Assembly (NCBI RefSeq): GCF_039649665.1
Contig: NZ_JBDJAW010000003.1
Coordinates: 186,001 to 250,000, forward strand
Direction: 5' to 3'
Length of the DNA stretch: 64,000 bases
Source of the DNA: Microbispora sp. ZYX-F-249
GTDB taxonomy: Bacteria; Actinomycetota; Actinomycetes; Streptosporangiales; Streptosporangiaceae
Shown here piece by piece: positions 1-64,000 of this stretch (within the stretch, counting starts at the first letter, position 1; the number at the start of each line of letters is the position of its first letter). The translations under genes were made by a program, and so were the position numbers. The notes under the pieces are model-generated. The model made no database searches and was not told the origin of the DNA. It was given only the letters and a program-made list of their open reading frames with translations.

Positions 1-260
1 GTGTCGGTGACAAGAAGACGGCGACCGAAGCCGTCAACGCCGTCCTCGACGCCATCCAGAGCGCTGTCGCGGGCGGGGACAAGGTCTCGATCACCGGCTT
101 CGGCGCCTTCGAGATGGTGCACAAGCCGGCCCGTACGGCCCGCAACCCCTCCACCGGCGATCCGATCAAGGTGGAGGAGAGCTGGGCGCCGAGGTTCCGC
201 CCCGGCGCGGATTTCAAGGAGCAGGTCAACGCTGGTGGCAAGGCTGCCAAGAAGAAGTAG
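1..260 (+). CDS. HU-family DNA-binding protein, 3' part only
   Basis: The reading frame that starts at base 3 gives 85 residues ending in a lysine-rich tail (GGKAAKKK) before the TAG at 258-260. It holds the HU signature: the turn GDKVSITGFGAFE, then the beta-arm with RTARNPSTGDPIKV, then the C-terminal helix RPGADFKEQV. HU is a dimeric nucleoid protein that bends DNA without strong sequence preference. The start codon lies before the window. The longer reading frame from base 1 in another phase has no protein-like features. The family assignment is firm; the missing N-terminus prevents length comparison. Confidence 0.93.
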   Translation, partial: VGDKKTATEAVNAVLDAIQSAVAGGDKVSITGFGAFEMVHKPARTARNPSTGDPIKVEESWAPRFRPGADFKEQVNAGGKAAKKK

Positions 261-282
261 CCGGCCCCACCGGTACCAGTGG

Positions 283-309
283 ACGGCGCTCGGAGCCCCC
301 GGGCGCCGT
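283..309 (+). terminator. Stem-loop after the HU gene
   Basis: Arms 283-293 (ACGGCGCTCGG) and 299-309 (CCGGGCGCCGT) pair over 11 positions with one G-U pair around a 5-base loop, 23 bases after the HU stop codon. A short T-rich stretch follows. It is probably the intrinsic terminator of the HU transcript. Confidence 0.6.
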
Positions 310-461
310 TCGTCGTTTCCCGGCCCGGTGCCGGCTGCCGCGCGAGAGCCCCGACCCTGCCTTTGACCTGTGCAAACGTGTGTACTCTCAAGTGAGCGAG
401 TCGAGGGGGGCGTACGCGGGGGACCCCGATCGCATGCATCGTTCGACCGAGGGACAACGCA

Positions 462-2522
462 GTGCAAGTCGACCAGAAACGTGAGTCCGGCCGGGTGGCG
501 CTGGAGGTGTTCGACCGGGCGCCGGTCGGAGTCCTGGTGACGCGGGGGGAAGAGCACCGGCTGCTCTACATGAACGACGCCTTCCGGGCGATGTTCGGGG
601 ACCGGCCGATCGGGACGCCGGCCGGGGAGGCCTTCGACGACGTCCTCGACCCGGAATTCCTCGGGATGCTGGATGAGGTCCTGGCGACCGGGAAGACCGC
701 GTGCGCCGACCAGGTCTGCGTGACCGCGGCACGTCCCGGCGCCGCGCCACGCGAGCGCCTCTTCCGGGTGAGCCTCTCCACGCTTCCCCTGGAGAGCGGC
801 GAGAACGGACTGCTGGCAGTGGCGCAGGAGGTCACGGCGCAGGTCGTGGCCACGCGGCGGGCTCGCACCATAGGGAAGGAGTTGCGCCGCCTCCGGCGCC
901 GTTACCAGAGCATGATGTGGGCGGGCGCGCACATGGTGTGGGTGACCGGCCCGGAGGGCGAGGTCAGGGAGGTGAGCCAGGGCTGGCAGCGCCTGTCGGG
1001 CCAGACGCTGGAGGAGAGCCGCGGGTACGGCTGGCTGCGCGCCCTGCATCCCGAGGACCGCGACAGGGCCCTGGACGCCTGGGTCCGGGCCACCGAACTG
1101 GCGACCCCGATCTGGGAGCAGGTCTTCCGCGTCGCGAGCCCGGACGGCGTCTACCGGCACATCCGCTTCCGGGCCGTGCCCGTGTACGAGAACGGCGGGG
1201 TGGTGGAGTGGGTGGGCGCCTCCGCCGACGTCGAGCAGGAGTGGCAGGAGGAACGGCGCCGCCGGCTGCTGGACCGGGTCGCGGCCGCGGCGACCGACAT
1301 CACCAACCTGGAGGAGATGTGCCAGGCGCTCGCCGACGTGATCGTGCCTGAGCTCGCCGACTCGTGCGACGTGTACCTGCGTCCCGAGTCGAGCGGTGGG
1401 TTCCCCCACGCGCCGGTCGTCACCGAGCGCATCGCCGCCGCCGTCCGTGCGGGCTTGCGGAGGCTGCCGACACGGCGCAAGGAGTATCACCTCCCCACCG
1501 GCGCGCTCGTGCGCGCGGTACGGCGGCGCCGCCCGGTCCACATGTCGTTCCCCCCGGGCTGCCCTCCGTTCCCCTGCCCCGAGGCCGTCAGAACCTGGAT
1601 GGCCGAGAGCGGGGCGCACAACCTGGCCCTTCTGCCGATCGTGGTCCAAGGCGAGGTGGCGGCCGTGGTCGTGGCCGCTGCCTGCGGGGATCGCCCGCCG
1701 ATCGCGCCGGACGACGTCGAACTGATCCGGGAGACGGTCGACCACGCGCACGACGCGATCAGCAACGCTCTGCGCTTCCGCCGTACGCAGCGGGTGGCGC
1801 TGGCCCTGCAGCACAGCCTGCTGGCCGAGCCGCCCCACGTCCCCGGCCTGGAGCTCGCCGCCCGCTACCAGGCGAGCCCGACCGCCGCCGAGATCGGCGG
1901 GGACTGGTACGACGCGTTCGTGCTGTCGTGCGGCGCCGTCAACGTGGTGATCGGAGACGTGGCCGGGCACGACCTCGCCGCAGCCGTGTCGATGAGCCAG
2001 GTGCGCAACCTGCTGCGGGCGCTCGCCGCCGACCGTGAACTCGAGTCCCCGGCCGACGTCCTGCGGCGGCTGAACGGCGCCCTGGAGACCCTTGACGGCG
2101 AGAGCACGGCGACCTGCGTCCTGACCCGCCTCGAAAGAGCCGGAGACGGCATGTGGCGGCTGGTGTACTCGGCGGCCGGGCACCCGCCGCCGCTGCTGGT
2201 TACCGGCGACGGACAGGGCCGCTTCCTCCGGGACGCGGGCAATCCCCTCCTCGGCCTGTGTCACGGGCAGCCGTGGATCAGCGCCGTGGAGCCGTTGCCG
2301 CCGCACAGCACCCTGCTGCTCTACACCGACGGCCTCGTCGAGCGGCGGGGAGAGGATCTCGGCGACGGGCTCGAACGGCTGCGACGGTGCGCGGAGCCCC
2401 TCGCCCGTGAACCCCTGGGCCAATTCTGCGACGAACTGCTCACCGGGATGCCGGTGACGGGCGAGGACGACGTCGCCATGATCGCGCTACGAGTGCCGCC
2501 GCCCGCCTGCGTCTCCTTGTGA
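462..2522 (+). CDS. PAS/GAF-domain SpoIIE-type PP2C serine phosphatase
   Basis: This 686-residue cytosolic sensor phosphatase starts at GTG 462. Residues about 12-110 look like a PAS domain (LLYMNDAFRAMFG), about 150-262 like a second PAS (VTGPEGEVREVSQGWQRL and the C-terminal RFRAVPVYENG), and about 270-440 like a GAF domain. The C-terminal 240 residues are a SpoIIE/RsbU phosphatase with the metal-binding motifs EIGGDWYDAF (near 475), GDVAGHDLAAA (near 500) and LLLYTDGLVERR (near 618). Such proteins usually dephosphorylate anti-anti-sigma factors in partner-switching systems. No anti-sigma or STAS gene lies beside it, so its partner is unknown. Nothing in the sequence names the PAS ligand. 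Confidence 0.9.
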   Translation: MQVDQKRESGRVALEVFDRAPVGVLVTRGEEHRLLYMNDAFRAMFGDRPIGTPAGEAFDDVLDPEFLGMLDEVLATGKTACADQVCVTAARPGAAPRERLFRVSLSTLPLESGENGLLAVAQEVTAQVVATRRARTIGKELRRLRRRYQSMMWAGAHMVWVTGPEGEVREVSQGWQRLSGQTLEESRGYGWLRALHPEDRDRALDAWVRATELATPIWEQVFRVASPDGVYRHIRFRAVPVYENGGVVEWVGASADVEQEWQEERRRRLLDRVAAAATDITNLEEMCQALADVIVPELADSCDVYLRPESSGGFPHAPVVTERIAAAVRAGLRRLPTRRKEYHLPTGALVRAVRRRRPVHMSFPPGCPPFPCPEAVRTWMAESGAHNLALLPIVVQGEVAAVVVAAACGDRPPIAPDDVELIRETVDHAHDAISNALRFRRTQRVALALQHSLLAEPPHVPGLELAARYQASPTAAEIGGDWYDAFVLSCGAVNVVIGDVAGHDLAAAVSMSQVRNLLRALAADRELESPADVLRRLNGALETLDGESTATCVLTRLERAGDGMWRLVYSAAGHPPPLLVTGDGQGRFLRDAGNPLLGLCHGQPWISAVEPLPPHSTLLLYTDGLVERRGEDLGDGLERLRRCAEPLAREPLGQFCDELLTGMPVTGEDDVAMIALRVPPPACVSL

Positions 2523-2738
2523 TCTTCAGGGCCGGCGGGGCCGGAACCCGGATCACGTCGCAGGCCCGGTGACGCCCTCGCCTCGATCGCCCTCGGTGTG
2601 AACGCAGGGGAAGACCGGGCCCGCCGGAGCCGTACGCCGCCTTCGCGATCGATGCGCGGGTGAGCAGGGCCGGAAACACTGCCGGAGGTGCCGGACACCT
2701 AATGAGGTGTTCCGTCGGCCTTCGACGAGGAGACACCT

Positions 2739-3293
2739 GTGCAAGATCCGCGCGCACCCTCCGGCATGCGAGATCGTTTCGAGGCGCTCTACCGCGCCTG
2801 CTATCCCGCGGTACACCGCTATGCGCTGCGCCGCACCGAGTCGGCCGACGACGTCGCCGACGTGATCGCGGAGACCTTTCTCGCCGCGTGGCGCCGGATG
2901 GACGACGTCCCGGACGGCGATGCGGCGCTGCTGTGGCTGTACGGCGCGGCCCGCCGTGTGCTGGCCAATCACCGGCGCGGGCAGTCGCGCCGCAGCGCGC
3001 TGGCCGAGCGGCTCCGCGACGAACTGGCCGTGCGGCAGGGCGCCCCCGCGCCCCTCGATCACCACGCGGAGAGGATCCGCGCCGCTTTCGCCCTCCTGAG
3101 CCCGGCCGACCGCGAGGTGCTCGCCCTGTCCGCCTGGGAAGGGCTGACCGGCCCCCAGATCGCCGCGGTGCTGAACTGCAGCAGCACCGCCGCCCGGCTC
3201 CGGCTGCACAAGGCCCGGAAACGGCTGGCCCGGCTGCTCGGCACCGCGGATGAGGTTCCTGTGATGAAACCGCTGCGAGGAGAGACCCGATGA
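2739..3293 (+). CDS. ECF RNA polymerase sigma factor
   Basis: This is a 184-residue sigma-70 family protein with region 2 near residues 10-80 (LYRACYPAVHRYALRRT, DVIAETFLAAWRRMDD) and region 4 near 115-172 (LLSPADREVLALSAWEGLTGP, then a helix-turn-helix ending LRLHKARKRLARLL). Start GTG 2739 is preceded by GAGGAGA at a good distance. Its stop overlaps the next gene by four bases (ATGA), so the two are translationally coupled. Pairing with a membrane protein fits an ECF sigma held by an anti-sigma factor. The stimulus is not visible. Confidence 0.92.
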   Translation: MQDPRAPSGMRDRFEALYRACYPAVHRYALRRTESADDVADVIAETFLAAWRRMDDVPDGDAALLWLYGAARRVLANHRRGQSRRSALAERLRDELAVRQGAPAPLDHHAERIRAAFALLSPADREVLALSAWEGLTGPQIAAVLNCSSTAARLRLHKARKRLARLLGTADEVPVMKPLRGETR

Positions 3294-4150
3294 ACAAGAT
3301 CGACCGCATGCTGGCCGGCGTCGACCCGGCCGCCGATCAGGACGAGCCCGCCCTGAGCCAGGGCATGGACGTACTTCTGGAGGAGATCGTCGCGACGCCG
3401 CCCGCCCACCGCCGCGCGTCCTGGCTGCCCGGCAGGCGGGCCACCGACCCGGAACTCGCCCACCCCTCCCCGGCATCCGCCGCGACGGCACCGCGGCAGG
3501 GCCGTTCCCCGCTGCGCCGGCGCCTGCTGGCGGGGGCGGCGGTCACGGGCATCGCCGCCGCCGCGGTGGTGGCCGTGCCGCTGTTGGCCGGAACCCAGAA
3601 CGCGGCGTACGCCGTGGTGAAACAGACTGACGGGACCATCCGGGTGACGGTCAGGGAGCTCCGGGAGCCGGACGAGTTGGAGGCCAAGCTCGAGGACGCC
3701 GGCATCCCGGCAGACGTGACGTTCACCGAAGCGGGCAAGCGGTGCGCCCCCGGCCGCTTCGCCGGCGCGGACCTGGCCTACGACCCGCCGAGCACCGCGA
3801 ACATGACCGAGCGGGAGCGCCGGGAGTTCGACAAGCCGGAGAACTGGCGCTCCCGCGACGCTGCCCGGCCCATCGACCGGGACACCTTCGTGATCTCTCC
3901 CGAGTACATCCGCCGGGGAGAGACGCTCGTGCTGGAGTTCCGGCCGGGCAACCACCCGGGGGTGGTCTGGACGCTCGGCACCTACCTGGCCAAGGCCGGC
4001 AGCCCGATCGCGCCCTGCGCACTCGTCGACGCGGAGTCCGACGAGGCATGGGTGAAGGAGATGACCAGGCCCACTGGTGACCATGCCGCTTGGGGTGTCC
4101 GGGCAACCGCACACCCCGGCCGCGGCTCCCACGGGGCAGGGCCGCAGTAA
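3290..4150 (+). CDS. Membrane-anchored putative anti-sigma partner
   Basis: A 286-residue protein coupled by ATGA overlap to the ECF sigma gene. It has a cytosolic N-terminus of about 75 residues, one hydrophobic segment near residues 80-103 (GAAVTGIAAAAVVAVPLLAG) and an extracytoplasmic domain of about 180 residues with several acidic and Pro-rich stretches. This topology is typical of single-pass proteins encoded after ECF sigma genes in actinobacteria. No zinc-binding HxxxCxxC motif is visible, so it is not a ZAS-type anti-sigma. Function is inferred mainly from coupling and topology. Confidence 0.72.
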   Translation: MNKIDRMLAGVDPAADQDEPALSQGMDVLLEEIVATPPAHRRASWLPGRRATDPELAHPSPASAATAPRQGRSPLRRRLLAGAAVTGIAAAAVVAVPLLAGTQNAAYAVVKQTDGTIRVTVRELREPDELEAKLEDAGIPADVTFTEAGKRCAPGRFAGADLAYDPPSTANMTERERREFDKPENWRSRDAARPIDRDTFVISPEYIRRGETLVLEFRPGNHPGVVWTLGTYLAKAGSPIAPCALVDAESDEAWVKEMTRPTGDHAAWGVRATAHPGRGSHGAGPQ

Positions 4151-4764
4151 TCAGCCGGGCAGTGCGGCGGGGGCGGTCCGGGTCGCCGGGCGCATCGCCA
4201 GGACCAGCACGGCCGGCCCGGCGAAGACGACCGCGGCGACGACGCCGGTGACGTGCAGGCCGGCGGTGAACGCCTCCCGGGCGGCCTGCAGCAGTTGCGC
4301 CCCCTGGCCGGCGGGAAGGTGCCGGCTGGCGGCGACCGCGCCGGCCAGCGAGTCGGACGTGCCCTCCATCCGGCTCCGATAGACCGCTGCGGCCACCACC
4401 CCGAGCAGGGCGAGTGTGGACGGCGCCAGGGTCGCCCCGGCGACGCCCAGGAGCGCACGCGCGACGATCAGCATCGACGGGCCGGCCACGAAGGCGGCCA
4501 CGACCGACAGCACCAGGAACGCCGCTCCGCCGACCAGCAGCAGCCGCCGGTGGCCGATCCGGTCGCCGACCGTGCCCATGACGATGACCAGACCGGCCAC
4601 CATGAATCCGTAGCTGTCGCTGATCCACAGCTGCTCGACGCCGGTGGCCCCCAGATCGGCGCTCAGCTGCGGCAGCGCGAGGAGCAACGCCGTCGCGTCG
4701 ATCGCGACGAGCAATGCGGCAGCGCCAGGACGACCAGCCCCGGCCACGCCATGGTGATGCGCAT
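4151..4764 (-). pseudogene. Broken DHA2-type MFS drug transporter
   Basis: The minus strand reads like the start of a 14-helix DHA2 exporter, but only about 200 codons remain. ATG 4764 opens a frame encoding MRITMAWPGLVVLALP, which must shift by one base near 4716-4720 to continue as ALLVAIDATALLLALPQL. Helices 1-4 follow, with the motif-A-like loop GDRIGHRRLLL and the motif ALLGVAGATLAPSTLAL. The text then jumps directly to what looks like the family's C-terminal end (RSRMEGTSDSLAGAVAAS to the last helix), so about 300 codons are missing. A frameshift and a large internal deletion make transport function very unlikely. Confidence 0.8.
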
Positions 4765-4796
4765 ATGTGGAAACTCCCTGTTCTCTCGACGTCTCG

Positions 4797-4872
4797 CCGG
4801 TTGGTCGGAGCGGCGGGGAGTTTTTTGACGCGGATGCGTGTCAAGACCACGGGGGCGGCTCCGACCAACCGG
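4797..4872. repeat. Perfect 15-bp inverted repeat between divergent genes
   Basis: Arms 4797-4811 (CCGGTTGGTCGGAGC) and 4858-4872 (GCTCCGACCAACCGG) match perfectly across a 46-base spacer. The spacer holds a second, imperfect palindrome at 4825-4844 with ends TTGAC and GTCAA. The element sits between the decayed transporter and the DGPF gene, so it could be a regulator site, an mRNA structure, or the remnant of a small mobile element. Confidence 0.75.
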
Positions 4873-4915
4873 TGAAAGGGCCCGGCGGAGGCCCGCGCAT
4901 CACGAGGAGAACGAG

Positions 4916-5287
4916 ATGAAGTTCCTGATCGGCATGCATATCAACCCGGCCGTGCTGGACGCGCTGACCGATGAGGAGAGGGCGGCGATCGGCGAGGGTC
5001 ACGGCAGGTTCATCGAGGAGCTGAAGCGGTCCGGCGAGCTGATCACCACGCAGGCGCTGGCCGACCCGTCGCAGGCCGCGGTGGTGTCCGTGCGCAACGG
5101 TCAGCCGGTGGTCACGGACGGCCCCTTCCTGGAGTCCAAGGAGTATCTGGGCGGCTTCTATCTGATCGACTGCGAGGACAGGGACCGGGCGATCGAGCTG
5201 GCGGCACTGATCCCGGACGCCGCGATCGAGGGTCTCGGAATCGAGGTGCGGCAGGTCATGTTCGCCGACGGACAATTGGAGGCATGA
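4916..5287 (+). CDS. YCII/DGPF-domain protein paired with ECF42 sigma
   Basis: A 123-residue protein of the YCII-related (DGPF) family, with the family signature VVTDGPFLESKEYLGGFYLIDC near residues 64-85 and the C-terminal strand IEVRQVMF. ATG 4916 is chosen over upstream in-frame starts because GAGGAG lies at 4904-4909 and the family begins MKFLIGMHINP. Its stop overlaps the following sigma gene (ATGA at 5284-5287). DGPF proteins are consistently encoded beside ECF42 sigma factors, and their biochemical role is not established. The pair is likely one regulatory unit. Confidence 0.9.
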   Translation: MKFLIGMHINPAVLDALTDEERAAIGEGHGRFIEELKRSGELITTQALADPSQAAVVSVRNGQPVVTDGPFLESKEYLGGFYLIDCEDRDRAIELAALIPDAAIEGLGIEVRQVMFADGQLEA

Positions 5288-6501
5288 CCGCACCGGTCGT
5301 CGAGGACCTGCTGCGTGAGCTCACGCCGCAGGTCCTCGGCGCGCTGGTACGGCGGCACGGCCGGTTCGAGGACTGTGAGGACGCCGTGCAGGAGGCCGTC
5401 CTCGCCGCCGCCGTGCAGTGGCCGGCCGAGGGGATGCCGGACAACCCGCGCGGCTGGCTGGTGACCGTCGCGTCCCGGCGGCTCATCGACCAGATGCGCA
5501 GCGACCACGCCCGCCGGGAGCGGGAGGCGGCAACGGCCGCCGACGTGGTGCCGCAGGACGTGCCGGCCACCGACGACACGCTCGTCCTGCTGTTCCTGTG
5601 CTGCCATCCCACGCTGACCCCGGCCACCCAGACCGCCCTGACGCTGCGGGCGGTCGGCGGCCTGACCACCGCCGAGATCGCCCGCGCGTTCCTGGTGCCG
5701 GAGGCCACGATGGCGGCCAGGATCAGCCGGGCCAAGCAGCGCGTCAAGGCCGCCGGCGGCTCGTTCGGCCTGCCGGACGGCGCGGAGCGCGCGGAGCGGC
5801 TGCGGGTCGTCCTGCACGTGCTTTATCTGATCTTCAACGAGGGCTACACCGCCTCATCGGGCAGCGAGCTGCACCGTGCCGACCTCGCGCGCGAGGCGAT
5901 CCGGCTGACCCGGATGGTGCACGCGCAGCTGCCCGGGGACGGCGAGGTCACCGGGCTGCTCGCGCTGATGCTGCTGACCCACGCCCGCCGGGAGGCCCGT
6001 ACGACGGCGGCCGGCGACCTGGTGCCGCTGGCCGAGCAGGACCGTACGAAGTGGGACCGCCGGCTGATCGACGAGGGCGTCGAGCTGGTGAAGGCGTCGC
6101 TGGCCGGTCCGGCGCTGGGGCCTTACCAGCTGCAGGCCGCCATCGCCGCCACGCACGCCGACGCCGCCATGCCCGAGGAGACGAACTGGCCGCAGGTGCA
6201 CGCCCTCTATCTGATCCTGGAACGGATCGCCCCCAACCCGATGGTCACTCTCAACCGGGCGATAGCGCTCGCCGAGATCGAGGGCCCGGCGGCCGGGCTG
6301 GCCCTGCTGTCCACGCTGGACGGTGACGAGCGGATGGCCGGGCATCACCGGCTGCTGTCCGTACGCGCGCACCTGCTGGAGAAGACCGGCGACACGGCCG
6401 GGGCGTACGAGCACTACCGGCGCGCCGCGAAGGCCACCGCCAGCATCGCCGAGCAACGCTACCTGGAGTCCCGGGCCGGTCGGCTGAGGACGAGGTCGTA
6501 G
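5284..6501 (+). CDS. ECF42-type sigma factor with C-terminal helical-repeat extension
   Basis: At 405 residues it is twice the usual ECF length. Region 2 is near residues 12-78 (FEDCEDAVQEAVLAAAVQWP, PRGWLVTVASRRLIDQMRSD) and region 4 near 110-165 (ALTLRAVGGLTTAEIARAFLVPE). The remaining 230 residues are a helical, TPR-like extension carrying the family motifs LYLIFNEGYTASSG, LLTHARREAR and NPMVTLNRAIA. Length, tail and the coupled DGPF gene match ECF42 sigma factors. These lack a classical anti-sigma gene, and the tail is thought to be needed for activity. Confidence 0.93.
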   Translation: MTAPVVEDLLRELTPQVLGALVRRHGRFEDCEDAVQEAVLAAAVQWPAEGMPDNPRGWLVTVASRRLIDQMRSDHARREREAATAADVVPQDVPATDDTLVLLFLCCHPTLTPATQTALTLRAVGGLTTAEIARAFLVPEATMAARISRAKQRVKAAGGSFGLPDGAERAERLRVVLHVLYLIFNEGYTASSGSELHRADLAREAIRLTRMVHAQLPGDGEVTGLLALMLLTHARREARTTAAGDLVPLAEQDRTKWDRRLIDEGVELVKASLAGPALGPYQLQAAIAATHADAAMPEETNWPQVHALYLILERIAPNPMVTLNRAIALAEIEGPAAGLALLSTLDGDERMAGHHRLLSVRAHLLEKTGDTAGAYEHYRRAAKATASIAEQRYLESRAGRLRTRS

Positions 6502-6584
6502 CCCGTTCGGGGCCGCCTCCAGCGGTCAGGCGACGACCGGCGCGGTGGGGGAGCCGCCTCCCCTGCCTCGCCTCCCCGCATCCG

Positions 6585-6683
6585 GCGAGCGTCAACGGCG
6601 CGGACCTGGTGATCGACGGAGGGGCGATCAGGACCGTCCGACGGATCAGGGCGTCGGGAACGTGGAGAGCGTCACGTAGGTGA
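6585..6683 (+). pseudogene. C-terminal relic of a short-chain dehydrogenase
   Basis: This frame encodes SVNGADLVIDGGAIRTVRR, closely resembling the conserved C-terminal end of classical SDR oxidoreductases (the TGADxxIDGGxxxT motif). There is no Rossmann fold, catalytic Tyr-Lys or start codon upstream, because the sigma gene ends only 83 bases before. The tail runs into the 3' end of the opposite-strand cold-shock-like gene. It is a short fragment, so the call depends on one motif. Confidence 0.55.
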
Positions 6684-6846
6684 CGCGGCCGTCCGTCATG
6701 ACGAGGGCGACCCGCTGACCGGGGCGCAGGTGCCGCAGCGGGCCGGCGTCGAACGCCTCGCCGTCGAAGGGAATCCGGGTGCCGTCGTCGAGGAAGACCC
6801 AGCCCGAGCGGGTCGCGGCATCGAAGCTCTGCACCGTCGCCTGCAC
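6646..6846 (-). CDS. Small cold-shock-like (OB-fold) protein
   Basis: A 66-residue protein, MQATVQSFDAATRSGWVFLD and onward, with the length and beta-strand pattern of cold-shock domain proteins. The RNP1-type KGFGFI motif is replaced by RSGWVFL, so it belongs to a divergent actinobacterial subgroup rather than CspA. It would act in the cytosol on single-stranded nucleic acid if the fold is functional. It is divergent from the MFS gene at 6918 with 71 bases between starts. Confidence 0.72.
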   Translation of the reverse strand: MQATVQSFDAATRSGWVFLDDGTRIPFDGEAFDAGPLRHLRPGQRVALVMTDGRVTYVTLSTFPTP

Positions 6847-6917
6847 GGCGCAAGCCTACCGCTGCCGGTCCGAAACCACTTTGACCGGCTAAGCAGCTCG
6901 GTGCCAGCATCGTCCGG

Positions 6918-8234
6918 ATGACTGCGGGGGTGCGAAGAAGCCTGTGGCGCGCCCGGGACTTCCGGCGCTACGCGGGGGCGGACGCGATCAGCAAGCTCGG
7001 CAGCGAGGTCTCCCTGGTCGCCCTGCCGCTGACCGCGGCGATCGCGCTGCGCGCGAGCCCGTTCCAGGTCGGGCTGCTCACCGCCGCGGAGATGGCGGCG
7101 TTCCTGCTGGTCGGCCTGCCCGCCGGGGCCTGGGTGGACCGGATGCGGCGCCGTCCCGTCCTGGTCGCCGCCGACGTGGTCCGCGCGGTGGCGTTGCTGT
7201 CGGTCCCGGCCGCCGCCGCGGCCGGGGTGCTCGGCCTGCCCCAGATGTACGCGGTCGCCCTGCTGACCGGGCTGTGCACGGTCTTCTTCGACGTCGCCCA
7301 CCAGAGTTACCTCCCGTCCATCGTGGGCCGGGAGGACCTCGCCCGCGGGCACGGCACGCTCGCCGCGAACCAGTCGCTCGCCCAGCTCGCGGGCCCGGGG
7401 CTCGGCGGCTGGCTGGTGCAGGCCCTCACCGCCCCGATCGCGGTGGTCGCCGACGCTCTCAGCTACGGGGTGTCCGGGCTGCTGCTCCTCGGCGTACGCG
7501 TGGACGAGCGGCGTGAGGCCGGGACGCGGGCGGGTACGGAGGCCGGGACGCGGGCGGGCGCGGGGACCGGTGACACGCCGGACGCGGTGCCGGAGCGGGG
7601 CGCCTCGGGCGGCGCCCGGGCCGCCCGGCTGCGCTCGGAGATCGCGGAAGGGCTCCGGTTCGTCGCCGGACAGCCCGTCCTGCGCCGGGTCGCCGCCGTC
7701 GGGGCGCTGACCATGCTGTCGTTCGGCCTGTGGTCGGCCACGGTGCCGCTCTACCTGGTCCGCGAGGTCGGCACGAGCCCCGGCGCGTACGGCACGCTGC
7801 TGTCGGCGGGCGCGGTCGGCGGGGTGGCCGGGGCCTGGCTCGCCCCGCGCGTCGCGGCCCGGCTGGGCGTCGGCCGGGCGATGTACGCGGCGGCGTGGGC
7901 GGCCACGCTGTGCACCGCCCCGCTGGCACTGACGGCGGCCGGGTGGCGACTGCTGATCCTGCCGGCGGCCCTCGCGGCCAGTGGGGTGGCGACCACCGTC
8001 TTCAGCGTGGCGCAGGGGGCCTACCGCCAGTCGATCTGCCCGCCGCACCTGCTCGGCCGCCTGAGCGCCACCATGCGCTTCCTGATGTGGGGCTGGATGC
8101 CGTTCGGCGGCCTGCTGGCGGGCACGCTCGGCCAGCTCGCGGGGGTGCGGGTCGCGTTCTGGACCGCCTGCGGGGCCTACACGCTCGCCCATCTGCCGAT
8201 CCTGCTGGCCCCGCGGGTCCGCGCGGTCTCCTAG
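6918..8234 (+). CDS. MFS transporter, 12-helix type
   Basis: A 438-residue integral membrane protein with about 12 hydrophobic segments and the MFS loop motif GAWVDRMRRRPVLVAADV near residues 70-88. The N-terminal segment RDFRRYAGADAISKLGSEVSLVALPL is typical of actinobacterial macrolide-efflux-like exporters. The central cytosolic loop (about residues 198-235) is unusually long because of a 24-bp tandem duplication. Its stop overlaps the converging TetR gene by four bases. The substrate is unknown. Confidence 0.88.
   Translation: MTAGVRRSLWRARDFRRYAGADAISKLGSEVSLVALPLTAAIALRASPFQVGLLTAAEMAAFLLVGLPAGAWVDRMRRRPVLVAADVVRAVALLSVPAAAAAGVLGLPQMYAVALLTGLCTVFFDVAHQSYLPSIVGREDLARGHGTLAANQSLAQLAGPGLGGWLVQALTAPIAVVADALSYGVSGLLLLGVRVDERREAGTRAGTEAGTRAGAGTGDTPDAVPERGASGGARAARLRSEIAEGLRFVAGQPVLRRVAAVGALTMLSFGLWSATVPLYLVREVGTSPGAYGTLLSAGAVGGVAGAWLAPRVAARLGVGRAMYAAAWAATLCTAPLALTAAGWRLLILPAALAASGVATTVFSVAQGAYRQSICPPHLLGRLSATMRFLMWGWMPFGGLLAGTLGQLAGVRVAFWTACGAYTLAHLPILLAPRVRAVS
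7515..7562 (+). repeat. 24-bp tandem duplication in the MFS central loop
   Basis: Units 7515-7538 and 7539-7562 differ only at two positions near the end and encode EAGTRAGT then EAGTRAGA. The insertion falls in the cytosolic loop between the two transporter halves, where length change is tolerated. Confidence 0.85.
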
Positions 8235-8968
8235 CTCTCCTCGCCGGGGCCCGGCTCGGCGATGTAGGAGGCGAGGCCGCGCAGGAGGATCTCCAGGCCG
8301 AGTTCGAACCGGTAGTCGTTCGACTCGTCCACCATCCTGTCGGCGAGCGCCACCAGGTTCGGGAACCGGTCGGCGGGCAGCGAGGCGAAATAGCCCTCGA
8401 TCTCCTCCCGCATCTCCTGCGGCGCCTTGCCGCCGCTCTCCGGATAGCGGTCCTGCCAGAGGACCTCCTCCAGCACGAACCCGTCCAGGTAGGTCGAGAG
8501 CAGGTCGCCCGCGATGGCCATGACCTCTCTCGGCAGGCCGGCCGCCGCGAAGACGGCCAGCAGTTTCTCCACGTGGGGGAGCAGCTCGGGCGAGAAGGGC
8601 ACACGGCCGAGGGAGATCTTGACCGCGTCGCGATGGCTGAGGAGTCTGCGGCGGCCCTGGCGGGCGAAGTCCCTGATCTGCTCCTGCCAGCGCTCGGGGT
8701 CGGGCTCGGGCAGCTCGTAGCCCTCGAACATGCGGTTGTACATGAGCTGCAGCAGCTCGTCCTTGTCGCGTACGTGGACGTACAACGCCGAGACGGCGAC
8801 GCCGAGCTCGGATGCGACCTGCCGCATGCTCAGGCGGTCGTAGCCCTCACGGTCCAGGACCGTGTAGGCGGCGTCGACGATGCGCTCGCGGGTGAGGGGC
8901 ACCCTGGCCGGCGTACGTCGCCTGGGCGGACGCTCCCACGGCGGTGTGGGCATGTCCGGCTGCGTCAT
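8231..8968 (-). CDS. TetR-family regulator with TetR_C-type ligand domain
   Basis: A 245-residue repressor. ATG 8968 is preceded by GGGAGG, which beats the longer upstream reading frame running through the operator region. The N-terminal helix-turn-helix is near residues 28-75 (LTRERIVDAAYTVLDREGYD, MRQVASELGVAVSALYVHV, RDKDELLQLM). The C-terminal part resembles the TetR_C ligand-binding domain (EVMAIAGDLLSTYLDGFVLEE). It is divergent from the DHA2 exporter at 9168 across a repeat-rich region, so it probably represses that exporter and itself. Confidence 0.92.
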   Translation of the reverse strand: MTQPDMPTPPWERPPRRRTPARVPLTRERIVDAAYTVLDREGYDRLSMRQVASELGVAVSALYVHVRDKDELLQLMYNRMFEGYELPEPDPERWQEQIRDFARQGRRRLLSHRDAVKISLGRVPFSPELLPHVEKLLAVFAAAGLPREVMAIAGDLLSTYLDGFVLEEVLWQDRYPESGGKAPQEMREEIEGYFASLPADRFPNLVALADRMVDESNDYRFELGLEILLRGLASYIAEPGPGEES

Positions 8969-8997
8969 GAGGACCTCCCGCTGTTCCGCCCATGCTA

Positions 8998-9019
8998 GTG
9001 AACACCGCTCCGTGTTCAC
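8998..9019. promoter_or_regulatory. Perfect inverted repeat, candidate TetR operator
   Basis: GTGAACAC (8998-9005) and GTGTTCAC (9012-9019) are perfect 8-base arms around CGCTCC. The box begins 29 bases upstream of the TetR start. The half-motif GAACANNGNTC recurs at 9000-9010, 9020-9030, 9100-9110 and 9139-9149, a strong sign of cooperative repressor binding. Confidence 0.7.
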
Positions 9020-9035
9020 GAACACTGCTCTCAAC

Positions 9036-9079
9036 ACGAGATATATCTTGTGCGCGCGACAAGACGCGATATATCTTGT
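9036..9079. promoter_or_regulatory. Two GATATATC boxes in the divergent promoter
   Basis: Copies at 9036-9051 and 9064-9079 read ACGA-GATATATC-TTGT and ACGC-GATATATC-TTGT, 28 bases apart. The 8-base core is a perfect palindrome. The motif is unrelated to the GAACA repeats around it, so it may bind a second regulator not encoded in this window. Confidence 0.6.
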
Positions 9080-9137
9080 TGAACGCCGAACTTGTAGGTG
9101 AACATTGATCGGTGATAGAACAGCGCTCAGTTTACTA

Positions 9138-9150
9138 TGAACAGTGTTCA
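9138..9150. promoter_or_regulatory. Palindrome overlapping the exporter leader
   Basis: TGAACAGTGTTCA is a perfect palindrome about its central base. It ends 17 bases before the exporter ATG, where a bound repressor would block transcription or early elongation. It shares the GAACA half-site with the box at 8998-9019. Confidence 0.65.
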
Positions 9151-9167
9151 GTACCCCTGGAGGGGTG

Positions 9168-10631
9168 ATGTCGGAACCAATCACCGCCACGGCGCCACCA
9201 GCGCCGCCGACCCGAGCGCCGTACCGCTGGCGCTGGGCGGCTCTCTTCGTGATCCTCGCCGGGGAGGTCATGGACCTCCTCGACGCGACGGTCACCAACA
9301 TCGCGGCGCCGAGCATGCGCGCCGATCTCGGCGGCTCGGAGGGGACCATCCAGTGGATGGGCGCCGCCTACACCCTGGCCATGGCCGTCGGCCTGATCAC
9401 CGGAGGCAGGCTGGGGGACATCTTCGGCCGCAAGCGGATGTTCCTGATCGGCGCCGCGGGTTTCACCGCGGGGTCCCTGCTCTGCGCCGTCGCCCAGACT
9501 CCCGAGGTGCTCATCGGCGCCCGGGTGATCCAGGGCCTGTTCGGCTCGGTCATGCTGCCGCAGGGACTCGGCATGATCAAGGAGATGTTCCCGCCCGCGG
9601 AGATGGGCAAGGCGTTCGGCATGTTCGGGCCGGTCATGGGCCTGTCCGCGGTCGGCGGCCCGATCCTCGCGGGCTGGCTGGTCGAGGCCGACTTCTGGGG
9701 CACCGGCTGGAGGATGATCTTCCTCGTCAACCTGCCGCTGGGCCTCGCCGCGCTGGCCGCCGGCATGCGTTTCCTGCCGGAGTCGAGGTCGCCGCACCCG
9801 CTGCGCCTCGACATGGGCGGGGTGGCGCTCGCGTCCCTGGGCGGCTTCCTGGTGATCTTCCCGCTGGTGCAGGGCCGTGAGCACGACTGGCCGCTCTGGG
9901 CGTTCGCCATGCTCGTCGCCTCGGTCGTCGTCTTCGCCGTCTTCGGCCTGTTCCAGTCGCGCCGCAGCCGTTCCGGCGGCGACCCGCTGATCGTGCCGAG
10001 CCTGTTCCGCAAGCGCGCGTTCACCGGCGGCCTGCTGACCGGCATCGTGTTCTTCTCCGGCATGGCCGGGTTCATGCTGGTCTTCAACCTCTACACCCAG
10101 ATGGGGCTCGGCTACTCGGCGCTCAAGGCCGGTCTGGCGATGGCCCCGTGGTCGGCCGGCATGATCGTCGGATTCGGGCTCGCCCAGCCGCTGCAGAGGT
10201 TCGGGCGCAGGCTCCTCCAGGGCGGCACCCTCGTCATGGCGCTCGGCGTGGCCGGCGTCCTGCTCACGCTGAACATCACGGGCACGCACCCCAACCCCTG
10301 GCAACTGGCCCCGGCCCTCGTGGTGGCGGGGATCGGCATGGGCCTGCTGATGTCGCCGTTCTTCGACATCGTGCTGGCCGGGGTCGAGGAGCACGAGACG
10401 GGCTCCGCGTCCGGCACCCTGACGGCCGTGCAGCAGCTGGGCAGCGCGTTCGGCTACGCCCTGCTCGGCACGGTCTTCTTCGACCTGCTCGGCGGCGTGC
10501 CGAGCGCCGGAAGCTTCGACCAGGCGATCAAGGTGACCCTCTGGGTGGTCGCCGGGATGCTCGTGGTGACGTTCGCGGTGGCCTTCCTGCTGCCCCGGCA
10601 GGCCCGGGAGAACGCGGAGGCGGCCCACTGA
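9168..10631 (+). CDS. DHA2-family MFS drug exporter (14 helices)
   Basis: A 487-residue proton-driven exporter of the EmrB/QacA type. It shows the DHA2 motif LDATVTNIAAPSMRADL in helix 1, motif A GGRLGDIFGRKRMFLIG near 75-90, and about 14 hydrophobic segments. ATG 9168 follows GGAGGGG closely. The in-frame GTG at 9144 lies inside a likely operator and is not preferred. The gene is divergent from a TetR gene, the usual arrangement for an inducible efflux pump. The substrate cannot be read from sequence. Confidence 0.92.
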   Translation: MSEPITATAPPAPPTRAPYRWRWAALFVILAGEVMDLLDATVTNIAAPSMRADLGGSEGTIQWMGAAYTLAMAVGLITGGRLGDIFGRKRMFLIGAAGFTAGSLLCAVAQTPEVLIGARVIQGLFGSVMLPQGLGMIKEMFPPAEMGKAFGMFGPVMGLSAVGGPILAGWLVEADFWGTGWRMIFLVNLPLGLAALAAGMRFLPESRSPHPLRLDMGGVALASLGGFLVIFPLVQGREHDWPLWAFAMLVASVVVFAVFGLFQSRRSRSGGDPLIVPSLFRKRAFTGGLLTGIVFFSGMAGFMLVFNLYTQMGLGYSALKAGLAMAPWSAGMIVGFGLAQPLQRFGRRLLQGGTLVMALGVAGVLLTLNITGTHPNPWQLAPALVVAGIGMGLLMSPFFDIVLAGVEEHETGSASGTLTAVQQLGSAFGYALLGTVFFDLLGGVPSAGSFDQAIKVTLWVVAGMLVVTFAVAFLLPRQARENAEAAH

Positions 10632-10647
10632 CCACGACAGCGGACAC

Positions 10648-10677
10648 GATCACGCCGGCACGGGGGCCGGCGTGATC
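10648..10677. terminator. Bidirectional terminator between exporter and cofC
   Basis: Perfect 12-base arms at 10648-10659 (GATCACGCCGGC) and 10666-10677 surround a 6-base loop, 16 bases after the exporter stop and 7 bases beyond the end of the converging cofC gene. Confidence 0.75.
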
Positions 10678-10684
10678 CTCGCGT

Positions 10685-11335
10685 TCACGCGGTCCGGCCG
10701 GGCGCCGCGGACAGGCGGGCGGCGACCTCCGCGGTGGCGGGGCCGACGCCCAGGGCCAGGGCGGCACGCAGGTCCTCCAGCGTGTCCACGTCCCTGCGCA
10801 CCGAGGCGATGTCGGGCAGGGCCAGCTCCTTGGCCCCCCGGGACAGGTGCCTGGCCCTCGACTCGCCGCCGAACCCCGGCCGGAAGGACACGCCCGGCCG
10901 TACGCCGTAGAACGTCGTGCCCACCTCGGCCGCGTCGGGGACGAACGCCTGGTCGAACTCCAGCGCCGCCGCGAGCACCGTCTCCAGCTCCGCGGGCCGC
11001 AGCGCGGGCAGGTCGGCCTGCAGAGCGCCGACGGCGTCGTCGGGCGCGAGCCGTACGGCCTCCTCCGCGCCCGCCCGCAGGGCGGTGTTGAGCCCCCGGT
11101 CCGGGTCGGCGACCACGTGGGCGCCGAGCGCGGCCAGCCGCCGCGCGGGCAGCGGGTCGGCCGTCACGACCACCACGCGCGCCACCAGCGGGCACCGCAG
11201 CGCCGCCGTCACGGTGTCGGAGGCCACCGCGACCGCCAGATCGGTCCGGTACGGCCCCGCCGCCGCGGCGAGCCGCGTCTTGGCCCGGATCAAGGTCTTC
11301 ACCGGGACCACTATTGACCATCGCGCGAGGTGCAT
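10685..11335 (-). CDS. cofC: 2-phospho-L-lactate/phosphoenolpyruvate guanylyltransferase
   Basis: A 216-residue nucleotidyltransferase of the CofC/FbiD family. It joins GTP to phosphoenolpyruvate (or 2-phospholactate) to supply the side chain of coenzyme F420. Family marks are the start WSIVVPVKTLIRAKTRLA, the core GLNTALRAGAEEA, the acidic motif VGALQADLPALRPAEL, and the C-terminal DVDTLEDLRAALALG. ATG 11335 is used because the longer upstream start adds a non-conserved segment. It stands alone and is divergent from the plsC-like gene; fbiA/B/C are not in the window. Confidence 0.92.
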   Translation of the reverse strand: MHLARWSIVVPVKTLIRAKTRLAAAAGPYRTDLAVAVASDTVTAALRCPLVARVVVVTADPLPARRLAALGAHVVADPDRGLNTALRAGAEEAVRLAPDDAVGALQADLPALRPAELETVLAAALEFDQAFVPDAAEVGTTFYGVRPGVSFRPGFGGESRARHLSRGAKELALPDIASVRRDVDTLEDLRAALALGVGPATAEVAARLSAAPGRTA

Positions 11336-11412
11336 GCCTGTAGCATCCCGCCTCGACATCGCCCATGGCCAACCGGGAGACTTGTGCCGGATCCCGGTGA
11401 TTTGGAGACCCT

Positions 11413-12198
11413 GTGAGCCACCCCAGCGAGCCCTCGTCCGACCCGAACGCCCCCGCAGTGCCCACCCCCGCCGTGGTGAGCCGCCGTGCCGGCCGGCCGC
11501 CGCGCTTCTGGGAGACGCTCGCGGTCGTCGTCGTCAAGCCGCTCTCACGGCTGTTCGTGAAGCGGCGGTGGCGCGGCGGGGAGAACATCCCCCGCACCGG
11601 CGGGCTGATCATCGCGGCCAACCACCTGTCGTGGTCGGACCCCGTGCTGCTCTCGCACTACCTGTACAACAACGGGCGGTGGCCGACGATCCTGGCCAAG
11701 GCGGGTCTCTTCCGGATCCGCGGACTGGGTCACGCCATCGCCCAGCTCCAGGCCATCCCGGTCGAGCGCAACAGCACCGAGGCCACCCAGTCGCTCAAGA
11801 TCGCCGAAGAGCGGCTGCGGAGCGGCGCCTGCATCCTGTTCTATCCCGAGGGCACGATCACCCGCGATCCCGAGCTGTGGCCCATGGCCGGCAAGACCGG
11901 TGTCGCCCGGCTGGCCCTCGCGACCGGCGTGCCGGTCATCCCGATCGCCCACTGGGGCGCCCAGGAACTGCTGCCGTACGGAGCGACGAAGCCTCGCCTG
12001 CTGCCCCGCAAGAGCTTCCACGTGCTCGCCGGACCGCCGGTCGACCTGTCCAAGTACGCCGGGCAGCCCATGCGCGGCTCGGTCCTGCGCGAGGCGACCG
12101 CGGACATCACGGCCGCCATCACCGGCCTGCTCGCCGAGATTCGGGACGAGAAGGCGCCGGAGGTCCCCTATGACCCGAAGAACGCGGCCAACGGCTGA
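11413..12198 (+). CDS. 1-acyl-glycerol-3-phosphate acyltransferase (PlsC family)
   Basis: A 261-residue lysophospholipid acyltransferase at the inner face of the membrane. It contains the catalytic NHLSWSDPVLL block (the HxxxxD motif near residues 77-82) and the substrate-binding FYPEGTITRDPELWP block near 144-158. GTG 11413 is the likely start. It is followed closely by gpsA, so enzymes for making and acylating glycerol-3-phosphate are encoded together, as is common in actinobacteria. Confidence 0.92.
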   Translation: MSHPSEPSSDPNAPAVPTPAVVSRRAGRPPRFWETLAVVVVKPLSRLFVKRRWRGGENIPRTGGLIIAANHLSWSDPVLLSHYLYNNGRWPTILAKAGLFRIRGLGHAIAQLQAIPVERNSTEATQSLKIAEERLRSGACILFYPEGTITRDPELWPMAGKTGVARLALATGVPVIPIAHWGAQELLPYGATKPRLLPRKSFHVLAGPPVDLSKYAGQPMRGSVLREATADITAAITGLLAEIRDEKAPEVPYDPKNAANG

Positions 12199-12251
12199 GC
12201 GGGGCGTACGGTGAGGGAGGAGCGCGCGGAGCAAGAGGAGTGGTGCGGCCA

Positions 12252-13259
12252 GTGAGCAGGGCGGCTGTTTTCGGAACGGGCTCGTGGGGCACCACGTTCG
12301 CGATGATCCTCGCCGAGGCCGGCACCCCCGCGACCCTGTGGGGCAGGCGGGCGGAGATCGTCGACGCGATCAACGAGACCCGGGAGAACCCCGAATACCT
12401 GCCCGGGACCCGGCTGCCCGACACGATCCGCGCGACGACCGACCCCGCCGAGGCCATGGACGGCGCGGACTTCGTGGTCCTCGCGGTGCCGTCCCAGACG
12501 CTGCGCGGCAACCTGCAGGTGTGGAAGCCCCACATCCCGTCCGGGGCGGTGCTGGTCAGCCTCATGAAGGGGGTCGAGCTCGGCACCTGCAAGCGGATGA
12601 GCGAGGTCGTCTGCGAGGTGGCCGAGGTGCCGGAGCAGCGGGTGGCCGTGGTCTCCGGGCCCAACCTGGTCCCCGAGCTGGCCCAGCGGCAGCCCGCCGC
12701 GGCCGTCGTCGCCTGCCGCGACGAGGACGTGGCCGTCCGGCTCCAGGATGCGTGCCACCTGCCGTGGTTCCGGACCTACACGAATCCGGACGTCGTGGGC
12801 GTCGAACTCGGTGGCGCGGTCAAGAACGTCATCGCGCTGGCCGTCGGCGTGGCGGCCGGCATGGGCCTGGGCGACAACGTGCGGGCGACGCTCATGACGC
12901 GCGGGCTGGCCGAGATCGCCCGGCTGGGCGCGGTGCTCGGGGCGGACCAGCACACCTTCGCCGGCCTCGCCGGCATGGGCGACCTCGTCGCCACCTGCAC
13001 CTCCCCGCTGTCGCGCAACCGCACCTTCGGCGAGAACCTCGGCCGCGGCATGACGATGGCCGAGGTCGTCGCGGCCACGAAGCAGACGGCCGAGGGCGTC
13101 AAGACGTGCGAGTCGGTGCTCGAACTGGCCAGGAAGCACGACGTGGAGATGCCGATCACCGAGGTCGTCGTCGGGGTCGTCCACGACGGCATGACCCCCG
13201 GAGAGGCGGCCGTGCTGCTGATGTCGCGCACCCCCAAACCGGAGCGCTACGGCGTCTGA
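12252..13259 (+). CDS. gpsA: NAD(P)+-dependent glycerol-3-phosphate dehydrogenase
   Basis: This cytosolic enzyme reduces dihydroxyacetone phosphate to sn-glycerol-3-phosphate for phospholipid synthesis. The N-terminus carries the dinucleotide loop VFGTGSWGTTFA. The catalytic lysine is in GGAVKNVIALAVG near residue 190, and the family's GLAGMGDLVATC block follows near 238. Three in-frame GTG codons (12240, 12243, 12252) are possible. 12252 is chosen because homologues start right before the beta strand AAVFGTG, though AGGAG at 12235-12239 is then 12 bases away. Length of 335 residues is normal. Confidence 0.94.
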   Translation: MSRAAVFGTGSWGTTFAMILAEAGTPATLWGRRAEIVDAINETRENPEYLPGTRLPDTIRATTDPAEAMDGADFVVLAVPSQTLRGNLQVWKPHIPSGAVLVSLMKGVELGTCKRMSEVVCEVAEVPEQRVAVVSGPNLVPELAQRQPAAAVVACRDEDVAVRLQDACHLPWFRTYTNPDVVGVELGGAVKNVIALAVGVAAGMGLGDNVRATLMTRGLAEIARLGAVLGADQHTFAGLAGMGDLVATCTSPLSRNRTFGENLGRGMTMAEVVAATKQTAEGVKTCESVLELARKHDVEMPITEVVVGVVHDGMTPGEAAVLLMSRTPKPERYGV

Positions 13260-13334
13260 TCAGGGATTCGGGCCTCCACGACGCGCGCGGCTGACAAGCC
13301 GTTTTGCGCCTCGAACACGGTAGATTCGGGCATC

Positions 13335-14450
13335 ATGAATGAGGATCGCGAGTCCCCGTCACGCGTGCGCGTGGCAGTCGTCTTCGGCGGCCGCAACTCC
13401 GAGCACGCCGTATCCCTGATGGGCGCGGGCAGTGTGCTGGATGTCATCGACCGGTCGAAGTACGAGGTCATCCCCATCGGCATCGCCCAGGACGGCCGCT
13501 GGGTGCTGGCGTCGGGCACCCAGTCCTACGCGATCGAGTCCGGCCGCCTGCCCGTCGTGGACGACTCCGGCACCGCGCTCGCACTGCCGGGGGACTCCGG
13601 CACCCTCGTGGCGCTGGAGCCCGGTGAGATCCCGCAGGCGCTCGGGCGGGTCGACGTCGTTTTCCCCCTGCTGCACGGCCCGTACGGCGAGGACGGCACG
13701 ATCCAGGGCCTGCTGGAGCTGGCCGGGGTCCGCTATGTGGGCTCCGGCGTGCTGGCCAGCGCGGTCGGCATGGACAAGGCCTACATGAAGCTCGTGCTGC
13801 ACGCGGCCGGGCTGCCCGTGGGCCCGTTCGTGGTCGTACGCGACCGCGACTGGCGCATCGACCGCGGCCGGGTGCTCAAGGAGATCGAGGAACTGGGCTG
13901 GCCGGTGTTCGTCAAGCCGGCCCGCGCCGGTTCGTCGCAGGGCATCTCCAAAGCGCACGATCCCGAGTCGCTGGAGGCGGCCATCGAGCTCGCCCGCGAG
14001 CACGACCCGAAGGTGCTCGTGGAGGCCGCCATCGTCGGCCGCGAGGTCGAGTGCGCCGTGCTGGAGTCGCTGGACGACGCCGCCCCCGAGGCGAGCGTCC
14101 CCGGCGAGGTGCTCGTGGAGGGCGGCCAGGAGTTCTACGACTTCGAGGCCAAGTATCACCCCGGGCAGATGGCGCTCCAGGCGCCTGCCGACATCCCGGC
14201 GGAGGTGGCCGAGACGCTGCGCGCCATGGCCGTGCGCGCGTTCGAGGCGCTCGGCTGCGAGGGCCTGTCGCGGGTCGACTTCTTCTACACGCCGTCCGGT
14301 GAGGTGCTCGTCAACGAGATCAACACCATGCCGGGTTTCACGTCGACGTCGGTCGCGCCGCAGTTGTGGGCCGCCACCGGCCTGCCGTACGCCGGCCTGG
14401 TCGACCGGCTGATCCAGCTCGCGCTGCGCCGGCCCGCGGGCCTGCGGTGA
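13335..14450 (+). CDS. ddl: D-alanine--D-alanine ligase
   Basis: A 371-residue ATP-grasp ligase that makes the D-Ala-D-Ala dipeptide for peptidoglycan precursors. It shows the N-terminal VVFGGRNSEHAVSLMGAGSV, the HGPYGEDGTIQGLLEL motif near residue 113, the ATP-binding PVFVKPARAGSSQGISK near 191-207, and the Mg-binding EINTMPGFTSTS near 327-338. ATG 13335 is the natural start. The F/Y selectivity position was not aligned, so D-lactate-type (vancomycin-resistant) specificity cannot be excluded by eye, but the flanking gpsA and thiL genes indicate the housekeeping copy. Confidence 0.95.
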   Translation: MNEDRESPSRVRVAVVFGGRNSEHAVSLMGAGSVLDVIDRSKYEVIPIGIAQDGRWVLASGTQSYAIESGRLPVVDDSGTALALPGDSGTLVALEPGEIPQALGRVDVVFPLLHGPYGEDGTIQGLLELAGVRYVGSGVLASAVGMDKAYMKLVLHAAGLPVGPFVVVRDRDWRIDRGRVLKEIEELGWPVFVKPARAGSSQGISKAHDPESLEAAIELAREHDPKVLVEAAIVGREVECAVLESLDDAAPEASVPGEVLVEGGQEFYDFEAKYHPGQMALQAPADIPAEVAETLRAMAVRAFEALGCEGLSRVDFFYTPSGEVLVNEINTMPGFTSTSVAPQLWAATGLPYAGLVDRLIQLALRRPAGLR

Positions 14451-14906
14451 CTACTCGGGGATGCTCGACTTGACCGGCCCGGCGAGGTCGACCAGCACCG
14501 CCCCGGGCTGGTGGTCCTTCCCGATCGTCACCTCGACGTACGCCACGCGGTTGGTGGACGTGAACAGCGCCGGTCGGCGCGGGTCCTGGAACCAGCCGAC
14601 GCCGTTGATGTCGGCGACCTCCGCCGTCGGCTCCATCGCGGCCGGCCGGGGCACGCCGCAGCGCAGGGCGATCTGGCCGTCGCCCCAGACCGCGACGTAC
14701 GGCGAGGGGGGTTCGGAGTCGGTCCGGTCGAGCCCGTCGAGCGTCTTCGGCAGCGCGGCGTCGAGCGTGCGGCAGGCCGCGGCCGCCTCGCCGGCCGGCG
14801 TGGGCGGCTCCACGTGGACGGTGGACGAGCAGCCCGCGAGCAGGGCGAGCGCCGCCACGATCGCGACTCCCGGCGTCGTGCCCACGGGCCCCTTCGCCTT
14901 GCGCAT
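14451..14906 (-). CDS. DUF3515-type lipoprotein
   Basis: A 151-residue secreted lipoprotein. The signal peptide ends in the lipobox LLAGC with the lipid-bearing Cys at residue 26. ATG 14906 has GGGGAG upstream, so the longer frame from 14951 is not used. The mature part (CRTLDAALPKTLDGL, ALRCGVPRP, WFQDP, VAYVEVTIGKDHQP) matches the DUF3515 pattern found beside ddl and thiL in actinobacteria. Its function is not known. It converges with ddl, with no bases between the stop codons. Confidence 0.85.
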   Translation of the reverse strand: MRKAKGPVGTTPGVAIVAALALLAGCSSTVHVEPPTPAGEAAAACRTLDAALPKTLDGLDRTDSEPPSPYVAVWGDGQIALRCGVPRPAAMEPTAEVADINGVGWFQDPRRPALFTSTNRVAYVEVTIGKDHQPGAVLVDLAGPVKSSIPE

Positions 14907-14929
14907 CGTCTCCCCGGCTCGTGTCCCGC

Positions 14930-15163
14930 TCAGATGTGGACGATCGGACACGTCAGTGTACGGGTGATGCCCTGCACGCCCTGGATCTGGGCGACCACGA
15001 GCTTGCCCAGCTCGTCCACGTTGTTGGCCTGGGCACGGACGATCACGTCGTAGGGGCCCGTGACATCCTCGGCCTGTGTGACCCCGGGGATGGAGGAGAT
15101 CTCCTCCGCCACGTTGGCGGCCCTGCCGACCTCGGTCTGGATAAGGATGTAGGCCTGCACCAT
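14930..15163 (-). CDS. Stand-alone Lrp/AsnC ligand-binding domain protein
   Basis: A 77-residue protein that is only the RAM/AsnC effector domain: the family features are VQAYILIQTEVGRA, the turn GPYDVIVRAQA and the final strand TRTLTCPIVHI. No DNA-binding domain is encoded, so it cannot act alone as a classical Lrp regulator. Such stand-alone domains may bind amino acids and assemble with full-length Lrp proteins. It is divergent from thiL and ends 23 bases before the DUF3515 start. Confidence 0.9.
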   Translation of the reverse strand: MVQAYILIQTEVGRAANVAEEISSIPGVTQAEDVTGPYDVIVRAQANNVDELGKLVVAQIQGVQGITRTLTCPIVHI

Positions 15164-15228
15164 GACGCCCTCCGGGTAGAGATCAGTGCCGGAGCGTAAC
15201 CGTACCTCGAATGCACTAGGGGTGTGCC

Positions 15229-16179
15229 ATCACAGTCGGAGATCTCGGCGAATTCGGAGTAATTCAGCGGATATCAGGACGCCTTCCGCGGACCGCGGCC
15301 GTACTGCTGGGCCCCGGCGACGACGCCGCGGTCCTCAAGGCCCCCGACGGGCGGGTTGTCGTGAGCACGGATCTACTGATCGAGGGTAGGCACTTCCGCC
15401 GCGACTGGTCGAGCGGGTACGACATCGGCCGTAAGGCCGCCGCACAGAACCTTTCCGACATCGTTGCCATGGGAGCCGATCCCACCGCCCTCGTGGTCGG
15501 TCTGGGGCTGCCCGCGGACGTCCCCGCCGACTGGCTGGACGCGCTGACCGACGGCTTCCGCGACGAGTGCGACCTGGTGGGGGCGACCGTGGCGGGGGGC
15601 GACATCGCCCGGTCGGAGACCGTCGTGCTCGGGGTGACCGCGCTCGGCGACCTCGGCGGCAGGTCGCCGGTGACCCGGTCGGGCGCGCGCCCCGGCGACG
15701 TGGTCGCGGTGGCGGGCCGCCTGGGATACGCCGCGGCCGGCCTCGCCCTGCTCGGGGCGGGCGTGACCGGCGGACCTCCGGAGTTGGTGGCCCTGCTGGA
15801 GGCGCACCGGCGTCCCCTGCCGCCGTACCCCTGCGGCCCGCGGGCCGCGCTGCTCGGCGCGACGGCGATGCTCGACGTCAGCGACGGCCTGCTGCAGGAC
15901 CTCGGGCACGTCGCCGACGCGAGCGGCGTGGCCGTCGCGCTGGACGCCGCCGCGCTGCCCGTGCCCGAGACGCTGACCGCGGCGGCGCGCCATCTGGGTG
16001 CGGACCCGCTGGAGTGGGTGCTGACCGGCGGCGACGATCACGCGCTGGCCGCGACGTTCCCCTCCGAGGTACGGCTGCCGCCCGAATGGACGCCTGCGGG
16101 AGTGGTGACCGAGGGCCGCGGAGTGCGGGTCGACGGACAGACCCGGACCGAAGGGGGATGGGACCACTTCCGTGGATGA
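15229..16179 (+). CDS. thiL: Thiamine-monophosphate kinase, apparent AUC start
   Basis: ThiL phosphorylates thiamine monophosphate to the pyrophosphate cofactor. The conserved N-terminus TVGDLGEFGVIQRISGRLP and the Mg/ATP motif GPGDDAAV (residues 29-36) are encoded in frame from ATC 15229, just after an in-frame TAG at 15217-15219. No ATG, GTG or TTG occurs in this frame until GTG 15361, which would remove the essential GDD motif. AGGGG at 15218-15222 lies 6 bases before ATC, a good ribosome-binding distance. The later motifs STDLLIEGRHF, AAAQNLSDIVAMGADP and MLDVSDGLLQDL are intact. The 316-residue length is normal. Confidence 0.9.
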   Translation: MTVGDLGEFGVIQRISGRLPRTAAVLLGPGDDAAVLKAPDGRVVVSTDLLIEGRHFRRDWSSGYDIGRKAAAQNLSDIVAMGADPTALVVGLGLPADVPADWLDALTDGFRDECDLVGATVAGGDIARSETVVLGVTALGDLGGRSPVTRSGARPGDVVAVAGRLGYAAAGLALLGAGVTGGPPELVALLEAHRRPLPPYPCGPRAALLGATAMLDVSDGLLQDLGHVADASGVAVALDAAALPVPETLTAAARHLGADPLEWVLTGGDDHALAATFPSEVRLPPEWTPAGVVTEGRGVRVDGQTRTEGGWDHFRG

Positions 16180-16249
16180 TGTGAAATTTGTGACATACGC
16201 GTATTAGATCTGTTATTAAGTATGGCGGTCGGCAACAGGAAGGACCGTC

Positions 16250-17704
16250 ATGGGCCGTCACACGGCAGGACGTAAGGCACGAGAGGGACAGCCGTCCCCG
16301 GCGCAGGACGGCTCTCCGGAGAGCACCGCCGACCCTGACCATCTGGCCTTCCGTCCTCCGGCGACGCCGACCGGCGCCCCGCCGGCCCCTTCCGGGATCG
16401 GCCACCCCGGGCCGCGGCAGAGCGGCGGGGACGTGCCGTGGCCGGTGCCGCCCGCGGACACGCCCGGGAATGGTGTGCCGTGGCCCGCGCCGCCCTCGCA
16501 GGCGACCGGTGGCGGCGTGCCGTGGCCCGCGCCGCCCTCGGACGCGACGACCCGGATGTTCACCGCCCTGTCGCCCGAGAGGCTGGAGTCCGAGAGCCTG
16601 GCGTCGCCCGAGCGTCCGGTGACGACCGGGCGTCCGGTGACGCCCGGGGGCGCCGGGGGCCGCGGCCTTCCCGCGCCGGGCCGGGACGACCTCGCGAAGC
16701 AGCCGAGACGCATGCGGAGGCTGGCGCTCGTGTCGGGGCTGTCCGTGCTGCTCGCCGTGGGCGTCACGACCGGCGGCGCGCGGCTGATCGCCGGGCGGAC
16801 CTCCCTGACCATGGAGCAGCCGACGACGGCCTGCCCGGTCTCCGAGGACTGCACCGCTGCGGGAGCGCCCGGCTCCGGCCAGGCCCTCGGCGAGACGCGT
16901 GCCCCGGGCGATCCGGCCGGCGACCCGGTCCAGAACGGCCGGGACCAGCCGGGACGGGAGGACGCCGGCAGAACAGGTGCCGGACAGGACGATGCCCGGA
17001 GCACCGGGAAGGACGACACCGGGAAGAACGACACCGGGAAGAACGCCGCCAAGGACGACGGCCCCAAGAACGACACGGGTAAGGACACCGCGCGGGGCGG
17101 CTCGGCGGATCCGCGGGCCACACCGGTCTCCACGGCGACCTCCGGAGGCCCGGATCGCGACCACGCGTCCGCCCGTACGCGCACCCCGTCCACCGCCGCT
17201 CCGCGCGCCTCGTCCACCGCCGCTCCGCGGGTGGGCGATGCTCCCGCCGCCGTCACGGCGGCCGGAGACAACACGGCGGCCACCGTGCCCGGCGACAGCG
17301 GGAACGGCGAGGACACGGCGGGCACGGACACGGCGGGCACGGACACGGCGCAGACCGAGTCCGCCCTCGCCGGTGACGGTGCGGCGGTGCGGGTGCGCTT
17401 CACGATGACCCGGCATGACGAGAGCGGATACACGGCGCGGCTCGCCGTACGCAACGAGGGACCTGCCCTGCCGGCCTGGACCATCCGGCTGGCCGTCGGC
17501 GGGCAGGTGACGGCGGTCGAGGGGGCGGACTGGAAGCAGCGGGGAGACACGCTGACTCTGAGCTCGCAGACCGCACTGGACGAGGGCGGCGCGCTGACGC
17601 TGACCGTCCACGCCGACGGCGCGTCCGCCGCGCCCGCCGACTGCGTGCTGTCCGAGGGCAGGTGTGAGGTGACCGGCCCCGGCCGGTCCCGGCGCCACGC
17701 CTGA
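16250..17704 (+). CDS. Anchored Pro/Thr-rich protein with CBM2-like C-terminal domain
   Basis: A 484-residue protein I do not recognise as a known gene. A Pro-rich cytosolic N-terminus with repeated VPWPxPP motifs near residues 60-100 leads to one membrane segment near 160-182 (LALVSGLSVLLAVGVTTGGA). A long Asp/Lys/Thr-rich low-complexity stretch follows to about residue 375. The final 100 residues (VRVRFTMTRHDESGYTARLA, then PAWTIRLAVGG) have the strand pattern of a family-2 cellulose-binding-like domain. It probably displays a glycan-binding domain outside the cell. ATG 16250 follows CAGGAAGGA. Confidence 0.68.
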   Translation: MGRHTAGRKAREGQPSPAQDGSPESTADPDHLAFRPPATPTGAPPAPSGIGHPGPRQSGGDVPWPVPPADTPGNGVPWPAPPSQATGGGVPWPAPPSDATTRMFTALSPERLESESLASPERPVTTGRPVTPGGAGGRGLPAPGRDDLAKQPRRMRRLALVSGLSVLLAVGVTTGGARLIAGRTSLTMEQPTTACPVSEDCTAAGAPGSGQALGETRAPGDPAGDPVQNGRDQPGREDAGRTGAGQDDARSTGKDDTGKNDTGKNAAKDDGPKNDTGKDTARGGSADPRATPVSTATSGGPDRDHASARTRTPSTAAPRASSTAAPRVGDAPAAVTAAGDNTAATVPGDSGNGEDTAGTDTAGTDTAQTESALAGDGAAVRVRFTMTRHDESGYTARLAVRNEGPALPAWTIRLAVGGQVTAVEGADWKQRGDTLTLSSQTALDEGGALTLTVHADGASAAPADCVLSEGRCEVTGPGRSRRHA

Positions 17705-17926
17705 GCCGCCCTCATCGGGTCCGCGGGTCGCGGCGTCGCGGTGATCGGCCGACCTGCCGCCATCCGACCCTCCGGCTGGGCACGGCTTTGGTCGGCGTGG
17801 CCGTTAGGGCGACCTGCCGGTCTCCGGATCGTCCGGCTGTGCGGGGGTGGCGCCGGCCGGTCCTCGCGGCCCGTCCGGGATGGGGCGTTTGCGGGGAGGC
17901 GGGGGGTGCTTTGGTTGGATTGGCCC

Positions 17927-18724
<798 letters not shown>

Positions 18725-18801
18725 ACGCCGACTCGCACCGTCGAGGTCGGCACAGGACCCGGGCCGTCCGGCGGCCTGGAGTGGTGCCGGGCGGCGACCA
18801 C

Positions 18802-18834
18802 GCCGGCCGCGCCCGTACCCATGGCGCGGCCGGC
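18802..18834. terminator. Bidirectional terminator between thiD and trmO
   Basis: Arms 18802-18813 (GCCGGCCGCGCC) and 18823-18834 are perfectly complementary over 12 bases with a 9-base loop. It lies between the converging ends of thiD and trmO. Confidence 0.75.
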
Positions 18835-18838
18835 GGTG

Positions 18839-19243
18839 TCATCGGTCGGGTGTGAGGAGAGGCTTCACGTCCAGGATCGGGGTCGCGTCGAGGGCTTCGA
18901 GGTTGCCGACATGGACGCGCGTTCCGTCGATGGCGAGGATGCGCACTTCATGCAGGCCGATCGGGTTGGGCCGGTCGGGACTGCGGGTGGTGAAGACGCC
19001 GGCGCGCGGGCGTGTGGCGTCACCGCGAGGGTGGACGGTGAGCGTGTCACGGTCGGCACGGTCGAGCCAGGTGAGCAGGAGCACGTCGGTGCCGGGGGAC
19101 AGGCCCTCCAGGGCGGGCGCGTACCGTTCGTCGAAGACCAGCCAGGCGGCGGGGGCGCCTTCGTCGGCTTGCAGGGGTGCCACCGCTCGATCGGTGAGGG
19201 GCGATTCGACTCGCCCGATCACGCGCAGCGTGCATTCGGTCAA
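18839..19243 (-). CDS. trmO: tRNA (N6-threonylcarbamoyladenosine(37)-N6)-methyltransferase TrmO
   Basis: A SAM-dependent tRNA methyltransferase of the TsaA/YaeB fold. It shows VIGRVESPLTD near the start, WLVFDERYAPAL, LLLTWLDRADRD and the signature GVFTTRSPDRPNPIGLHEVR, then GTRVHVGNLEALDATPILDVKP. TTG 19243 is preferred because GAAGGGA precedes it by about 8 bases and homologues start here. ATG 19306 would add 21 residues without family similarity. The enzyme methylates t6A37 in some threonine tRNAs. From TTG the protein has 134 residues. Confidence 0.88.
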   Translation of the reverse strand: MTECTLRVIGRVESPLTDRAVAPLQADEGAPAAWLVFDERYAPALEGLSPGTDVLLLTWLDRADRDTLTVHPRGDATRPRAGVFTTRSPDRPNPIGLHEVRILAIDGTRVHVGNLEALDATPILDVKPLLTPDR

Positions 19244-19455
19244 CAGCTGAATCCCTTCGAGTTCGCCGATGTCCGGAAGGGCGTCGGCGTGCCAGATCCG
19301 ACCCATGATCCAACGCGTGCGGGCCCTCCGTGGTGCGCAATTCCGAAAAACGTCGCATAAGAAGCGGGAGCCCGCCGTGCGCCGCTGAGACCGGGCCCTT
19401 CCGCGGCAGGCGTGCGTGGTGGCGGCGGTGTAGCCGGTAGGCCCGGCGGAAATCG

Positions 19456-20298
19456 TCATCGGAAGGCGTCGGCGTGCTCGGCGGCCCACTGCCGGAACGT
19501 CCGCGCGGGCCTTCCGGTGATCTTCTCCACGGTCGGAGTGACCAGGTCGGAGCGGGGGCGCCGGGTGCTCGCCAGCAGCGCCTCGACCAGGGCGGGCGGC
19601 CGTCCGTCCGAGAGCATCCGCTCCCGTGCCGCCTCCACGGGGATCTTCTCGAAGCGCAGCGGACGCCCGATCGCCTCGCCGATCACGCGGACCTGGTCGG
19701 CCCTGCTCACCACCTGGGGCCCGGTCAGCACGTGCGTGGCGCCCACGTGCCCGCCTCCGGTCAGCACGCGCGCCGCCACGGCTGCGACGTCACCCTGGTG
19801 GATCACCGCAGTGGGGGCGATGTCGGGGCCGCGTACGACACCGTCCTGGCGAATCTGCCCGGCCCATCCCAGCGCGTTGGAGGCGATCGTGTCTGCCCGC
19901 AGGACGGTCGGCTCCAGGTCCGACGCCTCGACGAGGCTCTCCATGTCGGCGTGGAGCTGGTTGATCGGATCGGTCTGCCGCTCGGCGTCGTCGCTCACCC
20001 CGGACGACGACAGGTAGACGAGGCGGCGGGCGGAGCCCGCGACGGCGGCGAGAACGGTGGGCGCGCCCTCGGACGTGAGGAAGGGCCAGACCAGGAACAC
20101 CGTCGTGATCCCGGCGAGCGCCCGCAGGAGGGTTTCCGGTTCGGACAGGTCGCCTGTCGCGATCTCCACGCCTGGGGGCAGGCGGGTCGTCCGGGCGTCG
20201 CGCACGAACGCGCGCACCGGGACGCCGGCGGCGACGAGCCGAGCGGTCACCTCCCGGCCGACGTTGCCGGTCGCGCCCGTCACGAGGATTCGAGTCAT
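19456..20298 (-). CDS. NmrA-like NAD(P)-binding protein (SDR superfamily)
   Basis: A 280-residue atypical SDR. It starts with the glycine-rich loop ILVTGATGNVGREV, continues with FVRDARTTRLP (a phosphate-binding Arg hinting at NADPH), and has the VYLSSSGVSDD and HADMESLVEASDLEPTVLRA blocks of the NmrA/HSCARG/quinone reductase 2 group. Classical YxxxK catalysis is absent. It may be a redox sensor or a quinone-type reductase. ATG 20298 is preferred to TTG 20310. It shares no operon with rpmB because a strong hairpin separates them. Confidence 0.85.
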   Translation of the reverse strand: MTRILVTGATGNVGREVTARLVAAGVPVRAFVRDARTTRLPPGVEIATGDLSEPETLLRALAGITTVFLVWPFLTSEGAPTVLAAVAGSARRLVYLSSSGVSDDAERQTDPINQLHADMESLVEASDLEPTVLRADTIASNALGWAGQIRQDGVVRGPDIAPTAVIHQGDVAAVAARVLTGGGHVGATHVLTGPQVVSRADQVRVIGEAIGRPLRFEKIPVEAARERMLSDGRPPALVEALLASTRRPRSDLVTPTVEKITGRPARTFRQWAAEHADAFR

Positions 20299-20356
20299 GA
20301 TCGTGGTCAACCGGCCCGGGCCCGGCGTATTCCCGGTGCCGGCGTCACGCCGGACG

Positions 20357-20396
20357 CGCGAGAGCCCGCCACCGGAACCGGTGGCGGGCTCTCGCG
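20357..20396 (-). terminator. Strong 19-bp hairpin after rpmB
   Basis: Arms 20357-20375 and 20378-20396 (CGCGAGAGCCCGCCACCGG and its complement) pair perfectly over 19 bases around only AA, so the tip opens in practice to a slightly larger loop. It lies 13 bases beyond the rpmB stop codon and should terminate that transcript. Confidence 0.85.
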
Positions 20397-20408
20397 AATG
20401 TCAGACGG

Positions 20409-20594
20409 TCAGCGCGTGACCTTGCCCGCCTTGATGCAGGAGGTGCAGACGTTCATCCGCTTCGGCGTCCCGTTGACCACCGCGCGCACGGTCTGGATGT
20501 TGGGGTTCCAGCGGCGGCGGGTGCGGCGGTGCGAGTGGGAGATGTTGTTGCCGAAAATCGGCTTCTTGGCGCAGACGTCGCAGACGGAAGCCAC
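20409..20594 (-). CDS. rpmB: 50S ribosomal protein L28
   Basis: A 61-residue L28 of the C+ (zinc-type) form, with CxxC pairs at CDVC near residue 5 and CTSC near residue 50, and the family text [23 protein letters not shown] 20594 follows GGAGCG. It is divergent from the DAK2 gene. Many actinobacteria carry a second, Zur-regulated cysteine-free L28, but no Zur site is visible here, so this is the zinc-replete copy. Confidence 0.96.
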
Positions 20595-20800
20595 GGTAAT
20601 CGCTCCTTTGAATCAGTCGATCGGCCCGGCGCCGGTGCAGCGGCTCGTCCGAGCAATGCCGGGACAACCGGCTGGCCACACGAGGATATCCGATGTTCAC
20701 CGGTGCACGCCAAACGGGACTCCGGCGAACGGGGATAGTCTCGTACCCGCCAACGGTAGCGCATCGAGGGGCTGGAGCGCGCGGAAGGAAGGGCGGCCGG

Positions 20801-22375
20801 ATGCTCAAGGAGCTCGATCCCCCCGCGGTGCGCCGCTGGTCCCGCCACTGCGCGGCGGCCCTGGGCCGGGCCAGGGCGGAGATCGACGCGCTCAACGTGT
20901 TCCCCGTCCCCGACGGCGACACCGGCACGAACCTGCACCTCACGATCCTGTCGGCGGCCGAGGCGGTGGACGAGCTGCCCGGCGACGCGGACGCGGGCGC
21001 CACCTGGGAGGCCCTGACGCGCGGCGCCCTGCTCGGCGCGCGGGGCAACTCCGGGGTGATCGTCAGCCAGGCGCTGAGAGGCATGGGCGAGGTGCTCGGG
21101 CACGCGCCGGGCGGCGGCGCCGACCTGCGTGACGGCCTGACGAGGGCGGCCGAGATGGCCAGGGCGGCGGTGGTCCGGCCCGTGGAGGGCACCGTGCTGA
21201 GCGTGCTGTCGGCCGCGGCGCACGCCGTACGCGACACGCCCGACGACCTGGCCGAGGTGGCCTGCCGGGCGGCGGGCGAGGCGCGGCGGGCGCTGCGCCG
21301 CACGACGGAGCAGTTGGACGCGCTGTCCCGCAACGGAGTGGTGGACGCGGGCGCGGCCGGCCTGGTGATCATGCTGGAGAGCCTGTCCGAGGTCGTGACC
21401 GAGGCGTACAGCGAGCGGCACGAGGTGCCCGCCCCGGCCGCGCGGATCGCGCCGGAGGAGCTCGGACGGCAGGACGCGGGCGGCCCCGGATACGAGGTCA
21501 TGTATCTCCTGGACGCGGGCGCGGGCGAGGTGGGCCGGCTGAGGGGCGAGCTCGACGCGCTCGGGGACAGCCTGGTGATCGTCGGCGGGGAGGGCCTGTG
21601 GAACGTCCACGTCCACGTGGACGACGCGGGCGCGGCCATCGAGGCCGGTCTCCGGGCCGGGCGCCCGCACCGGATCAAGGTGACCTACCTCGGGGGACGG
21701 CCGCACGAGCCGCGCCCGGTGACGGGCGTGGTCGCGGTCGCCGCCGGGGACGGCCTGGCGGCGCTGTTCCGGGAGGCGGGAGCGGTGGTCGTGCGGCGTG
21801 AGCCGGGCTCGGCCCCGACGGCGGCGGCCCTGCTGCGGGCCGTCCGCGAGGCCGGGACCGAGGTGGCGGTGCTGCCCAACGACGCCGCGGTGTACGACGT
21901 CGCCGTGGCCGCCGCGGAGATCGCCAGGGAGGAGGGCGTGACGGTGAGCGTCCTGCCCACCCGGGCGTCGGTGCAGGGCCTGGCCGCGCTGGCCGTGCAC
22001 GACCCGCTGCGCCGATTCGACGACGACATCGTGGCGATGACGGACGCCGCCGGGCACACCCGCCACGGCCATGTGTGGGTCGCCGACCGTGCGGCGATGA
22101 CCAGTGTCGGGCTGTGCCGGATCGGCGACGTGCTCGGCGTGGTGGACGGTGAGGTCGCGCTGATCGGCGCGGACCTGGCCGCTACCGCGGTCGAGGTCGT
22201 CCGGCGCCTGGTCTCGGGCGGCAGCGAGATGGTCACGCTCGTCACCGGCTCCGGCGCGCCCGGGGCGCTCCTCCACGCCGTACGCGACCATCTGGAGCGC
22301 GTCCGCCCGGATCTGGAGATCGTCGTGTACGAGGGCGGCCAGGGCGGCTACCCCCTCCTGGTCGGCGTCGAGTAG
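20801..22375 (+). CDS. DAK2/DegV-type kinase (FakA/YloV family)
   Basis: A 524-residue protein. The N-terminal DAK2 kinase domain has NVFPVPDGDTGTNLHLT near residues 31-47 (ATP/Mg-binding Asp residues) and RGARGNSGVIVSQ-type text near 80-92. A middle DegV-like region with GEGLWNVHVHVDDAG and a C-terminal domain with GVVAVAAGDGLAALFRE and the NDAAVYDVAVAAAEIA block follow. In Firmicutes this family phosphorylates fatty acids with a separate FakB lipid carrier. No FakB gene is adjacent here, so the substrate is unproven. GGAAGGAAGGG precedes ATG 20801. It sits directly before recG. Confidence 0.9.
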   Translation: MLKELDPPAVRRWSRHCAAALGRARAEIDALNVFPVPDGDTGTNLHLTILSAAEAVDELPGDADAGATWEALTRGALLGARGNSGVIVSQALRGMGEVLGHAPGGGADLRDGLTRAAEMARAAVVRPVEGTVLSVLSAAAHAVRDTPDDLAEVACRAAGEARRALRRTTEQLDALSRNGVVDAGAAGLVIMLESLSEVVTEAYSERHEVPAPAARIAPEELGRQDAGGPGYEVMYLLDAGAGEVGRLRGELDALGDSLVIVGGEGLWNVHVHVDDAGAAIEAGLRAGRPHRIKVTYLGGRPHEPRPVTGVVAVAAGDGLAALFREAGAVVVRREPGSAPTAAALLRAVREAGTEVAVLPNDAAVYDVAVAAAEIAREEGVTVSVLPTRASVQGLAALAVHDPLRRFDDDIVAMTDAAGHTRHGHVWVADRAAMTSVGLCRIGDVLGVVDGEVALIGADLAATAVEVVRRLVSGGSEMVTLVTGSGAPGALLHAVRDHLERVRPDLEIVVYEGGQGGYPLLVGVE

Positions 22376-22411
22376 CCGGATTGTCGGCCGCTACGGGTAG
22401 AAATTGGTGAC

Positions 22412-24574
22412 GTGACGAGCTTCGACGAGCCGCTCAAGAAGGTGGTCGGCAGGTCGGCCGCCCCATTGGAGAGCGCGCTGGGCATCAGCACGGTCGGTGA
22501 GCTGCTGCGCCACTACCCGCGGCGGTACGCGCAGCGCGGGGAGCTGACGCCCATCGCGTCGCTGGAGCACGACGAGCACGTCACCGTGGTCGCGAAGGTG
22601 TCGTCCGCCGTGCGCAGGCCGATGAAGAACCGGCAGGGCACCTGGCTCGACATCGAGGTGACCGACGGCAAGGAGAAGCTGCACCTGGCCTTCTTCGGCA
22701 AGGGCGCCTACGTCGCCGAGCAGCGGCTCACTCCCGGCACCGAGGCGATGTTCTCCGGCAAGGTCGGCGTCTTCGTCGGCGGACGGACCAGGCGCGTCTC
22801 GCTCACCCATCCCGAGTACGAGTCGTTCGACGAGACGGAGGAGACGGCCGAGGAGTTCGCCTCCGCGCTGGTGCCGATCTACCCCTCCGCCCAGGGGCTG
22901 CCGAGCTGGAAGATCCGCCGGGCCGTGCGCACGGTGCTCGACGTGCTCAGCCTGGACGACCCGGTGCCCGCCGAGATACGGGAGCGGCTGGGGCTGCTGC
23001 CGTTCGAGGAGGCGCTGCGGCGCGTCCACCGGCCCCGCAGCCAGACCGACGTCACCCGGTCCCACGACCGGCTGAAGTTCGACGAGGCGTTCGTCCTGCA
23101 GGCCGTCCTGGTGCGGCGGCGCATGGCCGCGTCCGCCTGGCTCGCCAGGGCCCGCCCCGGGCGCGACGACGGGCTGCTGCACGAGTTCGACGCGCGGCTG
23201 CCGTTCCAGCTCACCGAGGGGCAGCGGCTGGTCGGCGAGGAGATCGCCGCGGACCTCGCCCGTGAGCACCCCATGCACCGGCTCCTGCAGGGCGAGGTGG
23301 GCGCGGGCAAGACCGTGGTCGCGCTGCGCGCGATGCTCCAGGTGGTCGACTCCGGCGGCCAGGCCGTGCTGCTCGCGCCCACCGAGGTCCTCGCCCAGCA
23401 GCACCACCGGTCGATCGTGAACATGCTCGGCGATCTCGCGGCCGGCGGGATGTTCGGCGGGACGGCGGTCGCGCTGCTCACCGGTTCGATGGGGGCCGCC
23501 GCGCGGCGGAGCGCGCTGCTCGACGCGGCCTCCGGAGCGGCCGGCATCGTGATCGGCACCCACGCCGTGCTGCAGGAGCACGTCCAGTTCGCCGATCTCG
23601 GGCTGGTCGTCGTCGACGAGCAGCACAGGTTCGGCGTCGAGCAGCGCGACGCCCTGCGCGAGAAGGGCGGCGGCGGCCGTCCCCACGTGCTCGTCATGAC
23701 GGCGACGCCGATCCCGCGCACGGTCGCGATGACCGTGTTCGGCGACCTGGAGGTGTCCACGCTGTCCCAGCTCCCCTCGGGCCGGGCCCCGATCACCACC
23801 CACGTGGTGCCCGCCGCGGAGAAGCCCCACTTCCTCGACCGCGCCTGGCAGCGGGTCCGCGAGGAGGTCGGCCTGGGCCGCCAGGCGTACGTCGTGTGCC
23901 CGCGCATCGGAGACCAGGAGGGCGACGAGGGCGACCTGGCGAAGGACGACGACGAGCGCAGGCCGCCCCTGGCGGTGCTCGACGTCGCGCGCATGCTCGC
24001 GGAGGGGCCGCTGGCCGGCCTGCGGATCGAGGCGCTGCACGGCAAGCTCGCGCCCGAGGACAAGGACGCGGTGATGCGCGCCTTCGCCCGGGGCGAGATC
24101 GACGTCCTGGTCGCGACCACGGTCATCGAGGTCGGCGTCGACGTCCCCAACTCGTCGGTGATGGTCATCATGGACGCCGACCGTTTCGGCGTCTCCCAGC
24201 TCCACCAGTTGCGCGGCCGGGTCGGCCGGGGCGGCCTGCCCGGACTGTGCCTGCTCGTGAGCGAGGCACCGGAGGGCACCCAGGCGCGCCGCAGGCTCGA
24301 CGCGGTGGCGACGACCCTCGACGGCTTCGAGCTGTCCCGTGTCGACCTGGAGCAGCGCCGGGAGGGCGACGTGCTCGGCGCCGCCCAGTCGGGGCGCAGG
24401 TCGTCGCTCAAGCTGCTGCAGCTCCTGCGTGACGAGGACGTGATCGAGACGGCCCGGACCGAGGCGACGTCCCTGTTGTCCGCCGATCCCGAGCTGTCGG
24501 CCCACTCGGCCCTGCGCGCCGAGATCGACACCATGGTCGCCGACGAGCGCGCCGAGTTCCTCGAGAAAGCGTGA
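22412..24574 (+). CDS. recG: ATP-dependent DNA helicase RecG
   Basis: A 720-residue branched-DNA helicase that remodels stalled replication forks. An N-terminal wedge/OB domain (residues about 50-160) precedes superfamily-2 motifs: Walker A GEVGAGKTVVALRAM near 292-306, motif Ib LLAPTEVLAQQH, DEQH box VVVDEQHRFGVEQR near 400, motif III MTATPIPRT, and the C-terminal QLHQLRGRVGRGG with the RecG TRG-type tail. GTG 22412 is the likely start, just 36 bases after the DAK2 stop. Length is usual. Confidence 0.96.
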   Translation: MTSFDEPLKKVVGRSAAPLESALGISTVGELLRHYPRRYAQRGELTPIASLEHDEHVTVVAKVSSAVRRPMKNRQGTWLDIEVTDGKEKLHLAFFGKGAYVAEQRLTPGTEAMFSGKVGVFVGGRTRRVSLTHPEYESFDETEETAEEFASALVPIYPSAQGLPSWKIRRAVRTVLDVLSLDDPVPAEIRERLGLLPFEEALRRVHRPRSQTDVTRSHDRLKFDEAFVLQAVLVRRRMAASAWLARARPGRDDGLLHEFDARLPFQLTEGQRLVGEEIAADLAREHPMHRLLQGEVGAGKTVVALRAMLQVVDSGGQAVLLAPTEVLAQQHHRSIVNMLGDLAAGGMFGGTAVALLTGSMGAAARRSALLDAASGAAGIVIGTHAVLQEHVQFADLGLVVVDEQHRFGVEQRDALREKGGGGRPHVLVMTATPIPRTVAMTVFGDLEVSTLSQLPSGRAPITTHVVPAAEKPHFLDRAWQRVREEVGLGRQAYVVCPRIGDQEGDEGDLAKDDDERRPPLAVLDVARMLAEGPLAGLRIEALHGKLAPEDKDAVMRAFARGEIDVLVATTVIEVGVDVPNSSVMVIMDADRFGVSQLHQLRGRVGRGGLPGLCLLVSEAPEGTQARRRLDAVATTLDGFELSRVDLEQRREGDVLGAAQSGRRSSLKLLQLLRDEDVIETARTEATSLLSADPELSAHSALRAEIDTMVADERAEFLEKA

Positions 24575-24645
24575 TCGCCGTCCCCTCGCGGTGGCGCCCC
24601 CGGGGAGCGGGGGCGCCGCGGCCTGCGACGGGGGCCGGAAAGTGA

Positions 24646-24675
24646 AACGGGCGCCGTGTGAACACGGCGCCCGTT
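24646..24675 (+). terminator. 14-bp stem terminator after recG
   Basis: Arms 24646-24659 (AACGGGCGCCGTGT) and 24662-24675 pair perfectly around GA. It lies 71 bases past the recG stop and should separate recG from rsmD. Confidence 0.8.
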
Positions 24676-25025
24676 AAGGACCCAGAGCCCGGCCTTGGGA
24701 CGGCCTCCCCCCGAATGCCGTCCCCGGCCGGGCCCACCCTCGGGTCAGGTGCCGAGGGCGCCGGCGTGCGGAAGGGCTCACGACCACGCCGGCCGGCCTT
24801 CCCCTGGGTCACCGTGAAGGCCGCAGAACTCATGATGCTCATGTGACGGAGCGCGGGATACGGCTCTTACTCATTCGTCGCCGCCGCTTGCCCACTCTTG
24901 ACCTCGTGCCCCTCCCGTCAATCTGTGCCCCGTCACGTCGCCCAGAGCGGTACCTCGCTGCGTTGTCGCCCCACCCACGAGGATTCCTCGCAAGCTCAGA
25001 ATCTCCGCGGGGCCCGGGCAAGATC

Positions 25026-25046
25026 GCTCGTAGCTCCGCTACGAGC
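25026..25046. repeat. Perfect 9-bp hairpin in a gene-free stretch
   Basis: GCTCGTAGC and GCTACGAGC flank TCC. It is followed on the plus strand by the pyrimidine-rich CTCCTCCTCCGCC. It could be a terminator or part of a structured RNA; there is no gene close upstream that needs a terminator here. Confidence 0.6.
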
Positions 25047-25181
25047 TCCTCCTCCGCCTTGCGATGCGCCACTCTGGACACCGCTCCGATCGGGCAAACC
25101 TTGTCGGTCGCGGCACTGGTCGATCTCTCCGCCCATGGCCCGCCGTGCCGGGAAGGCCGTCGCGGGCGGGACAATGATGAC

Positions 25182-25751
25182 GTGACGCGGGTGATCGCAG
25201 GGACGGCGGGGGGACGCAGGCTCGCCGTGCCGCCGGGGAGATCGACCAGGCCGACGAGCGACCGCACCAGGGAGGGCCTGTTCGCCACCGTGGGCTCCAC
25301 GCTCGGCTCGCTCGACGGGGCCCGGGTCCTCGACCTGTACGCCGGGTCGGGCGCCGTGGGGCTCGAGGCGCTGAGCAGAGGGGCCGCCCACGCGCTGCTG
25401 GTCGAGTCGGACGCCAGGGCCGCGCGCACGATCAGGGAGAACATCGCGTCGCTCGGGCTTCCGGGGGCGTCCCTGCGGGCCGAGAAGGCCGAGCGGGTGG
25501 TGGGCCGTCCGTGCGAGGAGCCGTACGACTTCGTCTTCGCCGACCCGCCCTACGCGGTCTCCGACGAGGCGGTCTCCCGGGTGCTGACGGCGCTGCGCGA
25601 CAACGGCTGGCTGGCCGAGGGCGCACTCGTGGCCGTGGAGCGGGAGTCGAGGGGTAAGGACCTGCTGTGGCCCGAGGGCTTCACGGAAGACAGGGTCCGT
25701 CGGTACGGCGAAGCGGCCGTTTGGTACGGTCGCGCAGCCGGGAACCCGTAA
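25182..25751 (+). CDS. rsmD: 16S rRNA (guanine(966)-N2)-methyltransferase
   Basis: A 189-residue Rossmann-fold methyltransferase that modifies G966 in the small-subunit rRNA. It shows the start TRVIAGTAGGRRLAVPPG, TRPTSDRTREGLFATV, SAM motif I VLDLYAGSGAVGLEALSRGA (near 49-68), and catalytic ADPPY (near 120). GTG 25182 is chosen because the family begins exactly there. The much longer upstream frame is open only because of base composition. It is followed by coaD after 16 bases, a very common pair. Confidence 0.94.
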   Translation: MTRVIAGTAGGRRLAVPPGRSTRPTSDRTREGLFATVGSTLGSLDGARVLDLYAGSGAVGLEALSRGAAHALLVESDARAARTIRENIASLGLPGASLRAEKAERVVGRPCEEPYDFVFADPPYAVSDEAVSRVLTALRDNGWLAEGALVAVERESRGKDLLWPEGFTEDRVRRYGEAAVWYGRAAGNP

Positions 25752-25767
25752 ATCATGGGGGTGCGCC

Positions 25768-26244
25768 TTGCGTCGCGTCGTCTGCCCGGGATCGTTCGAT
25801 CCCGTGACCAACGGACATCTGGACATCATCGGCCGGACATCACGGTTGTACGACGAGGTCGTCGTGGCCGTGCTCATCAACATCGAGAAGCACAGCCTTT
25901 TCACCGTGGACGAACGCATCGAGATGCTCCAGGCGGTGACGAAGGAGTACGGCAACGTCCGCGTGGAGAAGTTCCACGGTCTGCTGGTCGACTTCTGCCG
26001 GCAGCAGGGCATCCCGTCCATCGTGAAGGGCCTGCGCGCGGTCAGCGACTTCGACTACGAGCTGCAGATGGCCCAGCTCAACTACCGGATGTCGGGTGTG
26101 GAGACGCTTTTCATGTCCACCAATCCGGAGTACTCGTTCCTGTCGTCCAGCAGGCTCAAGGAGATAGCGCGCTACGGCGGGGACGTCTCCGGCCTGGTCC
26201 CGGACCTCGTCCACCAGCTGCTCGTGGAGCGGCTCAGAGGCTGA
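25768..26244 (+). CDS. coaD: Phosphopantetheine adenylyltransferase
   Basis: A 158-residue nucleotidyltransferase for the fourth step of coenzyme A synthesis. It contains the T/HxGH-type motif GSFDPVTNGHLDIIGR near residues 8-23, KGLRAVSDFDYELQMAQLN near 87-105, and the C-terminal ATP motif SFLSSSRLKEIARYGGDVS near 124-142. The start is TTG 25768 after GGGGG; no better codon precedes the conserved first strand RRVVCPGSF. It is probably cotranscribed with rsmD. Confidence 0.95.
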   Translation: MRRVVCPGSFDPVTNGHLDIIGRTSRLYDEVVVAVLINIEKHSLFTVDERIEMLQAVTKEYGNVRVEKFHGLLVDFCRQQGIPSIVKGLRAVSDFDYELQMAQLNYRMSGVETLFMSTNPEYSFLSSSRLKEIARYGGDVSGLVPDLVHQLLVERLRG

Positions 26245-26296
26245 ACGGGGGCTGGTATTCTTGCCTTTCAGCCTTGCACGACGGCGGTGATTCGCC

Positions 26297-26869
26297 ATGC
26301 CTAACGAGAGCAGGATGAGTCTGCACAGCCTCGATCCCCGAGCCCCATGGGTGATCTCCACCCACGACCTGGGGCGCCGACCGGGATCGATGCGCACGCT
26401 CAGCCCGGTCCTCCCGGCACCGGCGGACCTCGCGGTCGGAATGATCGGCGTTCCCAAGGACGCCGACGTCGAGCTGGACATCCGGCTCGAAGCGGTGATG
26501 GAGGGCGTGCTCGTGACGGGCACGGCGCAAGCTCCCCTGACGGGGGAGTGCTCGCGCTGCCTGGACCCGTTGACCTCGGAGATCGAGGTCGACTTCCAGG
26601 AGCTCTACTTCTACTCGGCGGAGGACGCCGGAGAGGACGATCTGCTCCTCGACGGCGAACTGCTCGATCTCGAGCCGGTTTTCCGTGACGCGGTGGTGCT
26701 CGCACTGCCGCTGAGCCCGGTGTGCGGTGAGGACTGCCCCGGTCTCTGTGCGGAGTGCGGGATCAGGCTGGCGGATGCCGGCCCGGACCACCGGCACGAA
26801 GCGATCGACGCCCGCTGGGCGGCGCTGCAGGGTTTGGTTGTGGAACAGGAAGACGATCAGGAGGGTTGA
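26297..26869 (+). CDS. DUF177 (YceD-family) protein
   Basis: A 190-residue protein found upstream of rpmF in nearly all actinobacteria and linked in other organisms to 23S rRNA accumulation. It has the strands [20 protein letters not shown], the CSRCLDP motif near 92-98, the acidic loop [17 protein letters not shown], and a C-terminal [13 protein letters not shown] cluster that may bind zinc. Start ATG 26297 is used; ATG 26315 is also possible. It ends one base before the GTG of rpmF, so the two are cotranslated. Confidence 0.9.
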
Positions 26870-26870
26870 C

Positions 26871-27050
26871 GTGGCCGTCCCCAAGCGGAAGATGTCGCGG
26901 AGCAACACCCGCGCCCGCAGGTCCCAGTGGAAGGCGGCGGCGGTCGCACTCGTGAGCTGCCCGCAGTGCCGCTCGCCCAAGCGCCCGCACGTGGCGTGCC
27001 CGACCTGCGGCACCTACAACCGCCGTCAGGTCGTCGAGCCGTCGGCCTGA
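26871..27050 (+). CDS. rpmF: 50S ribosomal protein L32
   Basis: A 59-residue L32 that starts [20 protein letters not shown] and carries a zinc ribbon of two CxxC pairs (CPQC and CPTC). GTG 26871 follows GGAGG at a proper distance. The order DUF177-rpmF-rnc is conserved in bacteria. Confidence 0.96.
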
Positions 27051-27175
27051 TCGCGCGTTAGGCGGACATCGGGACGCCGGCCGGATCGTCAAGGCGAGCC
27101 GGTCGGCGTTACCGTGCTTCACAGGAACGTGCGGTGGCGGTTGGACGGTACGCACCCACATGCACGCCCGCGGCC

Positions 27176-27223
27176 GTGGTGGACGCCGGGGCCATCGGCT
27201 CCCGGCGGACCGGCGTCCACCAC
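27176..27223 (+). promoter_or_regulatory. 14-bp hairpin in the rnc leader
   Basis: Arms 27176-27189 (GTGGTGGACGCCGG) and 27210-27223 pair perfectly around a 20-base loop, 75 bases before the rnc ATG. The 247-base rpmF-rnc interval holds no gene. It may be a processing site for RNase III itself, since RNase III autoregulation through leader or operon hairpins is known in E. coli and Streptomyces, or an rpmF terminator. Confidence 0.55.
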
Positions 27224-27297
27224 GCCTTCGGGCCTTCGGCCGGTCCACCTGCCTCCCGTGCACGGCCCTGCCTGCACATAGGAGTTGGGAGGATTTC

Positions 27298-28047
27298 ATG
27301 GCCGCACCGTCTGTAAAGCCCGTCCCCGTCGAGGTCGCCAGGGACGAGCTCTATCAGGTGCTGAACGTCAGGCTCAGCACCGGCATCCTGGAGCGGGCGC
27401 TGACGCACCGCTCGTACGCGTACGAGAACGGCGGACTGCCGACGAACGAGCGCCTGGAGTTCCTGGGCGACTCGGTGCTGGGTCTCGTGGTGACGGACAC
27501 GCTGTTCCGCAACCACCCCGACCTGCCGGAGGGCCAGCTCGCCAAGCTGCGCGCCGCCGTGGTCAACATGCGGGCCCTCGCGGACGTCGCCAGGACGCTC
27601 GACCTCGGCAAGTACCTGCGGCTGGGCCGCGGCGAGGAGGGCACGGGCGGGCGCGACAAGTCGTCGATCCTGGCCGACACGCTGGAGGCCCTGATCGGCA
27701 CGGTGTACGTCGACAAGGGCCTCGACGAGGCGTTCCGCGTCGTCCATCTGCTGTTCGACCCGCTCATCACGCGGTCGGCGTCGCTCGGCGCCGGGCTCGA
27801 CTGGAAGACGTCCCTGCAGGAGCTCACCGCCGCCGAGATGCTCGGCGTGCCCGAATACCACGTGGACGAGAGCGGGCCCGATCACGCCAAGTCGTTCTCC
27901 GCCACGGTGCGCGTGGGCGGCAAGGAGTACGGCAAGGGCTCCGGGCGCAGCAAGAAGGAGGCCGAGCAGCAGGCGGCCGAGGCGGCCTGGACCGCGATCC
28001 GCGCGCTGCGCGACGCCCGCGAGGGCGCCGGCCCCGTACGCGCCTGA
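27298..28047 (+). CDS. rnc: Ribonuclease III
   Basis: A 249-residue double-strand-specific endoribonuclease for rRNA and mRNA processing. The catalytic signature [15 protein letters not shown] is near residues 51-65, and the second acidic cluster [18 protein letters not shown] near 120-137 supplies Mg ligands. A double-stranded RNA-binding domain occupies about 160-228 ([34 protein letters not shown]). ATG 27298 follows GGGAGGA. It is followed by mutM after 16 bases. Confidence 0.96.
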
Positions 28048-28063
28048 GCCCGGGGGACGGCGC

Positions 28064-28942
28064 ATGCCCGAACTGCCCGAGGTCGAGGTCGTCCGAAGGG
28101 GCCTGGAGAGCTGGGTCGCCGGCCGGACCGTGGCCGCGGCCGAGGTCCTGCATCCCCGGGCGGTCCGCCGCAACGTGGGCGACCTGCCCGCCCAGCTCAA
28201 GGACCGCACGCTGACGTCGGCCGAGCGGCGCGGCAAGTACCTGTGGCTGCCCCTGCGGGACGGCGCCCGGGAGGAGGCGGATGAGGCCCTGATCGCCCAC
28301 CTCGGCATGAGCGGGCAGCTGCTCGTCGTCGATCCGCTGTCGCCGGTGGAGAAGCATCTGCGCGTGCGCATGGGCTTCACCGACGGCGGACCGGAGCTAC
28401 GGTTCGTCGACCAGCGGACCTTCGGGCACCTCCTGGTGGCGCCGATGGCCGCCGCCGGGCGGGGCCGGCCGGTGCCCGAGCCGATCGCGCACATCGCCGC
28501 CGACCCGCTGGAGGACGCCTTCGACGACGAGGAGTTCGCCGTACGGCTGCGGCTGCGCCGTACGGGGATCAAGCGGGCGCTGCTCGACCAGTCGCTGATC
28601 AGCGGGGTCGGCAACATCTACGCGGACGAGGCGCTGTGGCGGGCGCGCCTGCACTGGGCCCGGCCGACCGAGACGCTGACCCGGCCGAAGATCGCCGAAC
28701 TGCTCGCGGCCGTCCGCGCGGTCATGACCGAGGCGCTCGGGCAGGGCGGCACCTCCTTCGACAGCCTGTACGTCAACGTGAACGGCGAGAGCGGCTACTT
28801 CGACCGCTCGCTCGCGGTGTACGGCAGGCGGGACGAGCCCTGCCGCCGTTGCGGGACGCCGATCCGGCGGGAGGCGTTCATGAACCGGTCCTCCTACAGT
28901 TGCCCGAAGTGCCAGCCCCGCCCGAGGAACGCCCGCCAGTAG
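28064..28942 (+). CDS. mutM: Formamidopyrimidine-DNA glycosylase
   Basis: A 292-residue base-excision repair enzyme that removes 8-oxoguanine. The N-terminal [13 protein letters not shown] supplies the catalytic Pro and Glu. It also shows the H2TH region ([20 protein letters not shown] near 173-192) and the C-terminal zinc finger [13 protein letters not shown]...SYSCPKC. The MutM-type finger separates it from the Nei family. ATG 28064 is the conserved start because the Pro after Met must be exposed. Confidence 0.95.
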
Positions 28943-28989
28943 GGGACCCCCGCCTGTGGCGGCCGGAGTCGATCTGGATACTTGTAGGC

Positions 28990-29259
28990 GTGGTTCGGTT
29001 GACGGCATGGGTCCGGGGACGGGTGCAGGGCGTGGGATTCCGCTGGTGGACGCGGGCCCGCGCGCTGGAGCTCGGACTCGTCGGGTGGGCCTCGAACCTG
29101 GCCGACGGGAGGGTCGAGGTCGTCGCCGAGGGCCCGAGGGAGTCGTGCGAAAGGCTCCTGGCGTTGTTACGCACCGATGACACGCCCGGCCACGTTGAGG
29201 GGGTGGTCGAGCGCTGGAGCGATGCGAAGAGAGGTATCGCCGGGTTTGTCGAGAGGTAG
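28990..29259 (+). CDS. Acylphosphatase
   Basis: An 89-residue enzyme that hydrolyses acyl phosphates. It has the phosphate-binding [16 protein letters not shown] (catalytic Arg near residue 20) and the Asn motif [20 protein letters not shown] 28990 is the only suitable start near the first strand VRLTAWVRG. Acylphosphatase genes lie between mutM and smc in many actinobacteria. Confidence 0.93.
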
Positions 29260-29447
29260 GGCTTCCCTCAAACCCCTCAAATCCGGTATATTTATCTAGC
29301 GAGAGTGTCCACCGGTACGTCATCGCGGAGCGTTCAACTTGACCGTCTCCAATGCCGGTGCGACTCTTGAGAGGAACCACGCGCACCCCTCCCGCGGCAT
29401 GAAGTGCGCGAACCAGTCTGGTCACTCAGCGTGGAGGACCCTTTACT

Positions 29448-29642
29448 ATGGCGAAGGCTCTACTCGGCCACGTCGGCGGTCCTGACCCTCGGATGATCTC
29501 GGAAATGCGCCGTCTCCAGCAGCGCATCCGCGACCTCGAGGCAGAACTCAACCGGCTCCAGGCCCAGAACGACGCGCTCGCGGCGCAAACTCGTGATGAG
29601 GCCCTGGTCCGGCTGCAGGATCGCGAGCCGGCTCTCACCTGA
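29448..29642 (+). CDS. Short coiled-coil protein upstream of smc
   Basis: A 64-residue protein of unknown function. After MAKALLGHVGGPDPRMISEM it forms one continuous amphipathic helix (RRLQQRIRDLEAELNRLQAQ) with leucines in heptad spacing, so it should dimerise as a coiled coil. GGAGG lies 10 bases before ATG 29448. A 188-base leader precedes it and a hairpin terminator follows, so it is an independent transcription unit. Confidence 0.8.
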   Translation: MAKALLGHVGGPDPRMISEMRRLQQRIRDLEAELNRLQAQNDALAAQTRDEALVRLQDREPALT

Positions 29643-29669
29643 GGTCCGGCAGGAACGGGAAAGGATTGT

Positions 29670-29694
29670 AGGGACGCCCCGCAAAGGCGTCCCT
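29670..29694 (+). terminator. Terminator after the coiled-coil gene
   Basis: Arms 29670-29678 (AGGGACGCC) and 29686-29694 pair perfectly around CCGCAAA, 27 bases after the stop. It isolates the small gene from smc. Confidence 0.75.
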
Positions 29695-29886
29695 TGCCAT
29701 TTCCGCCGCCGTTCCCCGGCAATTGATTCGGCGGCTAATCGATCATAAAGAGATGGGCGAACCGCCCCGCTTGTCGTTTCCGGTCTTCCCTTCACAAGCG
29801 TGCCGCCGGTGCCTATCCCGCGTGCCCGGCCGCCGGGAGCTGTAGTCTTTCCCCCCAAACGCCGGGCGGCATCAAGGGGGGCGGAC

Positions 29887-32800
29887 GTGTACCTGAAGAC
29901 GCTCACCTTACGCGGCTTCAAATCATTCGCCTCGGCCACCACCCTCCGCTTCGAGCCGGGCATCACCGCCGTGGTCGGCCCCAACGGCTCCGGCAAGTCC
30001 AACGTCGTGGACGCCCTCGCATGGGTGATGGGCGAGCACAGCGCCAAGTCGCTGCGCGGCGGCAAGATGGAGGACGTCATCTTCGCGGGCACCTCCAGCC
30101 GCCCGCCGCTCGGCCGGGCCGAGGTCACCCTGACGATCGACAACACCGACGGCGCGCTCCCCATCGACTACACCGAGGTGACGATCAGCCGGCTGATGTT
30201 CCGGTCCGGCCAGAGCGAGTACGCCATCAACGGCGACACCTGCCGGCTGCTCGACATCCAGGAGCTGCTGTCCGACTCGGGCATCGGCCGGGAGATGCAC
30301 GTCATCGTCGGCCAGGGCCAGCTCGACCAGGTGCTGCACGCGGGACCGGAGGAGCGCCGGGCGTTCATCGAGGAGGCCGCGGGCGTCCTCAAGCACCGCA
30401 AACGCAAGGAGAAGGCCCTCCGCAAGCTCGACGCGATGCAGGCCAACCTGACCCGCGTCCAGGACCTCGTGGCCGAACTGCGCCGTCAGCTCAAACCGCT
30501 GGGCCGCCAGGCCGAGATCGCCCGCAAGGCGGCCGTCATCCAGGCCGACCTGCGTGACGCGCGGCTGCGCCTGCTCGCCGACGACGTGATCACCCTCCGC
30601 GACACCCTGCAGCGGGAGGAGGCCGACGAGGCGGCCGTACAGACGCGGCGCGCCCAGGTGGAGGCCGAGCTGGCCGAGGGGCAGCGGCGGGAGGCGGAGC
30701 TGGAGGCGGCCGAGAACGAGGCCCAGCCGCGTCTCAAGGCCGCCCAGGAGACCTTCTACCGCCTTTCGGCCCTGCGGGAACGGCTGCGCGGCGTGGAGAG
30801 CCTCGCGGCCGAACGGCGGCGGCACGCCGCCGACGCCGCGTCCATCGAGCGGCGCGGGCGCGACCCGGAGGACCTGGAGCGCGAGGCCGCCGAGGTGCGG
30901 GAGCAGGAGCGGGTGCTGGCGGAGGAGCTGGACGAGGCGCGTGAGCGGCTCGCGGCCGCCGTCGAGGTCCGTGCCGAGGCCGAGGAGGCGCTGGCCGCAG
31001 AGGAGCGGCGCCTGGCCCTCGCCGCCCGGGCCGCGGCCGACCGCCGCGAGGCCCTCGCCCGTCTGCGTGGTCAGGTCGAGTCGGCCAGGAGCAGGGCCAG
31101 GGCCGCGGGGGACGAGATCGGCAGGCTCACCAAGGCCGTCGAGGACGCCACCCGGCGTGCCGAACAGGCCCAGGACGAGCTCGACGCGCAGGCGCTCGAC
31201 GAGGCGCCGGCCGACCCCGGGCTCGCGGCCGAACTGGAGGCCGCGCAGGAGGGCGTCGACCTCGCCCGCGCCGCGGTGGAGGAGGCCAGGGCCGTGGCCG
31301 AGCAGGCCGAGGCCGTGGTGGAGCGGGAGCGGGCCGAGCTGGCCGCGCCCAGGGACGCGTTGGCCGCCGCCAAGGCCGCCGTGGGCACGGCCCGCGCCGC
31401 CGACGCGGAGTCGCAGCGCGCCGTCGCCGCTCTCCAGGCGCGGTGCGAGGCACTGGAGATGAGCCTGGCCGGGGGAGCGGACGGGGCCGCCGCGCTGCTC
31501 GGCGCCGGGCTGCCCGGGGTGCTCGGCCCGATCGCCACGCTGCTGGCCGTACGCCCGGGTGCGGAGGCGGCCGTCGCGGCCGTCCTGGCGGTCGACGGCG
31601 TGGCCGTCGCCTCGCTCACCGCCGCCGTCGCGGCCGTCGAGCACCTGCGCGAGGCCGACGCCGGTCGCGCCGCCCTGCTGATCGCCGGCGACAGGAACGG
31701 TGGCGGGAGCGGTCATGACAGGCGGCCGGAGGTGCCCGTCGCGGGCGCCGAGTGGGCCGCCGACCTGGTCACCGTGCCGGACGAGCTGCGCCCCGCCGTG
31801 GAGGCGTCGCTGTCCGGCGTGGTCGTGGTGCCCGATCTGCTCACCGCGCGCAAGGTCGTGGACGCCCACCCCGAGCTGCGGGCCGTGACCACGTCCGGCG
31901 ACCTGCTCGGCGTCCACGCCGCGCACGGCGGCTCCGGCGGCGGCGCCTCGCTGCTGCAGATGCGTACGGCCCTGGACGAGGCCGCCGCCGATCTCGCCAC
32001 CGCCCGGGCCGGGGCCGAACGGCACGCGGAGGCGCTGGCCGAGGCCGTGGCCGCCGAGCGGGAGTGCCAGCTCGCGCTGGAGGCGGCGCAGGCGCGAGTC
32101 GCCGAGGCGCAGAGCGGCGTGAGCGCCGCCCAGAGCGGGGTCAACGCCGCGCAGAACGGGCTGAACGCGGCGCAGGCCGGGCTCGACCGCCTGCGCGGCA
32201 GGCAGCGGGAGGCCGACCAGCGGGCCGCGGCGGCGGCCAAGCAGCTCGCCCGGCTGGAGGCCGCGGTCAAGGCCGCGCAGGACGAGGCGGCCCGGCTCGG
32301 CCGGTCCGTGCTGGACGCCCAGGAGTCGCGCGAACAGGCGCAGGCCGCGGTCGTGGAGCTGGAGGAGCAGCTCGCCGAGGCGGAGTACGCCGCCGAGCTG
32401 GAGGCGGAGCCGACCACCGACACCCGGGACGAGCTGGCCGCCGCCTGCGGCGTCACCCGGCAGGCCGAGATGGAGGCCCGGCTGACCGTCCGTACGGCCG
32501 AGGAGCGGGTGCGGGGCATCGCCGGCCGCGCCGAGGCCCTGCTGCGCGCGGCGCAGCGCGAGCGGCAGGACCGCGCCCGGGCCGCGGCCGACCGGGAACG
32601 CCGCCGCAGGCAGGCGGAGATCGCCGCCGCGGTGGCCGACGGAGCACGCGCCGCCCTGGGCGCGCTGGAGGGCTCGCTCGCGCGGGCCGCCGAGGAGCGC
32701 GACGAGGCCGATCGGGCGCGCGGGCAGATCGACGCCGAGCTCAAGCAGGTGCGCCTGCGCGTGCGGGAGCTCGGCTCCGAGCTGGACGCCCTGGTCAACC

Positions 32801-33612
32801 GGGTCCACGGCAGCGAGATGGCCAGGACGGAACGCCGGCTGCGCCTGGAGCAGATGGAGCAGCGCGCCCTGGAGGAGTACGGCATCGAGCTCGAGCCGCT
32901 CATCGCGGAGTACGGGCCGGGCGTGCCGGTGCCGGGCGACCCGCCGGTGCCGTACGTCCGGGAGGAGCAGGAGAAGCGGGCCAGGACGGCCGAGCGGCAG
33001 ATGACCCAGCTCGGCAAGGTCAACCCGCTGGCGCTGGAGGAGTTCGCCGCGCTGGAGGAGCGGCACGCCTTCCTCACCTCCCAGCTCGAAGACCTCAAGA
33101 AGACCCGGCGCGACCTGCTGCTCGTGGTGAAGGAGGTCGACGACCGGGTCGAGCAGGTCTTCGCGGCGGCGTACGAGGACGTGGCGCGCGAGTTCCAGGG
33201 GATCTTCCAGCGGGTCTTCCCCGGCGGGGAGGGGCGCCTGCTGCTGACCGATCCGGAGGACATGCTGACGACCGGCGTCGAGGTCGAGGCCCGGCCACCC
33301 GGCAAGAAGGTCAAGCGCCTGTCGCTGCTGTCCGGCGGAGAGCGGTCGCTGACGGCGGTCGCGTTCCTCATCTCGATCTTCAAGGCCCGCCCGTCGCCGT
33401 TCTACGTGATGGACGAGGTCGAGGCGGCCCTCGACGACACCAACACCCAGCGGTTGCTCACGCTGTTCGAGGAACTGAGACAGACTTCACAGCTCATCGT
33501 GATCACGCACCAGAAGCGCACGATGGAGATCGCCGACGCGTTGTACGGCGTGTCCATGCGCGGCGACGGTGTCACTCAGGTCGTCAGCCAGCGCCTCCGC
33601 GAGAAGGTCTAG
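29887..33612 (+). CDS. smc: Chromosome segregation protein SMC
   Basis: A 1241-residue condensin ATPase. The N-terminal head has LRGFKSFASATTLRFEPGIT and Walker A GPNGSGKSN near residues 32-40. Two very long Ala/Glu/Arg-rich coiled coils surround a hinge near about 500-640 (LGPIATLLAVRPGAEAAVAA). The C-terminal head has the ABC signature LSLLSGGERSLTAVA near 1143 and Walker B YVMDEVEAALDD near 1172. GTG 29887 is the conserved start (MYLKTLTLRGFKSF). The second coiled coil contains a 21-bp tandem repeat. It precedes ftsY, as in other actinobacteria. Confidence 0.96.
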   Translation: MYLKTLTLRGFKSFASATTLRFEPGITAVVGPNGSGKSNVVDALAWVMGEHSAKSLRGGKMEDVIFAGTSSRPPLGRAEVTLTIDNTDGALPIDYTEVTISRLMFRSGQSEYAINGDTCRLLDIQELLSDSGIGREMHVIVGQGQLDQVLHAGPEERRAFIEEAAGVLKHRKRKEKALRKLDAMQANLTRVQDLVAELRRQLKPLGRQAEIARKAAVIQADLRDARLRLLADDVITLRDTLQREEADEAAVQTRRAQVEAELAEGQRREAELEAAENEAQPRLKAAQETFYRLSALRERLRGVESLAAERRRHAADAASIERRGRDPEDLEREAAEVREQERVLAEELDEARERLAAAVEVRAEAEEALAAEERRLALAARAAADRREALARLRGQVESARSRARAAGDEIGRLTKAVEDATRRAEQAQDELDAQALDEAPADPGLAAELEAAQEGVDLARAAVEEARAVAEQAEAVVERERAELAAPRDALAAAKAAVGTARAADAESQRAVAALQARCEALEMSLAGGADGAAALLGAGLPGVLGPIATLLAVRPGAEAAVAAVLAVDGVAVASLTAAVAAVEHLREADAGRAALLIAGDRNGGGSGHDRRPEVPVAGAEWAADLVTVPDELRPAVEASLSGVVVVPDLLTARKVVDAHPELRAVTTSGDLLGVHAAHGGSGGGASLLQMRTALDEAAADLATARAGAERHAEALAEAVAAERECQLALEAAQARVAEAQSGVSAAQSGVNAAQNGLNAAQAGLDRLRGRQREADQRAAAAAKQLARLEAAVKAAQDEAARLGRSVLDAQESREQAQAAVVELEEQLAEAEYAAELEAEPTTDTRDELAAACGVTRQAEMEARLTVRTAEERVRGIAGRAEALLRAAQRERQDRARAAADRERRRRQAEIAAAVADGARAALGALEGSLARAAEERDEADRARGQIDAELKQVRLRVRELGSELDALVNRVHGSEMARTERRLRLEQMEQRALEEYGIELEPLIAEYGPGVPVPGDPPVPYVREEQEKRARTAERQMTQLGKVNPLALEEFAALEERHAFLTSQLEDLKKTRRDLLLVVKEVDDRVEQVFAAAYEDVAREFQGIFQRVFPGGEGRLLLTDPEDMLTTGVEVEARPPGKKVKRLSLLSGGERSLTAVAFLISIFKARPSPFYVMDEVEAALDDTNTQRLLTLFEELRQTSQLIVITHQKRTMEIADALYGVSMRGDGVTQVVSQRLREKV
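32105..32188 (+). repeat. Tandem heptad repeat in the SMC coiled coil
   Basis: Four consecutive approximately 21-bp units encode variants of AQSGVSA: AQSGVSA, AQSGVNA, AQNGLNA and AQAGLDR. One unit equals exactly one coiled-coil heptad, so expansion or loss keeps the register. Confidence 0.8.
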
Positions 33613-33721
33613 GCAGAGCGCGTCTCCCGTTTACCCGGGGGCTCGTTTCCGCCCCTCCGGATCGCTCGAATGACCTGTGCGCTGGCGGGAGTAATGCGGG
33701 TGATCTGGGAAACTGCATGGT

Positions 33722-34903
33722 GTGGACGGTTACCTCGGCATCATCGTGATCGTGGCCATCGTCGCCATATTGGCGGTGGGTGGCCTCTGGCTGCTGTTCC
33801 GGCCGAAGGCGAAGGACCTGCCGCCCGCGCCGCCGGCCCCGCCCGAGCCGCAGGCTCCCGTGATCGAGGAGCCCGCGAAGACGGGACTCGGTGAGGAAGA
33901 CGGCGGCTCGACGACCACGCTGCCGCCCCCCGCCCCTCCGATCGAAGAGCTGATCAAGGCTCCCGAGATCGAGGTCCCGCCGCCCTCGGCCGGCCGGATG
34001 GTGCGGCTGCGCAGCAGGCTGGCCCGTTCGCAGAACGTCCTCGGACGCGGCCTGCTCGAACTGCTGTCCCGCGACCGTCTCGACGACGACGTCTGGGACG
34101 AGATCGAGGAGACCCTGATCACCGCCGACGTCGGCGTCGCGCCGACCAGGGCGATGGTGGAGGAACTGCGGACGAAGGTGAAGGTCCTCGGCACCCGCAC
34201 CCCGGACGAGGTGCGCAAGCTGCTCAGGGAGGAACTGCTCACGCAGATCGCTCCCGACCTCGACCGGACCCTTCACACGAAGCCGCACGGCGAGCGGCCC
34301 GCGGTCGTCCTCGTCGTGGGCGTCAACGGCACCGGCAAGACCACGACCTCGGGCAAGCTCGCCCGCGTCCTGGTCGGCGACGGCGGGAAGGTCGTCCTCG
34401 GCGCCGCCGACACCTTCCGCGCGGCGGCCACCGACCAGCTGCAGACGTGGGGCGACCGCGTCGGGGCGGGCGTGGTGCGCGGCCCGGAGGGCGGCGACCC
34501 GGCGTCCGTGGCGTTCGACGCCGTGGCCAAGGGCATCGAGGACAAGGCCGACACCGTGATCATCGACACGGCGGGCCGCCTGCACACCAAGACCGGCCTC
34601 ATGGACGAGCTGGGCAAGGTGAAGCGGGTCATCGAGAAGAAGGCCGCGGTGGACGAGGTGCTGCTCGTCCTCGACGCGACCACGGGGCAGAACGGCATGC
34701 GCCAGGCGCAGGTCTTCGCCGAGGTGGTCAACGTCACCGGCATCGCCCTGACCAAGCTGGACGGCACGGCCAAGGGCGGCATCGTGATCTCGGTCCAGCG
34801 CGAGCTGGGCGTGCCCGTGAAGCTGGTGGGCCTCGGTGAGGGGCCGGACGACCTCGCGCCGTTCGACCCCGAGGTCTTCGTCGACGCCCTGCTCGGCGAC
34901 TGA
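33722..34903 (+). CDS. ftsY: Signal recognition particle receptor FtsY
   Basis: A 393-residue GTPase that docks SRP-ribosome complexes at the membrane. The N-terminus carries a true membrane helix (residues 4-25, YLGIIVIVAIVAILAVGG) and a Pro/Glu-rich linker, as in actinobacterial FtsY. The NG domain has G1 GVNGTGKTTTSGKLA near 200-214, DTFRAAATDQLQ, G3 DTAGRLHTK near 281 and G4 TKLDGTAKGG near 343. GTG 33722 is used. It lies 109 bases after smc and ends at a bidirectional terminator. Confidence 0.96.
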   Translation: MDGYLGIIVIVAIVAILAVGGLWLLFRPKAKDLPPAPPAPPEPQAPVIEEPAKTGLGEEDGGSTTTLPPPAPPIEELIKAPEIEVPPPSAGRMVRLRSRLARSQNVLGRGLLELLSRDRLDDDVWDEIEETLITADVGVAPTRAMVEELRTKVKVLGTRTPDEVRKLLREELLTQIAPDLDRTLHTKPHGERPAVVLVVGVNGTGKTTTSGKLARVLVGDGGKVVLGAADTFRAAATDQLQTWGDRVGAGVVRGPEGGDPASVAFDAVAKGIEDKADTVIIDTAGRLHTKTGLMDELGKVKRVIEKKAAVDEVLLVLDATTGQNGMRQAQVFAEVVNVTGIALTKLDGTAKGGIVISVQRELGVPVKLVGLGEGPDDLAPFDPEVFVDALLGD

Positions 34904-34918
34904 CACAGGGGAAAGACC

Positions 34919-34943
34919 GGCGGGCCGGATTCACCGGCCCGCC
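34919..34943. terminator. Bidirectional terminator between ftsY and cds1-like gene
   Basis: Perfect 10-base arms (GGCGGGCCGG and CCGGCCCGCC) at 34919-34928 and 34934-34943 flank ATTCA, between converging genes. Confidence 0.75.
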
Positions 34944-34948
34944 CGTCG

Positions 34949-36019
34949 TCAGTCGCGCAGGAAGGCGCGCAGCTCCTCCAGATGCGGGGCGATGTCGATG
35001 CCCTGCCCGGACAGCCAGCGCGGGTCGCCGTAGGTGTCGCGGTAGCGCTCGGCGCCGTCGCAGATCAGCGTGACCACGCTGCCGCGCTCGCCTCGCTGCC
35101 GCATCTCCCGGATGATCTGCACCGCCGCCGCGATGTTGGTGCCGGTCGAGCCGCCGACCTCCCGGCGGGTGACCTCTCTGACCCAGTGCATGGCCGCGAT
35201 CGACAGGGCGTCCGGGACCTGCGTCATCCGGTCGATGACCGTCGGCAGGAACGACGGCTCGACCCGCGGCCGGCCGATGCCCTCGATCCGCGATCCGGCG
35301 CCGCCGTGCTCCTCGCCGGAGACCCAGGACGGGTAGAACGCCGAGCCCTCGGGATCGGCCACGCACAGCCGCGTCTGGTGCCGGCGGTAGCGGATGTAGC
35401 GGCCGATCGTCGCGGAGGTGCCGCCGGTGCCCGCGCCGACCACGATCCACGCGGGCTCCGGGTGCCGTTCGAGGGTCATCTGCTGGAAGATGCTCTCGGC
35501 GATGTTGTTGTTTCCCCGCCAGTCCGTCGCCCGCTCGGCGTAGGTGAACTGGTCCATGTAGTGCCCGCCGGTCTCGGCGGCGAGCCGGTGCGACTCGTCG
35601 TAGATCGCCCTCGGGTCGTCCACCAGGTGGCACTTGCCGCCGTAGAACTCGATGATCTCCCGCTTCTCCGGCGAGGTGCTCGCCGGGATCACCGCGATGA
35701 ACGGCAGGCCGAGCAGGCGGGCGAAGTACGCCTCGCTCACGGCGGTGGAGCCGCTGGACGCTTCGATGATCGTGGTGGTGGGGCCGATCCAGCCGTTGGC
35801 CAGGCCGTACAGGAAAAGTGAGCGGCCGAGCCGGTGCTTGAGTGAACCGGTCGGGTGCACCGACTCGTCTTTCAGATAGAGGTCGACCCCCCAGTGCGAG
35901 GGGAGCGGGAAGGCATGCAGATGAGTGTCACAGCTTCGGTTGGCGTCGGCCTCGACGGCCTGGATGGCGTCGGCCACCCAGGCCCTCGTGACCGGATCAT
36001 GCCGATCCAGGTGGTTCAT
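34949..36019 (-). CDS. PLP-dependent cysteine desulfhydrase/cysteine synthase-like (Cds1)
   Basis: A 356-residue fold-type II PLP enzyme. The PLP lysine is K61 in [15 protein letters not shown], the substrate loop is [13 protein letters not shown], and the phosphate-binding loop is [15 protein letters not shown]. The start [15 protein letters not shown] and overall text resemble M. tuberculosis Cds1, which degrades L-cysteine to H2S, ammonia and pyruvate. A cysteine synthase role cannot be excluded. ATG 36019 is chosen over the earlier frame opening. It stands alone. Confidence 0.87.
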
Positions 36020-36256
36020 GGCGCCACTCTGGCACGTTGTCCGGCATGAACACCAAGGTCCCAGCTGTACGGACACACAGTGAAACTTGCCACATTTTAC
36101 TCTCGATTGAGGCTCCAGTGTTACGCTAATGAGACTTGTTCGGCTTGCGCGTGACCTGGCCGCGCGGGCCTGGTCCCTACATCGACGGTTCTGACCAGGC
36201 CGGACTAATTAACAGCGTGCTTAGGCCCCGATCGGCACGATGTCCTTGGCACAACG

Positions 36257-36316
36257 ATGAACGAGCGACCTCGCATGTGTTCCGGCCGGACGGGTAACGG
36301 GGGAGAAGTTCCGTAG
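36257..36316 (+). other. 19-codon upstream reading frame before the SigR-like gene
   Basis: ATG 36257 to TAG 36314-36316 encodes 19 residues in the same phase as the sigma gene and ends 9 bases before its ATG. It blocks any N-terminally extended form of the sigma factor started upstream in this frame. No clear ribosome-binding site precedes it, so translation is uncertain. Confidence 0.35.
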
Positions 36317-36325
36317 GGGGAAGAG

Positions 36326-36919
36326 ATGATCTCGACCGACGAGCAGCGGCAGGCATGGTTCGAGCGTGAGGTCGTGCCGGTGACGAGCCAGCTCTACGCG
36401 TCCGCGATGCGTCTGACGCGCAACCCCGCCGACGCCGAGGACCTGGTTCAGGAGACCGTGGCCAAGGCGTTCACGTCGTACCACCAGTTCCGCGAGGGCA
36501 CGAACCTCAAGGCCTGGCTGCACCGCATTCTCACCAACAACTTCATCAACGACTACCGCAAGAAGCAGCGCTCGCCCAAGCTGTCGGCCGCCGAGGAGAT
36601 CGAGGACTGGCAGCTGGCCGCGGCCGAGTCGCACATGTCGACCGGGCTGCGCTCGGCCGAGACCGAGGCGCTCGACCAGATTCCGGACAGCGTCGTGATG
36701 AACGCCCTGCGCTCCCTTCCGGAGGACTTCCGGGTGGCCGTCTATCTGGCCGACGTGGAGGGCTTCGCGTACAAGGAGATCGCCGACCGGATGGGCACGC
36801 CGATCGGCACCGTCATGTCCCGGCTGCACCGGGGCCGCCGTCAGCTCCGGGGGATGCTGGAGGGCTACGCCCGCGAGGAGGGTGTCGTACGCGTCCCCGA
36901 GCAGGCCTGCGCGGCCTGA
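36326..36919 (+). CDS. sigR: SigR/SigH-type ECF sigma factor
   Basis: A 197-residue ECF sigma closely similar to Streptomyces SigR and mycobacterial SigH, regulators of the thiol-oxidative stress response. Diagnostic text includes [71 protein letters not shown] and [30 protein letters not shown] precedes ATG 36326. The usual zinc anti-sigma gene (rsrA/rshA) should follow; instead a terminator comes at 36929-36951 and an unrelated gene runs opposite. Confidence 0.9.
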
Positions 36920-36928
36920 CGGGCAGAC

Positions 36929-36951
36929 GCCGGGCGGCGGGGCCGCCCGGC
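36929..36951. terminator. Terminator directly after the SigR-like gene
   Basis: GCCGGGCGGC (36929-36938) and GCCGCCCGGC (36942-36951) are perfect 10-base arms around GGG, 9 bases after the sigma stop codon. Confidence 0.75.
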
Positions 36952-37001
36952 TCAGGCGCAGGCGGCGCTCATGCGGGTCCCCAAGCGCTGTCCGGGGGCG
37001 C

Positions 37002-37838
37002 TCAGGCGGCGGCGATGAGGACGATCGCGCCGAGCGCGAACCCGACGCCGGTGATCTGCACGGGGCTCAGCCGCTCGCCCAGGACGTACCGCGCGAGCAG
37101 CAGCGTGCTCGCCGGGTAGAGCGACACCAGGACGGCGACCAGGGTGAGCATCCCCCGTTGCGCCGCGAACAGATAGAGCACGTTGGCGGCCATGTCGAGC
37201 ACCCCGGCCGCGATCGTCACCGTCAGGCTGCCGGGCACCGGGCGCAGGCTCCTGCGCGTGGCGAGGGCGAGCAGCGCGACCAGAGTGATCGACGCGATCC
37301 TCGCCCCCAGCAGGGGCCACGTGCCGGAGTCGGCCGGGGCCAGCTTGAGCAGCACGAAGAACCCGCCGAAACCCGCTCCCGACACCAGGGCGGCGATGAT
37401 CGGCCCCGCTTTCGGGCCGCTCGCGCCGCCGTTCGGCTCGCGGCTGACCAGCAGGACGGCGAGCAGGCCGAGCGCGACGCCCACCAGTGCCAGGGCGGAC
37501 GGCCGGTCGCCGGTGAGCAGGCCGAAGAGCACGGGGACGGCCATCGCGGTCGTGGCCGTGGTCGGGGCGATCACGGACATCATGCCGGTGGCCAGGCCGC
37601 GGTAGAACAGCACGATGCCGAAGGCGCCGGCGACCCCGGAGGCCATCCCCCAGGCCAGCGCGGCCGGGCTCGCGTGGCCCGGCAGGAGCGGGAGCAGGAC
37701 GGCGATCAGCAGCAGGCCGCCGAGCTGGGAGAGCACGACGACTGCCAGCACCTGCGAACGCCTGGTGGCGAGTCCGCCGAAGAAGTCGGCCGTGCCGAAG
37801 ATCACCGCGCATGCCGTCGCGAGCGCCGCCGCCGTCAC
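37002..37838 (-). CDS. EamA/DMT-family transporter
   Basis: A membrane protein of about 278 residues with ten hydrophobic segments and two EamA repeats (first GTADFFGGLATRRSQVLA, second half from GFGGFFVLLKLAPA; end YVLGERLSPVQITGVGFALG). GTG 37838 is preferred: GGGGG lies 5 bases upstream and homologues begin just before VIFGTADFFGG. ATG 37859 and TTG 37862 also exist but lie inside a palindrome. It is divergent from an XRE-cupin regulator that probably controls it. Substrate may be an amino acid or other small metabolite; not determinable. Confidence 0.87.
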   Translation of the reverse strand: MTAAALATACAVIFGTADFFGGLATRRSQVLAVVVLSQLGGLLLIAVLLPLLPGHASPAALAWGMASGVAGAFGIVLFYRGLATGMMSVIAPTTATTAMAVPVLFGLLTGDRPSALALVGVALGLLAVLLVSREPNGGASGPKAGPIIAALVSGAGFGGFFVLLKLAPADSGTWPLLGARIASITLVALLALATRRSLRPVPGSLTVTIAAGVLDMAANVLYLFAAQRGMLTLVAVLVSLYPASTLLLARYVLGERLSPVQITGVGFALGAIVLIAAA

Positions 37839-37852
37839 GGATCCCCCAAGAG

Positions 37853-37871
37853 ATTGCATCAACAGTGCAAT
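37853..37871. promoter_or_regulatory. Palindrome between EamA exporter and XRE regulator
   Basis: ATTGCA (37853-37858) and TGCAAT (37866-37871) are perfect 6-base arms around 7 bases, in the 65-base gap between divergent starts. A related half ATTGTAC follows at 37874. It is a good candidate operator for the XRE-cupin protein. Confidence 0.6.
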
Positions 37872-37903
37872 GGATTGTACTGGGAGATCACTATTGTGGA
37901 CCC

Positions 37904-38608
37904 ATGGCTGATCCTGCGACGATCACCGCGGCCATCGCCGCCAACGTACGGGGCCAGCGAGCCCACCGGGGGATGACCCTCGACGAGCTCGCGGCGCGGT
38001 CGAACGTGAGCCGCGGCATGCTCATCCAGATCGAGCAGGGCCGCACCAACCCGAGCGTCAACACGCTCACCCGCATCGCCGACGCACTGGGCGTCACCCT
38101 CGCCCGGCTGGTGGAGGTCGCCGACACCCCCGTCGTACGGGTCGTGCACGAGTCCGAGGTGGTGACGTTCCGGCATCCCGGGGGAGGATCGGCCCGCCTG
38201 CTCGTGGGGACCGACGCGCCCGCGATCCTGGAGCTGTGGGACTGGCGGCTCGGGCCGGGCGAGCACCACGACGGCGACGCGCACCCCGCGGGCACCCGGG
38301 AGATGCTCACCGTGCTGGAGGGACGGCTCACGCTGACCGTGTACGGCAGGAGCCACGTGGTGGGGTGCGGTGACGCCGTCGTGTTCAGCGCCGACCGGCC
38401 CCATCGCTATGCGAACGAGCACGACGAACCGCTGCGCTTCGTCATGGTGGTCACCGAGCCGCCCGAGCCGCCGGATGTCACGGTCCCGCCGGATGTCACG
38501 GTCCCGCCGGATGTCACGGTCCCGCCGGATGTCCAGGTGCCGCCCGATGTCACTGTGCCGTCCGACGTGCGGGAGCAGGCCGATGCCGGAGAACCTGCAG
38601 ATGACTGA
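37904..38608 (+). CDS. XRE-family regulator with cupin sensor and repeat tail
   Basis: A 234-residue regulator. Residues 8-66 are an XRE helix-turn-helix (VRGQRAHRGMTLDELAARSN, SRGMLIQIEQGRTNPSVNTL). Residues about 80-185 form a cupin barrel (HPAGTREMLTVLEGRLTLTV, VFSADRPHRYANEHD) that likely binds a small ligand. The C-terminal 50 residues consist of about six PPDVTV-type repeats, which is unusual for this family. ATG 37904 is the start. It is divergent from the EamA exporter, a common sensor-exporter pairing. Confidence 0.9.
   Translation: MADPATITAAIAANVRGQRAHRGMTLDELAARSNVSRGMLIQIEQGRTNPSVNTLTRIADALGVTLARLVEVADTPVVRVVHESEVVTFRHPGGGSARLLVGTDAPAILELWDWRLGPGEHHDGDAHPAGTREMLTVLEGRLTLTVYGRSHVVGCGDAVVFSADRPHRYANEHDEPLRFVMVVTEPPEPPDVTVPPDVTVPPDVTVPPDVQVPPDVTVPSDVREQADAGEPADD
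38468..38572 (+). repeat. 18-bp tandem repeat coding PPDVTV
   Basis: Three identical 18-bp units (CCGCCGGATGTCACGGTC) at 38468-38485, 38486-38503 and 38504-38521 are followed by two diverging units to 38557 and a partial one. The identity of the first three suggests recent slippage expansion. Confidence 0.9.
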
Positions 38609-38729
38609 CGAGTAAGGGCTGCGTGGTGACGCTCAGTAGCCGATGATTACAGAATGAATCCGCAAGCGCCGCTCCAAGGTTGGGTACATCCCTTTTTGTG
38701 CGTGTCTGCTGTGCAGGGGGCGGTGGCCG

Positions 38730-39035
38730 GTGAGTGAATCGCGAGTCGCGGTGGAAAAACTTCGCGCGGAACTCGCCGCGCTCGGGGTGGCCGACGCCTA
38801 CGAGATCGGCGACGAGGCTACTCTCTCCGTCTGGATAGGCCTGGTCGTGACCTTCCGTGAGGGCTTTTACCGTTGGCGCGAGGGTGCCGTGAAGTGCCGG
38901 CACCTGGGTACGGACCCCGCAGGATGCGCCATCCGGGTGGCCCGCAGGTACGCCGAACTCAAGGCGGACGTGCCGCCCTGGTGGGAGGAGCTGGAAAAGG
39001 TTCTGCGGGGGGGATCGGCCGGAGGCTATCCGTAG
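38730..39035 (+). CDS. Small conserved-looking protein of unknown function
   Basis: A 101-residue soluble protein from GTG 38730 that I do not recognise. The sequence is protein-like: VAVEKLRAELAALGVADAYE, SVWIGLVVTFREGFYRWREG, CRHLGTDPAGCAIRVARRYA, PWWEELEKVL. Two cysteines sit in a short CRHLGTDPAGC loop. In actinobacteria such short proteins often lie beside XRE regulators, but the partner cannot be named here. A 121-base gap with no recognisable site separates it from the regulator gene. Confidence 0.65.
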   Translation: MSESRVAVEKLRAELAALGVADAYEIGDEATLSVWIGLVVTFREGFYRWREGAVKCRHLGTDPAGCAIRVARRYAELKADVPPWWEELEKVLRGGSAGGYP

Positions 39036-39069
39036 CGTTCGTGGCCCCCCGCCTGCTCCGGGGGGTCGT

Positions 39070-39888
39070 ATGCGGATCGGATCCGTTCTGCTGTCGTTGC
39101 TGCTGCTCGGCGGATGCGCCCAGGCCAGGACCGTAACGGCCGCGGGCGAGCGTCCCGTGGCGCCGCATCCGCGCTTCGGCACGCCTGGGCGTTTCGACGC
39201 CGACCTGCTGCGCTTCCGGCTGGCGGGGACACAGCGGGGAGCGCCCGGGCCGCGCCTGCCCGCGATCCCGCCGCCCCGGCGCGTCGACTGCAGACAGCAC
39301 AAATGCGTGGCGCTGACGTTCGACGACGGGCCGGCCGAATACACCGGGCACGTCCTCGACCTGCTCGCCGCCCACCACGCCAGGGCCACGTTCTTCCTGC
39401 TCGGGCAGATGGTGACGGACGAGACACGGGACTTCGTACGGCGGATGGCCTCCGAGGGCCACGAGATCGGCAACCACTCCTGGGACCACGCCTCCCTGCC
39501 GGGGCTGTCGCCCGACGGCCTGCGCCGCGAGCTCGACCGGACCCAGGAGGCCGTGCGGAAGGTGACCGGCGTGCGGATGCGGCTCATGCGCCCGCCGTAC
39601 GGCGCGACGAACCACACGGTCGACAACGAGACCAGACAGGCGGGCCTCGCACAGATCATGTGGGCGGTCGACACCCTCGACTGGCTCAACCGCAACCCCG
39701 CCGTGATCACCCAGCGCAGCGCCGCGGCGAAACCGGGCGACATCGTGCTCATGCATGACATCCACGCCACCACCGTGCAGGCACTGCCCCGCCTGCTCGA
39801 CGAACTCGACCGCAAGGGCTTCACGTACGTGACCGTCTCGGAGCTGCTCGGCGCCACCACGCCCGGCAAGAAGTACACCAACCGGTAG
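39070..39888 (+). CDS. Polysaccharide deacetylase lipoprotein (NodB domain)
   Basis: A 272-residue secreted lipoprotein with lipobox LLGGC (Cys at residue 16). The NodB domain carries all main motifs of carbohydrate esterase family 4: TFDDGP near 83 (catalytic Asp and metal Asp), NHSWDH near 134 (metal His pair), RPPYGATN near 174, and VLMHDIH near 226. It likely de-N-acetylates peptidoglycan or chitin-like polymers at the cell surface. ATG 39070 overlaps no neighbour and starts 34 bases after the previous gene. Confidence 0.92.
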   Translation: MRIGSVLLSLLLLGGCAQARTVTAAGERPVAPHPRFGTPGRFDADLLRFRLAGTQRGAPGPRLPAIPPPRRVDCRQHKCVALTFDDGPAEYTGHVLDLLAAHHARATFFLLGQMVTDETRDFVRRMASEGHEIGNHSWDHASLPGLSPDGLRRELDRTQEAVRKVTGVRMRLMRPPYGATNHTVDNETRQAGLAQIMWAVDTLDWLNRNPAVITQRSAAAKPGDIVLMHDIHATTVQALPRLLDELDRKGFTYVTVSELLGATTPGKKYTNR

Positions 39889-39951
39889 ACGGGCCGCGTC
39901 CCGCGCGTCCCGGTCCCGGGACTGTCGGTGGGGCGTGCGAAGGTGGGTGGC

Positions 39952-40578
39952 ATGGGTTTCAGCGGGTTCCCTGACGAGGCGTTCATCTTCTACGAGGGCC
40001 TCGTCGCCGACAATTCGAAGGCGTACTGGACGGCCCACAAGGAGTTGTACGAGACCGGGGTCCGGGCGCCGATGCTCGCGCTGATGGACGAGCTGGAGCC
40101 GGAGTTCGGGCCCGCCCACCTGTTCCGGCCGCACCGCGACGTGCGGTTCGCCAAGGACAAGTCGCCGTACAAGACGCACCAGGGGGCCTACTGCGGGGTG
40201 GGCGTGGAGGGCGTCGGCTACTACGTCCAGGTGGACGCCGACGGCCTTTACGTGGCGGCGGGCTGGTGGATGCCCGGCGACCAGGTGCTGCGCTACCGCG
40301 AGGCCATGGACGACGACACCGCCGGGCCCCTGCTTGAGGAGATCCTCGCGGCCCTGCCCGGCGATCTCACGGTCGGCGGCGAGCGGCTCAAGACCCGCCC
40401 CCGCGGCACGCCGGAGGACCACCCCCGGCTCGGCCTCCTGCGGCACAAGACGCTGCACGCAGGGCGGCGGTTCGAGCCGGAGCCGTGGCTGCACACCCCC
40501 GAGGCCCTCGACCGGGTCCGTTCGACCTGGCGGGCGCTCGTCCCGCTGGTCGACTGGCTGAGGCGCCACCTGTCCTGA
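39952..40578 (+). CDS. DUF2461-family protein
   Basis: A 208-residue cytosolic protein of the DUF2461/TIGR02453 family, whose role is not known. Family marks are FIFYEGLVADNSKAYWTAHK, VRFAKDKSPYKTHQGAYCG, GYYVQVDADGLYVAAGWWMP and RLGLLRHKTLHAGRRFEPEPW. ATG 39952 (MGFSGFPDEA) is the typical start; the earlier in-frame ATG adds eight non-conserved residues. It converges with the SOD gene. Confidence 0.9.
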   Translation: MGFSGFPDEAFIFYEGLVADNSKAYWTAHKELYETGVRAPMLALMDELEPEFGPAHLFRPHRDVRFAKDKSPYKTHQGAYCGVGVEGVGYYVQVDADGLYVAAGWWMPGDQVLRYREAMDDDTAGPLLEEILAALPGDLTVGGERLKTRPRGTPEDHPRLGLLRHKTLHAGRRFEPEPWLHTPEALDRVRSTWRALVPLVDWLRRHLS

Positions 40579-40597
40579 CCGCCCCCGTCCGGTCAGG
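40574..40597. terminator. Short hairpin between converging DUF2461 and SOD genes
   Basis: CCTGACC (40574-40580) and GGTCAGG (40591-40597) are 7-base complements that overlap both gene ends by a few bases. The stem is short, so terminator activity is uncertain. Confidence 0.4.
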
Positions 40598-41315
40598 CGC
40601 GGCGTTTCACGACGCCGCAGCCGATCCGGGCGCCGGCGTCCCCGGTCTTGCGCGTGGTCGTGTCCGGGCCCACGGCGCCGGTGTCGTCGGGGCGGTGGAA
40701 GTACCGGTCCGGGATGTGCGCGAAGTTGTCCGGTCCGGCGTGCACCACGAACGCGCTCCCGTTGGCGTCGGCCAGTTGCTCCGGGGTGAACTTGTCGGTC
40801 ACGAAGGACGCGGAGGCGGTGCCGTCCTCGGCCGCCAGCAGCGGCGGCATGTCCCCGGCCGTGTCACCGTGCGCTCCCGAGCCGAGGTGGCTTCCGGCGC
40901 TGGAGAACGCGCTGCCCGTCGCCCGGTCCACGGAGCGGGGATCGCACACGCCGGCGGCGTGGACGTGGAAGCCGTGGAAGCCGGGGGCGAGTCCCCGCAT
41001 GCCGACGCTGACCCGCGACTTCTTCGCGTCGTACCGCTCGACGTGCACGGTGCCCAGCACGCGTCCCGCGGTGTTCCTGACGACCGCGGTGATCGGCTCG
41101 CCGGGGCGGGTCCGGGGTGCGAAGGCCCCCATGGTGGTCCCCGTGGCGCCGGCTGCCCTGGTGGTGGCCCCTGTGGTGGTGGCCCCTGTGGTGGTGGCCC
41201 CTGTGGTGGTGGCCGCTGTGGTGGTGGCGGACAGCACCGGCACGGCCGGGGCGGCCGCGGCGGCCAGTCCCAGGGCGAGCCCGGCGGCCATGGCGAGACG
41301 GGTTGTGCGGGGCAT
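40593..41315 (-). CDS. sodC: Secreted Cu/Zn superoxide dismutase-like protein
   Basis: A 240-residue exported protein. A Sec signal peptide (RLAMAAGLALGLAAAAAPAVP) is followed by a Thr/Gly/Ala repeat linker of about 30 residues, then a SOD_Cu domain. Copper ligands are visible in GFHGFHVHAAGVCDP, zinc/copper ligands in SAGSHLGSG and AHGDTAGDMPPL, and the last His in FVVHAGPDNFAHIPDRY. GARIGCGVV near the end contains the Cys that pairs with Cys in AGVCD. It dismutates superoxide outside the cell. Confidence 0.9.
   Translation of the reverse strand: MPRTTRLAMAAGLALGLAAAAAPAVPVLSATTTAATTTGATTTGATTTGATTRAAGATGTTMGAFAPRTRPGEPITAVVRNTAGRVLGTVHVERYDAKKSRVSVGMRGLAPGFHGFHVHAAGVCDPRSVDRATGSAFSSAGSHLGSGAHGDTAGDMPPLLAAEDGTASASFVTDKFTPEQLADANGSAFVVHAGPDNFAHIPDRYFHRPDDTGAVGPDTTTRKTGDAGARIGCGVVKRRA
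41161..41229. repeat. 15-bp tandem repeat in the SOD linker
   Basis: GTGGTGGCCCCTGTG is repeated exactly at 41161-41175, 41176-41190 and 41191-41205, with a variant at 41206-41220. On the coding strand this gives repeating TTTGA residues in the linker after the signal peptide. Confidence 0.88.
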
Positions 41316-41541
41316 GATCGCTCCTCCTCAGACGCTGCACTGCCTGCGACAGCAGAGCACGGCCGGGTGTGAGGGGGAGCGCGAACGACGTCATCTGTGC
41401 CCGCCGTTTACCCGCTCTTGCCGTCGGCGTCCTCTCGTCGGCGTCGCCGCGCGCGGTTCCGGAGCACGCCGCCGAGCGGCGCAGACCGGCGGCGGCATCG
41501 CCGGGTCCGTGACGGCGCTCGCCCCACCTGCGGCCGGAAGG

Positions 41542-41577
41542 CCGAAGCCCCCGCCGACCGGTCGGCGAGGGCTTCGG
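41542..41577 (-). terminator. Terminator after typA
   Basis: Arms 41542-41557 and 41562-41577 are complementary over 16 bases with one mismatch around CCGG, 20 bases beyond the typA stop. Confidence 0.75.
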
Positions 41578-41596
41578 GTGAAGGAGCCTGAGGAGC

Positions 41597-43450
<1,854 letters not shown>

Positions 43451-43674
43451 AGTGAAGTCTCGCTCTGGATCGTCGGGGTGTCGTCCGCGTCCCGGGACTG
43501 AAGCGAGACGCACATCCGCCGCATGACACGGCCAAGCCATTTTAGTTGATCCCGATCGCCACCACGTGCCGACGGCGTACGGAACCCTCGATGGAAACGC
43601 CCGCGCGGCGATCGGCATTCCACGCCGCCGAAGGTTCGGTTCAAAGGCTCTCCGTTAGGGCAGGTGGACCGGCT

Positions 43675-43770
43675 GTGACGGATGAAGGCCTCGTGCTGCT
43701 GATCGCCTGGGCGGAGTTCCTCGTGCCGATCCTCGTCCTCGCCTACCTCCTGCTGCGGCGGCGCACATGA
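43675..43770 (+). CDS. 31-residue single-span membrane peptide
   Basis: GTG 43675 opens a 31-codon frame, TDEGLVLLIAWAEFLVPILV and on to LRRRT. It has an acidic N-terminus, one hydrophobic helix of about 20 residues and an Arg-rich end, so it should insert with the C-terminus inside. Its TGA overlaps the ATG of the next gene by two bases, which implies translational coupling and supports that it is real. No family is known to me. Confidence 0.6.
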   Translation: MTDEGLVLLIAWAEFLVPILVLAYLLLRRRT

Positions 43771-44210
43771 TCCCGCCGGCTCGGCTGGTGCCGCCCGCCC
43801 TGCTGACGGCACTCCTGTTGTCCGGGTGCGTCAGCCCCGCGTGGGACGACCACGACTACGCGCTCAAGGCCGGGAAGACGGCAGAGTCGGCCGCCTCGGC
43901 CGTGCGGTTCGCCCGTTCCGTCGTGGCGTACCGGGACCGCATGACCGGGCCGTACGCCGAGGTGGTGCTGACCGAGGCGGTGCGCGACCTGGGCAGCGTG
44001 AACGACCAGTTCGGCGGTGTGCAGCCGCCCTCGGACGCCTCCGACCGGGTCAGGGACGAGGTGCTGCGCCTCACCGAGAAGGCCGAGAGCGAGGTCGAGG
44101 ACCTGCTCATCCAGACGCGCCGGGACGGGGTGAAGGACCCGGCGGCGGCCGCACGGGACCTGGGCAGGCTCGCGAGCGAGCTGAACGACTTCGCGGAGAG
44201 GCACAGGTGA
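43767..44210 (+). CDS. Lipoprotein of unknown function, coupled to an NRAMP gene
   Basis: A 147-residue secreted lipoprotein with lipobox LLLSGC (Cys at residue 21). The mature part is nearly all helical (AVRFARSVVAYRDRMTGPYA, LRLTEKAESEVEDLLIQTR, AARDLGRLASELNDFAERH), resembling a small helical bundle. Its start overlaps the stop of the 31-residue peptide and its stop overlaps the GTG of the NRAMP gene, so these genes form one coupled operon. Function unknown; a role at the outer face near the transporter is inference. Confidence 0.78.
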   Translation: MIPPARLVPPALLTALLLSGCVSPAWDDHDYALKAGKTAESAASAVRFARSVVAYRDRMTGPYAEVVLTEAVRDLGSVNDQFGGVQPPSDASDRVRDEVLRLTEKAESEVEDLLIQTRRDGVKDPAAAARDLGRLASELNDFAERHR

Positions 44211-45430
44211 AGAGGTTCCTCGCGGTCACGCTCGGCATCCTGACGGCCTTCGGCGGGTTCGTGGACATCGGCGACCTGGTCGCCAACGCCGTCGTGGGGT
44301 CGAGGTTCGGCATGTCCCTCGCGTGGGTGGTGATCCTCGGCATCATCGGCATCTGCGTCTTCGCCGAGATGTCCGGCAGGATCGCGGCGGTGTCGCAGCG
44401 GCCGGTCTTCGACCTCGTCCGCGAGCGCATGGGCCCCCGCGCCGGGCTGGTCAACCTCGGGGCGTCGTTCTTCATCAACGTGCTCACGCTGGCGGCGGAG
44501 ATCGGCGGCGCCGCGCTCGCGCTGGAGCTGGCGACCGGGCTGAACTACCTGCTGTGGGTGCCGCCCGTGGCCCTGGTCGCGTGGCTGGTCATGTGGCGGG
44601 TGAAGTTCGAGACCATGGAGCGCGTCTTCGGGCTGGCGGGGCTCGGGCTGGTCGTGTTCATCGTGGCGCTGTGGCAGCTCGGGCCCGACTGGGGCGAGCT
44701 GTCCACGCAGCTCGTCCGGCCGCCGTCGGACGAGGGCGTGCCGACCTACCTCTACTACGCGATAGCGCTGCTCGGCGGGGCGATGACGCCGTACGAGGTG
44801 TTCTTCTTCTCCTCCGGCGGCGTCGAGGAGCGGTGGACCCGCAGGGATCTGGTCACGGCGCGGGCCAACGTGTTCGTCGGCTTCCCCCTCGGCGGCGTGC
44901 TGTCGCTGACGATCGCGGCGTGCGCGGCGACCGTGTTCATGCCGGTCGCGGCCGAGCCCGACTCGCTCGGGCAGATGGTGCTCCCGGTGGCCCAGGGGCT
45001 GGGCAAGGTCGGCCTCGGCGTGGTGATCCTCGGGGTGTTCGCGGCCACGTTCGGCGCGACCCTGGAGACCGCCCTGTCGTCGGGCTACTCCCTGAGCCAG
45101 TATTTCGGCTGGCAGTGGGGCAAATACGTGGTGCCGGGCCGCGCCGCCCGGTTCCACGTGACCGTGCTGGCCGCGGTGATCGTCGCGACCGCGCTGATCC
45201 TCACCACCATCGACCCGATCAAGGTGACCGAGTATTCGCTGGTCTTCTCTGCGGCGGCCCTGCCGCTCACCTACCTGCCGGTCCTCATGATCGCCAACGA
45301 TCCCGACTACATGGGGGAGAAGGTCAACGGCAGATTCAGCAACGTGCTGGGAAGTTTCTACATGGTGCTGCTGCTCGTCGTGGCGGTCGCGGCCATCCCC
45401 TTGATGATCGCGACCAAGGCGGGGCAGTGA
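44207..45430 (+). CDS. Divergent NRAMP-family divalent metal transporter
   Basis: A 407-residue membrane protein with about 11 helices and NRAMP-like overall layout. The metal-site motifs differ from MntH: the helix-1 DPGN is replaced by DIGD (residues 20-23), and the helix-6 MPH is replaced by MTPYE (residues 193-197). Loss of the sulfur ligand disfavors Mn/Fe selectivity and resembles the Mg-type (NRMT) branch. Four-base overlap with the upstream lipoprotein and a PRC-barrel-like protein downstream suggest a dedicated system. Confidence 0.8.
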   Translation: MKRFLAVTLGILTAFGGFVDIGDLVANAVVGSRFGMSLAWVVILGIIGICVFAEMSGRIAAVSQRPVFDLVRERMGPRAGLVNLGASFFINVLTLAAEIGGAALALELATGLNYLLWVPPVALVAWLVMWRVKFETMERVFGLAGLGLVVFIVALWQLGPDWGELSTQLVRPPSDEGVPTYLYYAIALLGGAMTPYEVFFFSSGGVEERWTRRDLVTARANVFVGFPLGGVLSLTIAACAATVFMPVAAEPDSLGQMVLPVAQGLGKVGLGVVILGVFAATFGATLETALSSGYSLSQYFGWQWGKYVVPGRAARFHVTVLAAVIVATALILTTIDPIKVTEYSLVFSAAALPLTYLPVLMIANDPDYMGEKVNGRFSNVLGSFYMVLLLVVAVAAIPLMIATKAGQ

Positions 45431-45458
45431 CGACGCTGCCGGAGGAGGTGAGGACTCG

Positions 45459-46361
45459 TTGACCGAACCCGCGCGGGTGCTGCACGCCCGTCTGCACCTG
45501 CTCGACCGGCAGGTCGTCAGGGAGAGCGACGACCGCCTGCTGTGCAAGGTGGACGACCTGGAGATGCGGCCCGGAGACCGGCCGTACGTCACCGCGATCC
45601 TTTCGGGCCCGCTCGCGCTCGGCCCGCGGCTCGGCGGCCTGCCGGGATGGCTGATGACGGAGACCGACCAGCTCTTCCGGCGGGAGGAGCGGCCGGGGCC
45701 GTACCGGATCGAGATGAGCCTGGTGACCGAGATCGGCAGCGCCGTACGGGTGGCCGGCCACCGGCAGGACCTGGCGCTGGAACGCTGGCTCACCAGGAAC
45801 GTGATCGGCCGGATCCCCGGCGCCGCCGGGACCCCGGAGCAGGATGCTCCCGAGGGCGGGGCGCAGGATGCTCCCGAGGGCGGGGCGCAGGATGCTTCAG
45901 AGGGCGGGGCGAAGGATGCTTCAGAGGGCGGCGCGCAGGGCGCTTTCGGAAGCGGCGCGAGGGACGCGCCGGAGAAGGCGCTCAGGGTGCGGGAGCGGTG
46001 GGAGGACAGGCCGGACGCCATGCGGCTCGGCGGGCTGCTCGGCCGTACGGTCCGCGGCCCGTCGGGGGAGGTCGCCGGTAACACCGTGGACGTCCGACTC
46101 GTCCAGGACGGGCCACTGCTGGCCGGGGTCCAGCAGGCGTTGCGGGCGGCCGGACTGCTGATCGCCCGGCGGCGGGCCGGGCGGCTCTTCGGGTACGAGC
46201 GGGGCCCCGGGCTGTGGCGGCCGTCGCTGCTGGGCGCCCTCGTGCGCCGCATGCACGGCGAGATCCGCTACGCCGAATGGGACCAGATCGAGTCGCTCGA
46301 CGACGAGGAGGTCAGGCTCGGCGTCCCCTGGGAGCGGCTGCGGTCGACGGCCGATCTCTGA
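45459..46361 (+). CDS. Two-domain PRC-barrel-like protein with DAPEGGAQ repeats
   Basis: A 300-residue cytosolic protein from TTG 45459, after GGAGGAGG. Residues about 8-110 (RLHLLDRQVVRESDDRLLCK) and about 180-295 (GGLLGRTVRGPSGEVAGNTV, EIRYAEWDQIESLDDEEVRL) both have PRC-barrel-like beta patterns. Between them lie four DAPEGGAQ-type repeats. PRC barrels accompany MgtE-type magnesium transport and CBS proteins in actinobacteria. Its place in the NRAMP operon suggests a regulatory role. Family assignment by eye is moderate. Confidence 0.65.
   Translation: MTEPARVLHARLHLLDRQVVRESDDRLLCKVDDLEMRPGDRPYVTAILSGPLALGPRLGGLPGWLMTETDQLFRREERPGPYRIEMSLVTEIGSAVRVAGHRQDLALERWLTRNVIGRIPGAAGTPEQDAPEGGAQDAPEGGAQDASEGGAKDASEGGAQGAFGSGARDAPEKALRVRERWEDRPDAMRLGGLLGRTVRGPSGEVAGNTVDVRLVQDGPLLAGVQQALRAAGLLIARRRAGRLFGYERGPGLWRPSLLGALVRRMHGEIRYAEWDQIESLDDEEVRLGVPWERLRSTADL
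45843..45962 (+). repeat. 24-bp tandem repeats coding DAPEGGAQ
   Basis: Two identical 24-bp units at 45843-45866 and 45867-45890, then close variants at 45891-45914 and 45915-45938, then a weak copy to 45962. The units keep reading frame and form a flexible linker between two predicted barrels. Confidence 0.9.
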
Positions 46362-46387
46362 ACGAAGCCCGTCGCGTGGGGGGTGGA

Positions 46388-47167
46388 ATGGCGGGAAATA
46401 AGGTCGAGGGCATGTCTCTCGCTGCTGCTTTCGGGGCGATGCTGCGCACGGCGGACGGTGTCCGCATCGACGCGGCGCACACGCCCAACGGCTCACTCGA
46501 TCTCGGCATCGTGGTCGCGCACGGTTTCACCGGAACGTGGAGGGGGCCGGACACCCGGCGCATCGTGCACGTCCTGTCGAGGTTCGGCGGTGTGGTGTCG
46601 TTCGACTTCCGGGGCCACGGACGCTCCGGCGGCCGGTCCACGGTGGGCGACCTGGAGGTCCTCGACGTGGACGCGGCGGTCAAGCACGCCCGCTCGATCG
46701 GCTACCGGCGCATCGCCACCGTCGGCTTCTCGATGGGCGCCGCCGTGGTCGTACGGCATGCCGCGCTGCACCGAGGGGTGGACGGGGTGGTGTCGGTGAG
46801 CGGGCCGGCCCGCTGGTACTACCGCGGCACCAAACCCATGCGGCAGGTCCACTGGGCGATCGAACGCTGGCACGGGCGGCTGGCGGCCCGGCTGGTCAAG
46901 CGGACCAGGATCGCGGGCGGCGGATGGGACCCCGTCCCGCTCCCGCCGTACGAGGCGGCGGCGCTGGTCGCGCCCACGCCGCTGCTGATCGTGCACGGTG
47001 ACCACGACCCGTTCTTCCCCGTCGAGCACGCCCACCAGTTGTACGAGTGCGCGGCCGAGCCGAAGGAGTTGTGGGTCGAGCCGGGGTACGGCCATGCGGA
47101 GGCGGCGGCCACCCCTGACCTGGTCCGGAAAATTGGTCAGTGGATTTCACGAACCAAATCCCCATAA
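46388..47167 (+). CDS. Alpha/beta hydrolase
   Basis: A 259-residue serine hydrolase. The oxyanion region is VVAHGFTGTWRGPDTRR, the nucleophile elbow is VGFSMGAAVVVRHAAL (Ser near residue 119), the acid is in LIVHGDHDPFFPVEHAH, and the His is in PGYGHAEAAATPDL. ATG 46388 follows GGGGGG; ATG 46412 (MSLAAAF) is possible. The text resembles bacterial esterases/monoacylglycerol lipases, but the substrate is unknown. It lies 26 bases after the PRC-like gene and may share its transcript. Confidence 0.88.
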   Translation: MAGNKVEGMSLAAAFGAMLRTADGVRIDAAHTPNGSLDLGIVVAHGFTGTWRGPDTRRIVHVLSRFGGVVSFDFRGHGRSGGRSTVGDLEVLDVDAAVKHARSIGYRRIATVGFSMGAAVVVRHAALHRGVDGVVSVSGPARWYYRGTKPMRQVHWAIERWHGRLAARLVKRTRIAGGGWDPVPLPPYEAAALVAPTPLLIVHGDHDPFFPVEHAHQLYECAAEPKELWVEPGYGHAEAAATPDLVRKIGQWISRTKSP

Positions 47168-47233
47168 GGGTCGTCTATGAGGGTTGTGCGGATCTGGAAG
47201 TCCCGATCCACATGGCCGATTGGGGGATCGGCG

Positions 47234-47320
47234 CACACCCTCAGCGGGTGTGGCCCAGCGTCGCGGGGGCGCGCTGGGCGGTTTCACCGGCCCGGTACGG
47301 CACACGCCGTACCGGGCCGG
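47234..47320. terminator. Three consecutive hairpins between converging genes
   Basis: Hairpin 1: CACACCC 47234-47240 with 47246-47252. Hairpin 2: GCCCAGCG 47253-47260 with 47272-47279. Hairpin 3: a perfect 15-base stem, 47287-47301 with 47306-47320, loop ACAC. The last is a strong bidirectional terminator between the hydrolase and the aldehyde dehydrogenase. Confidence 0.75.
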
Positions 47321-47366
47321 AGGGACGCGTTCCCCGATGTCGGCCCCGCGTGTCAGCTCATGCGCT

Positions 47367-48803
47367 TCAGCCCAGGCGGGCGATCGACTTGGTCTCCAGG
47401 TAGGCCGACAGGCCCTCGGGGCCGAGCTCCCGGCCCAGGCCGCTGGCCTTGAAACCGCCGAACGGCGTGTTCGGGTCGAGCGTGTGCATCATGTTGACGC
47501 CGTACGTGCCGGTGCGCACCCGGCGGGCGACGTCCACCCCGTGGTCGGTGTCGGCGGTCCAGACCGAGCCCGACAGGCCGTAGTCGCTGTCGTTGGCGAT
47601 CCGCACCGCGTCCTCCTCGTCCTCGTACGGGATCACCGCCAGCACCGGGCCGAAGATCTCCTCACGGGCGATGCGCATGTCGTTGGTGGCCCCGGCGAAA
47701 ACGGTGGGGGCGACGTACCAGCCCCGGTCGTACGGCCGGTCGAGGCCCCCGACGACGGGCTTGGCGCCCTCCTCGATGCCCGTCCTGATGTAGCCCTCGA
47801 CCCGCTCCTGCTGCCGCCGCGCCACCAGCGGCCCGATCCCGGTGGCCGGGTCGGCGGGGTCGCCCACCTGCTGGCTCGTCACCATCTCGGCGACGGCCTG
47901 GACGACCTCGTCGTACCGGGTGCGGGAGGCGAGGATGCGGGTCTGCGCCACGCACGCCTGGCCGTTGTTCATCAGTGAGGCCATCGACAGGAAGCCCATG
48001 GCCGAGGGCAGGTCGCAGTCGTCGAGGATGATCGCCGCCGACTTGCCGCCGAGCTCGAGCGTGCAGCGCTTGAGCTGTTCGCCGCAGATCGCCGCGATCC
48101 TGCGTCCGGCGGCGGTCGAGCCGGTGAAGGCCACCTTGTCGACGCCGGGATGGGAGACCAGGTGCTCGCCCGCCTCGCGACCGGCCGCGACGATGTTGAC
48201 GACCCCGGCCGGGATGCCGGCCTCCTTGATCATCTCGGCGAGCAGGTAGGAGTCGAGCGGCGTCTCGGGGGCCGGCTTGATCACCACGGTGCACCCCGCG
48301 ACGAGCGCCGGGGCCAGTTTGGTCATGAGGACGAACTGGGGGACGTTCCAGGGGACGATGGCCGCGACGACGCCGACCGGCTCATGGCGGACGATCATCG
48401 GGCCGAACAGGCCGGGCCGCTCCTCCTCGACGGGGAACGTCGCGCCGAGACCGGCGAAGTACTTGAGCATCCCCAGGGGCTGCGGAGCCTGGGCGAGCTG
48501 GGAGAACGTGATCGGAGACCCCATCTCCACAGTGATGATCTCGGCCATCTCGGCCTGGCGGGCCTCGTAGACCTCCGCCAGCCGTCCCACGATCGCCGCG
48601 CGCTCGGCCATCGTCATCCGCGGCCAGGGCCCGTTGTCGAAGGCGTCCCTGGCGGCCGCGACGGCCCGGTCCATGTCGGCGGCGGTGCCGTCCGGCACCC
48701 GGCCGACGACCTCCTCACTGTGCGGGGAGATCACCTCGATCGTGCCCGTGCCCGCGGGGGTCACCCAGTCGCCCCCGATGAACAGCGTGTCGTGCTGCAG
48801 CAT
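47367..48803 (-). CDS. NAD(P)+-dependent aldehyde dehydrogenase
   Basis: A 478-residue enzyme of the ALDH superfamily. It contains the fold marks IVPWNVPQFVLMTKLAPAL, TVVIKPAPETPLDS, the coenzyme loop FTGSTAAGRRI, the catalytic Glu in LELGGKSAAIIL, the nucleophile Cys in NNGQACVAQTR (near 285), and EEIFGPVLAVIPY. ATG 48803 follows GGAGG. It oxidises an aldehyde to the acid; broad sequence similarity does not reveal which. It stands alone between two terminator/promoter regions. Confidence 0.92.
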   Translation of the reverse strand: MLQHDTLFIGGDWVTPAGTGTIEVISPHSEEVVGRVPDGTAADMDRAVAAARDAFDNGPWPRMTMAERAAIVGRLAEVYEARQAEMAEIITVEMGSPITFSQLAQAPQPLGMLKYFAGLGATFPVEEERPGLFGPMIVRHEPVGVVAAIVPWNVPQFVLMTKLAPALVAGCTVVIKPAPETPLDSYLLAEMIKEAGIPAGVVNIVAAGREAGEHLVSHPGVDKVAFTGSTAAGRRIAAICGEQLKRCTLELGGKSAAIILDDCDLPSAMGFLSMASLMNNGQACVAQTRILASRTRYDEVVQAVAEMVTSQQVGDPADPATGIGPLVARRQQERVEGYIRTGIEEGAKPVVGGLDRPYDRGWYVAPTVFAGATNDMRIAREEIFGPVLAVIPYEDEEDAVRIANDSDYGLSGSVWTADTDHGVDVARRVRTGTYGVNMMHTLDPNTPFGGFKASGLGRELGPEGLSAYLETKSIARLG

Positions 48804-49046
48804 TGCCTGCCTCCTGATCGGGCGCGCCATCGCGCACACAGAAAGACCGAATCATGTTCTGCTCTGCCTTGGCAAGAGCGGGCCGCCGAAACGGGATCGG
48901 GCCAGGTAGGCGCGTCGACGGCGAACGGGGCACACGGGCGGAAATCCGGCTGCTGTCCGCTTTGAACCCAAGAGCTTCCCCTGTTCCGGTAGCAGAGCGT
49001 AAAGATCGTCTTCTATAGTTTCGGACCGAATCCGAGTGGAGGTCGC

Positions 49047-49943
49047 GTGCGGTCGGGACGCTGGGCCAGGCTGGCGGTGGTCACCACCGCGCTGCTTGTC
49101 GCACCGTCCGTCTCGGGCGCCCTCACCGCCGAGGCCGAACCGGACCAGCAGGCCAAGCTCCGCAAGCTCACCCAGGAGGCCGCCGCGCTCCAGAAGGAGT
49201 ACCGCGGCGAGATCCTCAGCCTGGAGGACGCGAAGAGGGCCGCGCAGAAGGCCTCCGGCCGGAGCAAGAAGCTGCAGGCCGACCTGCGGCTGGCCCAGCG
49301 GCAGGTGGCGGCGTTCGCGCAGTCCTCGTACATGACCGGGGGCGCGGACGCCTCGCAGCTGTTCTCCCTGTCGGCCGACCCGAGCTCGCTGGCGATGCTG
49401 TCCTATCTGGGCACCGCCAGGACCGAGCGGCTCAACAGCGTCAAGGACCTCGTCGCCAAGCAGAAGAAGGCGGCCCTCGCGGCCGCCGGCGAGATCGACA
49501 AACTGCAGGCGCACATCAAGCAGCTCAAGTCGCGGCGCGGCGAGGTCGAGCGGCTGATGGCGAAGTACGGTTTCCAGACCCCCGACGCCGGCAGCGGACT
49601 GACCCAGCGCATGGTCTCGACGCGTAACGCGATCATGGGGCAGTTCCCGATGCCGTTCGGCGTCGGCTGCCTGCGCCCCGGCGACCCGGGCGAGCACGGC
49701 AAGGGCCGGGCCTGCGACTTCATGATGAGCAGCGGCGGCCGCATGCCGGACGCGGTGGCCAAGGAGCGCGGCGACGCCCTGGCCCAGTGGTGCATCCAGC
49801 ACGCGAGCGAGTACGGGATCATGTACATCATCTGGCAGCAGCGCTTCTACGACATGCGCACCGGCGCCGGGTGGCGGATGATGTCGGACCGCGGCGGCAT
49901 CACCGCCAACCACTACGACCACGTTCACGTGTCGGTGCTCTGA
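49047..49943 (+). CDS. Secreted coiled-coil protein with ARB_07466-like C-terminal domain
   Basis: A 298-residue exported protein. A signal peptide (LAVVTTALLVAPSVSGALTA) precedes a coiled coil of about 140 residues (QQAKLRKLTQEAAALQKEY and RSKKLQADLRLAQRQVAAFA). The last 100 residues (GVGCLRPGDPGEHGKGRACD, DALAQWCIQHASEYGIMYII, GITANHYDHVHVSVL) match a conserved actinobacterial domain related to the VanY/M15 peptidase fold, with His-Asp-His near the end. It may bind or cut peptidoglycan. Its 3' end overlaps the GH1 gene by 19 bases. Confidence 0.85.
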   Translation: MRSGRWARLAVVTTALLVAPSVSGALTAEAEPDQQAKLRKLTQEAAALQKEYRGEILSLEDAKRAAQKASGRSKKLQADLRLAQRQVAAFAQSSYMTGGADASQLFSLSADPSSLAMLSYLGTARTERLNSVKDLVAKQKKAALAAAGEIDKLQAHIKQLKSRRGEVERLMAKYGFQTPDAGSGLTQRMVSTRNAIMGQFPMPFGVGCLRPGDPGEHGKGRACDFMMSSGGRMPDAVAKERGDALAQWCIQHASEYGIMYIIWQQRFYDMRTGAGWRMMSDRGGITANHYDHVHVSVL

Positions 49944-51208
49944 CCCTCCAGGAACTTCCGCAGCCAGTGGTAGGACGCCTTCGGCGTGCGCTCCTGGGTC
50001 GCGAAGTCGACGTGGACCAGGCCGAACCGCTGGTGGTAGCCCTCGGCCCACTCGAAGTTGTCCAGCAGTGACCAGACGAAGTAGCCCCGCAGGTCCACGT
50101 CCGCCTGCCGCATCGCCCGGATGTGGCCGTCGAGGTAGGCGATCCGCTCCTGGTCGTCCAGGCCGTCGTACGAGCAGCCGTTCTCGGTGATGTAGACGGG
50201 CGGCAGCGCGTCGCCGTACCGGGCCTTGAGGCCGTCGAGCAGCTCGCGCAGGCCGTCGGGGACGACGGGCCAGCCGAAGGCGGTGGTGGGAACGCCGGGG
50301 ATCTCCTCGAAGCGGAACGGCAGGCCGTCCCCGCCGCCGGGACCGCCGATACGAGTGGGGTTGTAGTAGTTGATCCCCAGCCCGTCGAGGGGCTCGGCGA
50401 TCGTCTCCAGGTCGCCGGGTCGCACGGGGATCTCGACGCCGAACGGCGTCAGGTCGGGGTAGGCGCCGGTGAGCACCGGGTCGTTGAACAGCCGGTTGTG
50501 CAGGATGTCGTAGGTCTCGGCGGCGGCCAGGTCCTCGGGGGAGTCGGAGGCGGGCCGGACCGGGGTGCAGTTGTTGGTGATCAGCACCTGCTCCGCGCCG
50601 GCCGCCCGCAGCGCCTGCGTGGCCAGGCCGTGCCCGAGCAACTGGTGGTGGGCCACCGGCAGCGCGTCGAACATGAGCGCCCTGCCCGGGGCGTGGATGC
50701 CCAGGCCGTATCCCTCCACCATGTGCACGAACGGCTCGTTCAGCGTGATCCACATCCGTACGCGGTCGGCCAGCCGTCCGGCCACGACGGCGGCGTAGTC
50801 GGCGAAGCGGCGGGAGGTGTCGCGGCTGAGCCAGCCGCCCTCGTCCTCCAGCGCCTGTGGAAGGTCCCAGTGGAAGAGCGTCGGCACCGGGGTGATGCCG
50901 TTCTCGCACAGCGCGTCCACGAGCCGGTCGTAGAAGTCGAGCCCGGCCTGGTTGACCGGGCCGCCGCCCGCGGGCAGCACGCGCGGCCAGGCGATGGAGA
51001 AGCGGTAGGCGTTGACGCCGAGGCCGGCCATCAGCGCCACGTCCTCGGCGTAACGGTGGTAGTGGTCGCAGGCCACGTCGCCCGTGTGCCCGTCGCGGAC
51101 CCTGCCGGGGGTGTGCGAGAAGGTGTCCCAGATGGAGGGCCCTCTGCCGTCCTCCGTGACCGCCCCTTCGATCTGGTAGGACGCGGTGGCCGTACCCCAG
51201 AGGAACAT
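49925..51208 (-). CDS. Family GH1 beta-glucosidase
   Basis: A 427-residue cytosolic glycosidase with a complete GH1 pattern: FLWGTATASYQIEGAVTEDG at the N-terminus, acid/base Glu in MWITLNEPFVHMVEG (near 158), nucleophile Glu in VYITENGCSYDG (near 340), and the C-terminal SLLDNFEWAEGYHQRFGLV. It cleaves beta-linked glucosides such as cellobiose. It is divergent from a TetR gene across a palindromic operator, so expression is likely inducible. Confidence 0.94.
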   Translation of the reverse strand: MFLWGTATASYQIEGAVTEDGRGPSIWDTFSHTPGRVRDGHTGDVACDHYHRYAEDVALMAGLGVNAYRFSIAWPRVLPAGGGPVNQAGLDFYDRLVDALCENGITPVPTLFHWDLPQALEDEGGWLSRDTSRRFADYAAVVAGRLADRVRMWITLNEPFVHMVEGYGLGIHAPGRALMFDALPVAHHQLLGHGLATQALRAAGAEQVLITNNCTPVRPASDSPEDLAAAETYDILHNRLFNDPVLTGAYPDLTPFGVEIPVRPGDLETIAEPLDGLGINYYNPTRIGGPGGGDGLPFRFEEIPGVPTTAFGWPVVPDGLRELLDGLKARYGDALPPVYITENGCSYDGLDDQERIAYLDGHIRAMRQADVDLRGYFVWSLLDNFEWAEGYHQRFGLVHVDFATQERTPKASYHWLRKFLEGQSTDT

Positions 51209-51226
51209 GATGCCGCCTCTCTCCGC

Positions 51227-51249
51227 TAATATGAGCGAAACTCATGTTA
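51227..51249. promoter_or_regulatory. Palindromic operator between GH1 gene and TetR
   Basis: TAATATGAG (51227-51235) and CTCATGTTA (51241-51249) match in inverted orientation at 8 of 9 positions around CGAAA. It lies in the 76-base gap between divergent starts and is the expected TetR site. Confidence 0.72.
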
Positions 51250-51284
51250 GTCCGAGTGGTTGCGAAGCGGGAGAGAATGGCGGA

Positions 51285-51950
51285 ATGACCACAGGGGGAG
51301 TGCTGCGCCGCCGGCCCGCACAGCGCCGCAGTCAGGAGCGGGTCGAGCGCATGCTGGACGAGTGCGCCCTGCTGCTCGACGAGGTGGGGTACGCGGCCCT
51401 GACGACCAAGGAGGTCGCCCGCCGGGCCGAGGTGCCGATCGGGACCTTCTACCAATTCTTCACCGACAAGCAGAGCCTGGTCCGCGCGCTCGCGCTGCGG
51501 AACCTGGAGGCGTACCTGGACCGGATCGCGTTCCGGCTGACCGCCGCGCCGCTGACCGACTGGACCGACGCCGTGGACCTGGTCGTCGACGAGTTCGTAC
51601 GGATGAAACGGACCACGCCCGGCTTCGGCGTGGTGGACTTCGGCGAGGTGCTCGCCGCTCCCGGCGGCCCGGCCCTGCCCGGCACCCAGAGGATGCTCGA
51701 CGAGGCACTGGAGAACAACGTCGTCGTGGCCGACCGGCTGCGCTCCCTCGTGGTGGAGTCGCTCGGCGTGGCGCCGGGCGCCGACCTGTCGCGCGCCTTC
51801 GTGGTCGCCGTGGAGGCCGCCGACGCCGTGCTCAAGCTGGCCTTCCGCGCCCATCCCGAGGGCGACCCCGACCTCATCGCCGAATGCAAACGCCTCGTCC
51901 GCCGCTACCTCTCCGACCACCTTCGGCAGGCGCCTGTGGAGGGCGGCTGA
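51285..51950 (+). CDS. TetR-family regulator of the GH1 region
   Basis: A 221-residue regulator. The helix-turn-helix is near residues 18-62 (VERMLDECALLLDEVGYAAL, TKEVARRAEVPIGTFYQFFT, DKQSLVRALALRN). The C-terminal domain (TPGFGVVDFGEVLAAPGGPA) resembles those of TetR proteins of hydrolase or lipid gene clusters. ATG 51285 is preferred; the frame upstream covers the operator. It probably represses the GH1 gene and itself, with an unknown ligand. Confidence 0.9.
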   Translation: MTTGGVLRRRPAQRRSQERVERMLDECALLLDEVGYAALTTKEVARRAEVPIGTFYQFFTDKQSLVRALALRNLEAYLDRIAFRLTAAPLTDWTDAVDLVVDEFVRMKRTTPGFGVVDFGEVLAAPGGPALPGTQRMLDEALENNVVVADRLRSLVVESLGVAPGADLSRAFVVAVEAADAVLKLAFRAHPEGDPDLIAECKRLVRRYLSDHLRQAPVEGG

Positions 51951-52035
51951 CGGACTTGGGGCCGGAGCCGAAGCGGCGGAGGTTGTGCGCCCTGGAAGAC
52001 TCATCGACTCCTGACGGTTGCGGCATGATTACTCC

Positions 52036-52500
52036 GTGCATTCCCCCGGGTTGGCCTTGGTCGGCTACATCGACGAGTCGATCCACACCGAAGTACGTCT
52101 CTACGCGATCGGACTCGTGCCGGCCAAGCCTGCCCTGAGCGAAGAAGTCCGCAGCCGATTGTGCTCGGTGGTTCCGGCCGCGCGGACGCCGCACCGGTCA
52201 CAGGAGGACGAGCGGACTCGCGCCGAGACGATCCGCGAGGTCCGATCTCTACCGATCGCGGCGAGGGGTACGGCTGTCGCTTCGATCGACCCAAGTGCTC
52301 GCGGAGCGTGAGGCGAACCAGGATAGGCACGACCGCCGGGTTCTTCGTGGTCTGGCGGGTCGACCGCCACGGTTCGAATACGGGCATGCGGCAGTCGCCA
52401 AAGAGCCTCTTCTCTGGGCGGCAGACGTGGTGGTGAGTAGTACCCGCGAGGGCGCTCGCGCGAGACGAGGACCCGTGCGCCGTCGGCTTGGGAGAGGTCC
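52036..52500 (+). pseudogene. Decayed DUF3800-like protein gene
   Basis: GTG 52036 opens a frame reading LALVGYIDESIHTEVRLYAI, like the first strand (YIDES) of DUF3800-type nuclease-fold proteins. The frame ends at a TGA at 52309-52311. The protein-like text continues in another phase as YGCRFDRPKC near 52265-52300, and in a third as FEYGHAAVAKEPLLWAADVV near 52370-52430, matching the family's C-terminal EPLLWxAD motif. Two frameshifts are needed to rebuild it. The assignment is moderate. Confidence 0.5.
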
Positions 52501-52584
52501 TTTCGTACGTGGGCTGCGAGCCTGTATGACCTCCGGATACGCGAAAGCCGGGCCACCACCTGCGGAGGTTAACCCGGCTTCACT

Positions 52585-53390
52585 TCATAACCCCGAGTGG
52601 GTTACGCAGAGGCCCCAGTGGCACAGCGCGCCGGTCGCGACCCCGACGGCCACGCCCGCCCAGCCGTACCGGAGTGCCACCAGCCCCGCGGGCACGCCCG
52701 TCAGCAGCACCAGCGCGAGCATGAGATAGGCCAGCCCGGTCATGCCGCCGTCGTCCTCGCTGGTACGCAGGGGGTTGCCCGCGCGGCGATGCGGCTCGGT
52801 GCCGGGCACCAGCCCGTACACCGGCACCAGCGGCACCAGTCCGGCCGCGCCGCCCAGCAGGGCGGGCAGCAGCGCCAGGACCAGCGGCCACCGGCCGTCG
52901 GCGATCGCGGTGAACATCACCGTCACCGCGACGCCCACCGGCGCGTGTGCCGACAGCCAGGCCAGCTGCCTGCCGCGCACGTCACTCGCGCCGGGGGTCA
53001 TCCCGGGGGTCATCAGAGTCAGCCACAACGCCGTGCATCGGTTCCGTACAGGTTGGCGGTCATGGCGGCGGCCATCACGATGAAGATCGGACCCGCGTAC
53101 GGCAGCATGCCGTCCCAGCCGAGGACCAGCGGGCTGGCCGCGAAGCAGACGCCGTACGACAACGCGAAGATCAGCTGGTGGTCGCGTACCTGGTCGCGTG
53201 ACCAGGTGCGCGCAGCTCCTTGGCGCCGATCGCGCCGTTGGCGGTGGCCGCGCGCATGGGACGTCTGCCGCGTGCGGACGGTCGCGCGGCCCCCGTACGC
53301 CTGGTGAGCAGGGCCGCCCACGCGCCCAGGAGCAGCGCCGCCAGCACGGCCAGGGCCGCCTGCCAGGGCCCACCACTCGCCCCGGACGGC
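52585..53390 (-). pseudogene. Frameshifted ABC-2-type transporter permease
   Basis: Three frames on the minus strand join into one permease-like text: WQAALAVLAALLLGAWAALL (near 53300-53365), then GAIGAKELR, then after a shift near 53203-53212 SRDQVRDHQLIFALSYGVCF to MTANLYGTD, then after a second shift near 53032-53036 TALWLTLMTPG to the end. The final 140 codons form four or five hydrophobic segments and end at 52585. A 12-bp duplication gives MTPGMTPG. Two frameshifts and a missing N-terminus make it non-functional. Confidence 0.72.
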
Positions 53391-53424
53391 CGGCAGGCCC
53401 CATGCGGAGGGCAGGTTGAACTCG

Positions 53425-53605
53425 AGGTTCGTCTCGAAGTACACGCGTAGCGCGTCGGAGGCGGTCGTCTGCGCCAGGACGCGCGGCTCCATCAGATCGG
53501 TGGCGAGCTTCACCACGTGGCGACGACCGCGTCGATCAGCTCGTCCTTGCCCCCGAAGTGGTACGAGATGAGCCCGGGGTGATCCGGGCGGTGCCGCAGC
53601 GGCCC
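53425..53605 (-). pseudogene. TetR regulator fragment
   Basis: One frame reads GLISYHFGGKDELIDAVVA, the recognition helix and following helix of a TetR protein, then stops (TGG TGA near 53518). The next phase continues as VVKLATDLMEPRVLAQTTAS and YFETNLEF, a TetR C-terminal part, until it runs into the permease relic. The first 30 residues of a TetR and most of the ligand domain are absent. It may once have controlled the neighbouring permease. Confidence 0.65.
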
Positions 53606-53632
53606 CGAGGCGCATGACGCGTCTCGGGGCCG
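53600..53632 (-). terminator. Hairpin after the aldo/keto reductase gene
   Basis: CGGCCCCGAG (53600-53609) and CTCGGGGCCG (53623-53632) are perfect 10-base arms, 8 bases beyond the reductase stop on the minus strand. Confidence 0.75.
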
Positions 53633-53639
53633 TGCCCGA

Positions 53640-54551
53640 TCAGGCGGGGGCGTCGAGGCGGGCGATGTGCTCGTCGTCGAGCTTGACGTCGACGATGATC
53701 TCTTCGAGCTGGGCCATCGAGCTGACGCCGACGATCGGGACGATGTCCTGCGCCCGCAGCCAGGCGAGCACGACCTGGTTGCGCGTCGCGCCGAGCTCGC
53801 CGGCCACCTCGTCCAGCACCGCCAGCCGCCTCGTGGTGCCCGGGTGGTCGTAGTACTCGGGCAGCGGCTTGGCGGTGTACGCGCCCGCGAGCAACGAGGA
53901 GTAGACCCACAGCGTCAGGTCGCCCTCGGCACGCACGTAGTCCAGCAACTCGTCGGAGACCTGGGTGTGGCCGCCTTCGGGCAGGTGCACCCAGGGCCGG
54001 GGGCGGAGGTAGGAGTGGCGGAGCTGCACGTGGCGGTATCGAGTGCCGCCGCGCGCCGCCGCGAGGGCGCGGGCCCGTTCCAGCCGCCACACCGCGTGGT
54101 TGCTCGCGCCGACCTCCTTGGCCTTGCCGGCGAGCACCAGTTCGTCGAAGGCGGCGACCGTCTCCTCCAGCGGCGTCGACCTGTCGTCGATGTGCGCCCA
54201 GTAGACGTCGACGTGATCGGTGCCGAGCCGGCGCAGGCTGCCCTCGATCGCGGCCCGGATCACACCGGCGGACAGGCCCTCGGCGGCGTCGAGCGTACGG
54301 GCGCCGGGCACGGCCGGGCGGGCGCCGCACTTGGTGCTGATCACCACGCTGTCCCGGTTGCGCCGGGAGGCGAGCCACCGGCCGATGGTGGCCTCGCTCT
54401 CGTCGCCGGTCGCGCCGTCGAACCAGAACGGATAGTTGTTGGCCGTGTCGAGCATCGTTCCGCCGCCTTCGACGAAGCGGTCGAGGATGGCGAACGAGGT
54501 CGCCTCGTCCACGGTGGTCCCGAAGGGGATCGTTCCCAGAGCGATTCTCAT
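53640..54551 (-). CDS. Aldo/keto reductase
   Basis: A 303-residue NADPH-dependent reductase with the AKR barrel pattern. It starts IALGTIPFGTTVDEATSFAI, then has MLDTANNYPFWFDG (catalytic Asp and Tyr), VVISTKCGAR (Lys), VDVYWAHIDDRSTP (His), and the C-terminal VLAWLRAQDIVPIVGVSSM. ATG 54551 is used; the longer start adds three residues. Substrates in this family are broad (sugars, aldehydes). It is a single-gene unit, divergent from nothing and following the pentapeptide-repeat gene on the same strand. Confidence 0.9.
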   Translation of the reverse strand: MRIALGTIPFGTTVDEATSFAILDRFVEGGGTMLDTANNYPFWFDGATGDESEATIGRWLASRRNRDSVVISTKCGARPAVPGARTLDAAEGLSAGVIRAAIEGSLRRLGTDHVDVYWAHIDDRSTPLEETVAAFDELVLAGKAKEVGASNHAVWRLERARALAAARGGTRYRHVQLRHSYLRPRPWVHLPEGGHTQVSDELLDYVRAEGDLTLWVYSSLLAGAYTAKPLPEYYDHPGTTRRLAVLDEVAGELGATRNQVVLAWLRAQDIVPIVGVSSMAQLEEIIVDVKLDDEHIARLDAPA

Positions 54552-54596
54552 GCCGATCACCTTGCCGCCTGGAGCGCACTCCAGCGCAAGCGGCTT

Positions 54597-56288
54597 TCAG
54601 CGGCGGCGGTCGAGGGCTCTGCGGCCCCGCGCCACAATGGTCTCGACGTCCCTCAGGTCGTCCAAGTCGTGGGCCCGCGCCAGCGCTTCCTTGGCCGCGT
54701 CGTAGGCGTCCAGGACCGCGTTCCAGTCGACGTCGCCGGTTCTGTCCGTCGCGCTGTCGATCGCCTCGCCCAGCCGGGTCACGTTCTCCTCCTGGGCGCT
54801 CTTGGCGTCCTCGAACCGGACGGCTCTCTCCGCGGCCCGCTCCCTGGCGGCTCTCCTCCGCCGCACCCTTACCGTGACCAGCCCGGCGGCGACCCAGAAG
54901 ACCACCAGGCCGGCGATGCCGAAGAAGACCAGCCAGCCGGTGGACATGCGGCTGGAGGACCCGGACAGGTCGAGGTCCTTGGCGAAGTCCTGGTCCAGCC
55001 CGGTGACCTCGGCGTCCTCGAACGTGGCGCCCCGCAGTTCGGCCGAGGACACGTCGGCGTCGGTCAGGACGGCCTTGCGGAAGACCGCGTCGCGGTACTT
55101 GCCGTAGTGGAGGTACGCCCGGTCCAGCCTGGCGCCGGTGAAGTCGGCCTGGTCGGCCGTGACGCTGTTCATCTCCGCGTCGCGCAGGTCGGCGCCGGCG
55201 AGTTCGGCCCGGGTCAGATCGGCGCTGCCGAGCGCCGCGCCCGACAGGTCCGCCCGGGACAGGTTCGCCCCGACGAGGTCGGCGCTGCCGAGCTTGGCCC
55301 GCCGCAGCCGCGCGCCGCGCAGGTCCGCGCCCTTCGTCTCGCGGAGCCTCGTCCCGACGGCGGAGACGTCGCGGAGGATGGCCCGGTTCAGCTTGACGCC
55401 CGACAGGTCGAGGCCGTCCAGTTTGGCGCCGGTCAGGTCGGCGCAGCTCAGATCGCCGGGGAAACTCGTGACCGCGGTGAGGTCCCAGCCTCGGTAGTCC
55501 TGACCGCCGCCGGGCTCGCAGGACGGGTCCGGCGCAGGCAGGTATCTGGGCACGCCCGTGCTTCCGGTGAGCCGGGCGTCCCTGACGTCGCGCAGGTCGG
55601 CCCCGGCGAGGTCGGCTCCCCGGAAGTCCGCGCCGGTCATCACCGACTCGTACAGTTGCGCCTCGCTGAGATCCGCCTGCCGCAGGACCGTCCTGATCAG
55701 GGTGGCGCCGTAGAGCTTGGCCCTCGCCGCCTTGACCCGGGTGAGGTCGGCCCGGCGCATGTCCGCGCCGTAGGCGAAGGCGTCGGTCAGGTCGACGCCG
55801 ACCAGCTTGGCGTCGTCGAACTGCGCGTCGTACGTCTTGGCCCGGGCCATCGTGGCCCCGCTCAGGTCGGCCCCCTCGAAATGCGCGTAGTACGGCGAGG
55901 AGTCGTCCATCGTCGCCTCGCGCAGGTCGCTGCCGCGCAGGTCCGCGTAGTACAGCTCCGCCTCGGAGAGGTCTGCCTCGCGCAGCCTGGCCCCGGCCAT
56001 CCGGGCGTATCCGAGATGGGCTCCCTTGAGAGAGGCTCCGGTCAGGTCGGCTCCGGTGAGCACGCTCCGCACGGTCAGGCCGTCCAGTTTGGCGCCCCGG
56101 AGATCCGCGCAGGACAGATCGGCGGGCAGCGTGGCGCGGGTGAGGTCCCTGCCGGCGAGATGCGGGCCGCTGCCGGGGCGGCACGGCAGGCGGTCGGCGG
56201 GCGTCGCCTCGGCGGCCGGGGCCGTCGGGATCGACAGCGCGATCGCAGCGGAAAGGGTCACCGTGCCGGCGATCAGGCGGAGGGGCAT
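54597..56288 (-). CDS. Secreted, membrane-anchored pentapeptide-repeat protein
   Basis: A 563-residue protein. Residues 1-27 are a signal peptide (LIAGTVTLSAAIALSIPTAP). Two pentapeptide-repeat (A(D/N)LxG) blocks follow, each opened by a similar Cys-containing cap (CRPGSGPHLAGRDLTRATLP and CEPGGGQDYRGWDLTAVTSF), forming right-handed quadrilateral helices outside the cell. A membrane helix near 420-442 (WLVFFGIAGLVVFWVAAGLV) and a charged cytosolic tail of about 110 residues complete it. The function is unknown. ATG 56288 is the likely start. Confidence 0.85.
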   Translation of the reverse strand: MPLRLIAGTVTLSAAIALSIPTAPAAEATPADRLPCRPGSGPHLAGRDLTRATLPADLSCADLRGAKLDGLTVRSVLTGADLTGASLKGAHLGYARMAGARLREADLSEAELYYADLRGSDLREATMDDSSPYYAHFEGADLSGATMARAKTYDAQFDDAKLVGVDLTDAFAYGADMRRADLTRVKAARAKLYGATLIRTVLRQADLSEAQLYESVMTGADFRGADLAGADLRDVRDARLTGSTGVPRYLPAPDPSCEPGGGQDYRGWDLTAVTSFPGDLSCADLTGAKLDGLDLSGVKLNRAILRDVSAVGTRLRETKGADLRGARLRRAKLGSADLVGANLSRADLSGAALGSADLTRAELAGADLRDAEMNSVTADQADFTGARLDRAYLHYGKYRDAVFRKAVLTDADVSSAELRGATFEDAEVTGLDQDFAKDLDLSGSSSRMSTGWLVFFGIAGLVVFWVAAGLVTVRVRRRRAARERAAERAVRFEDAKSAQEENVTRLGEAIDSATDRTGDVDWNAVLDAYDAAKEALARAHDLDDLRDVETIVARGRRALDRRR

Positions 56289-56448
56289 TTCTGTCTCACT
56301 GTCTTTCTCGGAGCGCCACCCGGACGCTGACACCGGTTCGTAGGTGACAGAACCCGTTATAAAGCGGCGAGTTGCGCCACGCTTGCGAAACACCTACAGC
56401 GCACAAAGCGCGCATGCGCTCGAGACCGGATGTGACAGGATCAATGGC

Positions 56449-56841
56449 GTGGCGGTGTACACACCTGGACAGGTCGTCGAGGAGACCGGGTTCAGCCTCG
56501 ACACCCTTCGGTACTACGAACGGATCGGGCTGCTGGAGCCGGTCGGCCGCAACGCGGCGGGCCAGCGGCGATTCAGCGAAGAGGACGTGAGCTGGCTCGG
56601 CATGATCCGCTGCCTGCGGGACACCGGCATGCCGATCGCGGAGATGCTGCGCTTCGCCCAGCTCGTACGGCAGGGCGAGCACACCATCGGGGACCGGATC
56701 GCGTTGCTGGAGGAGCACGACCGGAAGGTCGAGGAGCAGATCGCCGACCTGCGCCAGAAGCAGGGCGCGATCCAGCGGAAGATCCAGTACTACAAGGACG
56801 TGCGGACCATGCGCGACATGCTCCCCGAGCAGGCGTCCTAG
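56449..56841 (+). CDS. MerR-family transcriptional regulator
   Basis: A 130-residue regulator. The MerR helix-turn-helix and wing occupy residues about 3-70 (VYTPGQVVEETGFSLDTLRY, YERIGLLEPVGR, GQRRFSEEDVSWLGMIRCL), followed by a long dimerisation helix (IALLEEHDRKVEEQIADLRQ). No metal-binding Cys cluster is present, so it is not a metal sensor. The text resembles regulators that control aldo/keto reductases and related stress genes. GTG 56449 follows AGGA; the upstream frame is not conserved. It is divergent from the pentapeptide gene. Confidence 0.9.
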   Translation: MAVYTPGQVVEETGFSLDTLRYYERIGLLEPVGRNAAGQRRFSEEDVSWLGMIRCLRDTGMPIAEMLRFAQLVRQGEHTIGDRIALLEEHDRKVEEQIADLRQKQGAIQRKIQYYKDVRTMRDMLPEQAS

Positions 56842-56902
56842 GGCGCGCGTACGGTCCGAGCCGTTCCGGAGCCGGCGGGACTGAGGGGCCCGGAGTGAGG
56901 AG

Positions 56903-57556
56903 TCACGTGACCTCGCCGCGGGCGCGCAGGGTCGCCACACCGTCGCCTTCGAGCTCGTTCCAGTAGCCGCTGCGTCCGGTCATCGCCATGATCAGTGCCA
57001 GCGTGGGGCCGGCCACGAGCGCACCGGAGCCGGTCGTGAACGGGCCATCGGTGGCGGCGAGGCGCAGGCCTCGGATGCGGCCCTTGGCGAGGACGACCAG
57101 GTCGGAGCCCCGGTAGTAGCCGGCTACCCGGGTGAGCGTCTCGATGGGGTGGTCGCGCCGGATGCCCAATGGCCGTCGGATGTCCTCTCCGTGCACGATC
57201 GTCTCGCCCAGCATCGCCATCACGGGCAGGGGCGGCTTGGTCGTGCTGGTCACGATGCGGCGGAACCGGGCGAGCGTGTCGGCCGGGGTCGCACCCAGCT
57301 GCTCGGCCAATCGCATGGCCACCTGTTTGTCGAAGTCGAAGCGGCAGCGGATGACGCCGGTCATCCACCGCACCGGCGTGAGGCTCGCCCCCGAGATGAT
57401 GTGCGCCAGCACCTCGCGCACCGTCAGCCCGGTGCACAGGGACGGTGTGGTCCATTGCTCGCCGGTCAGATCCGCGAGGTCGGCCGCCAGGGCTGCCCGC
57501 TCGCTGTGGACCAGGGACCAGACATCGGTCTTGTGGTGTGCTGTCGGCTCGGTCAT
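56903..57556 (-). CDS. DinB-fold, mycothiol-dependent maleylpyruvate isomerase-like protein
   Basis: A 217-residue protein with the N-terminal helix SLVHSERAALAADLADLTGEQW, TPSLCTGLTVREVLAHI (with metal-type His), and HGEDIRRPLGI, matching TIGR03083-type proteins of actinobacteria. These belong to the mycothiol-dependent DinB/MDMPI group and may act as thiol transferases; the substrate is unknown. ATG 57556 lies 2 bases after the stop of a short VOC stub, so translation is coupled. Confidence 0.87.
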   Translation of the reverse strand: MTEPTAHHKTDVWSLVHSERAALAADLADLTGEQWTTPSLCTGLTVREVLAHIISGASLTPVRWMTGVIRCRFDFDKQVAMRLAEQLGATPADTLARFRRIVTSTTKPPLPVMAMLGETIVHGEDIRRPLGIRRDHPIETLTRVAGYYRGSDLVVLAKGRIRGLRLAATDGPFTTGSGALVAGPTLALIMAMTGRSGYWNELEGDGVATLRARGEVT

Positions 57557-57558
57557 GG

Positions 57559-57666
57559 TCAGCGGCTCACCAGACCGACGGGGATGCCGTCGGGGTCGGC
57601 GAACACCGCGATCCGTCCCAGGATGTCGGACCATCCGGGCGCGGGATGAGATCCGGTCGACGTCAT
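57559..57666 (-). pseudogene. 35-residue VOC/glyoxalase stub with intact start
   Basis: ATG 57666 has a perfect AAGGAGG 6 bases upstream and encodes MTSTGSHPAPGWSDILGRIA then VFADPDGIPVGLVSR and stop. The last part matches the C-terminal end of VOC-fold proteins (FxDPDGNxxxL). The rest of the domain is absent, so an internal deletion fused start and end. It may now act only as a leader for the downstream DinB-fold gene. Confidence 0.6.
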
Positions 57667-57741
57667 GGCAGTCCTCCTTCACGAGGGCCGGTGTGCCCTC
57701 TCACCTGGTAGGACTGCCGCCGTAGGGCACAATCGTCGCTC

Positions 57742-58797
57742 ATGCGGGAAAAATCTTCCGGGCTCCGGGCGGATCCGGCGGCGCAGCGCGTTCAGGACGC
57801 CGACTTGGCTCGGGCTCGCGCGGGGGACGATGCCGCTTTCGCCCGCCTGGTAGGACCGCTGCGCCAGGAGTTGCATGGGCATTGCTACCGCATGCTGGGC
57901 TCCAGTCAGGACGCCGACGATGCACTGCAGGATGCCCTGCTGCGCGCGTGGCGAGGGCTCGCGCGGTTCGAGGGACGTGGCTCGTTGCGTTCGTGGCTCT
58001 ACACAGTGGCCACCCGTGCCTGCCTGGACCTGGCCGGCTCCCGCGGCAAGCGGGCGTTGCCCGCCGACCTCGGCTCATCCAGCGAACGCGCCGTGCTCGA
58101 CGCCGCCCCGCTGACTGAGGTCGCCTGGCTGGGCCCTTACCCCGATCAGGGCCTCGCCGACGGCCGGGCCGTCCCTGAGGCACGTTACGAGCAGCGTGAA
58201 TCCGTCGAACTCGCGCTCGTCGCCGCCCTGCAGCACCTGCCGGGCAACCAGCGGGCCGCGCTGCTGCTGTTCGACGTTCTCGGGTTCTCCGCCGCCGAGA
58301 TCGCCTCCATGATGGGTACCTCGACCACGTCAGTGAACTCCGCCCTGGCTCGGGCCCGCAGGCTCGTGACAGAGAAGATCCCCTCCCTGAGCCAGCAGCA
58401 GGCGCTGCGGAAGATCGGCGACGCCAAGGTTCAGCGGCTCGTGGCCGCATTCGCGGCGGCGCTGGAACGCGGCGACATCGGCGCCCTGGTGCCGCTGCTG
58501 ACCGAGGACGTCACCTGGTCCATGCCGCCCCTGGCGACCTGGTACCAGGGGTTGGCGGCCGCCACCGACTTCGCCGTGCGGGTCCCCATGACCAGGTGCC
58601 CAAGCTGGCGGTCCCTTCCGACCAGCGCCAACGGCCAGGCCGCCGTGGCGTTCTACATCGGTGGCGACGCCATCGGACCGCACGCCGCCTGGTCGATCAC
58701 CGTGCTCGCGTTCCGCGGCCCGCGCATCCGCCAGATCGTCTCGTTCCTTGGTCCCGAACACTTCCCCGCCTTCGCTCTGCCCGCCTCGCTGCCCTGA
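57742..58797 (+). CDS. ECF sigma factor with SnoaL-like C-terminal domain (SigG/SigX5-type)
   Basis: A 351-residue sigma factor. Region 2 is near 22-95 (LARARAGDDAAFARLVGPLR, HGHCYRMLGSSQDADDALQD, GSLRSWLYTVATRACLDLAG) and region 4 near 150-205 (LPGNQRAALLLFDVLGFSAA, SVNSALARARRLV). The last 130 residues (LVAAFAAALERGDIGALVPL, TEDVTWSMPPLATWYQG) are a SnoaL/NTF2-like domain that may sense a ligand. This matches the TIGR02960-type group. No anti-sigma gene is adjacent. It is divergent from the VOC stub/DinB unit. Confidence 0.9.
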   Translation: MREKSSGLRADPAAQRVQDADLARARAGDDAAFARLVGPLRQELHGHCYRMLGSSQDADDALQDALLRAWRGLARFEGRGSLRSWLYTVATRACLDLAGSRGKRALPADLGSSSERAVLDAAPLTEVAWLGPYPDQGLADGRAVPEARYEQRESVELALVAALQHLPGNQRAALLLFDVLGFSAAEIASMMGTSTTSVNSALARARRLVTEKIPSLSQQQALRKIGDAKVQRLVAAFAAALERGDIGALVPLLTEDVTWSMPPLATWYQGLAAATDFAVRVPMTRCPSWRSLPTSANGQAAVAFYIGGDAIGPHAAWSITVLAFRGPRIRQIVSFLGPEHFPAFALPASLP

Positions 58798-58806
58798 TCC
58801 ACATAG

Positions 58807-58843
58807 CCGCAGGTGCCGGCCGAGGAGCGGCCGGCACCTGCGG
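58807..58843. terminator. Bidirectional 15-bp stem terminator
   Basis: Arms 58807-58821 and 58829-58843 pair perfectly around GAGGAGC, between the converging sigma factor and ABC exporter genes. Confidence 0.8.
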
Positions 58844-58848
58844 GCGGG

Positions 58849-60753
58849 TCAGGGGGAGCGGTACGCCTCGGCCTGGAGGTTGTAGAGCTCGGCGTAGAGG
58901 CCGTCGAGGGCGATCAGCTCCTCGTGGGTGCCGTGCTCGCGGACCTTGCCGTGGTCGAGCACATAGATGCGATCGGCGTAGCGGACGCTGGCCAGGCGGT
59001 GGGTGATGAGCAGCACGGTCCGGCCGTCGGCGTGCTGCCGGATCCGCTCGAACAACGCGTGCTCCGCCCGGGCGTCGAGGGCGGCCGTGGGCTCGTCGCA
59101 GATCAGCAGGGGCGCGTCCCGATAGAACCCGCGCGCCACCGCGATCCGCTGCCACTGCCCGCCCGACAGTTCGTGACCGTTCTTGAACCTGCGGTCGAGC
59201 AGGGTGCGGTAGCCGTAGGGGAGTTCGGCGATGACCTGGTCGGCGCCGGCGACCTCGGCCGCGCGGGCCACCTCGGCCTCGCCCTTGTCCATGCCCATCG
59301 TGATGTTGTGCCGGGCCGTCAGCGGCCACCGGGTGTGGTCCTGGGCGATCACCGCGATCCTGCGGCGCAGGCTGTCCGGGTCGACCTCGGACAGGTCGGC
59401 GTCGTCCCACCGGACGCGGCCGCCGTCCGGCTCGTACAGACCGGCGAGGATCTTGGCGAGGGTGGTCTTGCCGGAACCGTTCTCCCCGACGAGGGCCACG
59501 ACCTCCCCGCGCTCGATGCGGACCGACACGCCGCGCAGGGCGGGCGCCGGTGCGCCGGGATAGGAGAAGGTGACGTCCTCGACCGTGATGCGGCCGAAGC
59601 CGTCGGGGGCCGTCCGGTCGCGGGCCGCCGGGATGCGGGCCTCGGCGTGCGCGATGAAGTCGAGGAAGTCGGTGAAGTAGAGACCCTCCTCGTAGAGCCG
59701 GTTCGTCGCGTACATGAAGTTCGACAGCGACGTCTGGCCGGACCGGATCGCCAGCACCGCGGTGCCGGCGACCGCGAGCGGGACCGCGCCCGCGGCGAGC
59801 AGCAGACCGAGCGCGACGTAGACCGCGCCCTGCCCCAGGCCGCCGAGCGCCTCGCCGAGGACGCGGGCGACGGTCTGCCGCCGCGCGAGGTCGAGCATGA
59901 CCCGCTGCTCGCCCCGGGCGACCGCGTCGAACATCCGCAGCAGGAAGCCGCGCATGGTGAACGTGCGGACCTCGGCCGCGGTGTCCTTGTCCGCCAGCAG
60001 TTCCTCGATGATCCATTTGCGTCGTCTGGCCGGGACGAGCACCAGGGCGGTCGTGTAGCGCATCCTGGCGGTCCGGACGGCCGCCCAGGCGTCGGGGACG
60101 ACCGCGAGCAGGAGCAGGGGCAGCAGCACGGGGTGCAGCACGCCCAGCACGCCCGCCGCGGCCACGATGCCGACCAGGCCCGACAGCGTGTCGATGGTCG
60201 TGCTCACGATCATCTCGGCCATCTGCATGCCGCGGATGCGGGCCCGTTGCAGGGCGTCGTGGAACTCGGGGTCGTCGAAGCTGACGAGGTCGACCCGGCT
60301 GGTCAGCGTGTAGAGGCGCTCTTCCGTGGTCCGGCTGACCTGGGGTTCGAGCCGGGACTGGGCCCAGCCGGCCCCCGCCTGCAGGGCCGTGCGCGCGGTG
60401 GCGGCCAGGCCCACGAGCAGCAGGCTGGGCAGCGCGGCCCGGACCCGCTCCGGGGTGGGGCCCGCCTGGAACAGCGCGGTCAGCACCCCCGTGGTGGCGA
60501 GGAGGCCGAAGGCGGTGAAGACGCCGCCGAGTGCGCTGAGCGTGATCGTGGCCATGGTGTCGCGTGGGCTCGCCTCCCAGGCGATGCCCAGTGCCTGCCG
60601 GACCAGCCGGGGCAGCCGCCGCGCCACCGTGAGGAAGCCCAGCCCCGCCATCGTTCCGTGGTGCCGCGCCCACTGCGGGGATTCGACGTCCGCCATGTCC
60701 GGCAGGTCGTCCTCCGACAGGTGATCAGGTCCCCCCTGTTGTGTCACCGTCAT
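58849..60753 (-). CDS. ABC transporter, fused permease and ATPase (half-transporter)
   Basis: A 634-residue exporter-type ABC protein. About six membrane helices fill residues about 55-330. The ATPase has Walker A VGENGSGKTTLAKILAGLYE, Q-loop IAQDHTRWPLTARHN, signature ELSGGQWQRIAVARGFY, Walker B LLICDEPTAALDARAE, and H-loop LITHRLASVRYADRI. ATG 60753 is chosen; the longer frame reaches into the upstream region. It would act as a homodimer. The substrate is unknown, and no precursor or modification genes are adjacent. Confidence 0.9.
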   Translation of the reverse strand: MTVTQQGGPDHLSEDDLPDMADVESPQWARHHGTMAGLGFLTVARRLPRLVRQALGIAWEASPRDTMATITLSALGGVFTAFGLLATTGVLTALFQAGPTPERVRAALPSLLLVGLAATARTALQAGAGWAQSRLEPQVSRTTEERLYTLTSRVDLVSFDDPEFHDALQRARIRGMQMAEMIVSTTIDTLSGLVGIVAAAGVLGVLHPVLLPLLLLAVVPDAWAAVRTARMRYTTALVLVPARRRKWIIEELLADKDTAAEVRTFTMRGFLLRMFDAVARGEQRVMLDLARRQTVARVLGEALGGLGQGAVYVALGLLLAAGAVPLAVAGTAVLAIRSGQTSLSNFMYATNRLYEEGLYFTDFLDFIAHAEARIPAARDRTAPDGFGRITVEDVTFSYPGAPAPALRGVSVRIERGEVVALVGENGSGKTTLAKILAGLYEPDGGRVRWDDADLSEVDPDSLRRRIAVIAQDHTRWPLTARHNITMGMDKGEAEVARAAEVAGADQVIAELPYGYRTLLDRRFKNGHELSGGQWQRIAVARGFYRDAPLLICDEPTAALDARAEHALFERIRQHADGRTVLLITHRLASVRYADRIYVLDHGKVREHGTHEELIALDGLYAELYNLQAEAYRSP

Positions 60754-60908
60754 GCCTGAAGTGTGAGCGCGCGCGCCGACAATTTCCCGGCCGTGAGTGA
60801 CGGCCCTTCTTTTGACGCACGCCCCTAACACGGCGCCAGGACCCGTATGCAGAGACGTTATCGGCACAAACTTGACGACGTACCGGTGAAAGTGGGTTGA
60901 TTGGGCCT

Positions 60909-60926
60909 GCTGACAACGTTGTCAGC
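60909..60926. promoter_or_regulatory. Perfect 18-bp LacI-type operator
   Basis: GCTGACAACGTTGTCAGC is a perfect palindrome with the central CG typical of LacI-family sites in actinobacteria. It lies 57 bases before the binding-protein ATG. A LacI regulator released by the imported sugar is expected, but its gene is not in the window. Confidence 0.85.
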
Positions 60927-60982
60927 CATATCTGTCTTCGGGGGCCCGAAATCCTCCCGATCAGGCTGAAGGGAATGTTGCG

Positions 60983-62269
60983 ATGAGACGACGGTGGATG
61001 GCGGCCGTCGCGGTCTCTGTTGCAGGTCTGCTCACTCTTTCCGCCTGTGGTGGCGGTGACAAGCAGGAGAGCGGCGGCGGTCAGGCCGCGCAGAAGAAGG
61101 TCGAGGTCTTCTCCTGGTGGACGGGTCCCGGTGAGGCCGACGGCCTCAAGGCGATGCGGGACATCTTCGCCAAGCAGAACCCGGACTTCGAGTTCTTCGA
61201 CGCCGCGGTGGCCGGCGGCTCGGGCGACCAGGCCCGCGCGCTGCTGTCCAGCAAGCTGCAGGCCAACCAGCCCCCGGACACCTTCCAGGGTCACGCCGGC
61301 GCCGAGCTCCAGGGCTACATCAAGAGCGGCAAGCTGGAGTCGGTGAACTTCCTGTACGACGAGCTGAAGCTGAAGGAGGTCTTCCCGCAGCAGCTCATCG
61401 ACCAGATCTCGGTGCAGGGCCAGGTGTACTCCGTGCCGGTGAACATCCACCGGTCGAACGTCCTGTGGTTCAACCCCTCGGTCCTCAAGGACGCCGGCGT
61501 CGACGGCGCGCCGAAGACCGTCGAGGAGTTCATCACCGACCTCGAGAAGGTCAAGAAGACCGGGAAGATCCCGCTGTCGATCGGCTCGCAGTGGACCCTG
61601 GTGCACCTGCTCGAGTCCGTGCTGCTCGGCTCGCTCGGCACCGACGCCTACAACGCCCTGTGGACGGCGGGCGCCGACTGGTCCAACGCGAACGTGACCA
61701 AGGCGCTGGAGAACTTCAAGACCATCCTGTCGTACGCGGGCACGCCGCAGGACGACTGGCAGCCGGCCGCCAAGCAGGTCGCCGACGGCGAGGCGGCCTT
61801 CAACATCATGGGCGACTGGGCCTACGGCTACTTCCACAACCCGCCGCAGGGCGGCCTCGGCAAGGAGTCGCACAAGGACTTCGACTGGGCCGCGTCGCCG
61901 GGCACCGACGGCACGTTCATGTGGCTGTCGGACAGCTTCACGCTGCCGAAGGGCGCGCCCAACCGCGACGGCGCGATCGCGTGGCTGAAGGTGGCCGCCA
62001 GCAAGGAGGGCCAGGACGCGTTCAACCCGCTGAAGGGCTCGATCCCGGCCCGCAAGGACGCCGACCAGTCCCTCTACAAGGACTACCTGTCCTGGAGCCT
62101 GGAGCAGTGGTCCGGCAGCAAGCTGGCCGGCTCGATCCAGCACGGCGTGGTCGCCAACGACGCGTGGCGCACCGCCATCACCGACGCGGTCGGCCTGTTC
62201 CAGCAGGACAAGGACGTCGCCAAGTTCCAGCAGGCGCTGGTCGCGGCGGCCAAGAACAGCGGTCAGTGA
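60983..62269 (+). CDS. Carbohydrate ABC transporter substrate-binding lipoprotein
   Basis: A 428-residue extracellular binding protein. The lipobox is LSAC (Cys at residue 22) followed by a Gly-rich tether. The mature protein starts VEVFSWWTGPGEADGLKAMR, the usual first strand of family-1 sugar-binding proteins, and carries QPPDTFQGHAGAELQGYIKS, YSVPVNIHRSNVLWFNPSVL and the late FMWLSDSFTLPKGAPNRDGA. Two permease genes follow; no ATPase gene is visible before the window ends, and a shared MsiK-type ATPase is possible. Confidence 0.94.
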   Translation: MRRRWMAAVAVSVAGLLTLSACGGGDKQESGGGQAAQKKVEVFSWWTGPGEADGLKAMRDIFAKQNPDFEFFDAAVAGGSGDQARALLSSKLQANQPPDTFQGHAGAELQGYIKSGKLESVNFLYDELKLKEVFPQQLIDQISVQGQVYSVPVNIHRSNVLWFNPSVLKDAGVDGAPKTVEEFITDLEKVKKTGKIPLSIGSQWTLVHLLESVLLGSLGTDAYNALWTAGADWSNANVTKALENFKTILSYAGTPQDDWQPAAKQVADGEAAFNIMGDWAYGYFHNPPQGGLGKESHKDFDWAASPGTDGTFMWLSDSFTLPKGAPNRDGAIAWLKVAASKEGQDAFNPLKGSIPARKDADQSLYKDYLSWSLEQWSGSKLAGSIQHGVVANDAWRTAITDAVGLFQQDKDVAKFQQALVAAAKNSGQ

Positions 62270-62281
62270 GCTGATCTCCTC

Positions 62282-62321
62282 GTACGGCCCACGCTGTGGA
62301 CACAGGCGGCGTGGGCCGTAC
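62282..62321 (+). terminator. Intercistronic stem-loop after the binding-protein gene
   Basis: Arms 62282-62294 (GTACGGCCCACGC) and 62309-62321 pair perfectly over 13 bases around 14 bases, between the binding-protein and permease genes. It probably attenuates readthrough or protects the upstream mRNA so that the binding protein is made in excess. Confidence 0.75.
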
Positions 62322-62341
62322 TTGATCCCTGAGAGGTACAT

Positions 62342-63235
62342 GTGACGCGGGTGCGCAGATGGCTGCCCGGGCTGCTCCTGGTGTCGCCGTCGATCATCCT
62401 CATCGCGGTCTTCGTGTACGGCCTGCTCGGCTGGAACTTCAAGCTCGCCATGACCGACAAGCACGACGAGATCGCGGAGATCCCCGGCGACTTCGTCGGG
62501 CTGGAGAACTTCACCTCCATCTGGAGCGACGAGCGCTGGGGCCTGTCGGTCCGGCACTCGATCGTCTTCACCGTCGTCTTCGTCGGCGGCGCGCTCGTCC
62601 TCGGCTGGCTCCTGGCCTTCCTGATGGAGAAGGGCATCCGGGCGGAGAGCGGTTTCCGCGCCGTCTACCTGTTCCCGATGGCCGTCTCCTTCATCGCCAC
62701 CGGGGTGGTCTGGCGATGGCTGATGAACAGCGCGACGGGCGACCACGCGGTGGGCCTCAACCGGCTGTTCCACTACCTCGGGGTCGACTTCCTGCAGTGG
62801 CAGTGGTTCCGCGACGGCGACTGGGGCATGGCCGCCATGGCGATCCCAGCGGTCTGGCAGATGTCCGGATACATCATGGCGCTTTTCCTCGCCGGGTTCC
62901 GGGGTGTGCCCGAGGAGCTGCGGGAGGCCGCCCGGGTGGACGGCTGCGGCGAGTGGGGCGTCTACCGGCACGTGGTGCTGCCGATGCTGCGCCCGGTGAC
63001 GCTGTCCGCGCTGATCATCCTCGGTCACATCTCGCTGAAGGTCTTCGACCTCGTCGTCGCGGTGTCGGGCAAGCAGATCATCACCGACGTGCCCGCGACC
63101 TACATGTGGACGGCGGTCTACGACTCGCACGACCCGGCGAAGGGCGCGACGATCGCGTCCTACATCGTGCTGTCCGTCGTGGTCTTCGTCGTGCCCTACC
63201 TGATCTGGGACGCCCGTAAGGGGAAGCGTTCATGA
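62342..63235 (+). CDS. Sugar ABC transporter permease, MalF-type
   Basis: A 297-residue membrane protein with six predicted helices. The first cytosolic text is RVRRWLPGLLLVSPSIILIA. The ATPase-docking EAA loop is EELREAARVDGCGEWGVYRH followed by VVLPMLRP. GTG 62342 follows GAGAGG. The last four bases overlap the next gene (ATGA at 63232-63235), so the two permeases are coupled and likely form a heterodimer. Confidence 0.94.
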   Translation: MTRVRRWLPGLLLVSPSIILIAVFVYGLLGWNFKLAMTDKHDEIAEIPGDFVGLENFTSIWSDERWGLSVRHSIVFTVVFVGGALVLGWLLAFLMEKGIRAESGFRAVYLFPMAVSFIATGVVWRWLMNSATGDHAVGLNRLFHYLGVDFLQWQWFRDGDWGMAAMAIPAVWQMSGYIMALFLAGFRGVPEELREAARVDGCGEWGVYRHVVLPMLRPVTLSALIILGHISLKVFDLVVAVSGKQIITDVPATYMWTAVYDSHDPAKGATIASYIVLSVVVFVVPYLIWDARKGKRS

Positions 63236-64000
63236 CCGCGCACGTCGCCGAGAAGGCCCCGCGCACGGCGCCCGCCCCGGTTCGCGAGCGGGGCAGGACC
63301 GCCGCGTGGGTGCGGCTCGTCCTCCTGCTGCTGTTCGTCCTGGTCTTCCTGATCCCGGTCTACGTGCTGCTGGTCACGAGCTTCAAGCCGCTCAGCGAGG
63401 CCGACCCGGCGCAGGCGTGGAACCTGCCGAAGGTGTGGACGACCGAGGCGTGGAGCGTCGCCTGGGAGAAGCTCGAACCCGGCATCGTCAACAGCTTCCT
63501 GCTGGCGATCCCCGGCTCGCTGATCTCCGCGGCGCTCGGGTCGCTGAACGGGTACGTGCTGTCCAAGTGGCGCTTCCCCGGCGCGGACGTGCTGTTCACG
63601 CTGTTCCTGTTCGGCATGTTCATCCCGTACCAGGGCGTGATGATCCCGCTGGTGCAGCTCATGGTGGACGTGGGCGACGCGCTCGGCGTGCAGCTGTACG
63701 GCGGCATCCCGGGCCTGGTCCTCGCCCATGTGGTGTACGGCATCCCGATCTGCACGCTCATCTTCCGCAACTACTACGTCACGATCCCCGACGAGCTGAT
63801 CGAGGCGTCCCGTGTGGACGGCGCAGGCATGCTGCGGACGCTCTGGTCGATCGTGCTGCCGGTCTCCGGCCCGGCGTTCGCCGTCGTGATCATCTGGCAG
63901 TTCACCTCGATGTGGAACGACTTCCTGTTCGCGGTCTTCCTCACCGGGCCGAGCTCCTGGCCGACCACGGTCATGCTCAACAACATCGCGGGCGCCGTGA
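63232..64000 (+). CDS. Sugar ABC transporter permease, MalG-type, cut by window end
   Basis: At least 256 residues of the partner permease, from ATG 63232. It has helix 1 WVRLVLLLLFVLVFLIPVYV, the periplasmic region with ITSFKPL-type text (LLVTSFKPLSEADPAQAW), and the EAA loop IPDELIEASRVDGAGMLRTL. The stop codon lies beyond base 64000; the visible part ends near WPTTVMLNNIAGAV, about 20-30 residues before the usual end. Confidence 0.93.
   Translation, partial: MTAHVAEKAPRTAPAPVRERGRTAAWVRLVLLLLFVLVFLIPVYVLLVTSFKPLSEADPAQAWNLPKVWTTEAWSVAWEKLEPGIVNSFLLAIPGSLISAALGSLNGYVLSKWRFPGADVLFTLFLFGMFIPYQGVMIPLVQLMVDVGDALGVQLYGGIPGLVLAHVVYGIPICTLIFRNYYVTIPDELIEASRVDGAGMLRTLWSIVLPVSGPAFAVVIIWQFTSMWNDFLFAVFLTGPSSWPTTVMLNNIAGAV

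Follow-up and report, generated by a model that had tools for sequence, protein, structure and literature searches.

Near-cognate start codons in bacteria

To our knowledge, few bacterial genes start with a codon other than NUG, and infC is the textbook case. The infC start codon is AUU in E. coli and AUA in S. aureus (PMC9410913, PMC13009471), and ATC in Streptomyces (PMC5472188). Streptomyces sigR is the closest precedent for the locus described here. It starts at GTC behind the ribosome-binding site AGGAGGTG and is repressed by IF3. The SigR level rises with canonical codons or in infC fidelity mutants and falls with extra IF3, and a longer SigR isoform is made from an upstream ATG (PMC5472188). 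That study finds the GTC start conserved across Streptomyces, with no evidence of it in other actinobacterial genera, and states that annotation misplaces the starts of both sigR and infC (PMC5472188).

Other cases are more distant. S. aureus uses AUU in cvfC1 and AUA in ccpN and citZ; near-cognate reporters reach approximately 10–30% of AUG, the cvfC1 and ccpN starts are conserved between species, and the AUA start of citZ is reported from strains of a single S. aureus lineage only (PMC13009471). E. coli pcnB starts at AUU and is described as nonessential (PMC9410913, PMC4245954). In a selected library of M. smegmatis, ATT accounted for 9.8% and ATC for 0.2% of the leadered starts, and ATC with a Shine-Dalgarno (SD) sequence initiates weakly, at a low level above background (PMC4633059).

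Near-cognate starts with a strong SD are already known for infC, pcnB, sigR, cvfC1, ccpN, and citZ. The present work concerns thiL of Microbispora, a soil actinobacterium. ThiL (thiamine-monophosphate kinase) carries out the last step in the synthesis of thiamine pyrophosphate (TPP), the vitamin B1 coenzyme. This thiL gene very likely begins at an AUC codon. It is unusual in that the target is a coenzyme-synthesis enzyme, and in the breadth of its conservation. We recognized no paper treating an AUC start of thiL among the matches listed from the open-licence PMC literature.

Organization of the thiL locus

The window, a stretch of 64,000 nucleotides (G000, contig C3, 186001–250000) from a genome whose nearest named relatives are Microbispora, contains thiL and the features listed in Table 1. 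An in-frame TAG closes any longer reading frame, and this stop is shared with other Microbispora and with Microtetraspora glauca. It is followed by GGG TGT GCC and then by ATC ACA GTC GGA GAT CTC GGC GAA TTC, and the peptide encoded after the ATC at 15229 is ITVGDLGEFGVIQRISGRLP, followed further on by GPGDDAAV; the frame ends at TGA (16177–16179). The initial annotation had suggested a start at this AUC. Its grounds can all be read directly from the DNA: after the TAG (15217–15219) no ATG, GTG, or TTG occurs in frame before GTG 15361, the N-terminus and GPGDDAAV are encoded between these two points, and AGGGG (15218–15222) lies with exactly 6 bases before the ATC (15229–15231). Thus, no canonical start in the window can yield the conserved N-terminus.

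Table 1. Features at the 5' end of thiL and its surroundings (window coordinates).
Feature	Position	Strand	Evidence or remark
thiL (thiamine-monophosphate kinase) coding sequence from the proposed AUC	15229..16179	+	316 codons + stop
ATC (AUC), very likely start codon of thiL	15229..15231	+	ATC in 35/36 relatives; 83 ATC + 1 ATT/157 aligned genomes
In-frame TAG, closes any longer thiL frame	15217..15219	+	read directly
Shine-Dalgarno-like AGGGGTG of thiL	15218..15224	+	read directly
In-frame ATG 18 nt 5' of ATC, followed by CAC TAG	15211..15213	+	read directly
Codons 2–10 of thiL, synonymous sites nearly invariant	15232..15258	+	synonymous difference 0.108 vs 0.39–0.45 elsewhere
GPGDDAAV motif, 5' of the first canonical start	15310..15333	+	conserved in 36-row alignment; aligns with GDD of PDB ThiL
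GTG, earliest canonical start codon in frame; rejected as thiL start	15361..15363	+	ORF listing, codon rates, model bits
Candidate -10-like TACCTC (TACCCT in many relatives)	15203..15208	+	by eye only; promoter scan without match
Divergent short Lrp/AsnC-like gene, 77 aa	14930..15163	-	translates without internal stop

The frame is thiL. Read from the AUC, the frame scores 275.6 bits with TIGR01379 and 436.5 bits with NF004351, both over the cut-off, and it is the only one of five TIGR01379 matches in the genome to exceed the cut-off. The frame carries the N-terminal GEFG and GDD motifs of ThiL. Its alignment with PDB ThiL chains, for example 1vqv and 3c9r, begins at residue 4 and includes the GDD.

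No same-strand gene lies directly 5' of thiL, because the neighboring short gene is divergent; its region 14951–15163 matches LysM/AsnC models weakly, with scores that stay under the cut-offs. On the 3' side, a thiD gene (HMP-P kinase; TIGR00097, 315.9 bits) is found at 17924–18721 on the forward strand, approximately 1.7 kb from thiL, and a single long ORF (16250–17704) occupies the space between the two. A promoter and terminator scan of 15100–15300 returned nothing, including no sigma-70-like site. An RNA switch or structure at the thiL start was also considered and rejected: an Rfam scan of 14900–15700 gave no match up to E = 1, and for 13 thiL-start sequences the RNAalifold covariation term was -0.07, which supports no structure.

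Conservation of the start codon

The initial annotation held that conservation of the ATC in relatives would support an AUC start, and such conservation was found. A search for related loci gave 36, of which 35, from nine genera (Microbispora, Planotetraspora, Streptosporangium, Planomonospora, Planobispora, Microtetraspora, Spongiactinospora, Thermocatellispora, and Nonomuraea), have ATC at the site; the remaining locus, from a Paractinoplanes, has GTG. A wider sample comprised one locus per genome, and 157 of 164 loci could be placed at the start, with seven that were not alignable left out. ATC occupies the site in 83 of these and ATT in one (84 ATC/ATT loci), counts that refer to genomes and not to independent events.

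Family f1 accounts for most of these loci (70 of 94 placed, spanning 35 genera). The other 14 ATC/ATT loci belong to f7 (1), f14 (7), f31 (3), f40 (1), and f41 (2), and in three further loci (one in f12, two in f14) an ATC accompanied by an SD lies a few codons upstream of the site. All ten loci of f18, which we presume from sequence features to be Streptomyces-like, and the sampled f37 and f19 loci have ATG or GTG at the site or at most 2 codons above it. The remaining families read mostly show ATG or GTG within 60 nt of the site.

We also compared the start-site codon with isoleucine codons of the same genes. ATC is present at the start in 36/36 cases (the window plus 35 loci, with the GTG locus L070 left out) versus 18 of 63 Ile codons at positions 2–25, a difference with a Fisher p of 9e-14 that ignores relatedness. 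Relative to Ile codons from position 26 to the end, where 204 of 226 (90%) are ATC, the invariance of the start-site ATC is marginal (p 0.05).

Some members of f1 depart from the common pattern. The single ATT locus (L126/L206; genome G053, f1/g40) has its ATT right after another ATT and is without a canonical in-frame start upstream. In L155 (genome G137, f1/g25), GTT is found at the aligned site behind an open frame without a canonical start; this is possibly another odd thiL start, in a genome that is an incomplete draft. Judged by eye, thiL appears to be leaderless in the f1 genera that have starts such as GTGTCGAGC. This appearance is seen, for example, in L088, L104, and L156, where TACCCT is followed after approximately 7 nt by a GTG that precedes the aligned ATC site by two codons. 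The names Nocardiopsis-like, for the f1 genera of these loci, and Actinomadura-like are likewise presumptions from sequence features.

A tree of ThiL with 66 rows requires at least nine changes of start type, five of them forced by well-supported branches, although labelling the ambiguous rows L115, L318, and L319 (GTG 6–9 nt upstream) as AUC may inflate this number. The number of changes is lower than in any of 500 shuffles. Near-copies (L014, L160, and L072) were dropped beforehand; 26 rows were added, of which 24 were placed (all except L303 and L313), and L212, a second copy from genome G056, was left out. Rows L302, L308, and L310, in which the ATC and its SD lie a few codons upstream of the site, received their AUC label by hand and lie outside the count of 84. 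Either AUC is old and was lost several times, or it was gained several times, a choice that one gene cannot decide.

Shine-Dalgarno region and coding evolution of the N-terminus

Of the 84 ATC/ATT starts, 83 are preceded by an SD-like purine run at a distance of at most 18 nt. The SD is GGAGGTG in 38 of these loci, the window having the weaker AGGGGTG, and the distance between the last RGG and the start is 6 nt in 61. As in sigR and infC, a strong or extended SD precedes a weak codon.

Codons 11–44, which lie ahead of the first canonical start, evolve as protein-coding sequence. Among the 36 loci, they differ at rates of 0.185, 0.084, and 0.466 for the first, second, and third positions, a pattern typical of translated sequence. 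Codons 2–10 behave differently, with a synonymous difference much lower than in the rest of thiL (Table 1). This constraint appears to go with AUC, since it is missing from two admittedly small control sets, one of 12 GTG-start loci (0.445 versus 0.43) and one of 10 ATG-start f18 loci (0.349 versus 0.28). It is weaker when one ATC locus is taken per genus (15 loci; 0.368 versus 0.479–0.575). The third positions of codons 2–12 are A/T-rich as well (0.59 versus 0.10 in the 36 loci, 0.50 versus 0.13 across AUC genera). This second feature is not special to AUC, because the control gene starts are also enriched (0.25 versus 0.08 and 0.17 versus 0.04).

Other possible starts

Four other explanations would place an ordinary codon at the start of ThiL. 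The initial annotation had allowed that a one-base sequencing error turned ATG or GTG into ATC; sequencing or assembly errors do occur, but the argument goes no further, and the explanation is refuted by the relatives that carry the same ATC (35 of 36 from nine genera, and 83 of the 157 aligned genomes). It can be given practically no weight. The same is true of a start at the internal GTG 15361 with an untranslated upstream part. That codon is the first canonical start in frame, but the codon-position rates of codons 11–44 refute it. Moreover, the protein would lose GDLGEFG and GPGDDAAV, which are largely shared by PDB ThiL chains, its NF004351 score would drop from 436.5 to 370.4 bits (66 bits lost), and the first canonical codon falls at differing places in relatives. 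A start at a GTG within the SD (15222 or 15224), followed by a frameshift before or at the ATC, draws on the presence of such a GTG in the SD of many relatives. It is refuted as a general mechanism by L137 (GGAGGTCCTGCCATC), L142 (GGAGGTAAGACATC), L148 (GGAGGTCGGCCATC), and L129/L131 (GGAGGTGTAAGATC), which keep the ATC while the GTG is missing or closed; there is also no conserved slippery run by eye, and we regard this route as extremely improbable.

The in-frame ATG 18 nt upstream would add a six-residue extension and make the ATC an internal isoleucine codon. It is found in 33 of the 84 ATC/ATT loci, in 23 of which no stop separates it from the ATC, and the longer SigR isoform is a published parallel (PMC5472188). 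Against it, a stop intervenes in the other ten of the 33, namely the window and nine more; in 32 of the 84, the frame contains no ATG, GTG, or TTG from the stop to the site; and the extension overlaps the SD, with residues that by eye are not conserved. In the rest of the 84, the nearest canonical start lies within 45 nt in 41 loci and farther off in 11. We therefore consider this ATG very unlikely to be the true start of thiL; it could be used in the 23 loci where it is open, and its product could be a minor isoform in some genera. In six loci (L115, L143, L144, L149, L233, and L234), a GTG lies in frame 6–9 nt upstream, and there the ATC may be internal and not the start.

Proposed mechanism and function

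The reading that we strongly favor is that AUC 15229 is the real start of thiL, that it is inefficient, and that it is probably repressed by IF3, keeping ThiL low; the role of IF3 is inferred from the parallels with infC and sigR. The SD, at its spacing of 6 nt, would place ribosomes at the AUC. The ordinary fMet initiator tRNA, with its CAU anticodon, would initiate in vivo on the mismatched AUC at low efficiency, aided by the SD. IF3 should reject most of these complexes, as at infC and Streptomyces sigR, so that the level of ThiL would be low and would fall further when IF3 is plentiful. On sequence grounds, the AUC looks like a deliberate brake on ThiL production; it may tune TPP synthesis, to the benefit of the TPP supply.

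Initiator tRNA genes of the ordinary type are present. The initiator-arm pattern GGGCTNATAACCC has 19 matches in 10 genomes, 18 with CAT and one with GAT at the anticodon. ARAGORN was run on 11 of these and identified nine as tRNA-Met (CAT), with no tRNA at the GAT match (L300) or at one CAT match (L299). No initiator tRNA with a GAU anticodon was found among the 11 loci checked, a search in which tRNAs with a different arm would escape the pattern. A dedicated AUC-reading initiator tRNA was rejected as a candidate, its sole GAT match being no tRNA.

The infC gene of the same organisms, which the initial annotation had aptly invoked as a precedent, has an ATC start preceded by an SD in all 29 loci read, which come from eleven families of the class and include that of the Microbispora genome itself (G000, contig C14, 11329–11832; L232). 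The set comprised 30 genomes, one of which had no match; one second, partial match was left unread. Since infC has ATC in all 29 loci, initiation at AUC very probably works in these organisms. The two genes share the same codon and a strong SD in the same genomes. They differ in that infC has an obvious feedback and a shorter SD spacing, and in that its AUC is found in all eleven families examined, whereas thiL has AUC/AUU in 84 of 157 aligned genomes.

Like thiL, sigR is actinobacterial and has a near-cognate start behind an SD and an upstream in-frame ATG. Its yield is low and is reduced further by IF3, as predicted for thiL. However, its codon is GTC, its product is a sigma factor and not a coenzyme-synthesis enzyme, and the effect of IF3 was measured for sigR, whereas it is inferred for thiL. 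The S. aureus genes likewise combine a near-cognate start with an extended SD, but they come from Firmicutes, use other codons, and were demonstrated by ribosome profiling and reporters. The product of pcnB is an enzyme, and this gene resembles thiL as a non-regulator enzyme gene with a near-cognate start, in its case AUU.

The AUC might instead be a tolerated fossil that persists by drift, rescued by a strong SD and without any regulation. An SD does accompany the AUC, small amounts of ThiL may suffice, and regulation of thiL is a prediction. On the other hand, a change of one base would give AUU or AUG, either of which would probably be the better initiator; even so, 83 of the 84 loci retain ATC, and the synonymous sites around the AUC are constrained. 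A single C-to-T transition would probably strengthen the start, given the higher share of ATT than of ATC in the M. smegmatis library (PMC4633059). As ATT is found in only one of the 84 loci, the weakness of the start seems to be what is kept. Persistence by drift thus appears unlikely, although it deserves more weight than the alternative starts discussed above.

If the brake on ThiL is real, thiL would allow an effect of IF3 on metabolism to be tested in a clean case, and the sister lineages with GTG or ATG starts offer a natural comparison. More tentatively, infC and thiL could form the core of a set of IF3-controlled AUC-start genes in actinobacteria. The very poor start retained on the final TPP-synthesis enzyme would then make coenzyme supply in these lineages depend on the IF3-to-ribosome ratio and, with it, on initiation capacity and growth state. 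We consider this broader proposal possible but doubtful; were it true, the device would include the nearly invariant first ten codons. On the practical side, start prediction limited to ATG, GTG, and TTG will misplace the thiL start.

Other near-cognate starts in the genome

A screen for near-cognate starts, run on 1278 gene calls in 1.6 Mb of the genome (8.8 Mb in all), gave 11 candidates, of which thiL and one other gene have a convincing SD-ATN site; it did not flag the known positive infC, which lies in the part screened, so its sensitivity is low and this rate is not to be generalized. The screen also flagged a possible CTG start behind ctctaggagagatccc (contig C4, 216143).

A second near-cognate start lies outside the window, on contig C3 at 319109 (L336:19109), where ATT follows caggagATCCCCC. 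An in-frame TGA is located 21 nt upstream, and the first canonical start comes only at +84. Neither Pfam nor NCBIfam gave a match for a 297-aa part of the protein. Of the Microbispora loci, 15 genomes matched and 13 loci were examined, all 13 of which carry the ATT in its context; alignment set the frame in six of them, and the others were located by motif.
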